From Candidatus Saccharimonadota bacterium (GTDB lineage: Bacteria; Patescibacteriota; Saccharimonadia; Saccharimonadales; Saccharimonadaceae): a stretch of DNA of 64,000 nt. Below the pieces are notes generated by a model, which did not search any database, was not told the DNA's origin, and saw nothing but the letters and a program-made list of their open reading frames with translations. A program made the position numbers and the translations under genes. Shown here piece after piece: positions 1-64,000 of this stretch (positions are counted from its first letter, which is position 1; the number at the start of each line of letters is the position of its first letter). The stretch covers positions 244 to 64,243 of the forward strand of contig DAICXK010000003.1 in NCBI GenBank assembly GCA_027312225.1, in the 5' to 3' direction.

Positions 1-185
1 AGTGTTAATCAATCTTCTCAGTACAAAGTATTTGCTTCTATGTTTGGTTATTACAGCGAGCTTGAGGATAAGATCATTATTTACACGACAAAACACGGCA
101 TCCAGCCAAGCCTCCAATCCGGCACATCACTGTACAACACTCCAGACAAATGCACCGTCATCAAGGGATAAAGATTACTTATCAC

Positions 186-674
186 CTAACTGGTTCGTAT
201 ACGCCGATAGGTGAACTTAATCGCTGGTCGCCACCCGCCCGAGGCATCACTGTCAAACTGATAGACAACGCCATTCTTGACCTCATTAATCTGCACCAAC
301 GCAGGTGCATACGGGGCAAGTGTGCGATAGAATACAATGTCATCGTCCGTGACATGTGTTCGCCCAGGAAATACCTCGTTAAATTTTTTACGGCCGACCT
401 CGTCAAAATACCGTGGCCTTCCTTTTGGCGGCACATAAAGCTCTGCTTTCAATCCCATACGGGACATAATCTTCTTGACATCACTAAGCAACAGCCTTGA
501 CTGGGCCTCAACATACGCATACAGTTGCTTCTTCGTCGTTAAAAACACCGTTGCATGATCAGTGCGGTTCACAGGTACACGCCATGCGATGACTTGCTTT
601 ACCTCAACGTCGACGCCAAACAAAGTCTTGCAGGTTCTTTCCAGCGCCAACTGATCAAATGTTGCATTGTCCAT
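186..674 (-). CDS. hypothetical protein, 162 aa
   Basis: Longest ORF at this locus, divergent from the 738 ORF with an AT-rich intergenic region; no recognised domain. Confidence 0.6.
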   Translation of the reverse strand: MDNATFDQLALERTCKTLFGVDVEVKQVIAWRVPVNRTDHATVFLTTKKQLYAYVEAQSRLLLSDVKKIMSRMGLKAELYVPPKGRPRYFDEVGRKKFNEVFPGRTHVTDDDIVFYRTLAPYAPALVQINEVKNGVVYQFDSDASGGWRPAIKFTYRRIRTS

Positions 675-737
675 ATAATTGTTATTATAACATTTCTATA
701 TCTCTTTGCCTCTTTTCCTATGCTAGACTAGAAACAT

Positions 738-2114
738 ATGTTTAGTCTCATGCTTATCACTGAAATAATGGCCCGATCTGGCGGTGGCGGCTCAGGAGGT
801 GGCGACGGCGGTGGCGGTGAGATTATCGCCCTGATTGGATATTTCCCAAGCTACTATCTTGGAAAACTCATTAAAAAGCTCCTTCCTCGCACGGCAGAGC
901 TCATTGTCAGTGCAACATTTGCCGCGCTATGCAGTATTGTTCTGCTCATTATCGGCATTACCGGAGGTCTTTTTGGTACATGGTTTATGATCCTCGTTAT
1001 TATTGGCATCTGGGCAGGTTGGGGCGCCGCATTCTTTGGCATCATGGAGCGCCTCAAAAAGCGTCAAGCAGCCGCCAGACAAGCAATCTCTACCGCCGCC
1101 CTACAGGATAGTGCTTGGAACGAAGAATCACTACTGGCGCACGCCCGTCAGACCTTTCTGCAGTACCAGTACGACTGGTCAACTTTCAACACTGCAAGTA
1201 TTCAAACATACACCAGCCCTCGCTACATGGCTCACAGCAGCCTGCTACTCAGCGCACTTCGCGAACTGGGGCGGACAAATGTCATGGCACAGGTTGAGAT
1301 AAAAAACAGCCTTATCGTTGGGGTGCATGACGATGCAGATAATGCACGTGACTCATTTGAAGTAGCGTTCGAGGCTTCGGCACTCGACCAATTAGTTGAT
1401 AGCAACAATACTATTATAATTAAAGACACCAAGCCGTTTATTGAATATTGGCACTTCATTCGTAGTGGCGAATCGTGGTTACTCGACAGTATCGTCCAGC
1501 ATACACAAGACCTGTCCACGGCCAATCACTCACTGCGGCAATTCGCCGAGAATAACCACATGTTCTACTCGCTCGACATGGGCTGGCTACTTCTACCTAC
1601 GAAGGGCGTCCTGATGTCGCGCGGCAAGCTTGGCACCAGTGATATCAATAACCACGTCGTCGGCACCTACAATGGCCGGCTGGTGCAGCTGTATACCTAC
1701 ACGCCAGTGCCGGGCAACAAGAATAACATGAGCTGGCTCGTCCTCCAGGTCACACTACCTAAATCATACGGTGGAATTATCACGCAGCCTCGTAAAAAGA
1801 TATTCTCATCAACCAGTGTTTACCAGAAACCTCCCAAGAGTTATAAAAAGTATGAGTTTGAATGGAATGATTTCAACAAGCGGTACAGTGTCCATGCCAC
1901 TGATGCCGACCGTCTGGCTGCATTCGAACTGATCAACCCAGGATTTATGGCCTACCTCTACGATAATGACCCGAACGCTGGCATCGAGGTCGCTGATAAC
2001 GTACTTTACCTGTATCGATACCTTGGTGCCCGCACGACAACAACGGTACATGCCGGGGAATATGAAGTCATGCTGACGATTGCACTAAAGGCCTTCAAAG
2101 AGCTCCAGCTCTGA
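738..2114 (+). CDS. membrane protein with Gly-rich N-terminus, possible Tim44-like domain (start may be 768)
   Basis: MARSGGGGSGGGDGGGGE then hydrophobic segments; TFLQYQYDWSTFNTASIQTYTSPRYM resembles Tim44-like domain proteins. Confidence 0.55.
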   Translation: MFSLMLITEIMARSGGGGSGGGDGGGGEIIALIGYFPSYYLGKLIKKLLPRTAELIVSATFAALCSIVLLIIGITGGLFGTWFMILVIIGIWAGWGAAFFGIMERLKKRQAAARQAISTAALQDSAWNEESLLAHARQTFLQYQYDWSTFNTASIQTYTSPRYMAHSSLLLSALRELGRTNVMAQVEIKNSLIVGVHDDADNARDSFEVAFEASALDQLVDSNNTIIIKDTKPFIEYWHFIRSGESWLLDSIVQHTQDLSTANHSLRQFAENNHMFYSLDMGWLLLPTKGVLMSRGKLGTSDINNHVVGTYNGRLVQLYTYTPVPGNKNNMSWLVLQVTLPKSYGGIITQPRKKIFSSTSVYQKPPKSYKKYEFEWNDFNKRYSVHATDADRLAAFELINPGFMAYLYDNDPNAGIEVADNVLYLYRYLGARTTTTVHAGEYEVMLTIALKAFKELQL

Positions 2115-2118
2115 TACA

Positions 2119-5100
2119 ATGGAAGTAATGGCAATAGACTTTCAGGCTCGCTACAATACTCTTAACAGTAACCAAAAGATGGCTGTCGATACCATCGACG
2201 GGCCTGTTATGGTGATCGCGGGGCCTGGTACCGGCAAGACTGAGCTGCTAGGCATGCGCGCTGCTAATATCCTCACCAAAACCGACACGTTGCCCTCGAG
2301 TATCCTCTGCCTTACCTTTACCGAAAGTGGAGCACATGCTATGCGCGAGCGCCTGGCGAGCATCATCGGCAAAGATGCTTACAAAGTCGCCATTCATACC
2401 TTTCACGGCTTTGGTACAGAAGTCATCAACCAACACAGCGAATTCTTCTATCACGGCGCGAACTTCCGACCCGCAGACGATCTGTCGAGCTATGAAATCA
2501 TCAAAAAGGTCCTTGACGAGCTAGATTACAGCAATCCTCTCGCCGGCAAGATGAATGGCGAATACACTCATATCCGCGATATCACAAGTAGCATCTCCGA
2601 ACTCAAACGAAGCGGCCTTACCAGCGACGAGCTACTGCAAGTACTAGACAGCAATGACATGGTGCTTGATGCCAGCGAAAACAAATTGCAGGCGGTGTTC
2701 GGGTCGAGGATCAGTGCCTCAACGCTTGCACGTCTTATTCCGGTGGCGAGCGAGATTGCTGATATCGCGCCTCCTGCGCTTCCTGGCGGCCTGACGCCTT
2801 TGTCTAACGTCATTGCGCTCAGTCTCGCCCATGCCGTCGATGAAGCCTCAAGTACTGACTCAACCAAACCGATTACCGCCTGGAAGAACCGTTGGATGGA
2901 AAAGAACGCTGACGGTAACCTTGTATTCAAAGACCGCAAACGCCACGAAAAGCTACGATCGCTCAGTTATGTCTATTTTCAGTACCTGGCACGCATGCAG
3001 GAAGCCGAGCTGTATGATTATGACGACATGATCCTTCGCGTTGTCCACGCCATGGAGGTGTTTGACGAGCTTCGTTACAACCTACAAGAAAAATACCAGT
3101 ACATCATGGTTGACGAGTTCCAAGATACCAGCCTGGCGCAGATGCGTATTTTAGATAATCTCACCAATAACCCTGCGCACGAGGGGACACCGAACATCCT
3201 TGTGGTTGGTGATGATGACCAGGCAATCTATAGTTTTCAGGGTGCAGACATCAGCAACATTCTCTCATTTCGCGATCACTATCGTGATGTCAAACTTGTC
3301 ACACTGGTCGACAACTACCGCTCCTCATCACCAATTCTTGAAGCATCACGCAACATTATCACGCAGGGTTCCGACCGTCTTGAACGGTACATCGACGAAC
3401 TAAACAAGACCCTCACGCCACACAAAAAGGGGACTGCCGCTGTCTCTCTACGCGTAGCGCCTACATCTGGTGACGAACGAGCGTGGATTGTGGATGAAAT
3501 AAAAACACGTATTAATCGAGGCGAAGACCCCGGGCAGATTGCCGTCTTAGCGCGCCGTCATCACGAAATTATCGCGCTGTTGCCATATTTTTCTGCCGCA
3601 GGCATACCTGTTGCCTACGAAAAAAGGGATAACGTTTTTGAAGTTGCACCCGTTCTTCTTGTCGAGCAACTCGCGCGCATCATTGTCTTATTCAAGGAGC
3701 AGCGCCTGCAAGAAGCCGACGCTCTATTGCCAGAACTACTCTCGCATCCAGCGTGGGGGGTAGCACCACAGGATCTCTGGAAACTCAGTGTCAGTGCCTA
3801 TGACAGCCGCACTCGCTGGTTTGATACAATGGCCACGACATCACAGTTCACTGCGTTTCACCGCTGGCTGACAGACCAAGTGGCGTCGTGCGCCCACCAG
3901 CCACTTGAATATATGCTCGATACGCTGATTGGCGCCCCAAATAGTACCACTGCTGAAGAAGAGACCGACGACACCGATGATGCATTTGCCGAGCCTGCAG
4001 CCGCCCCATTTAGGTCACCACTATATGATTACTTTTTTGGCGCTACTGCGCTCGCTCGCAATCCTGACGAATACCTCACTTACCTTGAAGCACTCCGGAC
4101 TATTCGCGCAGCACTACGCGACTATCAGACCGACACCGAACCGACACTAACAACATTCGTTGCCTTTGTCGACCTTTATCGTCAAACGGGTGGCGTTCTG
4201 ACTTCTGCCAGGCAAATTGGCAGCACTGCAACTTCAAGCGTTCAACTAATGAGCGCGCACAAATCAAAAGGCCTCGAATTTGACAGCGTGTACATAACGG
4301 GTGCCGTTGATTCAATGTGGGGCGAGCGAGTCCGCGGCAAGAGTCGCCTTATCTCGTACCCCGAAAACCTCCCGCTCAGCCCTGCCGGTGATTCACCCGA
4401 TGAACGTCTCAGGCTGTTCTTTGTTGCCGTCACGCGCGCCAAAAAAGAGCTCATTATCAGTTATAGTGATACGAACGACGATGGCAAGCCGTTCGAGCGC
4501 GCTGGCTTTTTGCTAGGACTCGGTGATCCAACACCCGTTCCACTGCGCACTGATTCTGCAGATACTCGTACCGACGCCGAACGACGCTGGTATGCTGATG
4601 TTGCCACACCCAACGAGGACTTGAAGGGGCTGCTTGCACCAATACTTGAAAAGTACAAGCTCAGCGCAACCCACCTTGGCAACTTCCTTGACGTGACGCG
4701 CGGAGGGCCACAGACATTCCTCCTCAATAATCTCCTCAGATTCCCTCAGGCCATGAATGCCGCCGCGGCCTACGGGTCGGCGATTCACGGCACGCTTCAA
4801 CGCGCTCATGCACATCTGACCGCCACTGGAAAGTACCGTGCCACTGAGGATATCATCCGTGATTTCGAAACCCTACTGGCTGATTATCGACTGGACGCAT
4901 CAACACGCGAGACGCTTCTTCAGAAGGGGATTGATGCGCTCGGCATTTTCCTGAAAGAGAAGTATCATTCGTTTGTGCCACATCAAAAATCAGAGCTTGG
5001 GTTTGCTAACCAGCAGTCAATCATCGATTCGGTACATCTCACCGGTAACCTTGATCTGGTTGACATCGATACTCAAACCAAGACGATGACCGTGACGGAC

Positions 5101-5457
5101 TATAAGACAGGGCATCCTGCGCGCGACTGGAAAGGGAAGACCGACTACGACAAGATAAAACTCCATCGCTACCGCCAGCAGCTCATGTTCTATAAACTAT
5201 TAGTTGAGCATTCACGTGATTACGGCGCATATTCGGTCGTAAAGGGCGTCCTACAATTTGTCGAGCCAACCAAAGATGGGCAGATCCTTGCCCTTGAGGA
5301 TGACTTTAGCGAGGCAGAACTAGACGAGTTCCGCCAATTACTCGTCGCGGTCTGGAACAAGATTATTACACTTGATTTACCTCCTGTCGATACGTACGAG
5401 CAGAACTACAAAGGTATCCTTGCGTTCGAGCGCGACCTCATTGACGGTAATCTCTAG
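2119..5457 (+). CDS. UvrD/PcrA-like ATP-dependent DNA helicase with C-terminal PD-(D/E)XK (RecB-type) nuclease
   Basis: Walker A GPGTGKTELL, DEFQDTS, GDDDQAIYSFQGA, LMSAHKSKGLEFDSV, VAVTRAKKEL; C-terminal LDLVDIDTQTKTMTVTDYKTG. Confidence 0.93.
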   Translation: MEVMAIDFQARYNTLNSNQKMAVDTIDGPVMVIAGPGTGKTELLGMRAANILTKTDTLPSSILCLTFTESGAHAMRERLASIIGKDAYKVAIHTFHGFGTEVINQHSEFFYHGANFRPADDLSSYEIIKKVLDELDYSNPLAGKMNGEYTHIRDITSSISELKRSGLTSDELLQVLDSNDMVLDASENKLQAVFGSRISASTLARLIPVASEIADIAPPALPGGLTPLSNVIALSLAHAVDEASSTDSTKPITAWKNRWMEKNADGNLVFKDRKRHEKLRSLSYVYFQYLARMQEAELYDYDDMILRVVHAMEVFDELRYNLQEKYQYIMVDEFQDTSLAQMRILDNLTNNPAHEGTPNILVVGDDDQAIYSFQGADISNILSFRDHYRDVKLVTLVDNYRSSSPILEASRNIITQGSDRLERYIDELNKTLTPHKKGTAAVSLRVAPTSGDERAWIVDEIKTRINRGEDPGQIAVLARRHHEIIALLPYFSAAGIPVAYEKRDNVFEVAPVLLVEQLARIIVLFKEQRLQEADALLPELLSHPAWGVAPQDLWKLSVSAYDSRTRWFDTMATTSQFTAFHRWLTDQVASCAHQPLEYMLDTLIGAPNSTTAEEETDDTDDAFAEPAAAPFRSPLYDYFFGATALARNPDEYLTYLEALRTIRAALRDYQTDTEPTLTTFVAFVDLYRQTGGVLTSARQIGSTATSSVQLMSAHKSKGLEFDSVYITGAVDSMWGERVRGKSRLISYPENLPLSPAGDSPDERLRLFFVAVTRAKKELIISYSDTNDDGKPFERAGFLLGLGDPTPVPLRTDSADTRTDAERRWYADVATPNEDLKGLLAPILEKYKLSATHLGNFLDVTRGGPQTFLLNNLLRFPQAMNAAAAYGSAIHGTLQRAHAHLTATGKYRATEDIIRDFETLLADYRLDASTRETLLQKGIDALGIFLKEKYHSFVPHQKSELGFANQQSIIDSVHLTGNLDLVDIDTQTKTMTVTDYKTGHPARDWKGKTDYDKIKLHRYRQQLMFYKLLVEHSRDYGAYSVVKGVLQFVEPTKDGQILALEDDFSEAELDEFRQLLVAVWNKIITLDLPPVDTYEQNYKGILAFERDLIDGNL

Positions 5458-5469
5458 ATATGCTATAAT
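5441..5469 (+). promoter_or_regulatory. sigma70-like promoter TTGACG-17-TATAAT
   Basis: TTGACG 5441-5446, 17-nt spacer, TATAAT 5464-5469, inside the 3' end of the helicase gene. Confidence 0.7.
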
Positions 5470-5576
5470 AAGAGGGTAGACGTATGAGAAGTGCGCACTC
5501 TGCCAAGCAATAACCATTGGTTGTTGGTGTACGCACATCTCCGTCTCGATTTTTGACAAGAGATAGTGCCCTCAGC

Positions 5577-5710
5577 GGCGCCACCTGGCATTCTAAACAC
5601 TGATACACCCCCTTCTTGCACCCCAGCACAGAAGAACACGATGATGTGTTGCAGCCTCGCCACCTCCCCCGGTGATTGGCTGTGAGCGGCGTCAGTGGCT
5701 AGGTGGCGCC
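5577..5710 (+). ncRNA. candidate structured leader RNA element of the 5753 gene
   Basis: GGCGCCACCT (5577-5586) exactly complementary to AGGTGGCGCC (5701-5710), helix extendable; inner hairpin AACAC-gatgat-GTGTT; upstream hairpins 5491-5536. Confidence 0.5.
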
Positions 5711-5752
5711 TTTAACCCCTTTAGTCCTACACACCTTGAAGGAGGTGATACC

Positions 5753-5917
5753 ATGGCCTGTACGCCATGTAGCAACCTGGGCTACAGCGGCTCGCGCTCC
5801 TGCAGTAACTGCAGCGGCACCGGTGAGACCGGCACCGCCCTGAGCGGGAAGAGCCGTTGCAGTACGTGCGCCGGAACCGGACGGCTTTGCCAGCAGTGCG
5901 GGAAAGCTGACGCGTAG
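5753..5917 (+). CDS. small CxxCxGxG (DnaJ-like zinc finger) protein, 54 aa
   Basis: MACTPCSNLGYSGSRSCSNCSGTGETGTALSGKSRCSTCAGTGRLCQQCGKADA; near-perfect SD AAGGAGGTGAT. Confidence 0.75.
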   Translation: MACTPCSNLGYSGSRSCSNCSGTGETGTALSGKSRCSTCAGTGRLCQQCGKADA

Positions 5918-6007
5918 TCAGGTTGAGATCGTCTCACCCCTGGGTGATTCGCAAAAAGGGCCTTTCATCGTATTCGATGATTGAAAAAGAGCGCACTATC
6001 TCTTGTC

Positions 6008-6057
6008 CATCTCACCGGTTTCATACATCCATGTGAACCCAGTGAGATGTTTTTGTT
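6008..6057 (+). terminator. intrinsic terminator
   Basis: CATCTCAC-cGGTTTCATacatccATGTGAACCca-GTGAGATG followed by TTTTTGTTT. Confidence 0.8.
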
Positions 6058-6069
6058 TGGTACAATATC

Positions 6070-7008
6070 ATGAGTATGAAAAATATATGGGAAGATCTAC
6101 CGCGTCCGTTCTTTATCCTCGCCCCTATGGAGGCAGTGACTGATGTTGTCTTTCGCCATGTCGTAGGGAAAGCTGCCACTCCCGATCTCTTTTTTACTGA
6201 ATTTACCAATGCGACCGGCTGGGTACATGCCGGCGACAAAGCTATTCGCGGCCGTCTCATAAAGACTGACGACGAACACCCCATTATCGCTCAGATCTGG
6301 GGTGGGGAAGCTGGCGACATGGAGCAGCTCGCCATGCATTGTCGTGATTTAGGGTATGACGGCATTGATATCAACATGGGTTGTCCTGCCAAAAGTGCCG
6401 TCAAATCTGGCGGCTCGGCCTTGATTCGTAATCCCGAGCTCGCCGCCGAGGCTATCGCGGCCGCCAAAACCGCCGGGTTGCCTGTCAGCGTCAAGACCCG
6501 CCTTGGTTATACGCACGTTGACGAGTGGCGCGACTGGCTAACACATCTACTTAAACAAGATATCGTCAACCTGACGATTCATTTGCGTACCAAAAAAGAA
6601 ATGAGCAAAGTACCTGCCCACCATGAACTTATCCCAGAAATTGTTGCCCTCCGTAATGAGATTGCCTCGCAAACCTTACTAACAATCAACGGCGACATTC
6701 GTGATCGTGCGCACGGCGAAGAGCTGGTGCGACAATATGGTGTCGATGGCGTCATGATTGGCCGTGGGATTTTTCATAATCCATTCGCGTTCGAGCATGC
6801 CCCTACGACCCACAGTAAGGAGGAGCTCCTCAGTCTACTACGCCTGCAACTCGATTTATATGATACATGGCAACCACAGCTCGGCCGACCATTCGAGACG
6901 CTAAAACGATTCTTCAAAATATATGTGCGTGATTTTCCGGGTGCCTCTGAACTGCGCGATCAATTAATGCAAACAAAAAGCACCGATGAGGTGCGTAAGC
7001 TTCTGTAA
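6070..7008 (+). CDS. dus: tRNA-dihydrouridine synthase
   Basis: APMEAVTDVVFR, DGIDINMGCPAKSAVKSGGSALI, TINGDIRD, DGVMIGRGIFHNPF. Confidence 0.93.
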   Translation: MSMKNIWEDLPRPFFILAPMEAVTDVVFRHVVGKAATPDLFFTEFTNATGWVHAGDKAIRGRLIKTDDEHPIIAQIWGGEAGDMEQLAMHCRDLGYDGIDINMGCPAKSAVKSGGSALIRNPELAAEAIAAAKTAGLPVSVKTRLGYTHVDEWRDWLTHLLKQDIVNLTIHLRTKKEMSKVPAHHELIPEIVALRNEIASQTLLTINGDIRDRAHGEELVRQYGVDGVMIGRGIFHNPFAFEHAPTTHSKEELLSLLRLQLDLYDTWQPQLGRPFETLKRFFKIYVRDFPGASELRDQLMQTKSTDEVRKLL

Positions 7009-7025
7009 TATATCACAAGCAGACA

Positions 7026-7075
7026 AAAATCCCCGGGCGGAGCGGTGACTCTCCCAGGGAGAGCCCCGCCCCGCG
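7026..7075 (-). terminator. GC-rich terminator hairpin after plsC-like gene
   Basis: GGGGCGGGGCTCTCCCtGGGAGAG...CGCCCGGGGATTTTTG on minus strand. Confidence 0.6.
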
Positions 7076-7771
7076 TCACTTCTTGGGTGGCAACGGGATG
7101 TATTCGTTCACGTACTCGGCACCCGAAAGACGCGTGACGGCCTTCATGAGAGCGTCCGTCACGCCCCGCGAAAGAGCAGCCTCGAGCGCTCTGTCGGCCA
7201 GATCCGAGTGTCCCGACAGTTCCTGGTAGTGCAGTGGATCGATCGGCTTGCCGATAACGATCTTTGCCCGACCAGGCCGGATTCGCCCTCCAGGAGGGTT
7301 GAGCTTTCGCATACCGATCAGGCCGACCGGCACGATTGGCACGCCACCTGCCCGGATTGCCGCTCGCGCGACACCAGTGTGTCCCTTGTGGACACGACCG
7401 TCGAGCGATCGAGTTCCTTCAGGGTACATAGCCATGATACCGCCCTGGCGGAGAATCTCCGCTCCAGACTTGATCTGTTCGAGCGCCGCTCGTGAATCAG
7501 TTCTCGACAGTGGTACCTGCCCGGTGTTGGTCATGAACCAACCATAAAGACGGCTCTTGCTCCAGTACTCCGCCTTGGCGAAAAACCGAATCTTGATGTC
7601 GGGCAGATGCACCGCAATGAGCGCCGATTCGATCTCTGTCGTATGAGGACCCGGCGCGATGATGTACGGACCCTTTTTGGGCAGATGCTCGCGCCCCTCA
7701 ACACGAACACGGAACAACAGCCGCAGGGGTATGCCGAGGATGAACTTGCGGAACGCCGCATTCCAATCCAT
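7076..7771 (-). CDS. 1-acyl-sn-glycerol-3-phosphate acyltransferase (PlsC/LPLAT family)
   Basis: APGPHTTEIE (H-x4-E/D-type motif), FFAKAEYWSKS, MYPEGTRSLDG, GVPIVPVGLIG; start at MDWNAAF with AGAGG upstream. Confidence 0.87.
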   Translation of the reverse strand: MDWNAAFRKFILGIPLRLLFRVRVEGREHLPKKGPYIIAPGPHTTEIESALIAVHLPDIKIRFFAKAEYWSKSRLYGWFMTNTGQVPLSRTDSRAALEQIKSGAEILRQGGIMAMYPEGTRSLDGRVHKGHTGVARAAIRAGGVPIVPVGLIGMRKLNPPGGRIRPGRAKIVIGKPIDPLHYQELSGHSDLADRALEAALSRGVTDALMKAVTRLSGAEYVNEYIPLPPKK

Positions 7772-7907
7772 GGGTAGCCTCTTTTCTTGTCTGCTTGTGA
7801 ATTTGGCGACCAGACGGCCACCAACATCTACTGGCAGTAGACTGTCACAAGAGTAAAACAGCGCCAACCCCTTTGCAAGCGTAACCCTTTTAGGGAGTCA
7901 TGTTAAA

Positions 7908-7937
7908 AAATATGCACCTTTCGGAAGGTGCATATTT
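7908..7937. terminator. bidirectional intrinsic terminator at end of atp operon
   Basis: AAATATGCACCTT-tcgg-AAGGTGCATATTT. Confidence 0.85.
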
Positions 7938-7952
7938 GTCTTTATTGGTGCA

Positions 7953-8375
7953 TTATCGACGCTTGCGTCGGCGTAGTTCCGCGACCTTCAGGCGAACCTG
8001 ATGGCGATCAATCATCTGATGCGCCTTTTCGAGCTCGATTTGATCGTCAGACTCATCACGTAGCTTCAGTGCACGCTCTAGTGCAGCCCGAGATTCAGCC
8101 TCGACAATTTCCTCGCCATGTTCGGCTTCGTCAACCAAAATGCGAATCTTTTTGGCAGAAATCTCAATCACACCGCCACTAATTGCAAAGAACTCCATCC
8201 GGTCGTCACTGTCATCTTTACGATCACGGACAGAGATAACGCCAGGCACGGCGACCGCTACTAGATCTTCGTGGTCAGGAAAAACACTAATCTCACCCTC
8301 GAGTGTCGGAATCGTCGCTTGATAAATCTCTTGATCAAGCTTCACGCCCGTGAGTGTGACAAGTTCGAGTCTCAT
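7953..8375 (-). CDS. atpC: F1Fo ATP synthase epsilon subunit
   Basis: ATIPTLEGEISVFPDHEDLV..., position after atpD. Confidence 0.92.
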   Translation of the reverse strand: MRLELVTLTGVKLDQEIYQATIPTLEGEISVFPDHEDLVAVAVPGVISVRDRKDDSDDRMEFFAISGGVIEISAKKIRILVDEAEHGEEIVEAESRAALERALKLRDESDDQIELEKAHQMIDRHQVRLKVAELRRRKRR

Positions 8376-8377
8376 CG

Positions 8378-10678
<2,301 letters not shown>

Positions 10679-10679
<1 letters not shown>

Positions 10680-12205
10680 TAGTCTTCAAACCCTTTCGCA
10701 ACTGTTTTTGTCACTGAGTCAATGAGCTCAATCAGGTCGTCAGAAGGCTTGTCGCCCTTATTGAGTTCACGCATCTCGGCTTTATGATCAGTCCACAGCT
10801 TGGCAACTAGTGCACCCTGCGCGTCTTTAATCCGCTCGGGATCAACCACGTCAAAGAGGCCGCTTGTTACTGCATGGATGCTGACAAATTGCTCCCACAC
10901 GCCCATTGGCTGATACTGAGATTGCTTGAGAAGCTCGGTCAAGCGACGGCCACGATCAATTTGTGACTTGGTTGCATCATCGAGATCAGAACCAAACTGC
11001 GCAAAGCTTGCCAGCTCGCGGAACTGCGAAAGGCCGAGCTTCAAGTTACCGCCAACACTCTTGACGGCCTTAGTCTGCGCGGCACCACCAACACGGCTCA
11101 CCGAAAGACCAGCCGAGATTGCCGGACGAATACCCTGATAGAAGAGGTCTGTCTCAAGGAAGATCTGACCGTCAGTAATCGAGATGACGTTGGTTGGAAT
11201 ATACGCCGAAATGTCACCGGCCTGCGTCTCAATAATTGGCAGGGCAGTCAGCGAACCTGCGCCCAGATCATCAGACAGCTTCGCGGAACGCTCTAGGAGG
11301 CGAGAATGTAGGTAGAAAACATCACCAGGGAAGGCCTCACGTCCTGGTGGACGGCGAAGAAGGAGTGACATCTGGCGATAGGCTACCGCGTGCTTGGTCA
11401 GGTCATCATAAATCATCAAGGCATGTTCGCCATTGTCACGAAAATATTCGCCCATTGCCGTACCTGCATATGGTGCAAGATAGAGAAGTGAAGCAGAATC
11501 ACTTGGGCCTGTTGCAACAATAATCGTCTGGTCCATGACACCCTCTTCCTTGAGGCGGTCAACAAGACGAGCAATCTTTGAGAGCTTCTGGCCAACAGCT
11601 ACATAGACATTCACAACGCCCGTCTTTTGCTTGGCCTGGTTAATCATCGTATCAATCGCAATTGCCGTCTTACCAGTCTGGCGATCACCAATGATTAACT
11701 CACGCTGACCACGCCCAATAGGGAACATCGCGTCAATACTCACAATACCAGTCATTAATGGTTCATGAACCGACTTTCGACCCATCACGCCGATCGCTTC
11801 GCGCTCGACAACGCCGCGTTGCTTCGTTTTGATTGGCGCACCACCATCCAATGGACGACCAAGTGGGTCAACCACACGACCCAACAGTTCTGGCCCAACA
11901 GGCACCGACAGTGTCTCACCCTTAAGGGTGACTCGTGCGCCAGCCTTCACTTCGCTGTCACTGCCAAGCAGTACCGCGCCAATCTCATCTTCATTAAGGT
12001 TCAAGGCAAACGCCTCGACATCACCCGCGTCTGACTCAATCGTCAAAACCTCGCTATAACCGGCATTCTGAAGCCCGTGCACCCATGCCACACCGTCACC
12101 AACACGTGTGACAATGCCAACCTTCTCAAGACCCTCGGTCGTTTCAAGCTGTGTAATCGCATCACGGAGATCACGGGATAATTCTGTTACTGAAAGTTTC
12201 GTCAT
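10679..12205 (-). CDS. atpA: F1Fo ATP synthase alpha subunit
   Basis: [54 protein letters not shown]. Confidence 0.98.
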
Positions 12206-12214
12206 GTTCTCTCC

Positions 12215-12604
12215 TTATACTTTCATTTTCTGTAATTTCGTTAGTCTGCGCCGCAACGAAGCATCATATTCTGCATCGGCAGTTCCTACTCGAACACCAC
12301 CGATGAGCAGCGGATCGACTGACTGGCGCAGCTCGACACGGTCGGCACTATATGAATCCTGCAAGAACGAAGCAATCGCGTCTTTCGTTTCCTGCGCGAG
12401 ATGACGCGCGGACACCACATCGGCAACAACAACACCCTTGTTCAGTAGCGTAGCCTCAATGTCATATACATAAAGGTCAGCTTCTTTCGTGCGGCGTGTC
12501 TCGACAAGATGTGCAGCCAACTGCGTTATCACGCTGCTATCACCGTTCAAAAGGCGCGAGGCAACGTGTTCCGACAATTTGCGACGTGAAATCCGCTGTG
12601 CCAT
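12215..12604 (-). CDS. atpH: F1Fo ATP synthase delta subunit
   Basis: Position between atpF and atpA; C-terminal DPLLIGGVRVGTADAEYDASLRRRLTKLQ. Confidence 0.88.
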   Translation of the reverse strand: MAQRISRRKLSEHVASRLLNGDSSVITQLAAHLVETRRTKEADLYVYDIEATLLNKGVVVADVVSARHLAQETKDAIASFLQDSYSADRVELRQSVDPLLIGGVRVGTADAEYDASLRRRLTKLQKMKV

Positions 12605-13149
12605 TATCGTTCGCCCGCCTCCTTGAGTGAAGCCTTGATAAGATTTGCATCGACACCGTCCGACACCGTCTTGCTAACAACTTTTTCGGTTGCAAGCGCA
12701 ACAAGATCGAGCGTTTCATCACGCAGCATCTTCTTGGCAGCAAGTACTTCTTTGTTGAGCTCTTCTAGCGATGCGGCAGCGATTGCCTCGGCTTTGTTTC
12801 GTGCCTTTGTCTCGGCATCTTGCACCATCACAGCCGCTTCTTGTTTTGCTGTGCTGACGATTTCATTTGCCTCGTTGCGGGCCTCCTTGAGCAGCCTAGC
12901 AACATCTTCGCCCGCAGTGTCAGCGGCTTGGCGAGCCTCATCGGCAGCCTTCAGGCTCTCGCTAATCCGCTCTTCTCGGCGATCAACCGCGGCCATGAAA
13001 ACAGGGAAGACCCATTTGCCGAGGACGACGACGAGCAACAAAAACGCGACTCCCTGGAAAATCAGGGTTGGCACGTCAATGCCAAACGCCCCCATGATTC
13101 CGCCATCGCTCGCTTCAGCAGATGCAATGAATGTTACTATTGATTGCAC
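12604..13149 (-). CDS. atpF: F1Fo ATP synthase b subunit
   Basis: One N-terminal TM then long charged coiled coil; operon position. Confidence 0.93.
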   Translation of the reverse strand: MQSIVTFIASAEASDGGIMGAFGIDVPTLIFQGVAFLLLVVVLGKWVFPVFMAAVDRREERISESLKAADEARQAADTAGEDVARLLKEARNEANEIVSTAKQEAAVMVQDAETKARNKAEAIAAASLEELNKEVLAAKKMLRDETLDLVALATEKVVSKTVSDGVDANLIKASLKEAGER

Positions 13150-13159
13150 GTTGCGCCTC

Positions 13160-13372
13160 CTATAGGAACCTTGGGATAATCGCTACGATAACACCAATAA
13201 TCGCAAGACTATCTGCGAAAACAATTGCCGTAATCATCAACGAACGAATATCGCTGGCCTTCTCAGGATTACGACCAAGTGCATTCAACGCAGCCGCACC
13301 AATAATACCTACGGCGAACGCCGCACCCAATGCAGCAAGCGCAAATGTTAGACCAAAAGCTAGATTATCCAT
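13160..13372 (-). CDS. atpE: F1Fo ATP synthase c subunit
   Basis: Two TM helices with GRNPE loop and carboxylate in ITAIVFADSLAIIG. Confidence 0.96.
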   Translation of the reverse strand: MDNLAFGLTFALAALGAAFAVGIIGAAALNALGRNPEKASDIRSLMITAIVFADSLAIIGVIVAIIPRFL

Positions 13373-13430
13373 TATTATTTTCTCCTTTATTATTTACATT
13401 ACTTAACTTACTATTACTATTTCGCACCCA

Positions 13431-14243
13431 TCACTCTAGCTGCGGTACGTTTTTTACAACTGCAGCGGCGGAGTGATTGTCGTCATGGTCGTGACCGTGG
13501 CTAACGGCCAAAGAGGTAAAGATCAGTGTCAGCATAAAGAATACGTATGCCTGGATAAATCCAATAAACAGCTCGAATGCCATAAACAGCGGTAGTACCA
13601 AACTCGATATCGCACCCGCCAGTACCGCCACCAGCATCAGCAGCACCTCACCAGCAAAGGCATTACCAAACAAACGAAGTGCGAGGGCAACACCACGCGA
13701 GAACTCACCAACGAGTTCAAGAATTCCCTCGAACGCACCAACCGGATCCTTTAGGGGGTTGCGGAAATAACGCCCAGCGTTACCGATCAATCCCAACTGA
13801 CGAACCGCGAACACCTGTACAGCAACCATCGTAACAACCGCCAACATCACCGTAAAGTTAACGTCAGCCACCAGTGCTCGGAAAATCGGCACTCCGTTCC
13901 AGGTAATTGATCCGACGCCCGGTAGTATCGACAGCCAATAGTTCAATAAAACAAACAAAAAGATAGTAATCGCAAGTGGTGCAATTTTGCGGGCCAGTTT
14001 GCGATCTGGGATGGTATTATTAACCTGATTCAGCAGTAGGTCAAATGCCCATTCAAACAAACCAGTAAACTTATTCTTCTCGCCTCGCACTACTTTGTGG
14101 CGTACATAAAAACACACTCCCACTGTCGCCACGAGACCCATAAGTCCCATAATGAGTGCATTGGTAACGGCAAAATTTCCGATATAAAAGACAGGCTCGG
14201 CAGCAAGACTAATGTGAAGGTTGGCGGCAGCAAATGTATTCAT
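13431..14243 (-). CDS. atpB: F1Fo ATP synthase a subunit
   Basis: ALALRLFGNAFAGEVLL, FIGFIQAYVFFMLTLIFTSLA. Confidence 0.96.
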   Translation of the reverse strand: MNTFAAANLHISLAAEPVFYIGNFAVTNALIMGLMGLVATVGVCFYVRHKVVRGEKNKFTGLFEWAFDLLLNQVNNTIPDRKLARKIAPLAITIFLFVLLNYWLSILPGVGSITWNGVPIFRALVADVNFTVMLAVVTMVAVQVFAVRQLGLIGNAGRYFRNPLKDPVGAFEGILELVGEFSRGVALALRLFGNAFAGEVLLMLVAVLAGAISSLVLPLFMAFELFIGFIQAYVFFMLTLIFTSLAVSHGHDHDDNHSAAAVVKNVPQLE

Positions 14244-14256
14244 TGTTTCCTCTATA

Positions 14257-14508
14257 TTACTTCTTCTGTAGCGCAGCTAGCTGTCTTCGTACTAATAATA
14301 TGGTGATTATTGTGCCGACAATGATACCCGTAATTGTCATCCATGGCTTTGTGGACTGGTGAGTATCAATCACGAGCCCCAGTATGGTCAAGCCGACGGT
14401 CGGCACAAACATACGCCAGGTTATATCGCCCATGGTTTTTGCCAACAAGACAACCGTCTCTTGGCTTAACGGGGCGGGGGTATCGTCGGATTGTTGTGAC
14501 GACTTCAT
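14257..14508 (-). CDS. AtpI/AtpZ-like small membrane protein
   Basis: Two predicted TM segments, first gene of the atp operon. Confidence 0.6.
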   Translation of the reverse strand: MKSSQQSDDTPAPLSQETVVLLAKTMGDITWRMFVPTVGLTILGLVIDTHQSTKPWMTITGIIVGTIITILLVRRQLAALQKK

Positions 14509-14669
14509 CTACTGACACAGTATAACAAACTCATGCGAAGGTTGCAAAAGTTCATGCAGCTCTCGCCCTAAACGGCTCGCCACACGACCCAAATTGGGCC
14601 ACCGCTTACTTTATTTCTCAATTTCATATATAATGTATAGTAACTTTAGAACTAAGGAGAGAATTAGCT

Positions 14670-14942
14670 ATGTCAGATACAGATGCACCAAAAGTTACCG
14701 TCTATAGCACCAGCTGGTGTGCGTTTTGCCACACTGAAATGCAATGGCTCGAGAAGCTCGGCGTTGATTTCCAGGCAAAAGACGTTGAGGCCGATGAAGC
14801 GGCGATGGAAGAGCTAAAAACTAAAAACGGCGGCGATTTTTCGGGAGTGCCTGTCACTGATATTGCTGGCGAGATTATTCTTGGCTTCAACCGTCCCGCC
14901 CTGCAGGCAGCGCTAGAAAAAAACAATCTCGTAAAAGCATAA
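14670..14942 (+). CDS. glutaredoxin-family protein
   Basis: VTVYSTSWCAFCHTEMQWLEKLGVDFQAKDVEAD...SGVPVTDIAGEIILGF. Confidence 0.88.
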   Translation: MSDTDAPKVTVYSTSWCAFCHTEMQWLEKLGVDFQAKDVEADEAAMEELKTKNGGDFSGVPVTDIAGEIILGFNRPALQAALEKNNLVKA

Positions 14943-15146
14943 ATGCCCCGTCGTCATCGACCCATCAAACAGACAGCCAAAGCACAGCGCTTACCATGGG
15001 TGTCTGTTTGTCACTCAAAGCAGCGATACCCCAATAAATTGGCCGCCTCTAGAATGGCTGAGTTGAAAAATCTCGAAGACATGACACTAGATCTCACGGT
15101 GTACAAGTGCGACTTTTGCAAGGGCTGGCACCTGACTAGTCACTAG
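14943..15146 (+). CDS. small hypothetical protein with C-terminal CxxCxxWH motif
   Basis: ORF starts directly after the glutaredoxin stop; YKCDFCKGWHLTSH. Confidence 0.6.
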   Translation: MPRRHRPIKQTAKAQRLPWVSVCHSKQRYPNKLAASRMAELKNLEDMTLDLTVYKCDFCKGWHLTSH

Positions 15147-15174
15147 CAGTCAGTCGTGTATAATAAAAGCAGCT

Positions 15175-16962
15175 ATGCTTATAATTAACCCTGATCGAGG
15201 TTTTGCGCTCCCATCAATAATGATTGCGTCTGTGGTGATGCTGCTTTTGCTTGTAACGGCGATATCTTCAGTCACAACAACACGAACAGCTCTCGACGAT
15301 CAGTATCGCAATACCTTAACAAGACAAGCTGCCGAAAGCGGCGTGCGACTCGCAGAAGCATGTGTGCGTAATAACGACATGACTGTTACATGGTCAAATT
15401 CTAGCCCTTTACGACCCAACACTGATTGTAGTGGTAACGCCGTAACGGGCCAAAGCGCCTACGTACTCGAATCCGGCAACTTCCGCACTTCTTTCACTGT
15501 AGGTATTGATAGTACGGCAGGTGGAGTATACACCATGAATGTCGAAGGACTATTAGAGCAAACCCGTACCTCGTCGGGTGCAGTCTGGCGAACCTCGCAG
15601 CAAGTACTGAAGGCGGAGGTAAGCGGCGAACCTCTGTTTCCGACATCGGTGTCAGGCGGTTTGTATCAGGTCTGCGCTGTACTTTCAGAAGAAACATGGT
15701 GTAACGGCGGTAATAATTCTGGCCAAATGGGCAATGGTCGACAGGAGCCGCTACCACCAGCCGCGGGCTCCGCTCTCTATGAACGTCCCGAGCGTGTGCT
15801 TCGTTTATCTGGCGGGTTACTCGGAAAAAAAGATAAGATTGCTTCCAGTGGCAGCGGACGAGCGTGCACAGTAACAACGGATAACTCTATTTATTGCTGG
15901 GGTTCAAGCGGTTACGGCAGCCTTGGGGTTGGCTATACTCCGCCTAATCCGCAGACAACACCTATTGCTGTCGCAAAGCCTGCTGGCATGACTGGCGAAG
16001 TGACGGCAATTGCTCAGGGATGGAATTCAATATGCGCAATTTCCGGCGGGAATCTCTGGTGTTGGGGGCACAATAACTATGGACAGCTCGGCATTAACAA
16101 TACGACTAACCAGACATCTCCTGTGCGCGTTCACAATATCGGCACTCATGCTGGACGGCCAGTGACAGATGTTGCCTCTCATCCGTACTCCGAATCATTC
16201 TGCGCCACGGCTGGTGGCGACGCCTATTGCTGGGGACGCAACACTTATGGACAGCTCGGTGACAATTCAACGACAACTCGACTAACCCCGACAGCTGTTC
16301 GGAAAGATGATGGGAGGCTAGCAGGAAGGACTGTCATTAAAGTGGTTAATGTCACCTCAGTCCGAGCCCATGATGGTCAAATTAGTCTAGCCGATGGCAC
16401 GGGAGATGGATGCACGACCGCAAACCGTAACTGTTACGTACAATCCTATAGTTGCGCCCTGACTAGTGACGGGCAGATGTACTGCTGGGGTGCAAATAGA
16501 TTTGGACAACTTGGACAGGGATCCTGGACTACAAGCAACCAACTTGTGCCCATTCGTGTCATGGGGGCCTTAAATGGTAAGTTTGTGCGAGATATAGCCG
16601 GCTCGTACATGACACCCTGTGCACTCACGACCGAGCCAGATTCAGGAAATCGTCTTTACTGTTGGGGGAGCAATAAGAGTGGTGCGGGTGGACTAGGCCA
16701 CGAGAATGGATGCGACAATACTCCATCACTCCAGGTATATTGCAGTCCGACGCCAGTTGTCATGCAAACACCCGGACTTGCCAACAGGTACATTGACTCG
16801 ATCTACGCAGGTGTTAACCGCATGTGCGCAATTACCCAGGGGGTTAGCTTTTGTACTGGCCTGAATACCCACGCACAGATTGGGGATGGCACAACAACCA
16901 CTCGACTTGTGCCAACCGAGGCAAGCGTTTTCCGACAGTATCGGCCATCTCTTGTATACTAG
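15175..16962 (+). CDS. pilin/PilX-like N-terminus with RCC1-type repeats
   Basis: N-terminal GFALPSIMIASVVMLLLLVTAISSVTTTR...AAESGVRLAEAC; repeated WCWGxNxYGQLGxNxTTxxxxPxxV units. Confidence 0.85.
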   Translation: MLIINPDRGFALPSIMIASVVMLLLLVTAISSVTTTRTALDDQYRNTLTRQAAESGVRLAEACVRNNDMTVTWSNSSPLRPNTDCSGNAVTGQSAYVLESGNFRTSFTVGIDSTAGGVYTMNVEGLLEQTRTSSGAVWRTSQQVLKAEVSGEPLFPTSVSGGLYQVCAVLSEETWCNGGNNSGQMGNGRQEPLPPAAGSALYERPERVLRLSGGLLGKKDKIASSGSGRACTVTTDNSIYCWGSSGYGSLGVGYTPPNPQTTPIAVAKPAGMTGEVTAIAQGWNSICAISGGNLWCWGHNNYGQLGINNTTNQTSPVRVHNIGTHAGRPVTDVASHPYSESFCATAGGDAYCWGRNTYGQLGDNSTTTRLTPTAVRKDDGRLAGRTVIKVVNVTSVRAHDGQISLADGTGDGCTTANRNCYVQSYSCALTSDGQMYCWGANRFGQLGQGSWTTSNQLVPIRVMGALNGKFVRDIAGSYMTPCALTTEPDSGNRLYCWGSNKSGAGGLGHENGCDNTPSLQVYCSPTPVVMQTPGLANRYIDSIYAGVNRMCAITQGVSFCTGLNTHAQIGDGTTTTRLVPTEASVFRQYRPSLVY

Positions 16963-16966
16963 TTAT

Positions 16967-18607
16967 TTATGCTTTACCGATTTGGATAACCTGGCCATCA
17001 AGTGCACGCCTAAAATAATCATCGTGACTCACATATAAAACTGCGCCATTATACTTTGCTAATGCCGATTCCATCTCCTCGATACTCGGAAGGTCAAGGT
17101 GGTTGGTTGGTTCGTCGAGTACCAGTAATTGCGGATCATTGGCCAGCATCGCAATCAACTGAAAGCGCGCTTTTTGGCCGCCGCTCAAACGTTTAATCGG
17201 CACCTTGCCATCACCTTCAGTAAACAGGTAATCGCTCATTAATTGACGAATCTTTGTCGTCGAAATAACCAAATCTCGATCAAGATACATTCGCTCAATC
17301 GCTTCAGCCAGAGGCAAATCAAAATATATAGGAGAAACCTCTTGTTCGTAGATCCCGATGCGAACATGCGGGTCCAGCGTCAGCTCACCGCCAAACAACA
17401 CCGACTGAGTATCACCTAACAGCCGTCTAATCAGCGTCGTCTTACCCGCGCCGTTACGTCCGCGCAGCTCCAACGCTTCGCCTTCGCGCAGGTCAATATT
17501 GATACCTTCGAACAACATCGTGTCCGCGTAGCCCAGCGCCAAGTTACGAGCGCTCACCAGAACATGCTTGCTACGAGAATCATCGCTCTTCAATCCGATG
17601 CGAACATTTTTTGCCTTGAACTTGTCATATTGATTCGCCACCTTATAGTTCAGTTCGGCGACCGATTCTTTGTCGATCCAAAAAGTAGGCTTTTCTTTCG
17701 CCTGTAATTCGGCTAGTTCTTTGCGGGATTCTTCCTCAAGGCGCTTGAACTTTTGAATCGTACCAGGATTACGTGATTTTTCCTTCAGCCGCTGGTAGTC
17801 AATCACTTTCTGCTTTAGGTTGACGATGCGCTTTTCGATGAGTTCAAATTCATTCATCTGGCTGCCAGTGCTCACCGCATTTTGCTTAAGATACGCGTCA
17901 TAATTGCCTTTATAGCTCACGCTACCGCCGTCTTTCAGCTCAACAATGCGATCTACTTGTTGCAGTACATCACGGTCGTGCGTAATCACCAGTACGGCCT
18001 CGCGCGCTACCTTTAACCAGTCGATGAACTGCGCCTTAGCAACGTAGTCCATGTGGTTGGTTGGTTCGTCGACCAGTGCCAAATGGGCATCGCTATGCAT
18101 AATCTTCACCACTTCAACCAGACGCTTCTGTCCGCCCGACAAGGTTGAGAAGGGGCGATGGGCAATGTCAGGCAGCTGAAAGTTCACAAGCTCTCGTTCG
18201 ATCTGTTCTTCAATCTGGTAGAATCCCTTGTCATCGAAGCGCTGTAGGGCTGCGGTATACGCTTCAATCATCTTCATGTCGTCGCCCATCGCCAGAGGGT
18301 AAGTCTCGATGACGTGGCTGAGCTGCGGATACTCGGGAAGGCCTGCCAGTACGTATTGCAACACGGTCGTATCTTTCATGTCGTGGTGCTCTTGTGCCGT
18401 TGCGACGACCGTCGTGCCGCGACGATAAACAATCTCGCCTGTAAAGTCCTTGTCCGTACCCGCCAGGATTCCAAACATGGTAGACTTGCCAACACCGTTA
18501 CGTCCAATCACCCCAATCTTTTCGCCATCATCAATACTAAACCTGATGTTACTCATCAGTGTTTTCGGACCAAACGACTTTTCTGTCACGGTGATATCGG
18601 CAATCAT
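16967..18607 (-). CDS. ABC-F family ATP-binding protein
   Basis: Two NBDs: GRNGVGKST / LSGGQKRLVEVVKIM and GRNGAGKTT / LSGGQKARFQLIAML, DEPTNHLD. Confidence 0.95.
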   Translation of the reverse strand: MIADITVTEKSFGPKTLMSNIRFSIDDGEKIGVIGRNGVGKSTMFGILAGTDKDFTGEIVYRRGTTVVATAQEHHDMKDTTVLQYVLAGLPEYPQLSHVIETYPLAMGDDMKMIEAYTAALQRFDDKGFYQIEEQIERELVNFQLPDIAHRPFSTLSGGQKRLVEVVKIMHSDAHLALVDEPTNHMDYVAKAQFIDWLKVAREAVLVITHDRDVLQQVDRIVELKDGGSVSYKGNYDAYLKQNAVSTGSQMNEFELIEKRIVNLKQKVIDYQRLKEKSRNPGTIQKFKRLEEESRKELAELQAKEKPTFWIDKESVAELNYKVANQYDKFKAKNVRIGLKSDDSRSKHVLVSARNLALGYADTMLFEGINIDLREGEALELRGRNGAGKTTLIRRLLGDTQSVLFGGELTLDPHVRIGIYEQEVSPIYFDLPLAEAIERMYLDRDLVISTTKIRQLMSDYLFTEGDGKVPIKRLSGGQKARFQLIAMLANDPQLLVLDEPTNHLDLPSIEEMESALAKYNGAVLYVSHDDYFRRALDGQVIQIGKA

Positions 18608-18692
18608 ACTCGTTATATTCTAGCACACCCCTGTTCCAACATGGCGTTTATTCTTGCAAAGGCACCCCACCTAGGGTATCGTGTAAGGACAG

Positions 18693-19046
18693 ATGAACGA
18701 GTTTATAAAACGTACCGAGGGCAATGTTACCTATGTGGATTTTCACCTCCATCGAGCTACCGTCGCCATGCAAGACAATAAACCCCCTCGAACACCACGC
18801 CACGAAGTGGCAATACTCGAAATCCCCGAAGAGGAAGAACCGCTGCCCAAGGAACTGATTACCATCACCAACTACCTCCGTGACAACTACCCGCACGATT
18901 ACGGCGAAATTGGTGCGCAAATCAGCGTATCGTGTTCGGGTGACACGCCAGGACGTATTATTTTGCAAGAGGTCTTGTCGACGCTCGAGAATGAGCGCCC
19001 AATCATCTTCCGCCAAGTCTCAAGACTGCTAGCAGGTGAGCACTAG
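18693..19046 (+). CDS. hypothetical protein, 117 aa
   Basis: ORF with AAGGACAG SD upstream, adjoining next gene. Confidence 0.65.
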   Translation: MNEFIKRTEGNVTYVDFHLHRATVAMQDNKPPRTPRHEVAILEIPEEEEPLPKELITITNYLRDNYPHDYGEIGAQISVSCSGDTPGRIILQEVLSTLENERPIIFRQVSRLLAGEH

Positions 19047-19050
19047 GTCT

Positions 19051-19842
19051 ATGGCGCGAACAACTATCATCATGATCCACGGCTTTCGCGGCACCCACCA
19101 TGGGCTCGCCCGGATTGCTGAAGAATTAGGTGATGCCTATCGTCTTATTATCCCTGATATCCCAGGCTTTGATACGGGCGAACAGCTTGATGATTATTCA
19201 CTTGGTAGTTACGTCTCGTGGCTCCACCGCTTTCTTACTGAACAAAAGCTCACTACACCACCGATCCTCTTGGGTCATTCGTTCGGCAGTATCATCAGTG
19301 CGGCCTACGCAGCCAAGTACCCCGATACTATCGAAAAACTCATCCTCGTCAACCCGATCGGCGCACCAGCACTGGAAGGACCAAAGGCTATCATGACGCG
19401 GCTGGCTGTTCTCTATTATTGGATTGGTGAGAAGCTCCCCGCTAGACTGGCGCATCCATGGTTGGCTGCACGTCCCATGGTGATGATTATGAGTGTCACC
19501 ATGGCAAAAACAAAAGATAAAAACCTACGCAAATATATCCACTCACAACATTTGCAGTATTTCAGCCGTTTTCACAGCGCACATAGTGTATCTGAGTCGT
19601 TCAAGACTTCGACGGGCAACTCTGTCCGCGACACGGCGGCGATGATTCCTGTTTCGACGTTGCTTATCGCGGGCGATAAAGACGATGTCACCCCGTTACA
19701 CAAGCAAGAAGAGCTGGTCGCGCTATTCCCAGACGCCCGACTTGAAGTCATCAAAGATGTCGGCCATCTGACACATTACGAGACACCCGACCAGATTGCC
19801 CGTTTCGTGAATGAATTTATTGCATCACCTGATCGTAAATAG
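19051..19842 (+). CDS. alpha/beta hydrolase
   Basis: IIMIHGFRGTHHG, LLGHSFGSIISAAYAAKYP, GDKDDVTP, GHLTHYETPDQIARFVNEF. Confidence 0.92.
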   Translation: MARTTIIMIHGFRGTHHGLARIAEELGDAYRLIIPDIPGFDTGEQLDDYSLGSYVSWLHRFLTEQKLTTPPILLGHSFGSIISAAYAAKYPDTIEKLILVNPIGAPALEGPKAIMTRLAVLYYWIGEKLPARLAHPWLAARPMVMIMSVTMAKTKDKNLRKYIHSQHLQYFSRFHSAHSVSESFKTSTGNSVRDTAAMIPVSTLLIAGDKDDVTPLHKQEELVALFPDARLEVIKDVGHLTHYETPDQIARFVNEFIASPDRK

Positions 19843-20980
19843 CAAGAAATTCGTCAAGCGTGTGATTAATATCGTGGGTATCAGCGATCGCCAGGCTTGC
19901 CTCGGCATACTTTTTACGAAGCTTTGAATCGATGATAATAGATGTAATACCTCGTGCCATCTGCTCGTCATCATCTTGGTCACACAAAACGCCGTTAATG
20001 CCATCCTGGCAAAGCTCCTTCAATGCGCCGGCATCGACCGCGACCACTGGCTGCCCGCTGGCCATTGCCTCCAGCGTCGCAATACTCTGCAGCTCGGCAG
20101 GCGAGGGCATCGCAAAAACAGTGCCCACGCGGTGCAGTTCCAATAAGTCTTCGTCTGATACTCGACCCGTAAACGTTACATTATCCCAAATGCCCGATTC
20201 CTTGGCCTGCTGGTGGAGATTAGCCGCATCTGTACCATCACCAACAACCAGTAAATGCGCCTCGGTATCCTGAAGCACACGAATAAACGCCTCGATCAAC
20301 ACCGATAGGTGTTTCTCGGCGTCAAGCCGGCCCACATACGTAACAATTGGCCGATCCTTCGGTAGGTTATATGTTTTATAGATCGCAGGGTCTGGTGCTG
20401 CGTTCGTAAAATGACCAAGGTTAATGCCATTTGACACCGCCTTCAATGGAATAGTCAGTTTGCTTGACGCCGCGAACATGTCAATCGCCGACTGCGTTGG
20501 CATAGTTACACAATCTGACTGCGAATGAAAACGCCGTCCGTACTCGGTGAGGATGTAGTTGATTGGGCGCGACACAGGCGCCAGCAATTTGAGGTTGTCC
20601 ATGAGGTTCTCGGGCATAGCATGATTCGTACTGACAATCGGGACACCCACCTTATTGCCACAGCGCATCGCCGCCTGGCCAATACCCAAAAGCATTTGAA
20701 TATGGATTACGTCTGGCTCGAACTCATCAATAATCTTTTTAATCTCACGATCCGGCCGAAGAGAAATACGAAAGTTCTGATAAAAGGGGAAGGGCACCGA
20801 CGCCGTGCGGTGGATGACATGGTTACCGTCGACCTCCTTATAATGTTTGCCCGTCTGGCTAGGGGCAATCACCAAGACCTCATGCCCGCGCTCAGCCAGT
20901 CCTTTCGCAAGGTTACGACTGAAGGTCGCAACACCGTTAATGGTTGGCCAATGGAGGTCAGATGCAATGAGTATTTTCAT
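19817..20980 (-). CDS. GT4-family glycosyltransferase
   Basis: SDLHWPTINGVATFSRNLAKGLAERGHEV; YVGRLDAEKHLSVLIEAF; PAELQSIATLEAMASGQPVVAVDAG. Confidence 0.93.
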   Translation of the reverse strand: MKILIASDLHWPTINGVATFSRNLAKGLAERGHEVLVIAPSQTGKHYKEVDGNHVIHRTASVPFPFYQNFRISLRPDREIKKIIDEFEPDVIHIQMLLGIGQAAMRCGNKVGVPIVSTNHAMPENLMDNLKLLAPVSRPINYILTEYGRRFHSQSDCVTMPTQSAIDMFAASSKLTIPLKAVSNGINLGHFTNAAPDPAIYKTYNLPKDRPIVTYVGRLDAEKHLSVLIEAFIRVLQDTEAHLLVVGDGTDAANLHQQAKESGIWDNVTFTGRVSDEDLLELHRVGTVFAMPSPAELQSIATLEAMASGQPVVAVDAGALKELCQDGINGVLCDQDDDEQMARGITSIIIDSKLRKKYAEASLAIADTHDINHTLDEFLAIYDQVMQ

Positions 20981-21023
20981 ACGTAATAGGCTTAATTATA
21001 GCACATGCTACAATTGGACTCAT

Positions 21024-22103
21024 ATGAAGGTCCTCTACGACGCCCGCTGGATACTGGTTGAAAACCGTTTTGACGGCGTCAGTCGGTATAGTCACGAGCT
21101 TGCCCATGCACTCGCCAAGCAGTCAGATCTTGAGCTGACGTGGATTGTCCATGACACACGGCAACTCACAAAGTTGCCAAAAGGTGAACACATTCTCGTG
21201 AACGATCCGAACAACGCCATCAAAGAGCTGATCCTGGCGCGCAAACTAAACAAGGCGGGGGCGGATATTGTCTATTCGCCATTTTTCGTCATGGGGGCAC
21301 TGGGCAAAAAGTACAAACTCGTCCTGACGATTCACGATATGATCTACTTTACGCACCGCACACCGCCACAGTGGCTGCCATGGGTGACCCGCCTGGGATG
21401 GCGACTGTTTCATTTGACATACTGGCCGATGCGCTGGCAGCTAAATCGGGCCACTCACATTGCCACTGTTAGCGAAACGGCTCGCAAAGAATTAACGACG
21501 GCGCGTGCCACCAAGCGCCCAATTACGACCGTGCCGAATGCTGTTAGCGACGCGTTCATTACACCTGACACTGACCATGCTAGCAAAAATGGCGTTGTAT
21601 ATATGGGCGCTTTTACTCCCTATAAAAATGTCGAATGCGTCATTGATGCTGTCGCACTCGTGCCAAATACGACACTCCATCTCCTTGGTAAGATGCCCCC
21701 AATTCGGCGTATCGAGATCGAACAACGACTCAGAGAAAAGGGCATAGCTAATCGTACCATCATCTACGATGGCGCAACCGATGATCAGTATCGCGAGGCA
21801 CTCGCCGAAAGTCGCTGTGCCATCAGTGCCAGTCGCCTCGAAGGCTTCGGCTTGCCGTTGATCGAGGCCCAGCAAGCAGGCGTTCCATTCGTGGCCGCCG
21901 ATACCCCAATTTTTCATGAGATAGGACAAGATAGTGTACTGTATTTTGACCCAGACGACCCCGAACAGGCCGCCGTACACATTCAGACACTGGCAAATCC
22001 TCAAATCAGCAAGGAGTACACCCAAAAAGGCCGTAAAAACGCCGCGCGCTATACATGGCAAGCCAGTGCCACGCAGGCTACAACCATTATCAATCGCCTG
22101 TAA
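21024..22103 (+). CDS. GT4-family glycosyltransferase
   Basis: FDGVSRYSHELAHALA; YMGAFTPYKNVECVIDAV; SRLEGFGLPLIEAQQAGVPFVAADTPIFHEIG. Confidence 0.92.
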   Translation: MKVLYDARWILVENRFDGVSRYSHELAHALAKQSDLELTWIVHDTRQLTKLPKGEHILVNDPNNAIKELILARKLNKAGADIVYSPFFVMGALGKKYKLVLTIHDMIYFTHRTPPQWLPWVTRLGWRLFHLTYWPMRWQLNRATHIATVSETARKELTTARATKRPITTVPNAVSDAFITPDTDHASKNGVVYMGAFTPYKNVECVIDAVALVPNTTLHLLGKMPPIRRIEIEQRLREKGIANRTIIYDGATDDQYREALAESRCAISASRLEGFGLPLIEAQQAGVPFVAADTPIFHEIGQDSVLYFDPDDPEQAAVHIQTLANPQISKEYTQKGRKNAARYTWQASATQATTIINRL

Positions 22104-22123
22104 TCTGTTACAATATGGTGGAT

Positions 22124-22597
22124 ATGGCCACACCAAAAAAATCACCCACCAAAGCTATCCTCAACCGTCGCGCACGGTTCGATTATGCGTTGGATGATGA
22201 GATTATCGTCGGCCTTAGTCTGACCGGCCTCGAGGTACGCGCTGCCCGCGACGGACACGTACAGTTGCGCGGGTCATTTGTGACCATCAAAGATGACGAG
22301 TTATGGCTCAACAACGCCAGCTTTAGCCTCCGCCTGAACGAACGCGGCAATCCGGGCGCACGTAGCATCGACACAAGTCCGCGCAAACTGCTGGCGCACC
22401 GCAAGCAAATTGACCAGCTGTCCGCGCAAAAAAAGAACGGACAAAGCATCGTACCACTACGACTTCTTACGAATGGCCGATTTGTTAAACTTGTCATTGC
22501 CCTTGGTACTGGTAAAAAGCGATATGACAAACGCGAGACAATCAAGCGTCGCGACCACGAACGCGACACAAAACGATTACTAAAGTATTCCAGGTAA
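22124..22597 (+). CDS. smpB: SsrA-binding protein
   Basis: NRRARFDYALDDEIIVGLSLTGLEVRAARDGHVQLRGSFV; GKKRYDKRETIKRRDHERD. Confidence 0.95.
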   Translation: MATPKKSPTKAILNRRARFDYALDDEIIVGLSLTGLEVRAARDGHVQLRGSFVTIKDDELWLNNASFSLRLNERGNPGARSIDTSPRKLLAHRKQIDQLSAQKKNGQSIVPLRLLTNGRFVKLVIALGTGKKRYDKRETIKRRDHERDTKRLLKYSR

Positions 22598-22659
22598 CCG
22601 CCCTTATGCTATACTGTGAATCATAGGAAATAATTGCCTTTTTGCAGGCAGGAAGAATC

Positions 22660-23187
22660 ATGGATAACGAAAAATCTACCCCTGAACAGCAACCAGCTCC
22701 AACACCAGCAGAACAGCCGGCCGCACAGCCACAGTTCGCGCCACAGCAATCACAGCCGCAGCAAGTACAGTACATCGTCTCAGAGCGATCACTTGAAGGC
22801 GTTGGCGGATGGCTCATCTTTTGGATTATCGTCTTTATTCTTGGTGGTATCGGATACATCATGGTGTTCTTTACGGGCATCGAGAAGGGCAGTACCGAAG
22901 CAACAGATATCCTTAGCATGATCTTCTCGCCTCTGCTTGCCATTGGCTTTATTGGCAGCGCTGCAACCATTGCGTTGCGTAAGAAAATTGGCATGTGGCT
23001 CAGTGTTGGCACCTTGGGTCTCGCCGGCCTCTTCAATGTGCTCAATATCATTATCTCTGCGTCGGAAAGCAGATATACCAGTATCGCCGTTACTGTTGGT
23101 GGTATTCTTGCCAGCCTCGTCTTTAGTGGTGCAATGATCCTGTATTTTTTCGCGTCAAAGCGCGTCAAACAAACATTGACGAAATAG
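22660..23187 (+). CDS. DUF2569-like multi-TM membrane protein with Q/P-rich N-terminus
   Basis: VGGWLIFWIIVFILGGIGY and further TM segments; GGAAG SD. Confidence 0.65.
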   Translation: MDNEKSTPEQQPAPTPAEQPAAQPQFAPQQSQPQQVQYIVSERSLEGVGGWLIFWIIVFILGGIGYIMVFFTGIEKGSTEATDILSMIFSPLLAIGFIGSAATIALRKKIGMWLSVGTLGLAGLFNVLNIIISASESRYTSIAVTVGGILASLVFSGAMILYFFASKRVKQTLTK

Positions 23188-23210
23188 TATTCCGCTCGTC
23201 AAATAATGAA

Positions 23211-23239
23211 GAGTCCCGCGCCACGATGGCGCGGGACTC
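23211..23239. terminator. GC-rich terminator hairpin
   Basis: GAGTCCCGCGCC-acgat-GGCGCGGGACTC, perfect 12-bp stem between convergent genes. Confidence 0.7.
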
Positions 23240-23244
23240 TCTGT

Positions 23245-23637
23245 TCACCTGGACAGCATCCGGGTCTGAAGGCTGGGTCCCGCTTTCAACGACACATGAC
23301 GGTCCTCGAGGAAGAACGTTGCGATGAAGAGGCCACGGGGCAGGGTGTTGTAGGGACGGTAAATCACCGCCTCCGTACCTGCCGGAATCTCCAGGGTCAA
23401 GAGGCGGATCACCTCCTTGTTCTGCTTGTAGCCGCCATCCGGCTGCTTCTGCGAAGTGACCCTGTAGACCGGGAACTGCATGCGCGTGTCCCGGGTGATG
23501 ATCGTGCGGACGTTACGATTGGTGTACGAACCGGCAGGGCGGTCATCTCGACCAACCATCAAGCTGTTCAACCACCTCTCTCCATCAATCTCCGTGAAGG
23601 TGCGCATGTCTGCCGGAGCAGCAGTTGAAGCACTCAT
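23245..23637 (-). CDS. hypothetical protein, 130 aa, monocistronic
   Basis: GAAAGGAAG SD, GC-rich codons, hairpin 5 nt after stop. Confidence 0.7.
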   Translation of the reverse strand: MSASTAAPADMRTFTEIDGERWLNSLMVGRDDRPAGSYTNRNVRTIITRDTRMQFPVYRVTSQKQPDGGYKQNKEVIRLLTLEIPAGTEAVIYRPYNTLPRGLFIATFFLEDRHVSLKAGPSLQTRMLSR

Positions 23638-23720
23638 ATTCTTCCTTTCGTCAGCGAACAGAGTTACTATAAAATATCATCAAGACTACAAAAAGTCAAT
23701 CAGTGCTACACTATACATAT

Positions 23721-24521
23721 ATGAAATTATACTCATGGAACGTCAATGGCATCAGGGCCGTTATCAGTAAAGGTGCTTTTCAGTCATTTATTGCCGAGCA
23801 CCAGCCCGATATCCTGTGCCTCCAGGAAACCAAGGCTAAGCAAGGTCAGGCCGAGATTGATTTACCTGACTATGAAGAATTCTGGAATAGCGCAGACAAG
23901 CCAGGATACAGCGGGACTGCAATTTTCTCCAAAGTAAAACCCCTGACGGTTATCAACGGGTTCGCCGATGCAATTGCCGAGAAATATGACCTTGCGGGCG
24001 ACACCTACGGCGATCCCACACGAGAGGGAAGAGTCATCAGCGCTGAGTTTGACAATTTCTGGGTAGTGACTGTGTACACGCCGAATGCCAAGGGTGATAA
24101 TAGCCGCCTCAGCCTGCGCCATGAAAAATGGGATCCAGCGTTTCTCGAACATCTCAAAGAACTCGAGAAACACAAACCGGTGGTATTTTGTGGCGACCTC
24201 AACGTTGCCCACCAAGAGATTGATCTTGCCAACCCTAAGCCGAATGTAGGCAAGCACGGATTTACTGTCGAAGAGCGCCAAGGCTTTCAGAACTTCCTTG
24301 AAGCTGGGTTTGTTGATACCTTCAGGTCTGCCTTCCCAGATACAACTGCCGCGTACACCTGGTGGACTCATTGGGCAAACGCCCGCACCAGAAACGTCGG
24401 ATGGCGCATTGACTATTGGCTGGCCAGCCAAGCGATTGCCGCCGACATACGCAACCCCAAAATACACTCTGAAGTCATGGGGTCAGACCACTGTCCAGTC
24501 AGTATCGAAATCGGAGTATAA
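23721..24521 (+). CDS. xth: exodeoxyribonuclease III
   Basis: MKLYSWNVNGIRAV, LCLQETKA, CGDLNVAHQEIDLANPK, WRIDYWLAS, GSDHCPVSIEI. Confidence 0.95.
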   Translation: MKLYSWNVNGIRAVISKGAFQSFIAEHQPDILCLQETKAKQGQAEIDLPDYEEFWNSADKPGYSGTAIFSKVKPLTVINGFADAIAEKYDLAGDTYGDPTREGRVISAEFDNFWVVTVYTPNAKGDNSRLSLRHEKWDPAFLEHLKELEKHKPVVFCGDLNVAHQEIDLANPKPNVGKHGFTVEERQGFQNFLEAGFVDTFRSAFPDTTAAYTWWTHWANARTRNVGWRIDYWLASQAIAADIRNPKIHSEVMGSDHCPVSIEIGV

Positions 24522-24528
24522 TAGAATT

Positions 24529-25260
24529 ATGTCCAAAAAATTTGCTGCTTTTGATATCGACGGGACCCTGTTTCGCAGCGGACTGTACCGCGAGGTCTTT
24601 TACGAGTTGTATAAAATGGGTGTCCTCCCCAACGATCTCACCGAACAAACGACCGAGAAACACCGTACCTGGCGGCATCGCGTTCATGGAAATGCTTTCG
24701 AAGAATTTGAACAAATCATGATTGATGGCCTCGACGGATTCTTACCACAACTAAAAACTGCTGATTATGACACCGCGGCACAACGAGTCATTGAAAAGAA
24801 AGCCGATAATGTCTACGTCTATACGCGTAATCTCCTTAGGCACCTCCAGCAAGAGGGCTATTTCACCGTCGCAATCAGCGGGTCGCAACAAGAGCTCGTC
24901 GAGCCATTCGCAACGCATTATGGATTTGATGCATGGGTTGGGCAGGAATGGGAGCGTAAGGGTGAGTACTTCACTGGAAAGATGACAAAAACTCACACAG
25001 GCAAAGATAAAATCATCCAATCATTAATAGATAAGCACCAACTCTCACTTGATGACAGCTACGCAGTAGGGGACAGCAACGGCGACAGTGGGATGCTCGC
25101 ACTTGTCGAGCATCCGATCGCATTCAACCCAACCCATGAATTGCTAGAAAAGGCGCTCGAAAACAACTGGAAGATTGTTCTCGAGCGCAAAAGCACCAGT
25201 TACGAGCTAGAAAGAGATCATGATGGACGCGTCGTATTGGCAAACACAAACCGCCACTAA
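24529..25260 (+). CDS. HAD-superfamily IB hydrolase (SerB-like)
   Basis: FAAFDIDGTLFRSGL, VAISGSQQELVEP, YAVGDSNGDSGMLALVEHPIAFNP. Confidence 0.9.
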   Translation: MSKKFAAFDIDGTLFRSGLYREVFYELYKMGVLPNDLTEQTTEKHRTWRHRVHGNAFEEFEQIMIDGLDGFLPQLKTADYDTAAQRVIEKKADNVYVYTRNLLRHLQQEGYFTVAISGSQQELVEPFATHYGFDAWVGQEWERKGEYFTGKMTKTHTGKDKIIQSLIDKHQLSLDDSYAVGDSNGDSGMLALVEHPIAFNPTHELLEKALENNWKIVLERKSTSYELERDHDGRVVLANTNRH

Positions 25261-26011
25261 GCCGCTTCATCCTGATATCGAGTGGAACAAGCCCGAACGG
25301 CACGATCAGTCTGGCCGTCTTGCAATTATCGGCGGTAATAAGTTAGGCTTTGCAGGAGTCGCCGAGGCCTACACGGTAGCGACTACTGCTGGCGTTGGCG
25401 AGGTACGCGCCTTGCTCCCTGATGCGCTCCGCAAGACCATTCCGACCACCATCACCGATACTACATTCGCCCCGACGAATCCAAGCGGAAGCCTCGCGAA
25501 GGGCGCATTAACCGAGATGCGCGCACTAGGCGAATGGGCCCAAGGAGTTATTCTTGTCGGTGATGCCGGCCGCAACAGCGAGACAGCCCTTGTCTATGAT
25601 GATTTTATCCGTGATTATGCCGGGCAACTAACGATTACTCGCGACGCGATAGACCTTGTTAAAAATAATTCGTCGCTACTTGTCGAACGCCCAGACACAC
25701 TGGTCGTCGCATCGTTTGCTCAGGTGCAAAAGCTGTTTCAAAGTGTCTACTATCCAAAAATCATCACATTTAGCATGCACCTTGGGCAACTCGTCGAGGC
25801 GCTGCACAAGTTCACCATCACCTATCCCGTGCATATTGTGACACTTCACCGAGACACCATTATCATCGCATCGGGCGGATCAGTTGTGACGCAGGCTTGG
25901 GACAACCCCATGATGATCTGGCGTGGCACAGTGGCAACTCGTGCCGCCAGTTACTGGCTTTGGAATCCGTCATTGCCGCTTGAAGCTCTCTCAGCTAGCA
26001 TTGCATCATAG
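25220..26011 (+). CDS. ribokinase-fold protein, probable NAD(P)H-hydrate dehydratase-like
   Basis: GRLAIIGGNKLGFAGVAEAYTVATTAGVGEVRALLPDALRKTIPT; ILVGDAGRN; overlaps upstream HAD gene. Confidence 0.55.
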   Translation: MMDASYWQTQTATKPLHPDIEWNKPERHDQSGRLAIIGGNKLGFAGVAEAYTVATTAGVGEVRALLPDALRKTIPTTITDTTFAPTNPSGSLAKGALTEMRALGEWAQGVILVGDAGRNSETALVYDDFIRDYAGQLTITRDAIDLVKNNSSLLVERPDTLVVASFAQVQKLFQSVYYPKIITFSMHLGQLVEALHKFTITYPVHIVTLHRDTIIIASGGSVVTQAWDNPMMIWRGTVATRAASYWLWNPSLPLEALSASIAS

Positions 26012-26046
26012 TTGCGTAAACAACAATAAAATGTTACTGTTATAAG

Positions 26047-26559
26047 ATGAGAAATGGCATCCACGTCCGTCGCTTTGTTCACCCTGAGTCGGTTAAGTCG
26101 CTGAGGTTTCGTCATCGTGCCGAAAAAAAGTTCGCGAGACTCAGCATCGAACGTGTTGTTGCCGATGATCACTTACACGCCACCATCGTGCATCACAAAG
26201 ATTATCCAGGCTCGATGCGTGCGCTAGCACATACGATGCAAACGCAGCCAGATACGGGCGACAGCTTGCAGTATACTGAAGCGCTCGACGCAGGCGCCTT
26301 TGGGTACAGCCCCATCACAAAATCAACCTGGTTTGCGATTGCCCTTGAAGGCGCCGCTCTCGAAGGCGAATATAATCATTACGGTACTGCGCTCGGCATG
26401 CCTCAGCGAGGTGATTTCGTCCCTCATGTCACCTTATTCAAGGTCAATGATGCCGTCTTACCCGATACTGCCGATGAGGTAGGCGAGTGGATCAGGGAGA
26501 ATAGTCCCGAGGAGATTACTCTCAAGCCTATCAGCGTCGCATGGTCCGTAAAAGATTAA
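26047..26559 (+). CDS. putative 2H phosphoesterase-like protein
   Basis: Two H-x-T motifs: DDHLHATIVHH and FVPHVTLFKV. Confidence 0.5.
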   Translation: MRNGIHVRRFVHPESVKSLRFRHRAEKKFARLSIERVVADDHLHATIVHHKDYPGSMRALAHTMQTQPDTGDSLQYTEALDAGAFGYSPITKSTWFAIALEGAALEGEYNHYGTALGMPQRGDFVPHVTLFKVNDAVLPDTADEVGEWIRENSPEEITLKPISVAWSVKD

Positions 26560-26664
26560 GCTTCGCGTCCGAAGGCGCATAGCATCTTCCCTTGGCATAA
26601 TACAACAACTGTCTTCGACCATTAATAAACATCCTCATTCGGTTACATGAACAAGTTCACATAA

Positions 26665-26693
26665 CTCTCACTTCGTAGTACAATGATACGTGT
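26665..26693 (+). promoter_or_regulatory. promoter of tRNA-Leu (TTCACA-17-TACAAT; coordinates approximate by a few nt)
   Basis: ttcacataactctcacttcgtagtacaat upstream of the tRNA. Confidence 0.45.
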
Positions 26694-26714
26694 ACTATAG
26701 CTGTATTGTTGCAT

Positions 26715-26801
26715 GCCGCGATGGTGGAATTGGTAGACACGTTAGACTCAAAATCTGATGTCCAATAGGACGTGCCGGTTCAAGTCCGGCTCGCGGTACC
26801 A
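26715..26801 (+). tRNA. tRNA-Leu(CAA)
   Basis: Acceptor GCCGCGA/TCGCGGT, anticodon loop CTCAAAA, long variable arm, T-arm GCCGGTTCAAGTCCGGC, encoded CCA. Confidence 0.95.
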
Positions 26802-26825
26802 ATACAGGTGTAGTTGAAAGATATT

Positions 26826-28163
26826 ATGAAGCCAGATGAAGATCAAGCAAGTAGGCGAGTGGGCACGCCGCTAAATGGACAGCGGTCGTTTGTTCATACG
26901 CCTCCATCTCGGGATCCTCAGTACCGACAGCAGCAAGCTGCCGCAGATATTATTCGTGCGCAATTAGATTCGATTTACTCAGGTGATGCCACGTCACCAG
27001 TCACGGGGCAGGTCACTTCAAGCCCAACGACAACACCGTCTCAGTCGCAACCAGCAACAGCTCGACCAACGGTCACCCCCCAAGCGGTTGCCGAGCAATC
27101 ATCGTCCAAGCAACCACTTACTGACGACCGCGACATTGCGGACGTTAACCCCTATGAACGCACTCATACGCCACAGACTTCAATCAAACCCGAGCAGTGG
27201 AAAGCGTATCACAGCGCGTGGCAGGATTATTACCGGCGATATTACGAAGGCTACTACACCAAGCAGATTGGGGTAGTAAAGGACGCTCGTCAGCCAGCTC
27301 AGACATCAGCCCCAAAGACTGCTTTTGGTAGCAAAGTCGAGCAGCCAGACGAGCCGGTGCGAAAAACTGGTCCGCTGACACGTAATGAGGCAATGCAGGA
27401 ACTGCGCGCTAAGCTACTCTCTCAGGTCGAGAAATCAGCCAAAAAGGCACGTAAGAGCCGCCATTTCGTGCCTGTCGTTGCCGCGTTAGGTGTCGTCCTT
27501 ATATTCGGATTCTTGCAATACAACCAGCTGCTCATTGCCAATGTGAAGGCATATATTACTCCTGGCAGTATCGATCCTCAGAATATCATCGTTGACCCCG
27601 CAAGCACCGTTTCAGTAGGACCCGATCCGCGGCTCATCATCCCAAAGATTAATGTCGACACACCGGTCATCTACGATATTCCCACCGACAAAGCTTCACA
27701 GGACAAAGCCATGGAGAACGGCGTGGCGCAATTCGGCATCCCTGGCGCCAACAGCAAGCCGGGACAAATTGGCAATACCGTCTTATCTGGACACAGCAGT
27801 AATGACGTCTTTGCAGCCGGGGATTACAAGTTTATCTTCATGCAACTCGAAAAGCTTGAGATCGGCGACACGATCTACGCCAACTATGAAGGCAAGCGCT
27901 ACACCTACATTGTGACAAAAAAGGAAGAGGTCCTCCCAAGCCAAGTTGATCGGCTGATCTATGACACCAACAAGCCGGTCATGACGCTTATTACGTGCAC
28001 ACCTGTTGGAACTGCACTGAAGCGCCTTCTTGTCACCGCCGAGCAAGTGTACCCCGCAAGTGGATTTACGCCCGCACCGACCACCACAGGCAGCGGGTCA
28101 ACCCCAAGCACCATACCAAGTCAGGGGCAGCCGACAGTTATCGAACGACTGTTCGGGTCGTAG
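26826..28163 (+). CDS. sortase (class D/E-like) with long disordered N-terminus and one TM
   Basis: GNTVLSGHSSNDVF, TLITCTPVGTALKRLLVTAEQ (Cys and Arg catalytic positions). Confidence 0.9.
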   Translation: MKPDEDQASRRVGTPLNGQRSFVHTPPSRDPQYRQQQAAADIIRAQLDSIYSGDATSPVTGQVTSSPTTTPSQSQPATARPTVTPQAVAEQSSSKQPLTDDRDIADVNPYERTHTPQTSIKPEQWKAYHSAWQDYYRRYYEGYYTKQIGVVKDARQPAQTSAPKTAFGSKVEQPDEPVRKTGPLTRNEAMQELRAKLLSQVEKSAKKARKSRHFVPVVAALGVVLIFGFLQYNQLLIANVKAYITPGSIDPQNIIVDPASTVSVGPDPRLIIPKINVDTPVIYDIPTDKASQDKAMENGVAQFGIPGANSKPGQIGNTVLSGHSSNDVFAAGDYKFIFMQLEKLEIGDTIYANYEGKRYTYIVTKKEEVLPSQVDRLIYDTNKPVMTLITCTPVGTALKRLLVTAEQVYPASGFTPAPTTTGSGSTPSTIPSQGQPTVIERLFGS

Positions 28164-28223
28164 TATAGCTATCTACGATTAGTGTGCGAGGCGGAGCCCG
28201 AAGACATGTTCACTATCTAGTGT

Positions 28224-29675
28224 TTATTCAAGAATCATTCGAAACCGCTGCAACTGGACACCTTTACCAGTCGTGGCGTTGTCGCCAATAGAATAGAGAT
28301 ACGTGCCGTTTCGGCTGAGCACACCGCGATGTGCAGCACTGACTGCGGTGAGGTCATGCTTGTTTGTTCCGTCAATATCCCGCATCGTCAGCTGCCCGTC
28401 AACAATCAGGCCAAGATGCATCGAATCAAGCCAGTAGAGGCCTTGGCTCGACACTGGCAACTCAACCGTCGCAAATAATTGTCGCTCAAGGCTAAAGCTC
28501 GTAAATGATGTCTCAGATCGAGCCAAGACATATGAACCGACATCGTTAAACTCAAGACGTGTTGTCGAAGCTGGCAGAGTTCGTCCCACAATTCGCGTCA
28601 GTCCCTCGATACCATGATCGTATTGACCCTTGTAGATTGTCAGCTTTACACCCTCAGCAATAGCCGTATAGTTTGACCCATAGTAGGTACTGGTTGCAAT
28701 CAAAAGAGGTACGTCATAGGCAACCGTACGGAGCACCGTCGGCGTTTCGTCACCTTCACGGTAGATTCCTGCAACTCGAGAAACAGTCCCCTCGTTCTCG
28801 GTGCGAGCGACAAAGGCAATGGTATTCGTATCATACAAAGAGAATTGCTCGACACCACTCACAAGGCTACGCGACACGGTACCGCCCGCGACATCAACCT
28901 TACGCAAATTACCCTCAGATACGACATACAGTATGTTACCTGAACGCCCCGACAGTAGGGCCCCAGTAATAGGTAGCGAAAACTCTCTGGAAATATTAAC
29001 CGAACGATCAGGGTTACGCGTATCAAGCACTATGATGTCCGTTTTGTCACCGAGCGTATGACGCACCAGTAGATATCGTCCACTCTCGTCCCAGCCGCTT
29101 ATTGAGAATTGTGGTGTCTGACCCTCGGCAGGATCATCAAAAAGGGCAGGGCTAAGAATGATATCCTTGCCTGATGGCTGGTCACGAGATATATCAACTA
29201 AACGAAAGGTAGGTTGCGCCAAATCATACTGTAAAAGGATTGATTTCTTATCAGGAGCCGTCGATGACGCGACGACCTTGTCATAGGTGCTAATCGACTG
29301 GTTTGTCCGATCTTTTGGCACAAGCCGCGCATAATTGAGCCACACCAGACTGCCTTCGGGAATCGTCGTTGTGAGATTCCATGGCTCATAGCCATCACGG
29401 TGCACCATGAACGAATGCTCGCCTGGCTCGACCGAGTGCTTGGTTGATGTACGCGCACTCAGTGTCGCCCCATCAACAGTAACATTGGCACCCGACGGCG
29501 TCGAAGCAAACTGCACAAGACCTCGCTGTTCAAGCGTCCCCGTCTCACGATTAAAGCCATAGTTTGCCACCACAAGGACCAGGATTGCAACAACCGTCAC
29601 AACGGTGAGTGACATAATTGAATAGAGTGCGAATAGCTGAAGCCGCTGGACGCGTTTTGAAGGTTTTCTATACAT
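28224..29675 (-). CDS. PEGA-domain membrane-anchored protein with beta-propeller-like region
   Basis: N-terminal TM; FASTPSGANVTVDGATL...VEPGEHSFMVHRDGYEPW. Confidence 0.8.
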   Translation of the reverse strand: MYRKPSKRVQRLQLFALYSIMSLTVVTVVAILVLVVANYGFNRETGTLEQRGLVQFASTPSGANVTVDGATLSARTSTKHSVEPGEHSFMVHRDGYEPWNLTTTIPEGSLVWLNYARLVPKDRTNQSISTYDKVVASSTAPDKKSILLQYDLAQPTFRLVDISRDQPSGKDIILSPALFDDPAEGQTPQFSISGWDESGRYLLVRHTLGDKTDIIVLDTRNPDRSVNISREFSLPITGALLSGRSGNILYVVSEGNLRKVDVAGGTVSRSLVSGVEQFSLYDTNTIAFVARTENEGTVSRVAGIYREGDETPTVLRTVAYDVPLLIATSTYYGSNYTAIAEGVKLTIYKGQYDHGIEGLTRIVGRTLPASTTRLEFNDVGSYVLARSETSFTSFSLERQLFATVELPVSSQGLYWLDSMHLGLIVDGQLTMRDIDGTNKHDLTAVSAAHRGVLSRNGTYLYSIGDNATTGKGVQLQRFRMILE

Positions 29676-29791
29676 AATGAATAGTTCTAGTATACCATTT
29701 TCTCTTTTTTACTTGCATATTTGGTATTTGATTACTACTATAGACGTTAGTAGAAACCGTAAGCGTTTCATAAACTAAACTGCGAGAAACC

Positions 29792-30742
29792 ATGACAAAA
29801 AACGACACTACCACCGTGAACGGGCAACTATATGACACACAGACAGGTCTTCCTGTTGCTCATGCGACCGCCACCCCTCGCCCCGATAGGCAAGCTGTGC
29901 CTCATAAGCCAGCCACTTCACTCCATGGCGGTACACAAAAATCAAAGACACTACGCCGCGCACAACCCAAAAAGCCCCAGCCTGAAACGCTCAGCCCTAT
30001 GGTCGCAAGACGACCACAGCGCCGATCGCTTGATATCGCCCGGCACCCTCATGTCAAGAAAGTAGCCCCGACACCCGTCAAACCATCAGAAGTGCCAGAC
30101 ATCGCCCCACGCACGCACCCTCATGTCGAAAAGGCGAACCAGCATGTCGTCTCAAAAAAGACAGCTCATCATCCAGCACCCCACAAGACCATGACACCAA
30201 AAGAGGTCAAAGATGCCGAAATAGCACGGGCACTCGTGAGTGCACCCGGCAAGAAGGAGAAGCGCGCCAAAAAGCAACGTTCTGCTCGTCACAAAAAGGT
30301 AACACGGCTGAGTGCTATTGGCATATCAATCGCCGTCATCCTTGGCGCCCTCGTTTGGATAAATCTCCCTGTTCTCTCGGTTCATTTTGCCGCCTCACAG
30401 ACTGGGGTATCAGCAACAATTCCGCACTACACGCCCGAAGGGTTCCGGCTCCAATGGCCAGTCGAAACTCATGACAATCAAGTATCTATCAAATATGCTT
30501 CAGCCGACAGCAACACCTCGTTTACCTTGGGACAATCAAATAGTTCGTGGAATTCCGATGCAGTCCGCACCATGATAGAAGAGGACTCGCAGGGCAGGTT
30601 CCTGACTTCACGCGATCGCGGTATCACGGTTTACACCTATAATGGCAACGCTGCTTGGGTGAATCGAGGCATCCTCTACACCATCGAGGGTGACGCGCAG
30701 TTGTCGAGTGATACCATCATGCGCATCGCCAACAGTATTTAG
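29792..30742 (+). CDS. hypothetical single-TM protein with basic/Pro/His-rich N-terminus
   Basis: Long K/H/P/R-rich region then TM ISIAVILGALVWINLPVLSV and extracytoplasmic domain. Confidence 0.7.
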   Translation: MTKNDTTTVNGQLYDTQTGLPVAHATATPRPDRQAVPHKPATSLHGGTQKSKTLRRAQPKKPQPETLSPMVARRPQRRSLDIARHPHVKKVAPTPVKPSEVPDIAPRTHPHVEKANQHVVSKKTAHHPAPHKTMTPKEVKDAEIARALVSAPGKKEKRAKKQRSARHKKVTRLSAIGISIAVILGALVWINLPVLSVHFAASQTGVSATIPHYTPEGFRLQWPVETHDNQVSIKYASADSNTSFTLGQSNSSWNSDAVRTMIEEDSQGRFLTSRDRGITVYTYNGNAAWVNRGILYTIEGDAQLSSDTIMRIANSI

Positions 30743-30851
30743 CGCTTCGCTTATAAGACAAACCTAGGGTTTTTCTCACCAGGGCCGGCAAATTTGTGCG
30801 AAAATTTGTCGGGCTGCTCTTTTCCCTCAGACTATGGCATAATGGAGAACT

Positions 30852-32297
30852 ATGAGTATTGTTCGCACCCGTTTTGCCCCCAGTCCTACCGGTTTTATGC
30901 ATGTCGGTGGTGTTCGCACGGCCCTATTCGCCTGGTTACTGGCACGTCAAGCAGGTCCTGATGGCACATTTATCTTGCGTATCGAAGATACCGACAAGGT
31001 ACGTGAGGTCGAGGGGAGTATCAATCAAATTGAAGACAGTCTCCGTTGGCTGGGTATCACCTGGGATGAAGGTATCGACCAGGGCGGTCCCCACGCACCA
31101 TACAAGCAGTCGGAACGTCTGGAAATCTACCACGAGTGGGCTCGTCGGCTTGTTGCCGAGGGTAGGGCATACGCCGACCCATACACTCCAGCCCAGCTAG
31201 AGGCCTTTCGTGAAGAAGCCAAGGCTGCCAAACGCCCTTTTCTCTACCGCGATCATCGGCCAGAGAATCCGCCAGAATGGGATGGCAGCCAGCCCCTCAG
31301 ATTCAAGTCTGACCCTAAACCATATCAATGGACCGATGCCGTCATGGGCAACCTTTCGACCGGACCAGAGGCAATTGACGATTTTATCCTCATCAAAAGT
31401 GACGGGTATCCAACCTATAATTTTTGCCATATTGTCGATGATGCCATCATGGGCGTGACGCACGTGCTGCGTAGCCAAGAGTTCATCAGCAGCACACCTA
31501 AGTTCCTTAATCTTTACGAAGCACTGAATATCGACCGTCCGACGCTGGCAACCTTGCCATACGTGATGGCGATTGACGGCAAAAAGAAGCTCGGCAAGCG
31601 TGACGGTGCCAAAGACATTCTTGAATACGCAAATGATGGGTATCTGCCCGAAGCCATGGCAAACTTCCTTGCAACACTCGGCTGGAACGATGGCACCGAG
31701 CAAGAAGTTTTTACGACGAGCGAGTTAATCGAGAAATTCAGCCTTTCAAGAGTTCAGAAGAGCCCCGCACGCTTTGACGAGCGACGCCTCCTATGGCTCA
31801 ACGGGCAGCATATCCGCATGCTATCAATCAACGACCTCTACGAGCGCGCCCACCCATTCTGGACCAGCGCCGCAGCCCAAGGCTCCGAAAGCCACAAAAA
31901 AGAGGTTCTCGCACTTGTACAAGACCGCCTAAAAACACTCGCCGATCTTCCTGTCATTACCAGCTATTTCTTTGAAGATCCAACGCCTGACTGGGCGATG
32001 GTGAATGATACGAAACAATTCAAAAAGTACTCCCGCCAAGATCTCGTTGAGCTGCTAAAACAAGCAAAAACCGCGCTCCAAGCAGACGAAACGTTCTCCG
32101 AAGAGTCTTTGCAGGCTACGCTCAATCTGCTCCTTGAGCAAACAGGCGAAAAACCAGGTGTTCTCTTCAGTATCATCCGCCTCGGCGTCAGCTGGGCACC
32201 GTTCAGCCCGGCACTGAACGAAACACTCGCCCTGATCGGAAAAGATCGCGTTCTCCGCCGCATCGACCAAGCAGTTGCCATGTCAACAAGCTCATAA
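30852..32297 (+). CDS. gltX: glutamyl-tRNA synthetase
   Basis: RFAPSPTGFMHVGGVRTALFAWLLAR, FILRIEDTD, KKLGKRDGAKDI. Confidence 0.97.
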   Translation: MSIVRTRFAPSPTGFMHVGGVRTALFAWLLARQAGPDGTFILRIEDTDKVREVEGSINQIEDSLRWLGITWDEGIDQGGPHAPYKQSERLEIYHEWARRLVAEGRAYADPYTPAQLEAFREEAKAAKRPFLYRDHRPENPPEWDGSQPLRFKSDPKPYQWTDAVMGNLSTGPEAIDDFILIKSDGYPTYNFCHIVDDAIMGVTHVLRSQEFISSTPKFLNLYEALNIDRPTLATLPYVMAIDGKKKLGKRDGAKDILEYANDGYLPEAMANFLATLGWNDGTEQEVFTTSELIEKFSLSRVQKSPARFDERRLLWLNGQHIRMLSINDLYERAHPFWTSAAAQGSESHKKEVLALVQDRLKTLADLPVITSYFFEDPTPDWAMVNDTKQFKKYSRQDLVELLKQAKTALQADETFSEESLQATLNLLLEQTGEKPGVLFSIIRLGVSWAPFSPALNETLALIGKDRVLRRIDQAVAMSTSS

Positions 32298-32376
32298 TAT
32301 ACAAGCCGCTTTCTGAGGAGAAAAAGTGTAAGCAAGCCGTTAAAATGCTTACCGTTATTGTGTTATACTGTACGTA

Positions 32377-33465
32377 ATGCGTACGAAAATAAATACCTTT
32401 TCAAAACTGCGCGATTGGGCAAATGCTCATCGCAAACTAAGCCTTGTTATCACAGGCGTTACGCTCGTTGCCATCGCCGCTGGAGTCGCAGCGTTTCTTG
32501 TCACGCAAAATCCCGTAACCGATGTGCCACCGCCTAAGGCGTCATCTTCTGTCAAAAAAGAAGAGCCCAAGCCTGTCTTTTACGCACCGCTCACAGGGGT
32601 CGAAGTTGCGGATGAAAATGCCACCACAAAACCCGTTACTGCCATTATGATCGAGAACAGTCCCGATGCACGACCACAATCCGGCATCAAAAGTAGTTCG
32701 GTGGTATACGAGGCGATTGCCGAAGGAGGTATCACAAGGTTCCTCGTACTGTATCAGCAAGAAAAACCACAGCTCGTCGGTCCCGTACGAAGCTTGCGAA
32801 TGTATTACGTCGACTGGCTGGCACCATATAACGCAAGCGTCGCTCATGTTGGCGGTAGCGCAAACGCCCTCGCCGAAGTGCGCAATGGTAACTACCGCGA
32901 TATTGATCAGTTCTTTAACGCGGGTAGTTACTGGCGGGCAAGCGACCGCTGGGCACCGCACAATGTCTACACTAGTTTCGAACGGCTTGATGCACTCAAC
33001 GCCGCCAAGGGCTATACCAGCTCGAAACCCCTCGTGTTCCCACGCAAAGACTCTACCCCCGCCAAAGCACCAACTGCCACCTCTATTTCTGTCACTATGA
33101 GCGGCCCGCTCTATAACAGTAGTTATACCTATGACGCCACGAACAACTATTACCTTCGCTCCCAGGGGGGCGGCGCGCACACTGACCGCGAAGAGGGCCA
33201 GATAACTCCTCGTGTCGTTATCGTCATCAAATCACCAATGCAGCTTGTCCAAGAGGACGGCTGGCGCCAGCAATACCAAACAACCGGTAGCGGTAGCGCA
33301 ACAATTTTCCAAGATGGCACTGTCCAAGAAGTCACATGGCGTAAGGCAGACCGCCAAGCACAATACCGCTTTACTGATGCGAGCGGGACAGAGGTCTCAC
33401 TGGCTCGCGGACAAACTTGGATTAGTATCGTACCAGCTAGCACAGGGGGCGTTTCATGGCAGTAA
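32377..33465 (+). CDS. DUF3048 (YerB-like) membrane-anchored protein
   Basis: TAIMIENSPDARPQSGIKSSSVVYEAIAEGGITRFLVLYQ; VGPVRSLRMYYVDWLAPYNA. Confidence 0.88.
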   Translation: MRTKINTFSKLRDWANAHRKLSLVITGVTLVAIAAGVAAFLVTQNPVTDVPPPKASSSVKKEEPKPVFYAPLTGVEVADENATTKPVTAIMIENSPDARPQSGIKSSSVVYEAIAEGGITRFLVLYQQEKPQLVGPVRSLRMYYVDWLAPYNASVAHVGGSANALAEVRNGNYRDIDQFFNAGSYWRASDRWAPHNVYTSFERLDALNAAKGYTSSKPLVFPRKDSTPAKAPTATSISVTMSGPLYNSSYTYDATNNYYLRSQGGGAHTDREEGQITPRVVIVIKSPMQLVQEDGWRQQYQTTGSGSATIFQDGTVQEVTWRKADRQAQYRFTDASGTEVSLARGQTWISIVPASTGGVSWQ

Positions 33466-35006
33466 AAAAACAAAAGCCAGCTCCTGTGTCGCTCATCATG
33501 GAGTATATCCCCAAGCTGCAGCGCAGAATGCTCCTGACGATTATCCTGCCAGGAATCTTGATTGGCCTTGCCTGTGCACTATTACTTGTTACCTCTGAAA
33601 CCGCGCAGCCTGATAATTATATCTTTTGGGTCGTATGGATTGGCGTCACAATACTCTCGATGGCTAGTAACCTTCTTCTTTTCGTGTATACGTCAAGTCC
33701 TACGGGTGACCTTATGCGCGCCATCGCGCGTGTATCAGGCGAATCCTCGAGTGGCCCCCTGCCTAACCCGCATGATAAGAAATACATCAAGAGCGGGCTC
33801 AGCGCGGCGCTACAGGCAGTGTATAACCTTGACAGTCAGCAGTCAAAAAAAGCTGCCACCTCTCCTGATGAGTTAGGAGCTGCATCATCTTCGGTTCTCC
33901 ATTCACTCGATCGCATGCACGGGTCACTTATAACTCTCGACGCCGATCATAATGTAGTGTACGCCAGCAAGGCAAGCCCCTTGTATACCGTCGACGGCAA
34001 GCTTCAGCCTCAACTATTGTTTAATGCGCATGATACCTTACTTTCATGGCTTGAAGAGTGCGAAGCCTCGGCCGTCAAGGCAGAGCATAGTTGGCACCGT
34101 ATACCAAACAAACCAGCCGACCAGGAAGACCAGCGCATATTTGATGTCTACGCTTCATACGAAAAAGGCGCCGCACACGAAACCGTGCTAACACTCGTTG
34201 ACCAGACCACCCTGTATCAAGGCGACGAAGAGGACCTCAACTTTATCGCCTTCGCCGCACACGAGCTACGTGGTCCTATCACGGTCATCCGAGGCTACCT
34301 TGATGTGTTAGAAGACGAGTTGTCAGACGTATTAGAGGCCGATCAACGCGAACTGTTTCATCGTCTCACCGTGTCTGCCAATCGCTTGTCAAGCTATATC
34401 AACAATATTCTCAATACCTCGCGTTACGACCGCCGTCATCTTAATATCACGTTATCACCTGATTCGCTCTCTGAAATCTACGCGACAATCAATGACGACA
34501 TGATGCTTCGCGCTACTTCACAGAACAGGATGCTTTCTGTGACCATTCCAGATACACTACCTGAGATCGCAGCCGAACGCGCCAGCCTCAGCGAAGTCAT
34601 CGGCAACCTTATCGATAACGCGATCAAATACAGCAACGAAGGAGGCGTTATCAATGTCACTGCCGAGCAAAAAGGTGACTTTGTTGATATTATTGTCGAA
34701 GACCACGGTATCGGTATGCCAGGCAGCGTCGTCAATAATCTATTTCAGAAATTCTATCGTTCGCACCGCTCTCGAGAGACGGTTGCAGGTAGTGGTATCG
34801 GCCTTTACATCAGCAAGGCAATTGTTGAATCGCATGGTGGTACAATTAGTGTACGAAGTACTGAAGGGGAGGGCTCGACATTCGTCGCATCAATCCCGAC
34901 GTATGCTTCAGTTGCCGAAAAGCTTGCCAATGCCGGTAATAGCAATCTGGACCTCATTTCGCAGGGCAAGGGCTGGATAAAGAATCATTCAATGTATCGA
35001 GGATAA
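33456..35006 (+). CDS. sensor histidine kinase
   Basis: FAAHELRGPITVIRGYLDVL, NLIDNAIKYSNEGG, VEDHGIGMP, GSGIGLYISKAIVESHGG. Confidence 0.94.
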   Translation: MAVKKQKPAPVSLIMEYIPKLQRRMLLTIILPGILIGLACALLLVTSETAQPDNYIFWVVWIGVTILSMASNLLLFVYTSSPTGDLMRAIARVSGESSSGPLPNPHDKKYIKSGLSAALQAVYNLDSQQSKKAATSPDELGAASSSVLHSLDRMHGSLITLDADHNVVYASKASPLYTVDGKLQPQLLFNAHDTLLSWLEECEASAVKAEHSWHRIPNKPADQEDQRIFDVYASYEKGAAHETVLTLVDQTTLYQGDEEDLNFIAFAAHELRGPITVIRGYLDVLEDELSDVLEADQRELFHRLTVSANRLSSYINNILNTSRYDRRHLNITLSPDSLSEIYATINDDMMLRATSQNRMLSVTIPDTLPEIAAERASLSEVIGNLIDNAIKYSNEGGVINVTAEQKGDFVDIIVEDHGIGMPGSVVNNLFQKFYRSHRSRETVAGSGIGLYISKAIVESHGGTISVRSTEGEGSTFVASIPTYASVAEKLANAGNSNLDLISQGKGWIKNHSMYRG

Positions 35007-35011
35007 CCACT

Positions 35012-35392
35012 ATGACAACTACTAAATCAATTCTCATTATCGAAGACGACCGCTTTATTGGAGAGATGTATGTCCGCAGCCTCCGCAAAGCTGACTACGA
35101 TGTCGACTGGATGGTTGATGGCAATGATGGACTAGTAGCAGCTCGCAATAAGCCCTACGATGCTATTCTGCTTGATGTGATGCTGCCCGAACGACGGGGA
35201 AGTGACATTCTACAAGCATTACGCGGTAACGGTGAGGATCTCATCCCAAACACAAGGGTGCTCGTGCTCACCAACTTCGAACAAGACGACGAGTCACGGG
35301 CAGCCATGCAGCAGAATGCCGATGCCTACCTCATCAAGGCGGAGATCACTCCTCGCAAACTACTCGCAATTCTTAGTGACCTCTTTTCATAG
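35012..35392 (+). CDS. response regulator (receiver domain only)
   Basis: ILIIEDDRFIGEMY, DAILLDVMLPERRG, VLVLTNFEQ, AYLIKAEI. Confidence 0.93.
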   Translation: MTTTKSILIIEDDRFIGEMYVRSLRKADYDVDWMVDGNDGLVAARNKPYDAILLDVMLPERRGSDILQALRGNGEDLIPNTRVLVLTNFEQDDESRAAMQQNADAYLIKAEITPRKLLAILSDLFS

Positions 35393-35429
35393 ACAAGACC
35401 ACCGTTTTTTGATACTATATCTCAGTATT

Positions 35430-35504
35430 GGCCTCATCGTCTAACGGTTAGGACATCAGGTTCTCATCCTGGCAATCGGGGTTCGATTCCCCGTGAGGTC
35501 ACCA
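35430..35504 (+). tRNA. tRNA-Glu(CTC)
   Basis: GGCCTCA acceptor, anticodon loop TTCTCAT, T-arm GGGGTTCGATTCCCC, encoded CCA. Confidence 0.95.
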
Positions 35505-35547
35505 TATTGAATATCGAAGACTCCCGAGGAGTCTTCTTTTGTTACTG

Positions 35548-38202
35548 CTATTCTGCAACAATAGCCAGCGAAGTATTTTTTCTGTTGACTATCAGCTTGT
35601 ATAGCTCGACAGTAATCAGTGGCAACAGTGAACAACCGAAAGCAATCAGGTACCCATGAAGGGGCAGAGCGACGAATCCAAAGAGCGTCTGAATAGGCGG
35701 AATCAAAACGACGGCTGCCGTAATAGCAAATGAGCCGACAGCTGCAAAAGTTAGGTACTTGTTTGACCAAAGACCAATCGCGAAGAGCGAGCGCGACGAA
35801 CGAACGTTCAATGAATGAACGACCTGTATCGACGCCAACGCGATAAATGCCATCGTCTGACCGGCCACAAGACTGCCGAGTTGAGTTTTACCGAACCAGA
35901 AGGCAAATAGGGTAATACCGGCAAAGAGGCATCCCATACCGATAATCCTATACCACAAACCACCAGCAAACAGACTCTCGCTCTTTGGTTTTGGCTTTTG
36001 TTTCATAACCGAATCCTCAACCGGCTCGAGCCCCAACGTAATAGCAGGTAAGCTATCGGTCACAAGGTTGATCCACAGCAGGTGTACGGCCAGTAAAAGT
36101 GGCTGTTGCCAAATCATCATCGCTACAAAGACTGCAATGATCTCGCTAATATTCGTACTGAGAAGGAATTGCACGACCTTTCTGATGTTAGCATAGACGC
36201 CGCGGCCTTCACGCACCGCAGCCACAATGGTCGAGAAGTTATCATCAGTCAAGGTCATCGCGGCAGCGCCCTTAGCAACATCCGTCCCAGTCACACCCAT
36301 AGCGCAGCCGATATCAGCGGCCTTTAGGGCAGGGGCGTCATTCACACCATCACCCGTCATCGCCACGACCGCACCCGTCGATTGCCACGCCTTCACAATA
36401 CGAATCTTATCCTGCGGCGAAACACGGGCATAGACAGCGATATTCTTCACTTCTTTGCGCAGCTCAACCTCACTCATTTTTTCTAGTTCAGTCCCGGTAA
36501 TCGCATGATCACCATCGCGCATAATATCCAACTCTTTAGCAATCGCCATCGCCGTCACAATATGATCGCCCGTAATCATGACTGGCGTAATACCTGCATC
36601 GCGGCAGAGTGCCACTGCTGGCTTGACTTCCTCTCGTGGCGGATCAATCATGCCAATCACGCCAATAATCGTCAGCTGCTGTTCATGCATAGCACTGTCA
36701 AGCTCTTCAGGCGCCACATCAAACGTACGGCAACCCACCGCAATCACACGAAGTGCGTTCTCACTCATGTCATCAACCGCCACCTTCAGCGCGGCAAGCT
36801 CCTCGCTCGTGTTCACACTTCGCTGGACCATCTCATCAAAAGCACCTTTTACAATCAATGTCTGCACGCCATCAATCGCATGCAGCGTCGACATAAGTTT
36901 TCGATCAGAATCGAACGGCAATTCAGCAAGGCGAGGGGAGGCCTCTTCAAGATCGGATTTATCCAATTGATTATTATGTGCCGCCAGTACAATCGCCGTC
37001 TCGGTTGGATCACCGACGTGTTTCGTTTCGCCATCATCAAACTCAATCTCACCATCACTACATAATGTTGCATAGGTAAGAATCTGACGAGCGGCATCAC
37101 TATTGCTCCCAGAGCTCTCCTCGGCACCACTCGCAATACTGAAGATCTTTGTCACCGTCATGCGGTTTTGCGTCAGCGTACCTGTCTTATCGGTACAAAT
37201 CACCGAGGCGCTTCCTAGTGTCTCGACCGCAGGGATTTTACGAATAATTGCATTCTTTTTGACCATGCGCTGGACGCCAATCGCCAAGATCACCGTCACC
37301 GTCACCGCCAACCCCTCTGGAATCGCCGACACGGCAAGAGATACAGCGACCATGAATATCTCAATCAATGGCAAACCCGCAAACAACCCCACGCCAAAAA
37401 TCAACGCACAAGCGACGAGCGCAATAATACCCAAGCGGCCACCGAGCTGCGATAATTTGTGTTGCAAAGGAGTCTCCGCTTGCTTTTCGTCCGTCAACAA
37501 TCCGGCAATGCGCCCCATCTCCGTCTGCATACCGGTGCCTGTCACGACCGCTACGCCGCGACCATATGACACGGCACAGCCACTGAATACCATAGTGTCC
37601 TGATCAGCGAGTGGCGTGTCATCATCCAATGTTCGCGAGGCATCCTTGTCGGCCGGAACCGATTCGCCCGTTAATGCTGCCTCATCAACCTGCAGCCTTG
37701 CCGATTCAACTAATCGCGCATCCGCTGGTACGAAATCACCAGCTTCAAGTTCAATAATGTCTCCCGGTACCAGTTCGTTTGCGGGAATCTTTTGTGTTTC
37801 ACCGTCACGGATTACCCGAGCTTCGGGTGCCGCCATCCGCTTTAATGATTCCAGGGCTTTTTCAGCCCGCCCTTCCTGGATCACCGCAATCACGGCGTTC
37901 AAAATCACAATGCCGACAATCAATAAGGGCTCGAATAGCCCTTTGCCCTCATAAAGATGTACCGCCAACGACACTGCTGCTGCAACCAACAAGATAACAA
38001 TCATCATATCCTTAAACTGCTCAAAGAACTTAACGACAATACTGCGCGGCTTGGTATGAGCCAACTCGTTACGGCCATACTGCTGCTGTCGACACTGAAC
38101 CTCATCGGCACCGAGCCCGTTATCGATAGTAGTTTTTAGCGTTTCAGTAACTGTTTGTATCGGGGATGCGTGATATCTCATATACGTCTTATTGTAACCC
38201 AT
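35548..38202 (-). CDS. cation-transporting P-type ATPase (P2/Ca2+-type); start possibly 38181
   Basis: ALTGESVPADK, VICTDKTGTLTQNRMT, MTGDGVNDAPALKAADIGCAMG. Confidence 0.95.
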   Translation of the reverse strand: MGYNKTYMRYHASPIQTVTETLKTTIDNGLGADEVQCRQQQYGRNELAHTKPRSIVVKFFEQFKDMMIVILLVAAAVSLAVHLYEGKGLFEPLLIVGIVILNAVIAVIQEGRAEKALESLKRMAAPEARVIRDGETQKIPANELVPGDIIELEAGDFVPADARLVESARLQVDEAALTGESVPADKDASRTLDDDTPLADQDTMVFSGCAVSYGRGVAVVTGTGMQTEMGRIAGLLTDEKQAETPLQHKLSQLGGRLGIIALVACALIFGVGLFAGLPLIEIFMVAVSLAVSAIPEGLAVTVTVILAIGVQRMVKKNAIIRKIPAVETLGSASVICTDKTGTLTQNRMTVTKIFSIASGAEESSGSNSDAARQILTYATLCSDGEIEFDDGETKHVGDPTETAIVLAAHNNQLDKSDLEEASPRLAELPFDSDRKLMSTLHAIDGVQTLIVKGAFDEMVQRSVNTSEELAALKVAVDDMSENALRVIAVGCRTFDVAPEELDSAMHEQQLTIIGVIGMIDPPREEVKPAVALCRDAGITPVMITGDHIVTAMAIAKELDIMRDGDHAITGTELEKMSEVELRKEVKNIAVYARVSPQDKIRIVKAWQSTGAVVAMTGDGVNDAPALKAADIGCAMGVTGTDVAKGAAAMTLTDDNFSTIVAAVREGRGVYANIRKVVQFLLSTNISEIIAVFVAMMIWQQPLLLAVHLLWINLVTDSLPAITLGLEPVEDSVMKQKPKPKSESLFAGGLWYRIIGMGCLFAGITLFAFWFGKTQLGSLVAGQTMAFIALASIQVVHSLNVRSSRSLFAIGLWSNKYLTFAAVGSFAITAAVVLIPPIQTLFGFVALPLHGYLIAFGCSLLPLITVELYKLIVNRKNTSLAIVAE

Positions 38203-38218
38203 ATGATACTGTAGTCAT

Positions 38219-39271
38219 ATGAACACACCTCTTCGTGGCGTGAATCTCGGTGGGTGGCTTGTCCTCGAACGGTGGATGACACCGCGCCTTTTTGCCGGCA
38301 CCGATGCCAAAGATGAATATTCATTCATGCAAACACCTGACGCCAAGGAAAAAATTAATAAACATCGCGACACATTTATTACCGAAGATGATTTTCGCTG
38401 GTTAGCCGACAACGGCTATAACGCGGTTCGAATTCCGATTGGGTATTGGATATTCGACGGCGACGATCCTTTTACGGCATGCATCGATCGGCTGGATTGG
38501 GCCGTCAAGGTGGCCACAAGATACAAGATTCGCGTCCTCATCTGCCTCCACGGCGCACCCGGCAGTCAAAACGGACATGATCACAGCGGGCGTATCGGCA
38601 AAGCGGAATGGTACCGCAATCCTGCATATCGTCAACAATCAATCGAGGTATTATCTGGCCTCGCCGCCAGATATAAAAACCAACCGACAGTGTGGGGAAT
38701 CGAGCTACTGAACGAACCAAACGCATGGCACAAGCCATGGGTCCTCAAACGGTTTTATCAGGACGCCTACCTGGCCATTCAATCTACCGGAAGAAAAGGA
38801 ATCGTGACCGTCTTTTCCGATGGTTTTATGCCCAAGTTTATGTCAGGTGCCCTCACGGCAACACCAAATTACCCCGTTATGATGGATACTCACTGGTATC
38901 ATTTCTTTATGCCACGTCTGCTACAACGACTGACGCCATTTCGCCTCTACCAATGGCGCCTGCGACGACGAGCATCGCTCCTTGCGCGCCTCAGCAAACA
39001 GCAACCAATTATTATGGGTGAATGGAGTGGAGTCATAGGGTCGGAGGCGCTCTCTCGGTATCAGACGGCACGCCACCAGACGCTTATGCAGGTACATCTA
39101 CGCGAACAACAGGCGTTGTTCTCACGCCTCGAGGGCTGGTTTTATTGGAGCTACAAAACCCAAGATCGAGGTATTTTTCATTTCCGATCGATGGTCGAAG
39201 ATGGCCATACCGAGCCACCATTTTCGCCTCTTGTCATCCCGGCTCGACTCGTGCATACTAAGGATAAGTAA
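38219..39271 (+). CDS. GH5-family glycoside hydrolase, exo-beta-1,3-glucanase-like
   Basis: RGVNLGGWLVLERWMTPRLF, NAVRIPIGYW, LHGAPGSQNGHDHSG, GIELLNEPNAW, MGEWSG. Confidence 0.9.
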   Translation: MNTPLRGVNLGGWLVLERWMTPRLFAGTDAKDEYSFMQTPDAKEKINKHRDTFITEDDFRWLADNGYNAVRIPIGYWIFDGDDPFTACIDRLDWAVKVATRYKIRVLICLHGAPGSQNGHDHSGRIGKAEWYRNPAYRQQSIEVLSGLAARYKNQPTVWGIELLNEPNAWHKPWVLKRFYQDAYLAIQSTGRKGIVTVFSDGFMPKFMSGALTATPNYPVMMDTHWYHFFMPRLLQRLTPFRLYQWRLRRRASLLARLSKQQPIIMGEWSGVIGSEALSRYQTARHQTLMQVHLREQQALFSRLEGWFYWSYKTQDRGIFHFRSMVEDGHTEPPFSPLVIPARLVHTKDK

Positions 39272-39283
39272 TATTATGATAGG

Positions 39284-41371
39284 TTGACTTTAGGGGGCGC
39301 TATAAAACCGGTTGTCATTGACAGTTTCTGGTATCGACGCATCAACGAGGCGATTGCCTTTATGGCATTGTCTGTGTTTGCCCTGTATATGTGGTTTGGT
39401 TTTCTGAGCCCCCATAAACCACCCTACGAGATCCAGCTCGCGACGCTACTTGTCGCCATAGCCGCCGCCGCGTCAAGTATTGTCGCGCGTGCCATTGTCG
39501 ACGTAAAGGGAACGTTCATTCGAACCCTCATCAGTTATCTCCTCCTCGCAGCGACCGTGGCGCTTCTGCTATATGACACTTCCGGCATCTCATCACCATA
39601 TCTCTTCATGTGGACACTGGTTGCGGCGTTTGCCGGATTATTTGGTATCTGGAGCTCGGCACCCATTTTCCTCGTAGCCTGCGGATACCTTGCAGTGCTA
39701 CTTATCGGCGGGACTGTCGAGCAAGCTGCCATCGCACCAACGGTCCTGATTGTCACCGTACCAATTGTCTTCAGTATCATCGTGTGGTCTCATATCAATC
39801 AAGTATCGTACCTCAAACAAGAGCGGGACCCTGCCGCATATAAACAGCTGTCAAATGAGCTCAGCGACCTTGCCAACGAATCTTCAGAGGTTGTTATCAA
39901 CGCCATCGGCGACGGAGTGCTTGCAATTGACAGCCAGGGTATTATCCAGCTTATCAATCCGGCTGCGCAATCAATCCTGGGATGGACCAAGCATGACGCG
40001 CTGACGTTGCAATACCAGTCAGTTCTAAAGCTCACTGGTGAAGACGACAAACAACTCCCTGATACAATGGAGCCTATCAAACAAGCCCTCAACATGACAC
40101 AGGAGATTCGTTCAAACCACCTGCAGGCCGAAACAAAGAGCGGCAAGAAACTATCCATCTCACTCGTTGCATCACCCCTTGGGCCTGCCGGTAGTGGGGT
40201 CATCGCCGTATTTAGGGACGTCACAAAAGAGCGCGCCGAAGAGCGCGAGCAAGCCGAATTTATTAGTACCGCTAGCCACGAAATGCGGACGCCAGTTGCC
40301 AGTATCGAAGGCTACCTTGGCCTTGCTCTTAACCCTGCGACAGCCACGATTGACGACAAGGCGCGTGACTTTATCAACAAAGCCCACGAGTCCGCCCAAC
40401 ACCTTGGCCGCCTCTTCCAGGACCTTCTTGATGTTTCAAAAGCAGAGGATGGGCGTCTCTCAAACAACCCGACCGTCATTGACATTGTCGAGTTTACAGG
40501 CGATGTCGTCGAGGGCCTCCAGCAAAAGGCCTCCGACAAAGGCCTCCAGCTTACCTTTAAGCCTGGACCCAGCAAGAGAGAGAAGGGCGAACGTCGTCTC
40601 AGTCCGGTGTATCACGTCAACGTCGACAAGGATCATATCCGCGAAATCATTAATAACTTGACCGAGAACGCCATTAAATACACCCCCAGCGGTGAGGTAT
40701 CTATCGATATTACGGGCGACAACGAACATATTACGATCAGTGTTACCGACAGCGGCATTGGTATTCCTGCCGAAGACCTCTCGCACCTGTTCCAGAAGTT
40801 TTATCGTGTCGACAATACCGACACGCGCGAAATCGGAGGCACCGGTCTTGGCCTCTACTTGTGCCGTCGTCTCGCTGAAACAATCGGTGGGCGTGTTTGG
40901 GCAGAGAGCACTTATAAAAAGGGAAGTACCTTCTTTGTCCAGCTGCCTCGGCTTGATTCTATGCAGGCAAAACGACTTCTCAAGGAGCAAGCTGACGCAG
41001 AGGAAGAAAAAAAAGCCAGGGCCGAACAAGCTACAAGAGACGAAGATGCGTCAGTACCAACACCAGCCGCGCCTCAGCCAGTAGCACCTATTACGCCTGC
41101 TACTATGCCAGAGCCCGTCGCGGTTGCACCGGCAGCCCCCGCAGTACCTGTCCCTGTTCAGCCAGCTGCCACGACAATGCCAGCACCTGTCGCTCAACCA
41201 ATACCCCAGTCAGCACCTCAGCCAGTAGCACCCGCTGTCATGCAGCCTGTCACCCCCGCAGCACCAACGGCACCAATGCGAGCCAATATACCCCTATCGC
41301 ATATCGAACAAAATCCGGCTGCTTTTACCACACCAAGGGATGGAAATGTCAACATTCCACCTCGAAATTGA
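39284..41371 (+). CDS. multi-TM sensor histidine kinase with PAS domain and long Pro/Ala-rich C-terminal tail (TTG start uncertain)
   Basis: Six or more TM segments; FISTASHEMRTPVASIEGYL; NLTENAIKYTPSGEV; GGTGLGLYLCRRLAETIGG; tail PVAPITPATMPEPVAVAPAAPAVPVPVQ. Confidence 0.93.
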   Translation: MTLGGAIKPVVIDSFWYRRINEAIAFMALSVFALYMWFGFLSPHKPPYEIQLATLLVAIAAAASSIVARAIVDVKGTFIRTLISYLLLAATVALLLYDTSGISSPYLFMWTLVAAFAGLFGIWSSAPIFLVACGYLAVLLIGGTVEQAAIAPTVLIVTVPIVFSIIVWSHINQVSYLKQERDPAAYKQLSNELSDLANESSEVVINAIGDGVLAIDSQGIIQLINPAAQSILGWTKHDALTLQYQSVLKLTGEDDKQLPDTMEPIKQALNMTQEIRSNHLQAETKSGKKLSISLVASPLGPAGSGVIAVFRDVTKERAEEREQAEFISTASHEMRTPVASIEGYLGLALNPATATIDDKARDFINKAHESAQHLGRLFQDLLDVSKAEDGRLSNNPTVIDIVEFTGDVVEGLQQKASDKGLQLTFKPGPSKREKGERRLSPVYHVNVDKDHIREIINNLTENAIKYTPSGEVSIDITGDNEHITISVTDSGIGIPAEDLSHLFQKFYRVDNTDTREIGGTGLGLYLCRRLAETIGGRVWAESTYKKGSTFFVQLPRLDSMQAKRLLKEQADAEEEKKARAEQATRDEDASVPTPAAPQPVAPITPATMPEPVAVAPAAPAVPVPVQPAATTMPAPVAQPIPQSAPQPVAPAVMQPVTPAAPTAPMRANIPLSHIEQNPAAFTTPRDGNVNIPPRN

Positions 41372-41429
41372 TAATAAACATGAGGACTATGGTATTTTTA
41401 AAATGCTTTGGGTACAATAAGGGATAGTT

Positions 41430-42332
41430 ATGACAAAGATTCTATTAGTTGAGGATGATAAGAGCTTACGAGAGATTTATGGCGTCAGGTTGCTCGCCGA
41501 GGGATACGACATCGTATCGGCTGGCGACGGTGAAGAAGCTCTCGCTATGGCCATCAAAGAACGCCCCCAACTCATCGTCAGCGACGTCATGATGCCAAAG
41601 ATTAGCGGCTTTGACATGCTCGATATCCTCCGCAGCACCACCGAGACAAAAGACATCAAGGTTATTATGATGACCGCCTTGTCCTCAGAAGATCAGCGCC
41701 TCCGCGGTGAACAGCTCGGCGCCGATCGCTATCTCGTAAAGTCCCAGGTCGGTATTGAAGATGTTGTTCGAACCGTCCATGATGTCCTTGGCGATATTCC
41801 ATCGGCCACACCAACACCTCAGCAAACGTTCGGCACCCCAGCGCCATCTGCCGTAGCGCGGCCTACGACACCGACCGTGCCTCCTCGTCCAACCGAAACA
41901 CCTGTCGCAGCACCTGTTGCGCCACAGCCCGCGCCCGCACCTGTCGCGCCGCCAGCAGCACCTGCGCCCGCACCGACCCCCCAGCCAGTTGCGCCTCCGG
42001 TACCTCCCGTACCTACACCCGCGCAACCAGCCCCCATACCAACACCACCAGCACAAGGGTCAACAACCGTATCAATGGCACCCGTACAGCCCGATCCGGC
42101 CGCAAGTCAGCTACCCCAACCAACCGCTCCATTCTCTGGCCAGCGTCCTGCAAGCCTTGGCGAACGAGTCATTCACCCAATTGACGATCCTGCACCGGCA
42201 GCAGATGTAGCCAGTCTTATCGCGCAAGAACTTGGCGATCCTGCCATCGTTCCCGCGCCTCCGATACCTCCCGTACCAGAGATGCCGCCAGTGGCGAATC
42301 CGTTCCAGGCTCCTCCTGCGCCAGGACAGTAG
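41430..42332 (+). CDS. response regulator with long Pro/Ala-rich C-terminal tail
   Basis: KILLVEDDKSLREIYG, LIVSDVMMPKISG, VIMMTALSS, YLVKSQV; then about 170 aa of P/A-rich sequence. Confidence 0.92.
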   Translation: MTKILLVEDDKSLREIYGVRLLAEGYDIVSAGDGEEALAMAIKERPQLIVSDVMMPKISGFDMLDILRSTTETKDIKVIMMTALSSEDQRLRGEQLGADRYLVKSQVGIEDVVRTVHDVLGDIPSATPTPQQTFGTPAPSAVARPTTPTVPPRPTETPVAAPVAPQPAPAPVAPPAAPAPAPTPQPVAPPVPPVPTPAQPAPIPTPPAQGSTTVSMAPVQPDPAASQLPQPTAPFSGQRPASLGERVIHPIDDPAPAADVASLIAQELGDPAIVPAPPIPPVPEMPPVANPFQAPPAPGQ

Positions 42333-42358
42333 ACTGCGGCGTGATACACTAGGAAAGT

Positions 42359-43051
42359 ATGGACACACCGTCTCTTGAACGCCTTAATAAGTTCCTCGCC
42401 TTACAGTTAGGGATTTCTCGTCGCGCCGCAGACGAGCTCATCGAGAAGGGGGACGTCACCATAAACTCTCATGTCGCGACGTTAGGTGCGCGTTTTTCGC
42501 CCACCGACATTATTGCCGTCAGGGGAACACCCCTCGCAGCCACAACCCCATACCAATATTTTTTATTTCATAAACCCGCAGGCTACGTCTGCTCACGTCG
42601 CCAGCAAGGTGACACGCCAACCATATATTCACTGCTTCCTCACGCGCTTCATCATCTCAAGCCTGTCGGGCGACTCGATAAAGATAGTTCGGGCCTATTA
42701 GTCCTGACAAATGACGGTGACTTCGCTCACCAGATGACCCATCCGTCCTACCACAAGCAAAAAACCTATTTCGTAACACTTGATCACGACCTCGAGCCCT
42801 TGCATCAACAAATGGTAAGTGACTTTGGCGTGCAGCTCGAAGATGGCACCAGCAAGTTGCTCTTAACACGAGAATCCGAGTCGAGTCGGCGGCATTGGCG
42901 CATCGACATGCACGAAGGGCGCAACCGCCAGATTCGCCGCACCTTTGCCGCACTCGGGTATACTGTCACACAGCTCCACCGCACTACCTTCGGTAACTAT
43001 TCACTGGGTGATATAAAGCCCGGGGCATACAAAAGTATTGATATATCGTAA
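42359..43051 (+). CDS. RsuA/RluB-family rRNA pseudouridine synthase
   Basis: S4-like N-terminus; HKPAGYVCSRR, PVGRLDKDSSGLLVLTNDGDFAHQMTHP, EGRNRQIRRTFAALGY. Confidence 0.93.
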   Translation: MDTPSLERLNKFLALQLGISRRAADELIEKGDVTINSHVATLGARFSPTDIIAVRGTPLAATTPYQYFLFHKPAGYVCSRRQQGDTPTIYSLLPHALHHLKPVGRLDKDSSGLLVLTNDGDFAHQMTHPSYHKQKTYFVTLDHDLEPLHQQMVSDFGVQLEDGTSKLLLTRESESSRRHWRIDMHEGRNRQIRRTFAALGYTVTQLHRTTFGNYSLGDIKPGAYKSIDIS

Positions 43052-43120
43052 TTGATATATTGGCCAGATCCCCCTTATGCTCGCAAAATCTCTCTACCTC
43101 TGATATAATTGCCTAAAGTT

Positions 43121-44533
43121 ATGGCTTCTAAATTACCTACTGTTGCAATCATTGGCCAAGCGAACGTCGGCAAGAGTTCGCTGTTTAATCGTATGGTCCG
43201 TGCACAGCAAGCAATCGTTGCCCGCGAGGCAGGTACTACCCGTGACAACGTCCTTGGTCGCGTAGAACACCAGTATCATCAGTTCTGGCTCGTCGATACC
43301 GCTGGTCTAAAGGACCCTAACGACGAGTTTGAGGCCTCCATTCAAGAGCAAATTACTGAAGCCGCGGATGCTGCCGACGTTATCCTGGTCACTGTTGATG
43401 GCACGCAGTATGTGAGTGACCATGACCGTTTTGTCGCTAAAAAAGCCCTGCGCAGTAAAAAACCTGTCATTCTCCTCATCAACAAGAGCGACATCAAGGG
43501 CAGTCTGCCTGATGATGAATTCAAACGTCTTGGCATCAAGACCATGATCCGTACCAGCGCCGAACATAACCGCGGCATCCTGTCGGTACTCGACCACATT
43601 GTCAAACTCATCCCCGCCAAACACGAAGACGTACCCGATGAAACACTGCGCATCGCCCTCATTGGCCGTCCTAACGTCGGCAAATCATACTTATTCAACA
43701 CGTTGGCCGGCAAGCAACAGGCACTGGTGGCCAATATCGCTGGGACGACGCGTGACGTCAACCGCGTTGCCGTTCGCTATGGTGGCCGTGACATTGAGAT
43801 TCTCGACACGGCCGGCATGCGCAAACCTGGCAAGCAAGAGGTTGGCATCGAAAAGTTCTCTGTCCTACGCACCCTTCAGGCGATCGAAGAAGCCGACGTT
43901 TGTTTCTTGCTTATGGACGTCAACGAGCTCAATACCGCACTCGACCAACGCCTTGCAGGCATCATCGACGAGGCAGGCAAGGGCATGGCAATCGTCGTCA
44001 GCAAATGGGACAGCGTCGAAGGCAAGGACGCCTACACACGTGACGCGCTGGCACCGAAAATTGCGCATTTCTTTAATTTCGTCCCATGGGCGCCGCTTAT
44101 TTTTACCAGTAGTGTGACTGGTCAAAATGTCACCAAGCTGTTTGACCTGGCGCTTGATATCGATGCCCGCCGCAAGCAAACCACCAAGACACGCGTACTG
44201 AATGATCTCCTCCAGCGAGCAATCCAGCGCCATCCGCCAGCAGGCCTCAAAAACACGCACCCGAAACTGCGCTACATGGTACAGACCGACACGACACCGC
44301 CATGGTTTGTGATTCACGGCAGCAACCTCAAATTTGTCCACTGGTCATACAAACGCTACCTCGAACGGCTACTACGCGAAACCTACAATTACGCAGGGAC
44401 GCCAATCAAATTTAGTTTTATCGACGAGAAACAAGTCAAAAGCAACAAAGAACGCGTGCGTCAAGGTAAGGCCCCGGTAACAAAGGCATACAAGAAAGCA
44501 AAAGACGCCGAAGAATCCCCAGAAAAGAGATGA
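43121..44533 (+). CDS. der: ribosome biogenesis GTPase Der (EngA)
   Basis: Two G-domains: GQANVGKSSLFN, DTAGLKD, NKSD and GRPNVGKSYLFN, DTAGMRKPGK, SKWD; KH-like C-term. Confidence 0.97.
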   Translation: MASKLPTVAIIGQANVGKSSLFNRMVRAQQAIVAREAGTTRDNVLGRVEHQYHQFWLVDTAGLKDPNDEFEASIQEQITEAADAADVILVTVDGTQYVSDHDRFVAKKALRSKKPVILLINKSDIKGSLPDDEFKRLGIKTMIRTSAEHNRGILSVLDHIVKLIPAKHEDVPDETLRIALIGRPNVGKSYLFNTLAGKQQALVANIAGTTRDVNRVAVRYGGRDIEILDTAGMRKPGKQEVGIEKFSVLRTLQAIEEADVCFLLMDVNELNTALDQRLAGIIDEAGKGMAIVVSKWDSVEGKDAYTRDALAPKIAHFFNFVPWAPLIFTSSVTGQNVTKLFDLALDIDARRKQTTKTRVLNDLLQRAIQRHPPAGLKNTHPKLRYMVQTDTTPPWFVIHGSNLKFVHWSYKRYLERLLRETYNYAGTPIKFSFIDEKQVKSNKERVRQGKAPVTKAYKKAKDAEESPEKR

Positions 44534-45096
44534 AAATAATCCTCGCCCAAGGCAATCCTGGCGCCCAGTACGCCGCCACCCGCCACAATATTGGCTGGAT
44601 GATTCTTGATGCCTATGCCGCGGCCAGCAGTGTCAAGTTCAAGCCTGAGAAAAGGTTTGCCGCCCTCGTCGCCATGGTAATGATTGACGAAGAGAAAGTC
44701 CTACTGGTCAAGCCAACAACATTCTATAACGAAACAGGGCGCAGTGCGCAGGCACTAATAGATTTTTACAAACTCGACCCCGCACGCGATCTACTGGTCA
44801 TTCATGATGATCTATCGTTGCCACTGGGGACTATTCGTATTCGCGACAAGGGCAGTGATGCCGGTAACAACGGTATCAAGAGCATATCCTCACATCTTGG
44901 ACCAGAATACCAACGGATTCGTGTTGGAATAGGAGATGAGAAGCGCGAGAGGCAGCCTGATGCCGATTTTGTTTTGTCACGTATGCCCGCCGACACCATC
45001 ACCTTTACAAAAGAAAAAATCGCTCCTGTCGTCATAGAAGCGATCGCTCAGTTCTGCCGCGGGACACTACCTATCACCAGTCAACAAGTAGAATAA
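44530..45096 (+). CDS. pth: peptidyl-tRNA hydrolase
   Basis: GNPGAQYAATRHNIGWMILD, KPTTFYNETGRSAQAL, LLVIHDDLSLPLGTIRIRDKGSDAGNNGIKSI. Confidence 0.96.
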   Translation: MKIILAQGNPGAQYAATRHNIGWMILDAYAAASSVKFKPEKRFAALVAMVMIDEEKVLLVKPTTFYNETGRSAQALIDFYKLDPARDLLVIHDDLSLPLGTIRIRDKGSDAGNNGIKSISSHLGPEYQRIRVGIGDEKRERQPDADFVLSRMPADTITFTKEKIAPVVIEAIAQFCRGTLPITSQQVE

Positions 45097-45117
45097 AACT
45101 ATTTCATATTAAAAGAG

Positions 45118-45158
45118 GTCGCGTGAGGGGAGGGCGGGTGCCTCTCCCCTCACGCGAC
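45118..45158. terminator. GC-rich terminator hairpin between convergent genes
   Basis: GTCGCGTGAGGGGA ... TCCCCTCACGCGAC, perfect 14-bp stem; T-run on minus-strand side. Confidence 0.75.
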
Positions 45159-45165
45159 ATACCCC

Positions 45166-45555
45166 TCAGTGGTGCACGAACCGCGAATCATGCGCCTCGT
45201 CGGCCTCCTCGTCGGACTGCTTCGCCATCTTGCGCGTGTCGCGCTTGTAGCGCCAGGCCTGCAGCGAACGGGACCACGACTCGTGGAAGACCGCCGCGAT
45301 CAGCAGCAGCACGCCCGTGGCGCCGACCAGGCCCAGCACCGTCATGATGACGCTCGAACCCGCGACCAGTGCTGATGCCGTCACCGACATGTACGTCGCC
45401 AGCATCAGCGTGACGAACAGCAGGATGAGGGTGAGGCCGAGGTCCATCAGTCGTCGGCCGATCTTGCCATCCCGGATGGGGCGATAGGATCGGACGAAGG
45501 TGACGAGGGTTGCGAGGATGAGTGCCGCCAGGGCGGCGTAACCGAGATAAGTCAT
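45166..45555 (-). CDS. hypothetical multi-TM membrane protein, about 129 aa
   Basis: Start MTYLGYAALAALILA with GAAGGAG SD; several hydrophobic segments; monocistronic. Confidence 0.7.
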   Translation of the reverse strand: MTYLGYAALAALILATLVTFVRSYRPIRDGKIGRRLMDLGLTLILLFVTLMLATYMSVTASALVAGSSVIMTVLGLVGATGVLLLIAAVFHESWSRSLQAWRYKRDTRKMAKQSDEEADEAHDSRFVHH

Positions 45556-45737
45556 TTCTGACTCCTTCCGATGGGGTACACGTGCGACTGCACGATAGTA
45601 TATATTATACATAAGTTTATTTATTTTGTCAATGTTCTGTGATACACTACCTCTAATTCTGTCGAGCGGCGACGGATGTCGCTTGACCCACCACCACTCC
45701 GGAGTCGGAGCTTGAAAAGAAAGCAGGTGATAGCCAT

Positions 45738-46199
45738 ATGACTATCGAAGAAGGTGGACCGATGTCCGCCCGCGAAGAACGCTGGGACCGCATCGAGTTC
45801 ACGACAAGACAGCACGTGCCGTTCCCCAACGAACCCTTCCATCCGCGCAGCATCACCGCGAGGATACGAATCTGGCCGAGGCTGCCGTTCACGCAATCCG
45901 TCCGGCTCAGCCCGGTCGCATTCGTGCCTCACATCAGCGGCTTCGACATGATGGGGATCATCTCGATGATGGGCAGTATGAGCCCCTACCTCTACCTCGA
46001 CCCAGACCGACGTCTCGTGCGGAAGGTTCTGACAGCAAGAGGGTGCTACCGGTACGAGTACGTAACCGACCCATTCTCGATCACGGATGAGGACATCGCG
46101 CGTCTTGAGATCGGTATCCAAGGAAACAACGACCTCCTGGATGCCGAGTACGACAAGGCCCGCGACGCCATCCTGGCCGACCTCGGATACCCCACCTGA
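45738..46199 (+). CDS. hypothetical protein, 153 aa, monocistronic
   Basis: AGGTGAT SD before ATG 45738; GC-rich codons; hairpin shortly after stop. Confidence 0.7.
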   Translation: MTIEEGGPMSAREERWDRIEFTTRQHVPFPNEPFHPRSITARIRIWPRLPFTQSVRLSPVAFVPHISGFDMMGIISMMGSMSPYLYLDPDRRLVRKVLTARGCYRYEYVTDPFSITDEDIARLEIGIQGNNDLLDAEYDKARDAILADLGYPT

Positions 46200-46212
46200 C
46201 CCCTCTCAAGCT

Positions 46213-46243
46213 CCGAGCCCCGACCAACACGGTCGGGGCTCGG
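46213..46243 (+). terminator. GC-rich hairpin
   Basis: CCGAGCCCCGACC-aacac-GGTCGGGGCTCGG, perfect 13-bp stem 13 nt after the stop codon. Confidence 0.65.
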
Positions 46244-46261
46244 TTCACACTTTATTGCCAA

Positions 46262-46299
46262 ATAAAAAACGGCCAGGTAAGGGTGGGCATCACCTGGCC
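46262..46299 (-). terminator. intrinsic terminator of the ncRNA candidate
   Basis: GGCCAGGT-gatgcccaccctt-ACCTGGCC then GTTTTTTATTT on minus strand. Confidence 0.85.
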
Positions 46300-46572
46300 G
46301 CATTTTACCCTTCAACCCACCCCAGACGAAGCACTCAAGACCCAAACTCCACGTAGGGTGGTGCCTGAAGATTCACTACTGAATAGTCGTCTTTGAACGG
46401 GACCTACTCTCGGGGGTCGAAAATAGGGGTTAAAGGGATTAGTATGCATGCAATGTTTTTTTGCGGCCGCGTGGAGGGTAGAATACGAGACCACCATTGC
46501 ATACAACCTAACATAATAGTTAGAATAGGGGGTATAAGGTGCGTTTGATTAACCTCGCTGATCAATCAATCG
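46262..46572 (-). ncRNA. candidate stand-alone structured ncRNA, family not recognised
   Basis: Minus-strand promoter TTGACA-17-TAATAT, series of hairpins (TTGAT/ATCAA, CTAAC/GTTAG, GTATGCAATG/CATTGC-atgc-ATAC, ATTCA/TGAAT, CCACCC/GGGTGG), terminator with T-run; no convincing ORF. Confidence 0.65.
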
Positions 46573-46578
46573 TTTCTT

Positions 46579-46607
46579 ATATTAGCACGTACTTGACTTT
46601 ATGTCAA
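46579..46607 (-). promoter_or_regulatory. near-consensus sigma70-like promoter TTGACA-17-TAATAT
   Basis: TTGACA (complement of 46602-46607), 17-nt spacer, TAATAT (complement of 46579-46584). Confidence 0.8.
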
Positions 46608-46627
46608 CACTTTTTGACACAAATTCT

Positions 46628-47485
46628 ATGAAAATCAATAGAGCTACCCCTGATAAGCATAAGTACCTCGCACCGTTGGTTCATATTGCACGCCCGCCTC
46701 AAACTGTCTTTTACAGTGGTGTGCTGCCCGAACAGCGTCGTCCAACTATCGCAATCGTAGGGACTCGTCGACCATCTCGGTACGGCCAAGAAGTCACCCA
46801 GATGTTTGCCACTGAACTCGCGAGGCAGGGGATTATTGTCGTCAGCGGGCTTGCACTCGGCGTTGACGCCATCGCCCACCGGGCGGCCCTCGAAGCCCGC
46901 GGCACAACAATTGCCGTCCTTGGCAACGGGCTACCGACCATCTATCCATCAAGTCACCGGCACCTTGCCCATGAGATTATTACGAATGGCGGCGCCCTCA
47001 TCAGTGAGTATGAACCCGAGACTCCTGCTCGCAACTACCGTTTTCTCGAGCGAAACCGCATTGTCAGCGGCATTGCCGACGCCATTATCATCACCGAAGC
47101 AGCCGCGCGTAGCGGTACTCTTAATACCACGGTGCATGCACTTGAACAGGGTAAAGAAGTGTTTGTCGTACCTGGAAATATTACAAGCCCGCTGAGTGCC
47201 GGATGTAACGCGCTCCTCCGCCAGGGCGCTACGCCCGCAATGCACGCCGACGACATTCTGAATGTCATCGCACCAGATATAACGACCACTCAGCCCCAGT
47301 TGCCCCTCGGTACAACTGTCGAAGAAACAACCATTATCCAGTTAATTCAATCGGGCATACGTGATGGCGACGAGCTACAGCGGGCAAGCGGCATCACCGC
47401 AAGCACCTTCTCGACCACGCTGACCATGCTCGAGCTTGCTGGCACAATCCGGTCACTTGGATCAAACCAGTGGACACTGCGCTAG
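46628..47485 (+). CDS. dprA: DNA processing protein DprA (start 46601 or 46628)
   Basis: IAIVGTRRPSRYGQEV, VSGLALGVDAIAHRAAL, AVLGNGLPTIYPSSHR, FLERNRIVSGIADAIIITEAAARSGTLNT, VPGNI. Confidence 0.95.
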   Translation: MKINRATPDKHKYLAPLVHIARPPQTVFYSGVLPEQRRPTIAIVGTRRPSRYGQEVTQMFATELARQGIIVVSGLALGVDAIAHRAALEARGTTIAVLGNGLPTIYPSSHRHLAHEIITNGGALISEYEPETPARNYRFLERNRIVSGIADAIIITEAAARSGTLNTTVHALEQGKEVFVVPGNITSPLSAGCNALLRQGATPAMHADDILNVIAPDITTTQPQLPLGTTVEETTIIQLIQSGIRDGDELQRASGITASTFSTTLTMLELAGTIRSLGSNQWTLR

Positions 47486-48054
47486 GCAGCGAGGCGGTAG
47501 GCATCTCTGACATTATGGACAGTCAGCTCGGCCTCAACTTCTTGGCGCCATGTCGTGGCGAGGGTGATGAGTTTTTCGTCCTCATTATCCTCAACAAGTT
47601 CGTGCACCATCGTATCTAGGACATCTATCATCTCAAGGTAGGCGCGCTGGTCTGACTGGTCATAGTCGTGACCACGGACCTCGATACGACGCTTGATCTC
47701 GTCCATCGTCCAATCTTGCACCGCCCGGGCATATAATTTATCTTGCTCTGATAACAATTCAAGTCGCTCTTTTAGCTCTTCACAGGCCATTTGCGCCTCG
47801 TATTCGAGGTCTTTCAATAGATTGGTTGCCTCAATCGCCATACCGTCACCTATACGATCATCCCGCTCGCTAGCCCGTCGCTGCAGCTCTAGCGCATACG
47901 CTAACCGCTCCGAATAGGGCGCAATCAGCAAATCCGCCCCGTTTGGGTCGTATCCAGACGTCTCATATTCGTCATACACTTTCCTAGGATCAGGAAAATC
48001 ATCATCCTCTTCAACCCATAACGGGTAAACATTGGCGGCTTCTCTTGTCTTCAT
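47482..48054 (-). CDS. hypothetical acidic alpha-helical protein
   Basis: ORF convergent with dprA; start MKTREAANVYP; no recognised domain. Confidence 0.6.
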   Translation of the reverse strand: MKTREAANVYPLWVEEDDDFPDPRKVYDEYETSGYDPNGADLLIAPYSERLAYALELQRRASERDDRIGDGMAIEATNLLKDLEYEAQMACEELKERLELLSEQDKLYARAVQDWTMDEIKRRIEVRGHDYDQSDQRAYLEMIDVLDTMVHELVEDNEDEKLITLATTWRQEVEAELTVHNVRDAYRLAA

Positions 48055-48260
48055 AGCAACCCCTTTTGTGCATGTTTTGTATGTTAGCAACACAGGGTGG
48101 TTACAGGTTTACCGTAAAATCCTGTATTTCTATCCATATCGTACACCTGTCAAGCACACCCGTCAACAGCCACGGTTTGCTTTTTCTTTCTTGACCAAGT
48201 ACTATAACACACTGTGTTTGCAAAAAAAGACAAGCACGTATATCGTTAGACGTAAGATTT

Positions 48261-50585
48261 ATGAGCAAAAACCTAGTTATCGTAGAGAGCCCCGCCAAAG
48301 CTAAGACAATCGAGAAGTATCTCGGCAAGGATTTTACGGTACTCTCAAGTATCGGCCACATCCGTTCTATTCCAAAAAAGACGGCCGATGGTACGCCTCC
48401 CATCGATATAAAGAATGGGTTCAAGACCCAGTACGAGATTGATCCCGAAAAGAAGAAGACCATCGCCGAACTCCGCAAGGCAGCCAAGTCAGCCGAAACA
48501 ATCTGGCTGGCAACCGATGAAGACCGCGAAGGAGAGGCAATTGCTTGGCATCTTTGCGAAGTCCTGAAACTCGACCCGCGAGTCACCAAACGTATCGTTT
48601 TTCATGAAATCACAAAATCTGCCATTGAAGAGGCGGTCAAGTATCCTCGCACTGTTGACATGAGAATGGTCGAGGCACAACAAGCTCGCCAAATCTTGGA
48701 TCGTATTGTAGGCTTTGAGCTATCACCCGTGGTATGGCAAAAGGTTCCTGGCGGCAAATCTGCCGGCCGCGTACAGTCACCAGCCGTGCGCCTTCTCGTT
48801 GAACGCGAGCGCGAGATCACCGCCTTTGAGGGCTCGTCACAGTTCAAAGTCAGCGCTTTGTTTTATCATGGCAATGACGAATTTAAGGCTGAATTAAAAC
48901 AGCGTTTCGATACCGAAGAAGAAGCCAGGGATTTCCTTGAAAGTCTAGAAGATGCCACTTTCACCGTCAGTGGCATTACCAAGAGTCCCAGCACGCGTAA
49001 CCCAGGTGCGCCTTTTACCACCAGTACTCTACAGCAAGAGGCCAACAGTAAGCTCAGCTTTGGATCAAAGGCGACTATGGCGGCGGCTCAAAAACTGTAT
49101 CAGGCAGGTAAAATTACGTATATGCGTACCGATAGCGTCAATCTGTCGGGCCAAGCTATTGCCAGCGCAACCGATTTCATCAAACGCCTCTACGGACCGG
49201 AATATTCAACCATTCGTAAATTCAAAACCAAGAACAGCAGCGCCCAGGAAGCGCATGAGGCAATACGCCCAACTGATATCAGCCTCGAAACTGCCAGCAA
49301 TAATGAATATGACCAAAAATTATACGACCTCATACGTAGGCGTACATTGGCATCCCAAATGGCACCAGCACAACTCGAGAATACCACCGTCACCATTACC
49401 ATTTCATCCCATAGCGAAGTATTTGAGGCGAAGGGGCAGGTGATTACTTTTGATGGCTTTCTGCGCGTATATGGGTCCAATAAAGAAGAGATCCTACCGT
49501 CACTGACTGACGGCGACACGATACATTCTAGCGAAATTAGCGCTCGTCAAGCATTCACCAAGCCACCAGCTCGATACACCGAAGGAAGCCTCGTGAAGAA
49601 ACTTGAGGACCTCGGCATCGGTCGACCATCAACCTACGCCACTATTATTGATACCGTTCAGACCCGTGGGTACGTAGAGAAGGGTGACAGCGAGGGTGCA
49701 CCGCGTGATGTTGTTACACTTGCGCTGGTCAACGGTGCTGTCGAACGTGAAATCGTTCAAGAAAAGACCGGTTCGACCAGGGGAAAGCTGATTCCAACAC
49801 CGTCTGGTGAACTAATCGCCGATTTCTTGACTAACCACTTTGAAAAGATTGTCGACTACGACTTTACCGCCAATGTTGAACAAGAATTCGACAAAATTGC
49901 CACTGGCAGCCTGGCGCGTAATAGTATGTTGCAAAACTTCTACACGCCGTTCCACGAACTCATCGCCCAATCTGGCGGCATCGACCGCAGTACCGTGGGC
50001 GCCAATAGGGAAGTCGGTACCGATCCGGTGTCCAGCAAGCCGATCTTCGCCAGGTTCGGCCGTTTTGGCCCGATGCTACAGCTAGGATCGCAGGACGACA
50101 ACGAAAAACCCACTTTTGCACCTCTGCCGCGCGGCACCAAAATTGAGACCGTCACCCTCGAACAAGCGCTTGAGGCCTTTAAACTCCCCCGTATTGTCGG
50201 CAAAACCCCAGAAGGTGTCGACATCCGCGCCAGTGTCGGTCGCTTTGGTCCGTTCATTCAAATCGGCACCAAGACTACCAAGACAAAACCTCTCTACGTC
50301 AGCCTTAAAGAGGACGACCCACATGACATCACTCTCAATCGAGCACTCGAGCTTTACGCCGAGAAATTAAAGCTCGAAGCCGAAAAGAATGTCGCCGACT
50401 TTGGCGATGGCATCAAGATTCTAAACGGTCGCTTCGGTCCCTACGTTACTGATGGCGCTAAGAATATCAAGGTTCCAAAAGATACAGATCCTAAAGAGGT
50501 AACCCACGAACAAGCCAAGAGCCTACTGAAAGAGGCAAAACCTAGCAAAAAACGCCCTACACGCCGTACGTCAAAAAAGAAGTAG
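48261..50585 (+). CDS. topA: DNA topoisomerase I
   Basis: SKNLVIVESPAKAKTIEKYLG, ATDEDREGEAIAWHL, YMRTDSVNLS, IGRPSTYATIIDTVQTRGYV. Confidence 0.97.
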   Translation: MSKNLVIVESPAKAKTIEKYLGKDFTVLSSIGHIRSIPKKTADGTPPIDIKNGFKTQYEIDPEKKKTIAELRKAAKSAETIWLATDEDREGEAIAWHLCEVLKLDPRVTKRIVFHEITKSAIEEAVKYPRTVDMRMVEAQQARQILDRIVGFELSPVVWQKVPGGKSAGRVQSPAVRLLVEREREITAFEGSSQFKVSALFYHGNDEFKAELKQRFDTEEEARDFLESLEDATFTVSGITKSPSTRNPGAPFTTSTLQQEANSKLSFGSKATMAAAQKLYQAGKITYMRTDSVNLSGQAIASATDFIKRLYGPEYSTIRKFKTKNSSAQEAHEAIRPTDISLETASNNEYDQKLYDLIRRRTLASQMAPAQLENTTVTITISSHSEVFEAKGQVITFDGFLRVYGSNKEEILPSLTDGDTIHSSEISARQAFTKPPARYTEGSLVKKLEDLGIGRPSTYATIIDTVQTRGYVEKGDSEGAPRDVVTLALVNGAVEREIVQEKTGSTRGKLIPTPSGELIADFLTNHFEKIVDYDFTANVEQEFDKIATGSLARNSMLQNFYTPFHELIAQSGGIDRSTVGANREVGTDPVSSKPIFARFGRFGPMLQLGSQDDNEKPTFAPLPRGTKIETVTLEQALEAFKLPRIVGKTPEGVDIRASVGRFGPFIQIGTKTTKTKPLYVSLKEDDPHDITLNRALELYAEKLKLEAEKNVADFGDGIKILNGRFGPYVTDGAKNIKVPKDTDPKEVTHEQAKSLLKEAKPSKKRPTRRTSKKK

Positions 50586-50655
50586 CGCGGGCATTACTGA
50601 CATTACATAAAAATAGTCAAAAAAACCAAAATAGTGTAGGATAGGCATAGACATT

Positions 50656-51555
50656 ATGAAACACCTCAAAGGCTTTACTATCATCGAGATCGCAGTTGTT
50701 ATTATTATAATTTCGATTCTTGCCACACTTAGCGTCGCTAGTTATCAAGGCCTTCAAGGACGCGCCGCCAAAAATGCCGTCCTTTCAGATCTTCAGCACG
50801 CTAGCGTTGTTGTCGAACAATACGCACTAAAGAACGGTGGCAATTTCCCCGACAATGACTACCTTGCGGCCAACTTCAATAACACTAGCGACGTCAATCT
50901 TTCGATGATAGTCGACAACCAAGAAGTGAGCGAGGAGTCTACGGGTCCGATATACACAAACCTTACTGCAGTTCAAAATACAGTACTATTTCACGAGGTA
51001 TGTCGTCAGGTAATATCCGAGGAGGAATTCCAAATACTGCGTAGTCATGACGGCCAAGCCGTGAATAACAGCTACAACATATGGTGCGGAAGTAGCGATG
51101 GTGTTAACGGAATTAATGCTGGCTACTATCAGATCAACGGCTGGAACTCCACCCGCTGGAACATGCCCGTCACCCTAAGTCAGATTAATAATCGCATCAA
51201 CAATCCACCAACTGACTCTTGGTGGAACATCGCAGATCTCGACAGTAGAACATATAGGGAAATACGCGATCGGTTTCTTGCCGTAGGTGGAACATTCCCA
51301 CTTACGACCGCTTGGGACTCATGGGGCAGTTGTGCTCCAAACTGGGCCGGTGTATGGACCTGTAATGGTAGGCCCCGAGAAGAACTTCCTGTCCTACCAC
51401 CAGCAGGTGGTGGTGGAAGCGACGACTCGAGCAATGACGGCAGCAGCTACTGCATTATCGCTACGCATGAACGATACACAGATCTTCTGTATTCATTCTC
51501 ATCAGACAACTTAACACCCAAAGAAGGCAACTGCGGCGGTACAGCTGCCGTCTAG
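50656..51555 (+). CDS. type IV pilin-like protein
   Basis: KGFTIIEIAVVIIIISILATLSVASYQGLQGRAAKNAV (prepilin cleavage/methylation motif). Confidence 0.88.
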   Translation: MKHLKGFTIIEIAVVIIIISILATLSVASYQGLQGRAAKNAVLSDLQHASVVVEQYALKNGGNFPDNDYLAANFNNTSDVNLSMIVDNQEVSEESTGPIYTNLTAVQNTVLFHEVCRQVISEEEFQILRSHDGQAVNNSYNIWCGSSDGVNGINAGYYQINGWNSTRWNMPVTLSQINNRINNPPTDSWWNIADLDSRTYREIRDRFLAVGGTFPLTTAWDSWGSCAPNWAGVWTCNGRPREELPVLPPAGGGGSDDSSNDGSSYCIIATHERYTDLLYSFSSDNLTPKEGNCGGTAAV

Positions 51556-51671
51556 TACCGCTTACGCTTAAAACCTCTCACACCACAAAACTATCCATCT
51601 AGCTATCACCAAAACATTCTTTACATGTGCCGTCTACAATGTGATATAATTTGTATAAGCACCCGAATAGT

Positions 51672-51700
51672 TTGACATTATGTATATAATCTTATATAAT
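51672..51700 (+). promoter_or_regulatory. perfect-consensus sigma70 promoter TTGACA-17-TATAAT
   Basis: TTGACA 51672-51677, spacer 17, TATAAT 51695-51700, upstream of 51766 CDS. Confidence 0.8.
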
Positions 51701-51765
51701 CAAGCTAAAGAACATATATAAATCAGTTAATTCCTGAGGTGAGGCAGAGAGGATTCCACCAAAAC

Positions 51766-52824
51766 ATGAGCGATACACAAACATCCAGCATGGTCGAAAA
51801 TATTACCAAAGCAGTTGAACAGACACTTGAGGTAATCGACCAAGAGCGCGAGCGCGAGATTATTACGCGTCGTTTTGGGCTTTTTGAACGAAAAGAAACA
51901 CTAGAACAAATCGGTGAACTACTAGGCATCACCCGAGAGCGCGTGCGCCAACTTGAAAAGGCGATTATGATTCGTTTGCGAACTGCCGCTGAAGAAGGTA
52001 AAATCCCTGCCTTGACCGCTATTGAAAAACAAATTGTCGCACACCTTAGCGAATCTGGCCGCGTCTCCCGTGTCACCAACCTTGCTGACGCCTTGACCGG
52101 TCACACTAGCACCTTGCAAGAGCGCGCACGTGTCGCTTTTTTGGCAGAACTTGCACCAAACCTCAGTGTTGTTAGTGAAAACGATCACTATTATCATGCT
52201 GTAGGTCTCAAAGAACACGGCGACGACAAAAAGATCAAAGGTAACGTTGACATCATCGTCAAACAAATCAAAACGCATGGCCAGCCAATCACGGCCGAAC
52301 AACTTCATGATCTTTTGGCGTTCGAACATCCGTCACACATTCATGCGCATGCCACCGTCAGCAAAAACCTTGCCAGCCTTAAAAAGAACTGGGGCCTTAT
52401 TAAATGGCCGACTGTTAACCCAAAGAACATTCGCGACAAAATTTATGTTATCCTGTCAGACCACGGCAAGCCACTACACTTCAGTGAAATCGCTGGCGCC
52501 ATCAAAGACAGTAGCTTCAAACGCCGCGATGTTACCACTCAGGCAATTCACAACGAACTGATTAAAGACAAGCGCTTTGTGCTGATCGGTCGTGGCATTT
52601 ACGCACTGAACGACTGGGGATTCTCTCGTGGTACCGTCTCAGATATCATCGCCGACATCCTCAAAGAGGCGAATGAGCCACTTCACCGCGACGAGATTGT
52701 CAAACGCGTACTAAAAAGCCGTCAAGTCAAAGAAACGACCATCCTCTTGAACCTGCAATCAAAGCCACAGTTCAAGCGTGTCGCCAAAGCAACCTACGCT
52801 CTCGAGAACACCAAGACGAAGTAA
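51766..52824 (+). CDS. sigma-70 region 4-like HTH plus HARE-HTH (RpoE delta-like) domains
   Basis: EREREIITRRFGLFERKETLEQIGELLGITRERVRQLEKAIMIRLR (sigma region 4); KPLHFSEIAGAIKDSSFKRRDVTTQAIHNELIKDKRFVLIGRGIYALNDWG (HARE-HTH). Confidence 0.88.
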   Translation: MSDTQTSSMVENITKAVEQTLEVIDQEREREIITRRFGLFERKETLEQIGELLGITRERVRQLEKAIMIRLRTAAEEGKIPALTAIEKQIVAHLSESGRVSRVTNLADALTGHTSTLQERARVAFLAELAPNLSVVSENDHYYHAVGLKEHGDDKKIKGNVDIIVKQIKTHGQPITAEQLHDLLAFEHPSHIHAHATVSKNLASLKKNWGLIKWPTVNPKNIRDKIYVILSDHGKPLHFSEIAGAIKDSSFKRRDVTTQAIHNELIKDKRFVLIGRGIYALNDWGFSRGTVSDIIADILKEANEPLHRDEIVKRVLKSRQVKETTILLNLQSKPQFKRVAKATYALENTKTK

Positions 52825-52869
52825 GTTGCTAATCTTGGGCGTTAGTGCGACAATAAAAGGGTAAACATT

Positions 52870-55542
52870 ATGAGCATTTTCTCTTGGTTATTCGATACAT
52901 TGTTGCAATGGTACGTTTGGATGCCTATTGTTGGCGTTCTTGCATACCTAACATGGCGCAACAATCGTATTATCGATGCCGTCAAATCAACCGACAGCGT
53001 GCTACTAATACTGGAGATTCCAAAGGCCAACGACAAGCAAGAGCTCGCCGCCGAGCAGCTATTTGCGAGCCTCCACGGTATTCTTCGCGACAAACAAGAG
53101 CTAAAGCTCAATGGTGGCGTCCAAGAGCACCTTAGTTTCGAGATTGCCAGCGTCAACGGTCAAATCCGATTCTATGTCTGGGTGCCCAAGAATCTCCGCA
53201 GCTTTGTCGAAGGTCAGATCTATGCCCAATATCCGACTGTACAGATTAACGAAGCCGATGAGGACTACGTCGTTCATGAACGCGACCACAGCGTCGTGTA
53301 TACGTCGGAAATCACACTGACTGATAACGAGGCCCTCCCAATCAAGACCTTCCAAAATTTTGAGGTCGACCCTCTCGCGGGTATCACCGGAACCCTGGCA
53401 AAGCTCGACAGTGGGGAAGAGGTGTGGGTACAAATTATTGCACGTCCTGTCGCTGACGAATGGCACAAAAAGTCCGAGCAATGGATTAAATCAACCAAAA
53501 ACGGCAACCCGTTTGGGTTCTTGTCGGGTGGCGGGTCACTTAACTTTCGATGGCTGGCTGAAGTCCTCGAAGCACTCTGGAAACCACCAGAAGGCACCGC
53601 TGGCGCACCCGCTGCGGGAAAAGAATTGTCTGATCGTGACAAAACGCGCATTAGCGAGGCCGAAAAGAAGGCGGCAAAACTGGGGTACCAAGTCAAACTG
53701 CGTATCGCATACCTTGGCGAAAGCCAGACCAACGCCAAACTGCAAATGCAGGCGATTGTCGGAACATTCAAACAGTTTAACAGCACCAACCTCAACGGAT
53801 TCAAGATGGCTAGCCCAAGCTTCGCGAAAGACGACCTGATGTTCTATAAGGCTCGGTCATTCGCTGATCGTGGGTTTATTCTTAATATCGAGGAATTAGC
53901 CTCGGTCTTTCACCTGCCACACACCAACGTTGAAACACCGAATATTGTCTGGGCATCGTCAAAGACTGCCGAACCGCCTGCCAAGCTGCCTGTCATCACC
54001 GGCAATGACGCCATTGACGAGAACATCAGCGCCTTCGGCCTGACAAACTTCCGTGGTATCAATCATCAGTTTGGCATGCTTCGTTATGACCGCAGCCGCC
54101 ACGTGTATATCATCGGGCAGACCGGTGCGGGTAAGTCAGGCCTGTTAGAGTTGTTTGCACTGTCTGACATCTTTCATGGACAGGGTTACGCCATTATTGA
54201 TCCGCACGGTGACTTTGCCATCAACAACATGAAGTTTATCCCAGGGTCACGCCTCGACGACGTCGTTTATTTTAATCCCGCCGATACCGCGTATCCACTC
54301 GGCTTTAACCCGCTTGAGGTGTATAACCCATCGCAAAAGACCAACATTAGCTCTGAGGTTATCGGTGTTCTGAAACGTATGTTCGGTGAGAGCTGGGGAC
54401 CACGCCTTGAATATATCCTGCGTTACACCATCCTCGCGCTGCTCGACCGACCGAGTACCACCATGCTGGATATCACACGCATGCTCACCGACAAAAAATT
54501 CCGCAAAGAAACGTTGGACTACTGCCAAGATACCGTGGTGTTGAATTTCTGGAAGGTAGAGTTCGCCAGCTGGAATGACAAGTTCGTTGCCGAAGCCATC
54601 GCCCCAGTCCTTAACAAGGTCGGCGCCTTTACTGCCAACCCTGTCATCCGTAATATTATCGGCCAGCCCAAGTCAACGTTTAATATCCGTCAAATCATGG
54701 ACGAAGGCAAAATCCTGGTAGTCAACCTGTCCAAGGGTCTGATTGGCGAAGATAACGCCAGCATTCTAGGATCATTCCTCGTCACCAAAATTCAGCTGGC
54801 CGCAATGTCGCGTTCGGATATCCCCGACATCAAGGATCGCCGTCCGTTCTATCTTTATGTCGACGAGTTCCAGAACTTTGCCACCGACAGCTTTGCAACG
54901 ATTCTATCTGAGGCACGTAAATACGGTCTGAATCTGACAGTCGCTAACCAGTACATCTCACAGATGTCAGAGACCGTACGCGATGCCGTGTTTGGCAACG
55001 TCGGAACAATGATTAGCTTCCGCGTGTCGGCCGACGACAGCCCAATTCTGGCTAAACAGTTCGAGCCGCAATTCGAGCCAAATGACCTCCTGCAGATGCA
55101 CAACCGTCACTTTATCATCAACATGGTCATCAATGGCGAGAAGTCACCAGCATTTAGTGCAACGACCCTAACATTACCGCCGCAACAAGCAGATAACACC
55201 AGCCGCATCATTGAGCATACACGTCGTCGTTACAGCCGTCCTCGTGCCGAAGTTGAGGCCGAAATCAGCGCCGCTATCCAACCGCCAGATCACCTCAAAA
55301 AGCCAACGCCGCAGGCGGTGGGAGCCGTTAACTGGCCGATAAATGCACATACCCAAGTCGTAACGCCCACTCCGCCCGCGCCGGCACCCGAATCGCCAAA
55401 GCTTGAATTGCCACTCGTCGAAGACGGCCCGGCCAAGCCAACCGAGGCAATCGGTAGCGGCAGCGTAAAACCAAAGCGCAAGCGCACCCGCAGCCGCAAG
55501 AAGAAAACGCCGGCAGCCGCCGACGCACCAAAGACAGAATAA
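52870..55542 (+). CDS. conjugation/T4SS-type ATPase (VirD4/TraC/DUF87-like), N-terminal membrane anchor
   Basis: YIIGQTGAGKSGLLELFAL, GYAIIDPHGDFA, FYLYVDEFQNFATDSFATILSEARKYGLNLTVANQYISQM; basic C-terminal tail KPKRKRTRSRKKKTP. Confidence 0.9.
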   Translation: MSIFSWLFDTLLQWYVWMPIVGVLAYLTWRNNRIIDAVKSTDSVLLILEIPKANDKQELAAEQLFASLHGILRDKQELKLNGGVQEHLSFEIASVNGQIRFYVWVPKNLRSFVEGQIYAQYPTVQINEADEDYVVHERDHSVVYTSEITLTDNEALPIKTFQNFEVDPLAGITGTLAKLDSGEEVWVQIIARPVADEWHKKSEQWIKSTKNGNPFGFLSGGGSLNFRWLAEVLEALWKPPEGTAGAPAAGKELSDRDKTRISEAEKKAAKLGYQVKLRIAYLGESQTNAKLQMQAIVGTFKQFNSTNLNGFKMASPSFAKDDLMFYKARSFADRGFILNIEELASVFHLPHTNVETPNIVWASSKTAEPPAKLPVITGNDAIDENISAFGLTNFRGINHQFGMLRYDRSRHVYIIGQTGAGKSGLLELFALSDIFHGQGYAIIDPHGDFAINNMKFIPGSRLDDVVYFNPADTAYPLGFNPLEVYNPSQKTNISSEVIGVLKRMFGESWGPRLEYILRYTILALLDRPSTTMLDITRMLTDKKFRKETLDYCQDTVVLNFWKVEFASWNDKFVAEAIAPVLNKVGAFTANPVIRNIIGQPKSTFNIRQIMDEGKILVVNLSKGLIGEDNASILGSFLVTKIQLAAMSRSDIPDIKDRRPFYLYVDEFQNFATDSFATILSEARKYGLNLTVANQYISQMSETVRDAVFGNVGTMISFRVSADDSPILAKQFEPQFEPNDLLQMHNRHFIINMVINGEKSPAFSATTLTLPPQQADNTSRIIEHTRRRYSRPRAEVEAEISAAIQPPDHLKKPTPQAVGAVNWPINAHTQVVTPTPPAPAPESPKLELPLVEDGPAKPTEAIGSGSVKPKRKRTRSRKKKTPAAADAPKTE

Positions 55543-55563
55543 TTCTCCCCCAGAAAGACTTGC

Positions 55564-55589
55564 GCCCCGCACCACGAATGGTGCGGGGC
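55564..55589. terminator. GC-rich hairpin, no U-tract on either strand
   Basis: GCCCCGCACCA-cgaa-TGGTGCGGGGC, 11-bp stem with a 4-nt loop. Confidence 0.55.
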
Positions 55590-55629
55590 AGCCACTTGGC
55601 CAGCGAGCCCTCGAGGGCAGAAGAGGAAC

Positions 55630-56166
55630 TCAGTCAGAGCGCTCCTCATACGGATGCCACTTCCAGGTGTCGGCCACCATCATGGGAAGGGCGTGCATGA
55701 CGCCATCCACCTCGATGTGCTCCTCACGAGAGACAACGACGATGTAGTCCTGGTTCGCGACCTCAGCGTTGATTGCATCGAACACCGGGTCGGGCAGGCC
55801 GAGCACCGTCAGGATCCGACGACTGAGCTTCGATCCAGATCCGTCATAGCCCAGCAGGGCGTTGACCGCGTGGATCACCGGCACACCCTTGTCATCGAAG
55901 AAGACAGCCCCACGCCGCGACGTCGGACGATCCCAGATGAACTCGACACGAGCGATGCGCCCCATCGAAGCATGAGGACCGGTAGCCAGGTTGTTGTACC
56001 CGCGCAGGATCTCTCCCAGCACGGGCCAACATGCCTCGGCATCGTCACTGAACGTCATGAAGCTCACGGCGTACAGCAGCGCACCGTCATCATGACGGTC
56101 GGTCGTACCGAGGGTCATGACGCGCGGGTCCTCATACGGAACCTTGGTATGCGCCTTGTAGGGCAC
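55630..56166 (-). CDS. hypothetical protein, 178 aa, GTG start
   Basis: AGAGGAGTAACA SD before GTG; GC-rich codons; monocistronic. Confidence 0.7.
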   Translation of the reverse strand: MPYKAHTKVPYEDPRVMTLGTTDRHDDGALLYAVSFMTFSDDAEACWPVLGEILRGYNNLATGPHASMGRIARVEFIWDRPTSRRGAVFFDDKGVPVIHAVNALLGYDGSGSKLSRRILTVLGLPDPVFDAINAEVANQDYIVVVSREEHIEVDGVMHALPMMVADTWKWHPYEERSD

Positions 56167-56265
56167 TGTTACTCCTCTGTTCGTGCCTCGCTCACTACGG
56201 ATGTAGGAACATAAGCATCATCTTATTATACCATGTTTTTATTTAATAACAAAGAGTCATAGGTA

Positions 56266-56294
56266 TTGAATATAGTACAATAATGTGATATAAT
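56266..56294 (+). promoter_or_regulatory. sigma70-like promoter TTGAAT-17-TATAAT
   Basis: TTGAAT 56266-56271, TATAAT 56289-56294. Confidence 0.7.
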
Positions 56295-56349
56295 ATTTCT
56301 ACTTGTGCGGATCCCCGCGCAAGACGACCCTACACAGATTGGAGCCGAG

Positions 56350-56871
56350 ATGGTTCTCGAACTTTCCGCCGTCAGTGTCACGATCATCACACTCGCCGCC
56401 GCACTCTACGTCGGCAATCAACTGGCCGAGTTCATGAACTACTGGCGGAAGGCAAGGATCAACCGCATCATCGCCGCATTCGAGAAGATCCACGAGGCAG
56501 CGTTCGACGACGTCGACAACGTCTCGTTCGATCTCTACTGGGACGACGTCTCCGATGTCGTCAAGCAACATGTCAAGGAGTCCAACCTCCTCATGCCCGA
56601 GGAGCTCCGCGACATCATCCCGACCGAAATGCTGGATCATGTGATCCAGCCCCAAGTCAGGGAGGCTCGCAGCATCGCCCGACACCTGGCCGCCCATGCC
56701 CGCATGGGCAACAAGGAGGCCTCGTTCGCCAAGAAGCTGCCCAAGATGCACCGCGAGGCACTGACCCAGATCATCACCGATCACGAGAAGGACCTCGACA
56801 AGCAGCGCAGCCTGCTCATCAGCGTCGGCGTTGACGTGTCCGCCCTCGAGCGGCACTTCGCCTCCCAGTAG
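56350..56871 (+). CDS. hypothetical protein with N-terminal hydrophobic segment
   Basis: MVLELSAVSVTIITLAAALYVGNQLAEF...; GC-rich codons; hairpin directly after stop. Confidence 0.7.
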   Translation: MVLELSAVSVTIITLAAALYVGNQLAEFMNYWRKARINRIIAAFEKIHEAAFDDVDNVSFDLYWDDVSDVVKQHVKESNLLMPEELRDIIPTEMLDHVIQPQVREARSIARHLAAHARMGNKEASFAKKLPKMHREALTQIITDHEKDLDKQRSLLISVGVDVSALERHFASQ

Positions 56872-56877
56872 GGTCTT

Positions 56878-56904
56878 CGGGGGTGGCCACCACGGCCACC
56901 CCCG
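56878..56904 (+). terminator. GC-rich hairpin without U-tract
   Basis: CGGGGGTGGCC-accac-GGCCACCCCCG, 11-bp stem, 7 nt after stop. Confidence 0.6.
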
Positions 56905-56941
56905 TCTACCCCATGAACTATTATCGTAGACTTTTCTACAC

Positions 56942-56972
56942 TTGACGACACATCGTTGCCTCAGGCTATACT
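56942..56972 (+). promoter_or_regulatory. possible promoter TTGACG-19-TATACT
   Basis: TTGACG 56942-56947, TATACT 56967-56972; suboptimal spacing. Confidence 0.4.
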
Positions 56973-57184
56973 GAATATAGCTATGTAGGTACTGGTGGAT
57001 GCCTTTTCACTTACAAGCGTAAATGTACGATTGACGTCCGAAAAAGACGTTCTTACACCTCCATCGTGGTAAACAGATTGGCGCTTGTCCTTCAGGGCAG
57101 CAGAGCGGCAGCCGGTCCTTTCCACCGCTGGATCACTCCAAAATCCGCTCGCTTTATTTCAACAATAGGCAGAGGAGTGGTGTT

Positions 57185-57436
57185 ATGACCAAAACAATCA
57201 TAAATAAAGAGGTAAATGTGACACGCGTCGGGTTCAAAAAGAACTTGATGGCGTATCCGCGCCGAGTCGAGTACGAGGGAACAACCTACGACTTCATCGA
57301 CGCCGGAATCAGCTGCATCATTCGCAGTGGCGAGCACATCGCACAGATTCTGACACTTACCGATGGTCGCTCGCAGTTTCGATTGCGCAGCGACAACAGG
57401 GGAGGCTGCTGGACATTACTGTCGATCAGCGCCTAA
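57185..57436 (+). CDS. small hypothetical protein, 83 aa
   Basis: GAGGAGTGGTGTT SD; preceded by an approximately 205-nt noncoding leader. Confidence 0.7.
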   Translation: MTKTIINKEVNVTRVGFKKNLMAYPRRVEYEGTTYDFIDAGISCIIRSGEHIAQILTLTDGRSQFRLRSDNRGGCWTLLSISA

Positions 57437-57446
57437 ACCCCCTATC

Positions 57447-57478
57447 AAAACATCCCGCATTGCAATGCGGGATGTTTT
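57447..57478. terminator. bidirectional intrinsic terminator
   Basis: AAAACATCCCGCATTGCAATGCGGGATGTTTT, perfect 32-nt palindrome between convergent genes. Confidence 0.9.
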
Positions 57479-57482
57479 GATG

Positions 57483-58052
57483 TTAGGCGAGCCGCGATCG
57501 TTCAATCTCGGCAATTTGCTCGGCGCTCGGTTGAATAAACTCTGCCTCTGTAACACCCTCATCAATCGCAAATCCAAATCGTGACAGTGGCGCGAATGAC
57601 AATGTAAAGAGATGCGTATGCAGATGCCCAATCGATTTGCTGGGATTGCGCGGTGATCGCGTATAGCTTTGTACGGCTGTGCCCTCGGCCACCGATTCTT
57701 CCGCCTCGTAAATGTACCTGTCGCGCAATTCCCGAGCCATCGGCGTAAGGTCATTCTCGCTATCAATATGCGCATCAGGGATAATCAATTTATGGTCAAT
57801 GACTTGCTGAGCATCAAAATGAGCATAGGCAGGGCGAGCCTGAATGACAAAAACACCCAGGCCTTTCTCGCCAATTTTCTCGACGACTTCGACACCTCGT
57901 CTTTCTAGACCCTCTGGACAGAAAGTACAATCCGCATCAAGACTTCCTGTTGCCACTCGCGCTGCGTAGGCAGGGCCAGAGCCATCAGCCCCGCGGTAAA
58001 AACCAGGACGAACAATTTTTCCATTACTAATATGTAGCGGGCTTTCGCTCAT
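57483..58052 (-). CDS. HIT-like protein
   Basis: SIGHLHTHLFTLSF (HxHxH-type motif), CTFCPEG near N-terminus. Confidence 0.7.
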   Translation of the reverse strand: MSESPLHISNGKIVRPGFYRGADGSGPAYAARVATGSLDADCTFCPEGLERRGVEVVEKIGEKGLGVFVIQARPAYAHFDAQQVIDHKLIIPDAHIDSENDLTPMARELRDRYIYEAEESVAEGTAVQSYTRSPRNPSKSIGHLHTHLFTLSFAPLSRFGFAIDEGVTEAEFIQPSAEQIAEIERSRLA

Positions 58053-58196
58053 AACTACACACATTATACCACTATTACTTCATATATTCGACACATTATT
58101 AAATATCTCGTACAAAGTGTTATTTTATCAACCAAAAGACCAAAAGGAAGCTCCGTGCATATGCTATACTTAGTATAGTAATTTAATAGAGGTAGC

Positions 58197-59246
58197 ATGA
58201 AAAAAGATACACAGCCAGAATATATATTCGGATTAGATTCATTCGGTGATTTGGCCGCCAAGAAAGATGGCACGATGACAAATTACGCCGAAGCAATCCG
58301 ATTGGTCATTAAAGAGTCAGTGCTCGCCGAAAAGGTAGGCATTGATGCTATTACCCTTGGCGAGCACCACCGTGCGGATTTCGCTATCTCCAGCCCCGAA
58401 ATGGTCCTTGCCGCCATTGCCAGTAAGACCAAGCGCATCAAGCTTGCCAGCGGCGTCACCGTTCTTTCCAGTGATGATCCCGTGCGAGTATTCGAGCGCT
58501 TTTCAACCCTCGACGCCGTGAGTGGCGGCCGGGCACAGATTATCTTGGGTCGAGGCTCATTCACCGAATCATTCCCACTGTTTGGCTATGACTTGCGCGA
58601 CTACGAAGAACTGTTTGAAGAGAAAATTGAGCTGTTCAGCAAGATCCTCAAGGAAGAGCCCGTGTCGTGGCAGGGTACGCACACGCAATCGCTTGACGCG
58701 GCAGATATCTTTCCAAAAACTGAATCTGGTAAATTAGAGACGCTTGTTGGTGTTGGCGGCTCGCCACAATCGGTCATTCGTGCGGCTGCCTATGACTTCC
58801 CGCTGATGTTCGCGATTATCGGTGGTAGCCCGGAACGCTTTACCCCGTACGCCGACCTGTACAAACGTGCCGTGGCAGAGTTCGGCCGTACCCCGCACCC
58901 AATTGGCATGCACTCGCCAGGTTTTATCGCCGACACTGATGAAGAGGCGATCAAACTGGCGTTCCCATGGTTCAAAGAGCAAATGGACCGCGTCGGCAAA
59001 ACCCGCGGTTGGGCGCCCATGAGCCGCGAACACTTCCTTGGTGAGGTAAAGCACGGCAGCATGTACGTTGGCGCACCCGAAACGGTCGCCCAGAAAATTG
59101 CGGCGGCTATGAAGGCAATTGGCGCCACCCGCTTTGATCTGGTGTATGGTTTTGGGCCAGTCCCCATCAAAGCCCGTCAACGTATGATTGAACTCTACGG
59201 CACCAAGGTTATCCCGCGCGTCCGTGAATTACTGGCAGGCAACTAA
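58197..59246 (+). CDS. LLM-class (luciferase-like) flavin-dependent oxidoreductase
   Basis: VGIDAITLGEHHRADFAISSPEMVLAAIASKTKRIKLASGVTVLSSDDPVRVFERFSTLDAVSGGRAQIILGRGSFTESFPLFG. Confidence 0.94.
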   Translation: MKKDTQPEYIFGLDSFGDLAAKKDGTMTNYAEAIRLVIKESVLAEKVGIDAITLGEHHRADFAISSPEMVLAAIASKTKRIKLASGVTVLSSDDPVRVFERFSTLDAVSGGRAQIILGRGSFTESFPLFGYDLRDYEELFEEKIELFSKILKEEPVSWQGTHTQSLDAADIFPKTESGKLETLVGVGGSPQSVIRAAAYDFPLMFAIIGGSPERFTPYADLYKRAVAEFGRTPHPIGMHSPGFIADTDEEAIKLAFPWFKEQMDRVGKTRGWAPMSREHFLGEVKHGSMYVGAPETVAQKIAAAMKAIGATRFDLVYGFGPVPIKARQRMIELYGTKVIPRVRELLAGN

Positions 59247-59248
59247 GC

Positions 59249-59872
59249 ATGCAGACTATTGGAATTATCGGCGCCGGCAAATTGGGAATCACCCTGGCCC
59301 AACTCGCCGTTAGGGCAGGGTACCAGGTCTTAATCTCTGGATCGGGCGATCCAGGAAAAATACGGCTGGCGGTCGACGTACTAGCGCCGGGCGCTGTCAG
59401 CGCCCGTTCTCAGGAAGTTGCCGAGTCTGCCGATATCATCATTCTGGCACTGCCGCTTGGCAAATTCCACCAACTTGCGCCACAGTATTTTGCGGACAAG
59501 CTCGTTATTGACGCCATGAACTACTGGTGGGAGGTTGACGGACCGCGCAGTGACATTTTACCTGACGACCAGTCGTCCAGCGAATACGTCCAGGCGCTTC
59601 TGCCTGCAGCCCATGTCATCAAGGCGCTCAGTCATATGGGATATCACGATCTTTATGACGAAGCTCGGGGGAAAGACCTGCCAGGTCGTAAGGCTATCGC
59701 CCTGGCAGGAGATAACACGGCTGACATTGCCGCTGCGAGTGAACTCATCGATAGCCTTGGTTTTGATCCGCTGCCAATTGGACAACTGGCAGCCGGCCGC
59801 AAGCTAGAACCTGGCGGCCCCGCATTTGGTGTCGACGAAAACATCCAGGCGCTGCGCCAACTACTCGGCTAG
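59249..59872 (+). CDS. F420-dependent NADP oxidoreductase-like Rossmann protein
   Basis: MQTIGIIGAGKLGITLAQLAVRAGYQVLISGSGDP; VAESADIIILALPLG; LVIDAMNYW. Confidence 0.88.
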   Translation: MQTIGIIGAGKLGITLAQLAVRAGYQVLISGSGDPGKIRLAVDVLAPGAVSARSQEVAESADIIILALPLGKFHQLAPQYFADKLVIDAMNYWWEVDGPRSDILPDDQSSSEYVQALLPAAHVIKALSHMGYHDLYDEARGKDLPGRKAIALAGDNTADIAAASELIDSLGFDPLPIGQLAAGRKLEPGGPAFGVDENIQALRQLLG

Positions 59873-59874
59873 CC

Positions 59875-62130
59875 TTATTTATTTTTGAGCCAACGTGACA
59901 GGCGAACCCGCCTCAACGGCTTGCTTAGTTTTGTAATCGTCTTGTTACTACTGAGTTTTGTCAGCAGGCTAATCAAGTGCTCGATATCATTAACGCGGAA
60001 TCGCGCGTCGGTCTCACCACCACCAACCTTAATGGTCGTGGCCTGGCTGTTCAGCGCACGAAACATATCCTCATCAGTAAAGTCATCACCCGCACACAGC
60101 ACAAAATCAGGTTGGTACGTCTCGACAAGCTTTTCAACGGCCATACCTTTATGGATATCGCGCTGCTTGACCTCGACGATTTTGTGACCTGTGTGCACCG
60201 CTAGGGCATCGCCATCAACAGCCTTGACCAGGTCGTGGCGCAGTTTCATTGACCGATTATAGGCAACTTCAGGTACGACATTACGGAAATGCCACACCAT
60301 CGAGAACTCTTTCTCCTCGATACGTGATCCCGGGGTGCGATCGGTGTAGGTTTCCATAATCTTACGGATTGCCGGTTTAGCCTTTTTAATACGATTCGGC
60401 CGCGTCTCCCATTTGCCGTTAATGCGAATGCGCGCGCCATGTTCGGCTGCCAGGTCAATCCCCAGTGCCTTGAACCACCATGTCATCACCTTGCGCGGTC
60501 GGCCGCTGACAATCGCCACGCGGGTCGATTTCTTCTGTGACAAGGTAGCCAACAGTAATCGAAGCTTGATCGACGGGGCGCCGGCAATAGCCGACGGGGT
60601 AGGCTGAAATGGCTTCAGCGTGCCGTCGTAGTCAAGAATAATCAGACGCTTTTTAGCCTGCTGGAACTCATGGATGATTTCGGTACGCTGTTCGCGCGTC
60701 ATCACGATATCGTGCGCATGATTGCCGCCCGACTGGGCTAGTTTCATATCATCAATAAATGCCTTGGCCCATGTTTGTACGTCGTATTGCCGGATGCGCT
60801 CTTGCATGCTTTTCATGCGACGAGCCTGGTCGCTCGGTAGCATTCTGAGCGCCTCGTCCAATGCCGAGGCGATTGAACGGGCATTGCTTGGGTTCACTAA
60901 TACCGCATCGGTCAGCTCGTCGGCCGCGCCCGCCAGCTCGCTCAGTACCAAAACGCCGCGCTGGTTCTGCTTGCTGGCAACGTATTCTTTGGCAACCAAA
61001 TTCATGCCATCGCGCACTGGTGTCACGAGCATAATATCAGCCGCGATGTAATTGGCTACAATCTCATCAAACGGACGGTTCTGAAACTGATAGGATATCG
61101 GCGCCCAGTCAGCTGTGCCATAGATACCATTAATACGTGCTACGGTACGCTCAATTTGATCACGAAGATTCTGGTATGCCTCGACTCCCGTACGAGACGG
61201 CACTGCCACCATCTGTAACACGACGTTACCACGATATTCTGGGTATTCCTCTAGCAGTAATCGATATGCCTCAAGCCGCTGCGGGATGCCCTTGGAGTAA
61301 TCAAGACGATCAATTGACAGGATAATACGTTGTTTCAGGTAGCGGCGCTTGATCGAACGTTCAATCTTGGCGGTCGCAGCAGAGTTGACTGCCTTCACAT
61401 ATTTCTTGTAATCAATACCGATTGGGTAGGTGCCGACCTGAACCGTACGCCCCTGGTACTCAACCTGTGCCTCATGCGCCTCGACGCCCAACAGGCGATG
61501 AACGCTGCTCATAAAGTGACGCGCATAATCGTAGGTATGGAACCCAACCACATCACTACCCATCAGGCCCTCAAGCAACCGACGGCGCTCGGGCAACAAT
61601 CGGAAGATCTCAAACGAAGGGAAGGGAATGTGAAGGAAAAATCCAATTGTCGCCTTCGGCACGTCTTGACGCACCATCGCCGGAACTAACATTAGCTGAT
61701 AATCATGTACCCAGATGCGCGCATTTGATGTTGCTGACTGCTTAACAGCAGCAGCATACAGCTGATTCACTTCGTCATAAGCCTGCCAGTACGCGTCGTC
61801 ATATTGCGTTAATGACTGGAAGTAATGGAATAGTGGCCATAGCGTATCATTCGAGTAACCTTCGTAAAAGTTATGAATCTGCGCGGCCGTCAGAAATACC
61901 GGCACGGCGTTGTGTTTGGCAAAGTGGTCGCGGATCTCTTGCTTGTCTTTATTGGAAAGGTCATCACTTGGCGTGCCACACCAACCAACCCATACAGTGT
62001 CGTCCTCACGCAGAGATGACATGGCCGTCGCCAAACCACCCGAAGAAGATTCGTAGGTTAGTTTCCCATCCTTTTTCGACACACTCATCGGTAGTCGATT
62101 CGACACAATCACAAATGAATGTTTCGTCAT
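59875..62130 (-). CDS. bifunctional trehalose-6-phosphate synthase/phosphatase (OtsA-OtsB fusion)
   Basis: GT20: VSNRLPMSV, HDYQLMLVPAMVR, IDRLDYSKGIPQRLEAY; HAD: IILDYDGTLKPF, VSGRP, CAGDDFTDEDMF. Confidence 0.96.
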   Translation of the reverse strand: MTKHSFVIVSNRLPMSVSKKDGKLTYESSSGGLATAMSSLREDDTVWVGWCGTPSDDLSNKDKQEIRDHFAKHNAVPVFLTAAQIHNFYEGYSNDTLWPLFHYFQSLTQYDDAYWQAYDEVNQLYAAAVKQSATSNARIWVHDYQLMLVPAMVRQDVPKATIGFFLHIPFPSFEIFRLLPERRRLLEGLMGSDVVGFHTYDYARHFMSSVHRLLGVEAHEAQVEYQGRTVQVGTYPIGIDYKKYVKAVNSAATAKIERSIKRRYLKQRIILSIDRLDYSKGIPQRLEAYRLLLEEYPEYRGNVVLQMVAVPSRTGVEAYQNLRDQIERTVARINGIYGTADWAPISYQFQNRPFDEIVANYIAADIMLVTPVRDGMNLVAKEYVASKQNQRGVLVLSELAGAADELTDAVLVNPSNARSIASALDEALRMLPSDQARRMKSMQERIRQYDVQTWAKAFIDDMKLAQSGGNHAHDIVMTREQRTEIIHEFQQAKKRLIILDYDGTLKPFQPTPSAIAGAPSIKLRLLLATLSQKKSTRVAIVSGRPRKVMTWWFKALGIDLAAEHGARIRINGKWETRPNRIKKAKPAIRKIMETYTDRTPGSRIEEKEFSMVWHFRNVVPEVAYNRSMKLRHDLVKAVDGDALAVHTGHKIVEVKQRDIHKGMAVEKLVETYQPDFVLCAGDDFTDEDMFRALNSQATTIKVGGGETDARFRVNDIEHLISLLTKLSSNKTITKLSKPLRRVRLSRWLKNK

Positions 62131-62183
62131 CAGTATCTATTATACCATGCCGTCAATCCTTAACTGATTATGGATATACAAAA

Positions 62184-62200
62184 AACGCCCTCATGGCGTT
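62184..62200 (-). terminator. intrinsic terminator
   Basis: AACGCC-atgag-GGCGTT followed by TTTTG on minus strand. Confidence 0.7.
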
Positions 62201-62225
62201 CTGAAGATATTCGAGTTGTTGGGTT

Positions 62226-62251
62226 GGGCGGGGATCCGAAGATCCCCGCCC
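62226..62251 (-). terminator. GC-rich hairpin 5 nt after stop, no U-tract
   Basis: GGGCGGGGATC-cgaa/ttcg-GATCCCCGCCC, 11-bp perfect stem. Confidence 0.6.
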
Positions 62252-62256
62252 GCACC

Positions 62257-62715
62257 TCAGACGGCGCGTGGCCCGGTCGGCTGACCGGACAGCTTGATCG
62301 CGTGATCGAGCTTGGCGCGAACGCTGTCGACATGAGCCTGTGCGGCCTTCACGTTGTGGCTGTCCGCCCGCTGGTACGTCTGATGCGCCATGGACAGCTG
62401 CTTCTGCGCGTGCTGCAGATCCGCACCGAGGACGTTGGTGTAGTGCAGCCATGCGGTCGCACGCACCGTCTCCGGGTAGGACTTCAGCAGCGCTACAGCG
62501 TCCTCGTCCAGCTCGTCGAGCTGACGCATCATCTCGACCACGGCCGAGACGTCAGCGTAGTGCTGCGCGGCAGCCTTCAGCTCGTCGATCTGACGACTCA
62601 GTTCGACAGGCAGGAGGACCTGCATCTTGGCGTTGCGGTAACGCCACAGCAGCCAGGCGATAACGCCCAGCAAGATGACCGCGATGACCAGGGACACTTC
62701 GGTGATGATGTTCAT
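62257..62715 (-). CDS. hypothetical protein: N-terminal TM plus coiled-coil-like region
   Basis: MNIITEVSLVIAVILLGVIAWLLWRYR...; GC-rich codons; monocistronic. Confidence 0.7.
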   Translation of the reverse strand: MNIITEVSLVIAVILLGVIAWLLWRYRNAKMQVLLPVELSRQIDELKAAAQHYADVSAVVEMMRQLDELDEDAVALLKSYPETVRATAWLHYTNVLGADLQHAQKQLSMAHQTYQRADSHNVKAAQAHVDSVRAKLDHAIKLSGQPTGPRAV

Positions 62716-62790
62716 AACCGTTCTTTCTGAGGTGCGACCATTCCGCACCTCTTGTCGTTGTACAACAAGGTAGCGGTAAGGCTAAGTTAT

Positions 62791-62820
62791 ATTATAGCAT
62801 TTTTTATAGTAACATGTCAA
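62791..62820 (-). promoter_or_regulatory. near-perfect promoter TTGACA-18-TATAAT
   Basis: TTGACA (complement of 62815-62820), TATAAT (complement of 62791-62796). Confidence 0.75.
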
Positions 62821-62856
62821 GTATCTACATTATACCCATACTGGTATAGTAGTCAT

Positions 62857-63402
62857 GTGAGATCAGTTCTATTTGTAACAGGTAATCAACGGAAGCTCGA
62901 CGAGGCACGTCTTGCCTGTGACCTCTATGATATCGAGATTATTAACCAGGTCTTCGACATCGATGAAATTCAATCTTCTAACCCGCGTCAGGTGACCGAA
63001 CACAAGGCACGAGCTGCCTATGATTTGGCGGGTCGTCCCGTTGTTGTCACTGACACCTGTTGGTCGATTCCCGCACTGGGTGGCTTTCCGGGTGCCTACA
63101 TGAAGGATATCGCCAATTGGTTCAGCGAGCAGGATTTCCTGAATCTCATGACAGATAAAGATGATAGCCGCATCAGCTTCACCGAAAACATTGCCTATTA
63201 TGATGGCAAGACTCTGCAATTTTTCTCAAAAGAGCTCTGGGGCCAGGTTGTTCCACCCCGCGGCACGGGTAACTCGATCGAGAACGTCGCCGAATTTGAA
63301 GGCAAGACACTCGGCGAGCGTCGCGCAGAAGGTGGCGTTAGCCACGCACCTGAAGACTATGTGTGGATAGACTTTGCCAAATGGTACGCAAATAGGCCTT
63401 GA
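62857..63402 (+). CDS. RdgB/HAM1-like non-canonical purine NTP pyrophosphatase, GTG start
   Basis: VLFVTGNQRKLDEARLA, VVVTDTCWSIPALGGFPGAYMKDI, GERRAEGGVSH. Confidence 0.85.
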   Translation: MRSVLFVTGNQRKLDEARLACDLYDIEIINQVFDIDEIQSSNPRQVTEHKARAAYDLAGRPVVVTDTCWSIPALGGFPGAYMKDIANWFSEQDFLNLMTDKDDSRISFTENIAYYDGKTLQFFSKELWGQVVPPRGTGNSIENVAEFEGKTLGERRAEGGVSHAPEDYVWIDFAKWYANRP

Positions 63403-63657
63403 CGATACCAATAAAACATGACACTATGAGACTATGAACAGATTAGTTTCATACCAGTATCGTACTAACGGCACCGACATGAAGTTCGGCGGCTTTGGCG
63501 TGGCAATCGTCAAGAACGTATCTGGTATGGCTTATCTCCCTCTCTAACATCTGACATTTTGACACTCGATAAGCCTCCAAGAGGTCTTATCATACATCAC
63601 CTTTTGGCGGCTCATCTGGTCTCGAAATACGAGGCCAGTAAAAGAAAGGAGAGGATC

Positions 63658-64000
63658 ATGGCATTTGGTCCCATCATGCGGTTCAAGGTCGGCGACCTTG
63701 ACATCGAACTGGCGCCCCTAACGCACGAGTCGATGAGCGAGTTTGTCAATCTCAGCCACGGCGGCGGCATGCAGCGCCACCAAGTGACACGGTATCTCGG
63801 CAGGCGGCTGGCGCCGACCGTCGAGGACGAGCACGAGTGGTTCGACAAGACCAGGGCAGACCGCACCAGCATTGTCTGGGGCATCTGGGTTATCGACGGG
63901 AATGAGCGCATTCTCATCGGCAACTCCGCCCTCAACGGCATTGGCGAAGACGGCCACACCGGCTTTATCCGCCAGGCCACCAGCGGCTCGATGATTTTTC
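63658..64000 (+). CDS. GNAT-like N-acetyltransferase, truncated by window edge
   Basis: AAAGGAGAGG SD, ATG 63658, open to window end; LAPLTHESMSEFVNL...VWGIWVIDGNERILIGNSALNGI. Confidence 0.65.
   Translation, partial: MAFGPIMRFKVGDLDIELAPLTHESMSEFVNLSHGGGMQRHQVTRYLGRRLAPTVEDEHEWFDKTRADRTSIVWGIWVIDGNERILIGNSALNGIGEDGHTGFIRQATSGSMIF

What the first reader, a model, noticed from the sequence alone, without database searches (positions are those of the whole stretch)
5441..6057. About 580-nt transcript in which a 54-aa CxxCxGxG zinc-finger protein is preceded by a long structured leader
Seen directly: promoter TTGACG-17-TATAAT at 5441-5469, strong terminator at 6008-6057, and only 165 nt of ORF (5753-5917) in between. 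The ~275-nt leader has a hairpin (5491-5536) and a multibranch element closed by a long-range helix GGCGCCACCTGGC / GCTAGGTGGCGCC (5577-5589 with 5698-5710, one G.U), ending 30 nt before the SD; CACC-TTGAAGGA-GGTG could occlude the SD. The architecture suggests a riboswitch-like or RNA-thermometer-like translational control, or a dual-function RNA. Established knowledge: Bacillus anti-TRAP is a similar-sized protein with the DnaJ-like CxxCxGxG motif and is controlled by a T-box leader; the UGGC inside AGGTGGCGCC is superficially T-box-like, but I do not claim homology.
Basis: partly seen in the sequence, partly recalled or inferred. Interest (0 to 1): 0.72.

Follow-up and report, generated by a model that had tools for sequence, protein, structure and literature searches.

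The report
Hypervariable structured RNA with embedded miniprotein gene
In a genome of the tiny parasitic Saccharibacteria we found an apparently undescribed kind of long, elaborately folded RNA, held shut by a conserved end-to-end helix, that carries inside it a tiny protein gene and, in relatives, misshapen tRNA copies; its closed frame is conserved across the order while its contents are swapped and rewritten.

Summary
The observed anatomy is confirmed: promoter 5441-5469, 54-aa ORF with a strong SD, terminator, and folding far beyond chance (z = -8.25). The leader-plus-ORF reading is too narrow. P1 plus hairpin covary across 16 genomes (26/32 pairs, 0/500 shuffles). A covariance model of the 3' end alone finds mostly one copy per genome in 52/198 family genomes, and in other families of the order; in 40 of 41 held loci tested a matching 5' strand lies 273-955 nt upstream. 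Most members lie between a UvrD-PDDEXK helicase gene and dus; others elsewhere (pheT-ABC transporter). The interior is hypervariable: 42-63-aa SD-led ORFs under purifying selection, of interchangeable types (zinc ribbon or three-helix), and tRNA-like domains with non-decoding anticodon loops. Rfam has no family for it. Best reading: a new class of large ornate dual-function RNA, architecturally like GOLLD, not a riboswitch leader. The RNA class itself is strongly supported; its biochemical role is inferred and open.

The parts
5441..5469 (+). promoter (-35 TTGACG, 17 nt, -10 TATAAT), overlapping the helicase stop codon
   Evidence: 11/12; conserved in G001
5476..5547 (+). 5' hairpin followed by GATTTTT
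   Evidence: promoter to 5' hairpin 80% identical to G001
5555..5573 (+). P1, 5' strand (core GACAAGAGATAGTGC, 5555-5569) of the closing helix
   Evidence: possible counterpart seen only in G001
5738..5749 (+). long Shine-Dalgarno GAAGGAGGTGAT (8 Watson-Crick, 12 with G.U against the Saccharibacteria 16S tail GGATTACCTCCTTTCT)
5753..5917 (+). ORF, 54-aa zinc-ribbon-like CxxC / CxxCxGTG protein
   Evidence: (dN/dS 0.42)
5989..6007 (+). P1, 3' strand (core GCACTATCTCTTGTC, 5993-6007)
6008..6055 (+). bipartite terminator hairpin (CATCTCAC..GTGAGATG) and T5; with the P1 3' strand it is the R1 match
   Evidence: (E 4.7e-12)
2119..5457 (+). upstream flank: UvrD-PDDEXK helicase-nuclease gene
6070..7008 (+). 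downstream flank: dus (tRNA-dihydrouridine synthase)

Best explanation
The region encodes one ~580-nt transcript that belongs to a new family of large ornate RNAs of Saccharibacteria. The RNA itself, closed end to end by the P1 helix next to the terminator hairpin, is a selected product. Its interior is a fast-evolving cargo bay holding a small protein gene with an unusually long SD and, in many relatives, tRNA-shaped domains that mostly cannot decode. Shown by comparison: the closed architecture, its covariation, its distribution, the ORF's coding nature and the swapping of cargo. Inferred: the RNA is a stable scaffold (P1 keeps the molecule together and shields its 3' end); the miniprotein (zinc ribbon or three-helix bundle) is translated from it and binds RNA, perhaps this RNA, giving a ribonucleoprotein that engages translation components through the tRNA mimics and the long SD. 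The rapid change inside a fixed frame suggests an arms race, for example with phages or the host cell.
For: P1 and hairpin: 91% of cells paired, 26/32 pairs with double-sided change, 0/500 shuffles, and slid controls fall to 29-45% paired. R1, built without the P1 5' strand, finds hits that have a complementary 5' strand upstream in 40 of 41 loci tested, including loci not used for the model and other families (GACAGGTGTGAT/ATCACACCTGTC, GACAGGCGTAAT/ATTACGCCTGTC, GACAAGACGATTT/AAATCGTCTTGTC). Fold z from -3 to -17.5, mean about -10. RNA and ORF move together: other families have the same RNA with the same kinds of ORF at other loci (L171-L173 beside pheT and an ABC transporter; L174 = G006, whose helicase-dus gap is only 45-48 nt). 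ORFs under purifying selection: w 0.42, 0.17, 0.01, 0.49. Cargo swap within a genus: L076 three-helix vs L081 zinc-ribbon inside otherwise mostly 80-96% identical stretches; L060 vs L069 likewise at their ends. Three-helix type predicted at pLDDT 90.6. SD median 7 Watson-Crick / 12 with G.U vs 5 / 6 for 60 long ORFs of the window. Of 31 tRNA-like domains, 9 have 6- or 8-nt anticodon loops and 10 more have A34 other than ACG, though several score 42-70 bits against Rfam tRNA.
Against: No expression data, so a single transcript is inferred. P1 arms were first located as best inverted repeats, which favours pairing; the R1-anchored test answers this in part, and four further R1 hits (L111, L176, L178 with little sequence upstream, and the weak L177) showed no partner. 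In sister pairs, compensatory changes in the interior do not clearly exceed column shuffles (22 vs mean 15.2, maximum 23 for G000/G001), although consensus energies do (z -5.9 to -16), so a common interior fold is not shown. The AlphaFold model of the zinc-ribbon protein is poor (pLDDT 48) and the three-helix model has no convincing PDB match, so RNA binding by the proteins is conjecture. The G000 element itself has no tRNA-like domain.
Confidence: 0.62

Rival explanations
1. Regulated mRNA: the only product is the 54-aa protein, and the leader is a riboswitch-, thermometer- or attenuator-like control element.
For: Strong promoter, long structured leader and SD close to structured RNA; the ORF is under purifying selection; the 5' hairpin with T5 in G000 looks like an attenuator.
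Against: The leader is the fastest-evolving part. The conserved elements flank the ORF on both sides. The encoded protein type is replaced while the RNA frame stays. tRNA-like bodies and the absence of any Rfam regulator match do not fit one ligand-sensing leader.
Confidence: 0.17
2. hok-like fold-back system: pairing of 5' and 3' regions (P1) keeps a small, possibly toxic ORF silent until 3' processing opens it, as tac/fbi pairing does in hok mRNA (own knowledge).
For: Small ~50-aa ORF inside an RNA closed by long-range pairing. Some members have a local alternative partner for the P1 5' strand (L103, L112, L056, L077).
Against: The alternative hairpin is not general (mean score 12.8 vs 11.2 shuffled). 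The proteins are polar zinc-ribbon or soluble three-helix, not membrane peptides. No antisense promoter over the element in the scan. tRNA-like domains are unexplained.
Confidence: 0.1
3. Mobile element or MITE: P1 arms are terminal inverted repeats and the locus is an insertion hot spot.
For: Inverted repeats flank the variable interior; G006 and G111 have nearly empty helicase-dus gaps and G006 carries the element elsewhere.
Against: Generally one copy per genome, with a few exceptions such as G094 and G024. The conserved unit extends beyond the arms (promoter and 5' hairpin upstream, covarying terminator hairpin downstream). No transposase gene was seen; target-site duplication was not tested. 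The elements at the helicase-dus locus all have the same orientation.
Confidence: 0.07

Closest known systems
GOLLD RNA (Rfam; cryo-EM in PMC12286853)
   Same: Large ornate RNA with one conserved region and one less conserved; tRNAs sometimes sit in its linker region; reported to bind ribosomes in pull-downs (PMC12286853).
   Different: No Rfam match; here a chromosomal locus beside housekeeping genes; contains a selected small ORF; different conserved motifs (P1 GACAGGAATAGTGC-like plus bipartite terminator).
ROOL and OLE RNAs (PMC12286853)
   Same: Large structured bacterial RNAs of open function, long enough for higher-order assembly.
   Different: No Rfam match; no embedded, interchangeable miniprotein gene known to me in either.
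hok mRNA / type I toxin-antitoxin (own knowledge)
   Same: ~50-aa ORF in an RNA whose 5' and 3' regions pair.
   Different: No hydrophobic peptide, no antisense promoter seen, one copy per genome, tRNA-like domains.
Bacillus anti-TRAP (RtpA) under a T-box leader
   Same: Similar-sized CxxCxGxG protein behind a long leader.
   Different: Protein model 11.4 bits vs cut-off 65; no T-box in the Rfam scan; the protein is swapped for unrelated types in relatives.
tmRNA
   Same: Couples a tRNA-like domain with an ORF in some members (L018 1775-1846, 26 bits).
   Different: Below the 47-bit cut-off; the genome has its own tmRNA (97 bits); the ORF here has its own SD and start.

Membership tests
T-box riboswitch | match to the Rfam T-box model | tested here: not met
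   no match at gathering score, nor up to E = 5 on 5300-6200
GOLLD / ROOL / OLE | match to the Rfam family model | tested here: not met
GOLLD-like ornate RNA (works like) | large RNA with conserved frame and variable part holding tRNA-like domains | tested here: met
   for the family; G000 itself has no tRNA-like domain
GOLLD-like ornate RNA (works like) | homo-oligomeric cage | not testable with these tools
   needs cryo-EM or native gels
hok / type I toxin-antitoxin | hydrophobic membrane-acting peptide | tested here: not met
   ORFs are Cys/Gly/Ser-rich zinc-ribbon-like or soluble three-helix
hok / type I toxin-antitoxin | antisense RNA gene over the ORF leader | tested here: inconclusive
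   no minus-strand promoter-like site over the element, a consensus scan only
anti-TRAP (RtpA) | NCBIfam NF058604 cut-off | tested here: not met
   11.4 vs 65 bits
DnaJ CXXCXGXG domain | Pfam PF00684 gathering score | tested here: not met
   13 vs 32.7 bits
tmRNA / RNase P RNA | this locus is the genome's copy | tested here: not met
   both lie on contig C21
transposon / MITE | several copies per genome, with target-site duplication | tested here: inconclusive
   mostly one copy per genome; target-site duplication not tested

The most novel reading that the evidence does not exclude
A chromosomally fixed, fast-evolving RNA-protein particle of Saccharibacteria: a closed ornate RNA that encodes its own RNA-binding miniprotein, displays tRNA mimics, and serves in conflict with phages or host cells or in ribosome sequestration, with interchangeable protein and RNA cassettes.
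Probability: 0.3. Interest if true: 0.92.

Novelty: categorically new. Interest (0 to 1): 0.8.

Why it matters
Few classes of large ornate bacterial RNA are known (GOLLD, ROOL, OLE), their functions are largely open, and GOLLD and ROOL are described as prophage- and phage-encoded (PMC12286853). This would be a further class, kept in many members of a whole order of ultra-small epibiotic bacteria, and it carries its own miniprotein gene, which gives an experimental handle on a protein partner and function. The variable cargo in a fixed frame makes a direct test possible: what do the frame, the miniprotein and the non-decoding tRNA bodies each do? It also means that standard annotation leaves a 400-1000-nt RNA gene unannotated in a lineage whose genomes have little space to spare.

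Tried and rejected
Rfam at gathering and E-value thresholds for window and relatives: only tRNA and weak tmRNA-like matches. tmRNA or RNase P identity: excluded, both lie elsewhere. Plain DNA similarity across relatives: only G001 convincingly. Viral contigs with the zinc-ribbon protein: none; the three-helix alignment was too diverse to use. Genome contigs: only the G001 record, an uncultured Saccharibacteria MAG. Alternative hairpin for the P1 5' strand as a general switch: not general. Perfect anti-SD GGATCACCTCCTT: not the 16S end here; the tail in four relatives is GGATTACCTCCTTTCT. Pairwise compensatory changes in the interior: not above column shuffles. 5' hairpin: too variable to align for pair counts. 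Structure of the zinc-ribbon protein: low confidence; fold search of the three-helix protein: no good match. A phylum-wide R1 search found one weak match outside the order (G617, E 9.6e-5), unchecked. Papers: no report of this RNA found in the open-access library; PMC8040213 lists 3161 candidates from human microbiomes and was not checked candidate by candidate.

Full report
Setting. The window lies in a 760-kb, 97%-complete MAG (G000). Its same-genus relative G001 carries the same locus on a contig recorded as CALMAK010000011.1, an uncultured Candidatus Saccharibacteria MAG. The finding sits between a UvrD-PDDEXK helicase gene (2119-5457) and dus (6070-7008), all on the + strand.

Observation. 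The RNA 5476-6057 folds with z = -8.25, and the G001 counterpart with z = -10.8. This helix, P1, encloses leader and ORF and abuts the terminator hairpin.

Which parts are conserved. G000 against G001: helicase 72.6%, dus 78.3%, promoter plus 5' hairpin 79.8%, P1 5' strand 93.3%, P1 3' strand plus terminator 92.4%, ORF with SD 63.3%, leader interior 45.5% with a 63-nt length difference. The ORF is coding: dN/dS 0.42 in frame against 1.8 and 1.1 in the other frames; ORFs of other pairs give 0.17, 0.01 and 0.49. So the frame of the RNA and the protein are under constraint, and the leader interior is much less so.

Family-wide view. Dus hits in 185 of 198 family genomes gave about 90 upstream regions. 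Most show a 370-1660-nt gap between helicase and dus; two are nearly empty, G006 (45-48 nt) and G111 (51-54 nt). A long-range helix of the form GACAGGAATAGTGC/GCACTATTCCTGTC recurs in these gaps and is followed by a bipartite terminator hairpin. On 16 genomes the 32 pairs of P1 and hairpin are 91.3% formed, 26 have double-sided changes, the covariation score is 0.482 against 0.215, 0 of 500 shuffles reach any of the five measures, and slid structures fall to 29-45% paired.

Independent test. Model R1 was built from the 3' side only (P1 3' strand plus hairpin). It hits 52 of 198 family genomes, nearly always just upstream of dus and mostly once per genome, G000 at E = 4.7e-12. It also hits other families of the order. 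In 40 of 41 held loci tested, a complementary P1 5' strand lies 273-955 nt upstream; the exception is the weak L049. This includes hits that did not enter the model, with new base combinations (L169-L174, L179). Four further R1 hits showed no partner: L111, L176 and L178 hold little upstream sequence, and L177 is a weak hit. A phylum sample gave one weak match outside the order (G617).

RNA and ORF are one unit. In family f18, and in L171 of f31, the element lies between a gene whose product looks like PheT and an ABC transporter gene (named by eye from the sequence). In G006 it has left the helicase-dus gap and lies elsewhere. In most of these places it still holds an SD-led ~50-aa ORF. The ORF belongs to at least two unrelated kinds: Cys-rich zinc-ribbon-like (alignment A8) and a three-helix type with AGSxGxxARxA (A7; AlphaFold pLDDT 90.6). 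Within one genus (g18) L076 has the three-helix type and L081 the zinc-ribbon type inside otherwise mostly 80-96% identical stretches; L060 and L069 (g63) also differ in ORF type while their ends are alike. The SD is long: median 7 Watson-Crick (12 with G.U) pairs to the Saccharibacteria 16S tail GGATTACCTCCTTTCT, against 5 (6) for 60 long ORFs of the window scored generously.

tRNA-like domains. Thirty-one occur in the spacers and f18 elements. Bodies are good (up to 70 bits), but 9 have 6- or 8-nt anticodon loops, 10 more have A34 other than ACG, and many lack U33; most lack an encoded CCA. They look like tRNA folds kept for shape, not decoding (inference). Two in distant spacers, with CCA, may be ordinary tRNA genes (L102 Cys, L106 Gly). 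G000 has none.

Second architecture. About ten spacers lack the R1 module and have another 3' module (GAGATTCAC...GCAGAACC, model R2); the R1-positive and R2-positive spacers do not overlap. Both architectures carry both ORF kinds. Roughly a third of the spacers fit neither model.

Mechanism. Shown: a closed RNA frame under structural selection, a selected miniprotein gene inside it, exchangeable cargo. Inferred: the RNA is a stable scaffold, the miniprotein acts with it, and tRNA mimicry plus a long SD point to the translation apparatus; GOLLD, with tRNAs sometimes in its linker and reported ribosome binding (PMC12286853), is the nearest analogue. A leader-only reading, a hok-like fold-back system and a mobile element are less well supported; see the rival explanations.

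Limits. Novelty rests on Rfam 15 and an open-access library, which cannot exclude unpublished or subscription-only reports.

Noticed in passing
L050, L071, L088, L100, L103, L076/L081 (between the RNA terminator and dus): A second small gene, 60-105 aa, often follows the RNA; several products end in a similar (P)E(D/G)L(S/T/N)(Y/F/W)SA-like tail (e.g. ETPEDLSYSA, DPEGLSFSA, DTPEDLNWSA). No Pfam match for one member.
   Followed up: partly
L051, L057, L058, L060, L066, L067, L070, L072: A second RNA architecture at the same helicase-dus locus, with a GAGATTCAC...GCAGAACC module (model R2) and in several members a tRNA-like body; not seen together with the P1 module.
   Followed up: partly
L054 (G121): Helicase-dus spacer with three tRNA-like genes (Gly-GCC, Pro-GGG, Val-TAC by ARAGORN) inside a possible closing helix and no SD-led ORF found in the scan.
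   Followed up: no
L118 (G024) 133-201 and 690-753: Two R1 matches upstream of one dus gene, apparently two RNA elements in tandem.
   Followed up: no
L053 600-703: A tRNA match carrying an insertion (104 nt), next to a second tRNA-Leu(CAA)-like body without a long variable arm.
   Followed up: no
L182-L185 near 1501: The 16S rRNA tail of these Saccharibacteria reads GGATTACCTCCTTTCT instead of the usual GGATCACCTCC.
   Followed up: partly

Follow-up and report, generated by a model that had tools for sequence, protein, structure and literature searches.

Nearly all sampled Saccharimonadales carry a non-coding RNA (ncRNA) with a conserved secondary structure, a sigma-70-type promoter and a terminator with an invariant loop. 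In the stretch of DNA analysed here (the window, 64,000 nucleotides from a Candidatus Saccharimonadota bacterium), this RNA is about 312 nt long and maps to the minus strand at 46573-46262, its start being inferred from the -10 box and its end from the U-tract. It is very likely that a stand-alone structured RNA gene both exists at this position and is conserved, its transcription being inferred from the promoter and the terminator only. The RNA is absent from Rfam 15 and was filed as a new family among the large structured stand-alone bacterial RNAs of unsettled function. The initial annotation, made from the sequence alone, had proposed a stand-alone structured ncRNA of an unrecognised family, and this claim held, as shown by the conservation and covariation of the RNA, the conservation of its promoter and terminator, and the lack of an Rfam match. 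Of the checks that it proposed, the Rfam search gave no hit, and the comparison of relatives showed that they conserve the RNA and covary.

The promoter (46607-46579, minus strand) consists of the -35 box TTGACA at 46607-46602, a 17-nt spacer, and a TG with the -10 box TAATAT at 46584-46579. A sigma-70-type promoter is found in front of 90/90 homologues, versus 2.6% of random 90-nt windows. At the other end, the terminator hairpin and its U-tract occupy 46300-46262 (minus strand), with a GC-rich stem of 11 bp (46300-46290/46280-46270) whose pairs covary, a 9-nt loop and then GTTTTTTATTT, ending at approximately 46262. The loop, UGCCCACCC (46289-46281), is invariant, being found in its exact form in all 90 homologues, which were located with the 5' model alone. 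This hairpin was overlooked by the terminator scan because the loop limit of the scan is 8 nt, while the actual loop has 9 nt. The near-consensus leftward promoter TTGACA-17-TAATAT and the GC-rich terminator hairpin about 310 nt downstream, both pointed out in the initial annotation, were thus upheld, with the correction that the stem has 11 bp and not 8 bp.

The predicted fold of the RNA is more stable than that of all 100 shuffled sequences (0/100 as stable, z = -5.6). Minimum-energy folding of this sequence alone gives a misleading 3' half, where the relatives instead support a long-range helix between 46437-46428 and 46317-46308. The homologous genes span 250-500 nt and are normally present in a single copy, and no open reading frame common to them was seen by eye, without a formal test of coding potential. 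When the whole window was compared with Rfam 15 at gathering cut-offs, only two tRNAs were retrieved. No family was found at its cut-off for the 501-bp locus of the ncRNA searched to E = 10, nor did any reach its cut-off for 12 homologous loci searched to E = 3. No description of this Saccharibacteria ncRNA was found in the open-access literature, a search that did not cover subscription papers, preprints or supplements.

The distribution of the RNA was evaluated in genomes that are mostly metagenome-assembled. With BLASTN against 60 relatives, the ncRNA was found in 40 of 61 genomes. Two covariance models were used for a wider sampling, R1 representing the 5' core (P2, P3 and their flanks) and R2 the region from P4 to the terminator; the calibration of both was short, which makes their E-values rough. 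R1 matches 197 of the 394 genomes of the class and 103 of 151 genera. The genera missed by R1 carry a diverged 5' half and an unchanged 3' half (loci L020, L021 and L161), and for this reason R2 was built on the region from P4 to the terminator. It matches 341/394 genomes of the class, 301/343 of the good genomes and 120/151 genera, usually with one match per genome. At least 350 of the 394 genomes of the class have a match to R1 or R2. Across the phylum, R1 matches 23 of 384 sampled genomes, all within the order Saccharimonadales, and this 5'-core model, the only one used at this level, has no match outside the order. Four weak matches to R2 (1e-7 to 4e-4) in other families of the class remain unconfirmed, and all the confirmed matches belong to Saccharimonadales. 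The exact 5' signature is present in 88 named records, almost all of which bear the label Saccharibacteria, Saccharimonadia or unspecified bacterium, and one of which bears that of Nomurabacteria. The latter record (L120, JAISBI010000013.1) carries the signature of the RNA and is likely a mislabelled Saccharibacterium.

The secondary structure was built by hand and scored for paired cells and for cells with double changes in A4, a set of 44 divergent short-type RNAs. In this set, 87.8% of the cells are paired, versus 78.8% when the letters of the 3' strands are dealt out and 34-49% when the partners are slid. The structure was partly derived from the A4 sequences, which favours the paired-cell score; the counts of double changes are more reliable in this respect. 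These compensatory cells number 287, versus 88 in the shuffled and 66-92 in the slid controls, and 44 pairs show double changes.

All the elements of the structure lie on the minus strand. The 5' hairpin P1 (46572-46542), CG-A-UUGAUUG...UAAUCAA-A-CG, has double changes in 8/9 pairs in A4, with 76% of its cells paired. It is followed by a conserved C-rich single strand, CACCUUAUACCCCCUAUU (46541-46524), whose replacement in g2 and g12 (L161 and L021), two diverged genera, indicates that it is dispensable in some lineages. Hairpin P2, CUAAC...GUUAG (46523-46508), has 97% of its cells paired and no double changes; its loop is lengthened by a variable stem in several relatives, and its strand GUUAG has a possible alternative partner in the CUAAU at 46442-46438. 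This CUAAU is located between P3 and P4 and is conserved, being CUAAY in relatives. The long hairpin P3 (46505-46445) has a stem formed by UGUAUGCAAUG (46505-46495) with CAUUGCAUGCA (46455-46445) and an upper stem, P3b (46487-46485/46472-46470). The P3 stem is a continuous helix of 11 bp supported by covariation, with double changes in 10/11 pairs and about 93% of the cells paired. The initial annotation had described a helix with a 4-nt bulge, which failed in this detail. The apical loop of P3, AUUCUACCCUCC (46484-46473), contains UACCCUCCA in 83/90 homologues and ACCUCCAC in the diverged genera.

The long-range helix P4 joins the 5' strand CCCUUUAACC (46437-46428) to the 3' strand GGUUGAAGGG (46317-46308), the latter being preceded and overlapped by the G-rich GGGGUGGG (46323-46316). 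In P4, 98.4% of the cells are paired and double changes are present. Other lineages have the strands CCCUCUAAC/GUUAGAGGG and CCUCUUGAC/GUCGAGAGG, and the changes that affect both strands include AUCC/GGAU, GUCC/GGAC, GACC/GGUC, CACC/GGUG and further variants. The domain enclosed by P4 (46427-46318) is variable and comes in two forms, a short one of 44-90 nt with P5 and P6, and a long one of about 100-175 nt, which is the one found in the window. Here, it contains the helices AGACGA/UCGUCU (46392-46387/46329-46324) and UCCC/GGGG (46402-46399/46323-46320). The former pairs in 31 of 44 long-type RNAs, and random reassignment of the 3' strands to the sequences gave a mean of 13.4 (maximum of 20). 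The latter was assigned by inspection.

A contact between two of the conserved elements can be envisaged, given that GGUGGG (or GGGUGG) is the complement of CCCACC (CCACCC). Among 63 non-redundant short-type RNAs, GGUGGG or GGGUGG is found only in P5 in 26, only beside P4 in 17 and at both sites in 20. It is missing from both sites in none of the 63, with approximately 7 expected (hypergeometric probability of 1.6e-5, uncorrected for relatedness). Exceptions occur in 6/65 long-type RNAs, four of which have GGUGUGGG. Since relatedness inflates the significance and these exceptions exist, the tertiary contact remains a hypothesis, in which the terminator loop UGCCCACCC may possibly dock on the GGUGGG of the same RNA.

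Targets for the conserved loops were also sought in other nucleic acids. The longest complements of the invariant loops in E. coli 16S and 23S rRNA are at chance level, and no rRNA match was found in the window's own assembly. The region 4-22 nt upstream of the candidate starts of 516 genes (from the window and the named loci of 5-8 kb) shows no enrichment of loop complements: GTGGAG occurs 0 times versus 2.5 expected, GGAGGG 0 versus 2.1 and GGGTGG once versus 2.4. The lack of complementarity to rRNA above chance, together with the lack of enrichment before starts, makes protein binding or tertiary contacts the likelier roles of the loops. The most frequent hexamer in these upstream regions is TATAAT, which precedes 64 genes, versus 28 for AAGGAG, and this dominance suggests that many of the mRNAs are leaderless.

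Two further resemblances were attributed to coincidence. When the ncRNA was compared with RNase P RNA, tmRNA and the two tRNAs of the window, a single 10-nt complement was obtained, between CACCCUUACC in the terminator hairpin and GGUAAGGGUG in RNase P RNA (G000:C21:26161-26170), with a shuffle P of 0.003 in 16 tests. This pairing was judged coincidental because the terminator stem would have to open partly and many relatives have CACCCCCUCU. In many long-type homologues (e.g., L181 and L187), the P3 stem reads GUUUUAGAGC...GCUCUAAAAC, and the ten letters of GUUUUAGAGC are identical to those with which the S. pyogenes Cas9 repeat begins. This likeness was also taken as coincidence, given that it concerns a stem sequence in an RNA without a Cas link.

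With respect to its surroundings, the ncRNA is flanked by a divergent dprA in 97 of 114 evaluable loci, and in the 17 others dprA was not detected there while the ncRNA is kept. Among 29 loci, the gene immediately downstream is in most cases convergent, and its identity varies. A 5' UTR leader or riboswitch would be expected to precede a co-directional gene family, and this does not agree with a downstream gene that is mostly convergent and variable. The persistence of the RNA without an adjoining dprA and the mostly convergent orientation of the genes downstream rule out both an mRNA leader, as the initial annotation had also argued, and an RNA specific to dprA. The body of the ncRNA does not overlap dprA, with the exception of the promoter region. 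In this regard, the start of dprA may be the ATG at 46628 and not that at 46601, a position at the -35 box of the ncRNA promoter, as many homologues begin at the position equivalent to the former.

In the window, a 153-aa plus-strand open reading frame (45738-46242) and a strong hairpin (46207-46242) separate the ncRNA from the minus-strand gene at 45166-45612. In the close relative L002, the counterpart of this gene starts just after the ncRNA, and therefore the block at 45738-46242 is possibly an insertion in the present genome. A perfect sigma-70 consensus promoter, TTGACA-17-TATAAT (45632-45604, minus strand), precedes a 148-aa minus-strand open reading frame.

Comparison with known RNA families did not provide an identity for this RNA. 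RNase P RNA and tmRNA were rejected, as in the initial annotation, given that the genome encodes its own copies elsewhere, the former (RF00010) at G000:C21:25986-26360 with 247.7 bits and the latter (RF00023) at G000:C21:29123-29519 with 97.2 bits; ARAGORN found no tmRNA in the window. The ncRNA resembles SRP RNA (RF00169) in that the latter is the core of a housekeeping RNP, but it has no match to RF00169, and the protein partner Ffh was not found, which led to the rejection of this identity. No SRP RNA was found in the window's own genome, and none was above threshold in 31 genomes of the order, where a single weak sub-threshold match (E of 0.012) occurred in another genome. The M domain of Ffh (PF02978) is present in 0/31 of these genomes, the window's own included, with 14/14 controls being positive. 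The SRP pathway thus seems likely to have been lost in Saccharimonadales, as far as these 31 genomes indicate; it has already been stated that SRP subunits are absent in many CPR bacteria (PMC8080830).

Closer parallels of kind are found among the large structured RNAs of bacteria. The raiA motif RNA, or ModT (RF03072), is also a stand-alone structured ncRNA of comparable size; it has several helices and contacts of pseudoknot type and is conserved in a wide group of bacteria (PMC11706538). However, the present RNA has no RF03072 match and has its own conserved loops and long-range helix. Most reports of ModT come from Bacillota and Actinomycetota, and both its abundance and its phenotype have been established. 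OLE, GOLLD and ROOL are likewise large structured bacterial RNAs for which the exact biochemical function is unsettled, OLE being the core of a membrane RNP (PMC9723947, PMC12265935, PMC12286853). The ncRNA differs from them in being smaller than OLE (about 600 nt) and near-universal in one order. In a scan of all Rfam models, it was not matched by those of OLE, raiA, GOLLD or ROOL.

The explanation that best accounts for these observations, and that is favoured only by a modest margin, is that of a constitutively transcribed, trans-acting RNA of housekeeping type, probably serving as the scaffold of an RNP. Transcription and abundance are inferred here from the promoter and the terminator alone, as there are no expression data. 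The order-wide presence, the single copy, the promoter, the strong structure and the unpaired C-rich loops for which no nucleic-acid target was found argue for a trans-acting housekeeping RNA that would most likely form the core of an RNP. According to this proposal, P1, P2, P3, the long-range P4 and the terminator hairpin would fold into a compact body, and its functional surfaces would be the single strands ACCUUAUACCCCC, CUACCCUCC (the P3 loop) and UGCCCACCC, all C-rich and invariant, to which a conserved protein would most likely bind, with UGCCCACCC possibly docking on GGUGGG within the same RNA. It would then be an RNP core similar to OLE or raiA/ModT in kind and not by descent. The role as a protein-binding scaffold could equally prove right or wrong, given that no protein partner is known and none linked to the ncRNA gene was found.

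Other explanations were weighed against this one. A trans antisense regulator would act on many mRNAs by pairing its C-rich loops with their G-rich ribosome-binding sites, in the manner of RNAs of the S. aureus RNAIII type. The three invariant C-rich loops speak for it, and the P3 loop has a CCUCC anti-Shine-Dalgarno core, which is ACCUCC in the diverged genera. Nonetheless, this is unlikely, given that candidate starts are not preceded by an enrichment of loop complements, that the upstream regions are dominated by the -10-like TATAAT of presumably leaderless mRNAs, and that a near-universal RNA of this size and with a long-range helix would be unusual among such regulators. A functional replacement of 6S RNA, which would bind the RNA polymerase holoenzyme and regulate transcription, is also unlikely. 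The ncRNA is a stand-alone, single-copy RNA of housekeeping type and could take the place of 6S in a genome where none was detected, but neither the genome nor the homologues match RF00013, a model that is itself weak and detects only 5/14 controls. The architecture also differs, since a closing stem that would join the two ends is missing, as is a central open-promoter-like bubble in a rod; the 5' end and the 3' end separately form P1 and the terminator hairpin, both of which covary, and 6S RNA has nothing that corresponds to several of the conserved loops. For this reason, the suggestion of a 6S-like RNA in the initial annotation is unsupported.

A new trans ribozyme or an aptamer, that is, a catalytic or ligand-binding RNA, would be compatible with the compact structure, the long-range helix, the invariant unpaired nucleotides and the candidate tertiary contact, but it is improbable, given that no link to a reaction or a metabolite exists and the RNA is not placed upstream of genes of a single pathway. 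Least likely of all is a cis element, in which case an antisense or a leader RNA would regulate either dprA or the gene downstream. It draws support from the frequent adjacency of the divergent dprA (97/114 loci) and from the minus-strand gene that begins soon after the end of the ncRNA in L002. This explanation is largely refuted by the 17 loci without a detected adjoining dprA, by the usually convergent and variable downstream gene, by the terminator that the RNA has of its own and by a body that is clear of dprA except in the promoter region.

Saccharibacteria live as ultrasmall epibionts and have reduced genomes, those sampled here being mostly of 0.5 to 1.5 Mb. The retention of this RNA in one copy in such minimal genomes, with loops kept nearly letter for letter, indicates that it likely has a basic role. 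A bolder reading, which we would not yet back over its negation, is that it is an unknown core RNA or RNP of Saccharibacteria, possibly essential and as general there as RNase P or tmRNA, in a lineage without recognisable SRP and 6S RNAs. If this were true, it would have an as yet undescribed type of activity, be it that of a scaffold, a polymerase regulator or a catalyst. Given that related cultured species can be transformed and have been studied by Tn-seq (PMC10633639), the essentiality and the partners of this RNA are open to direct testing.
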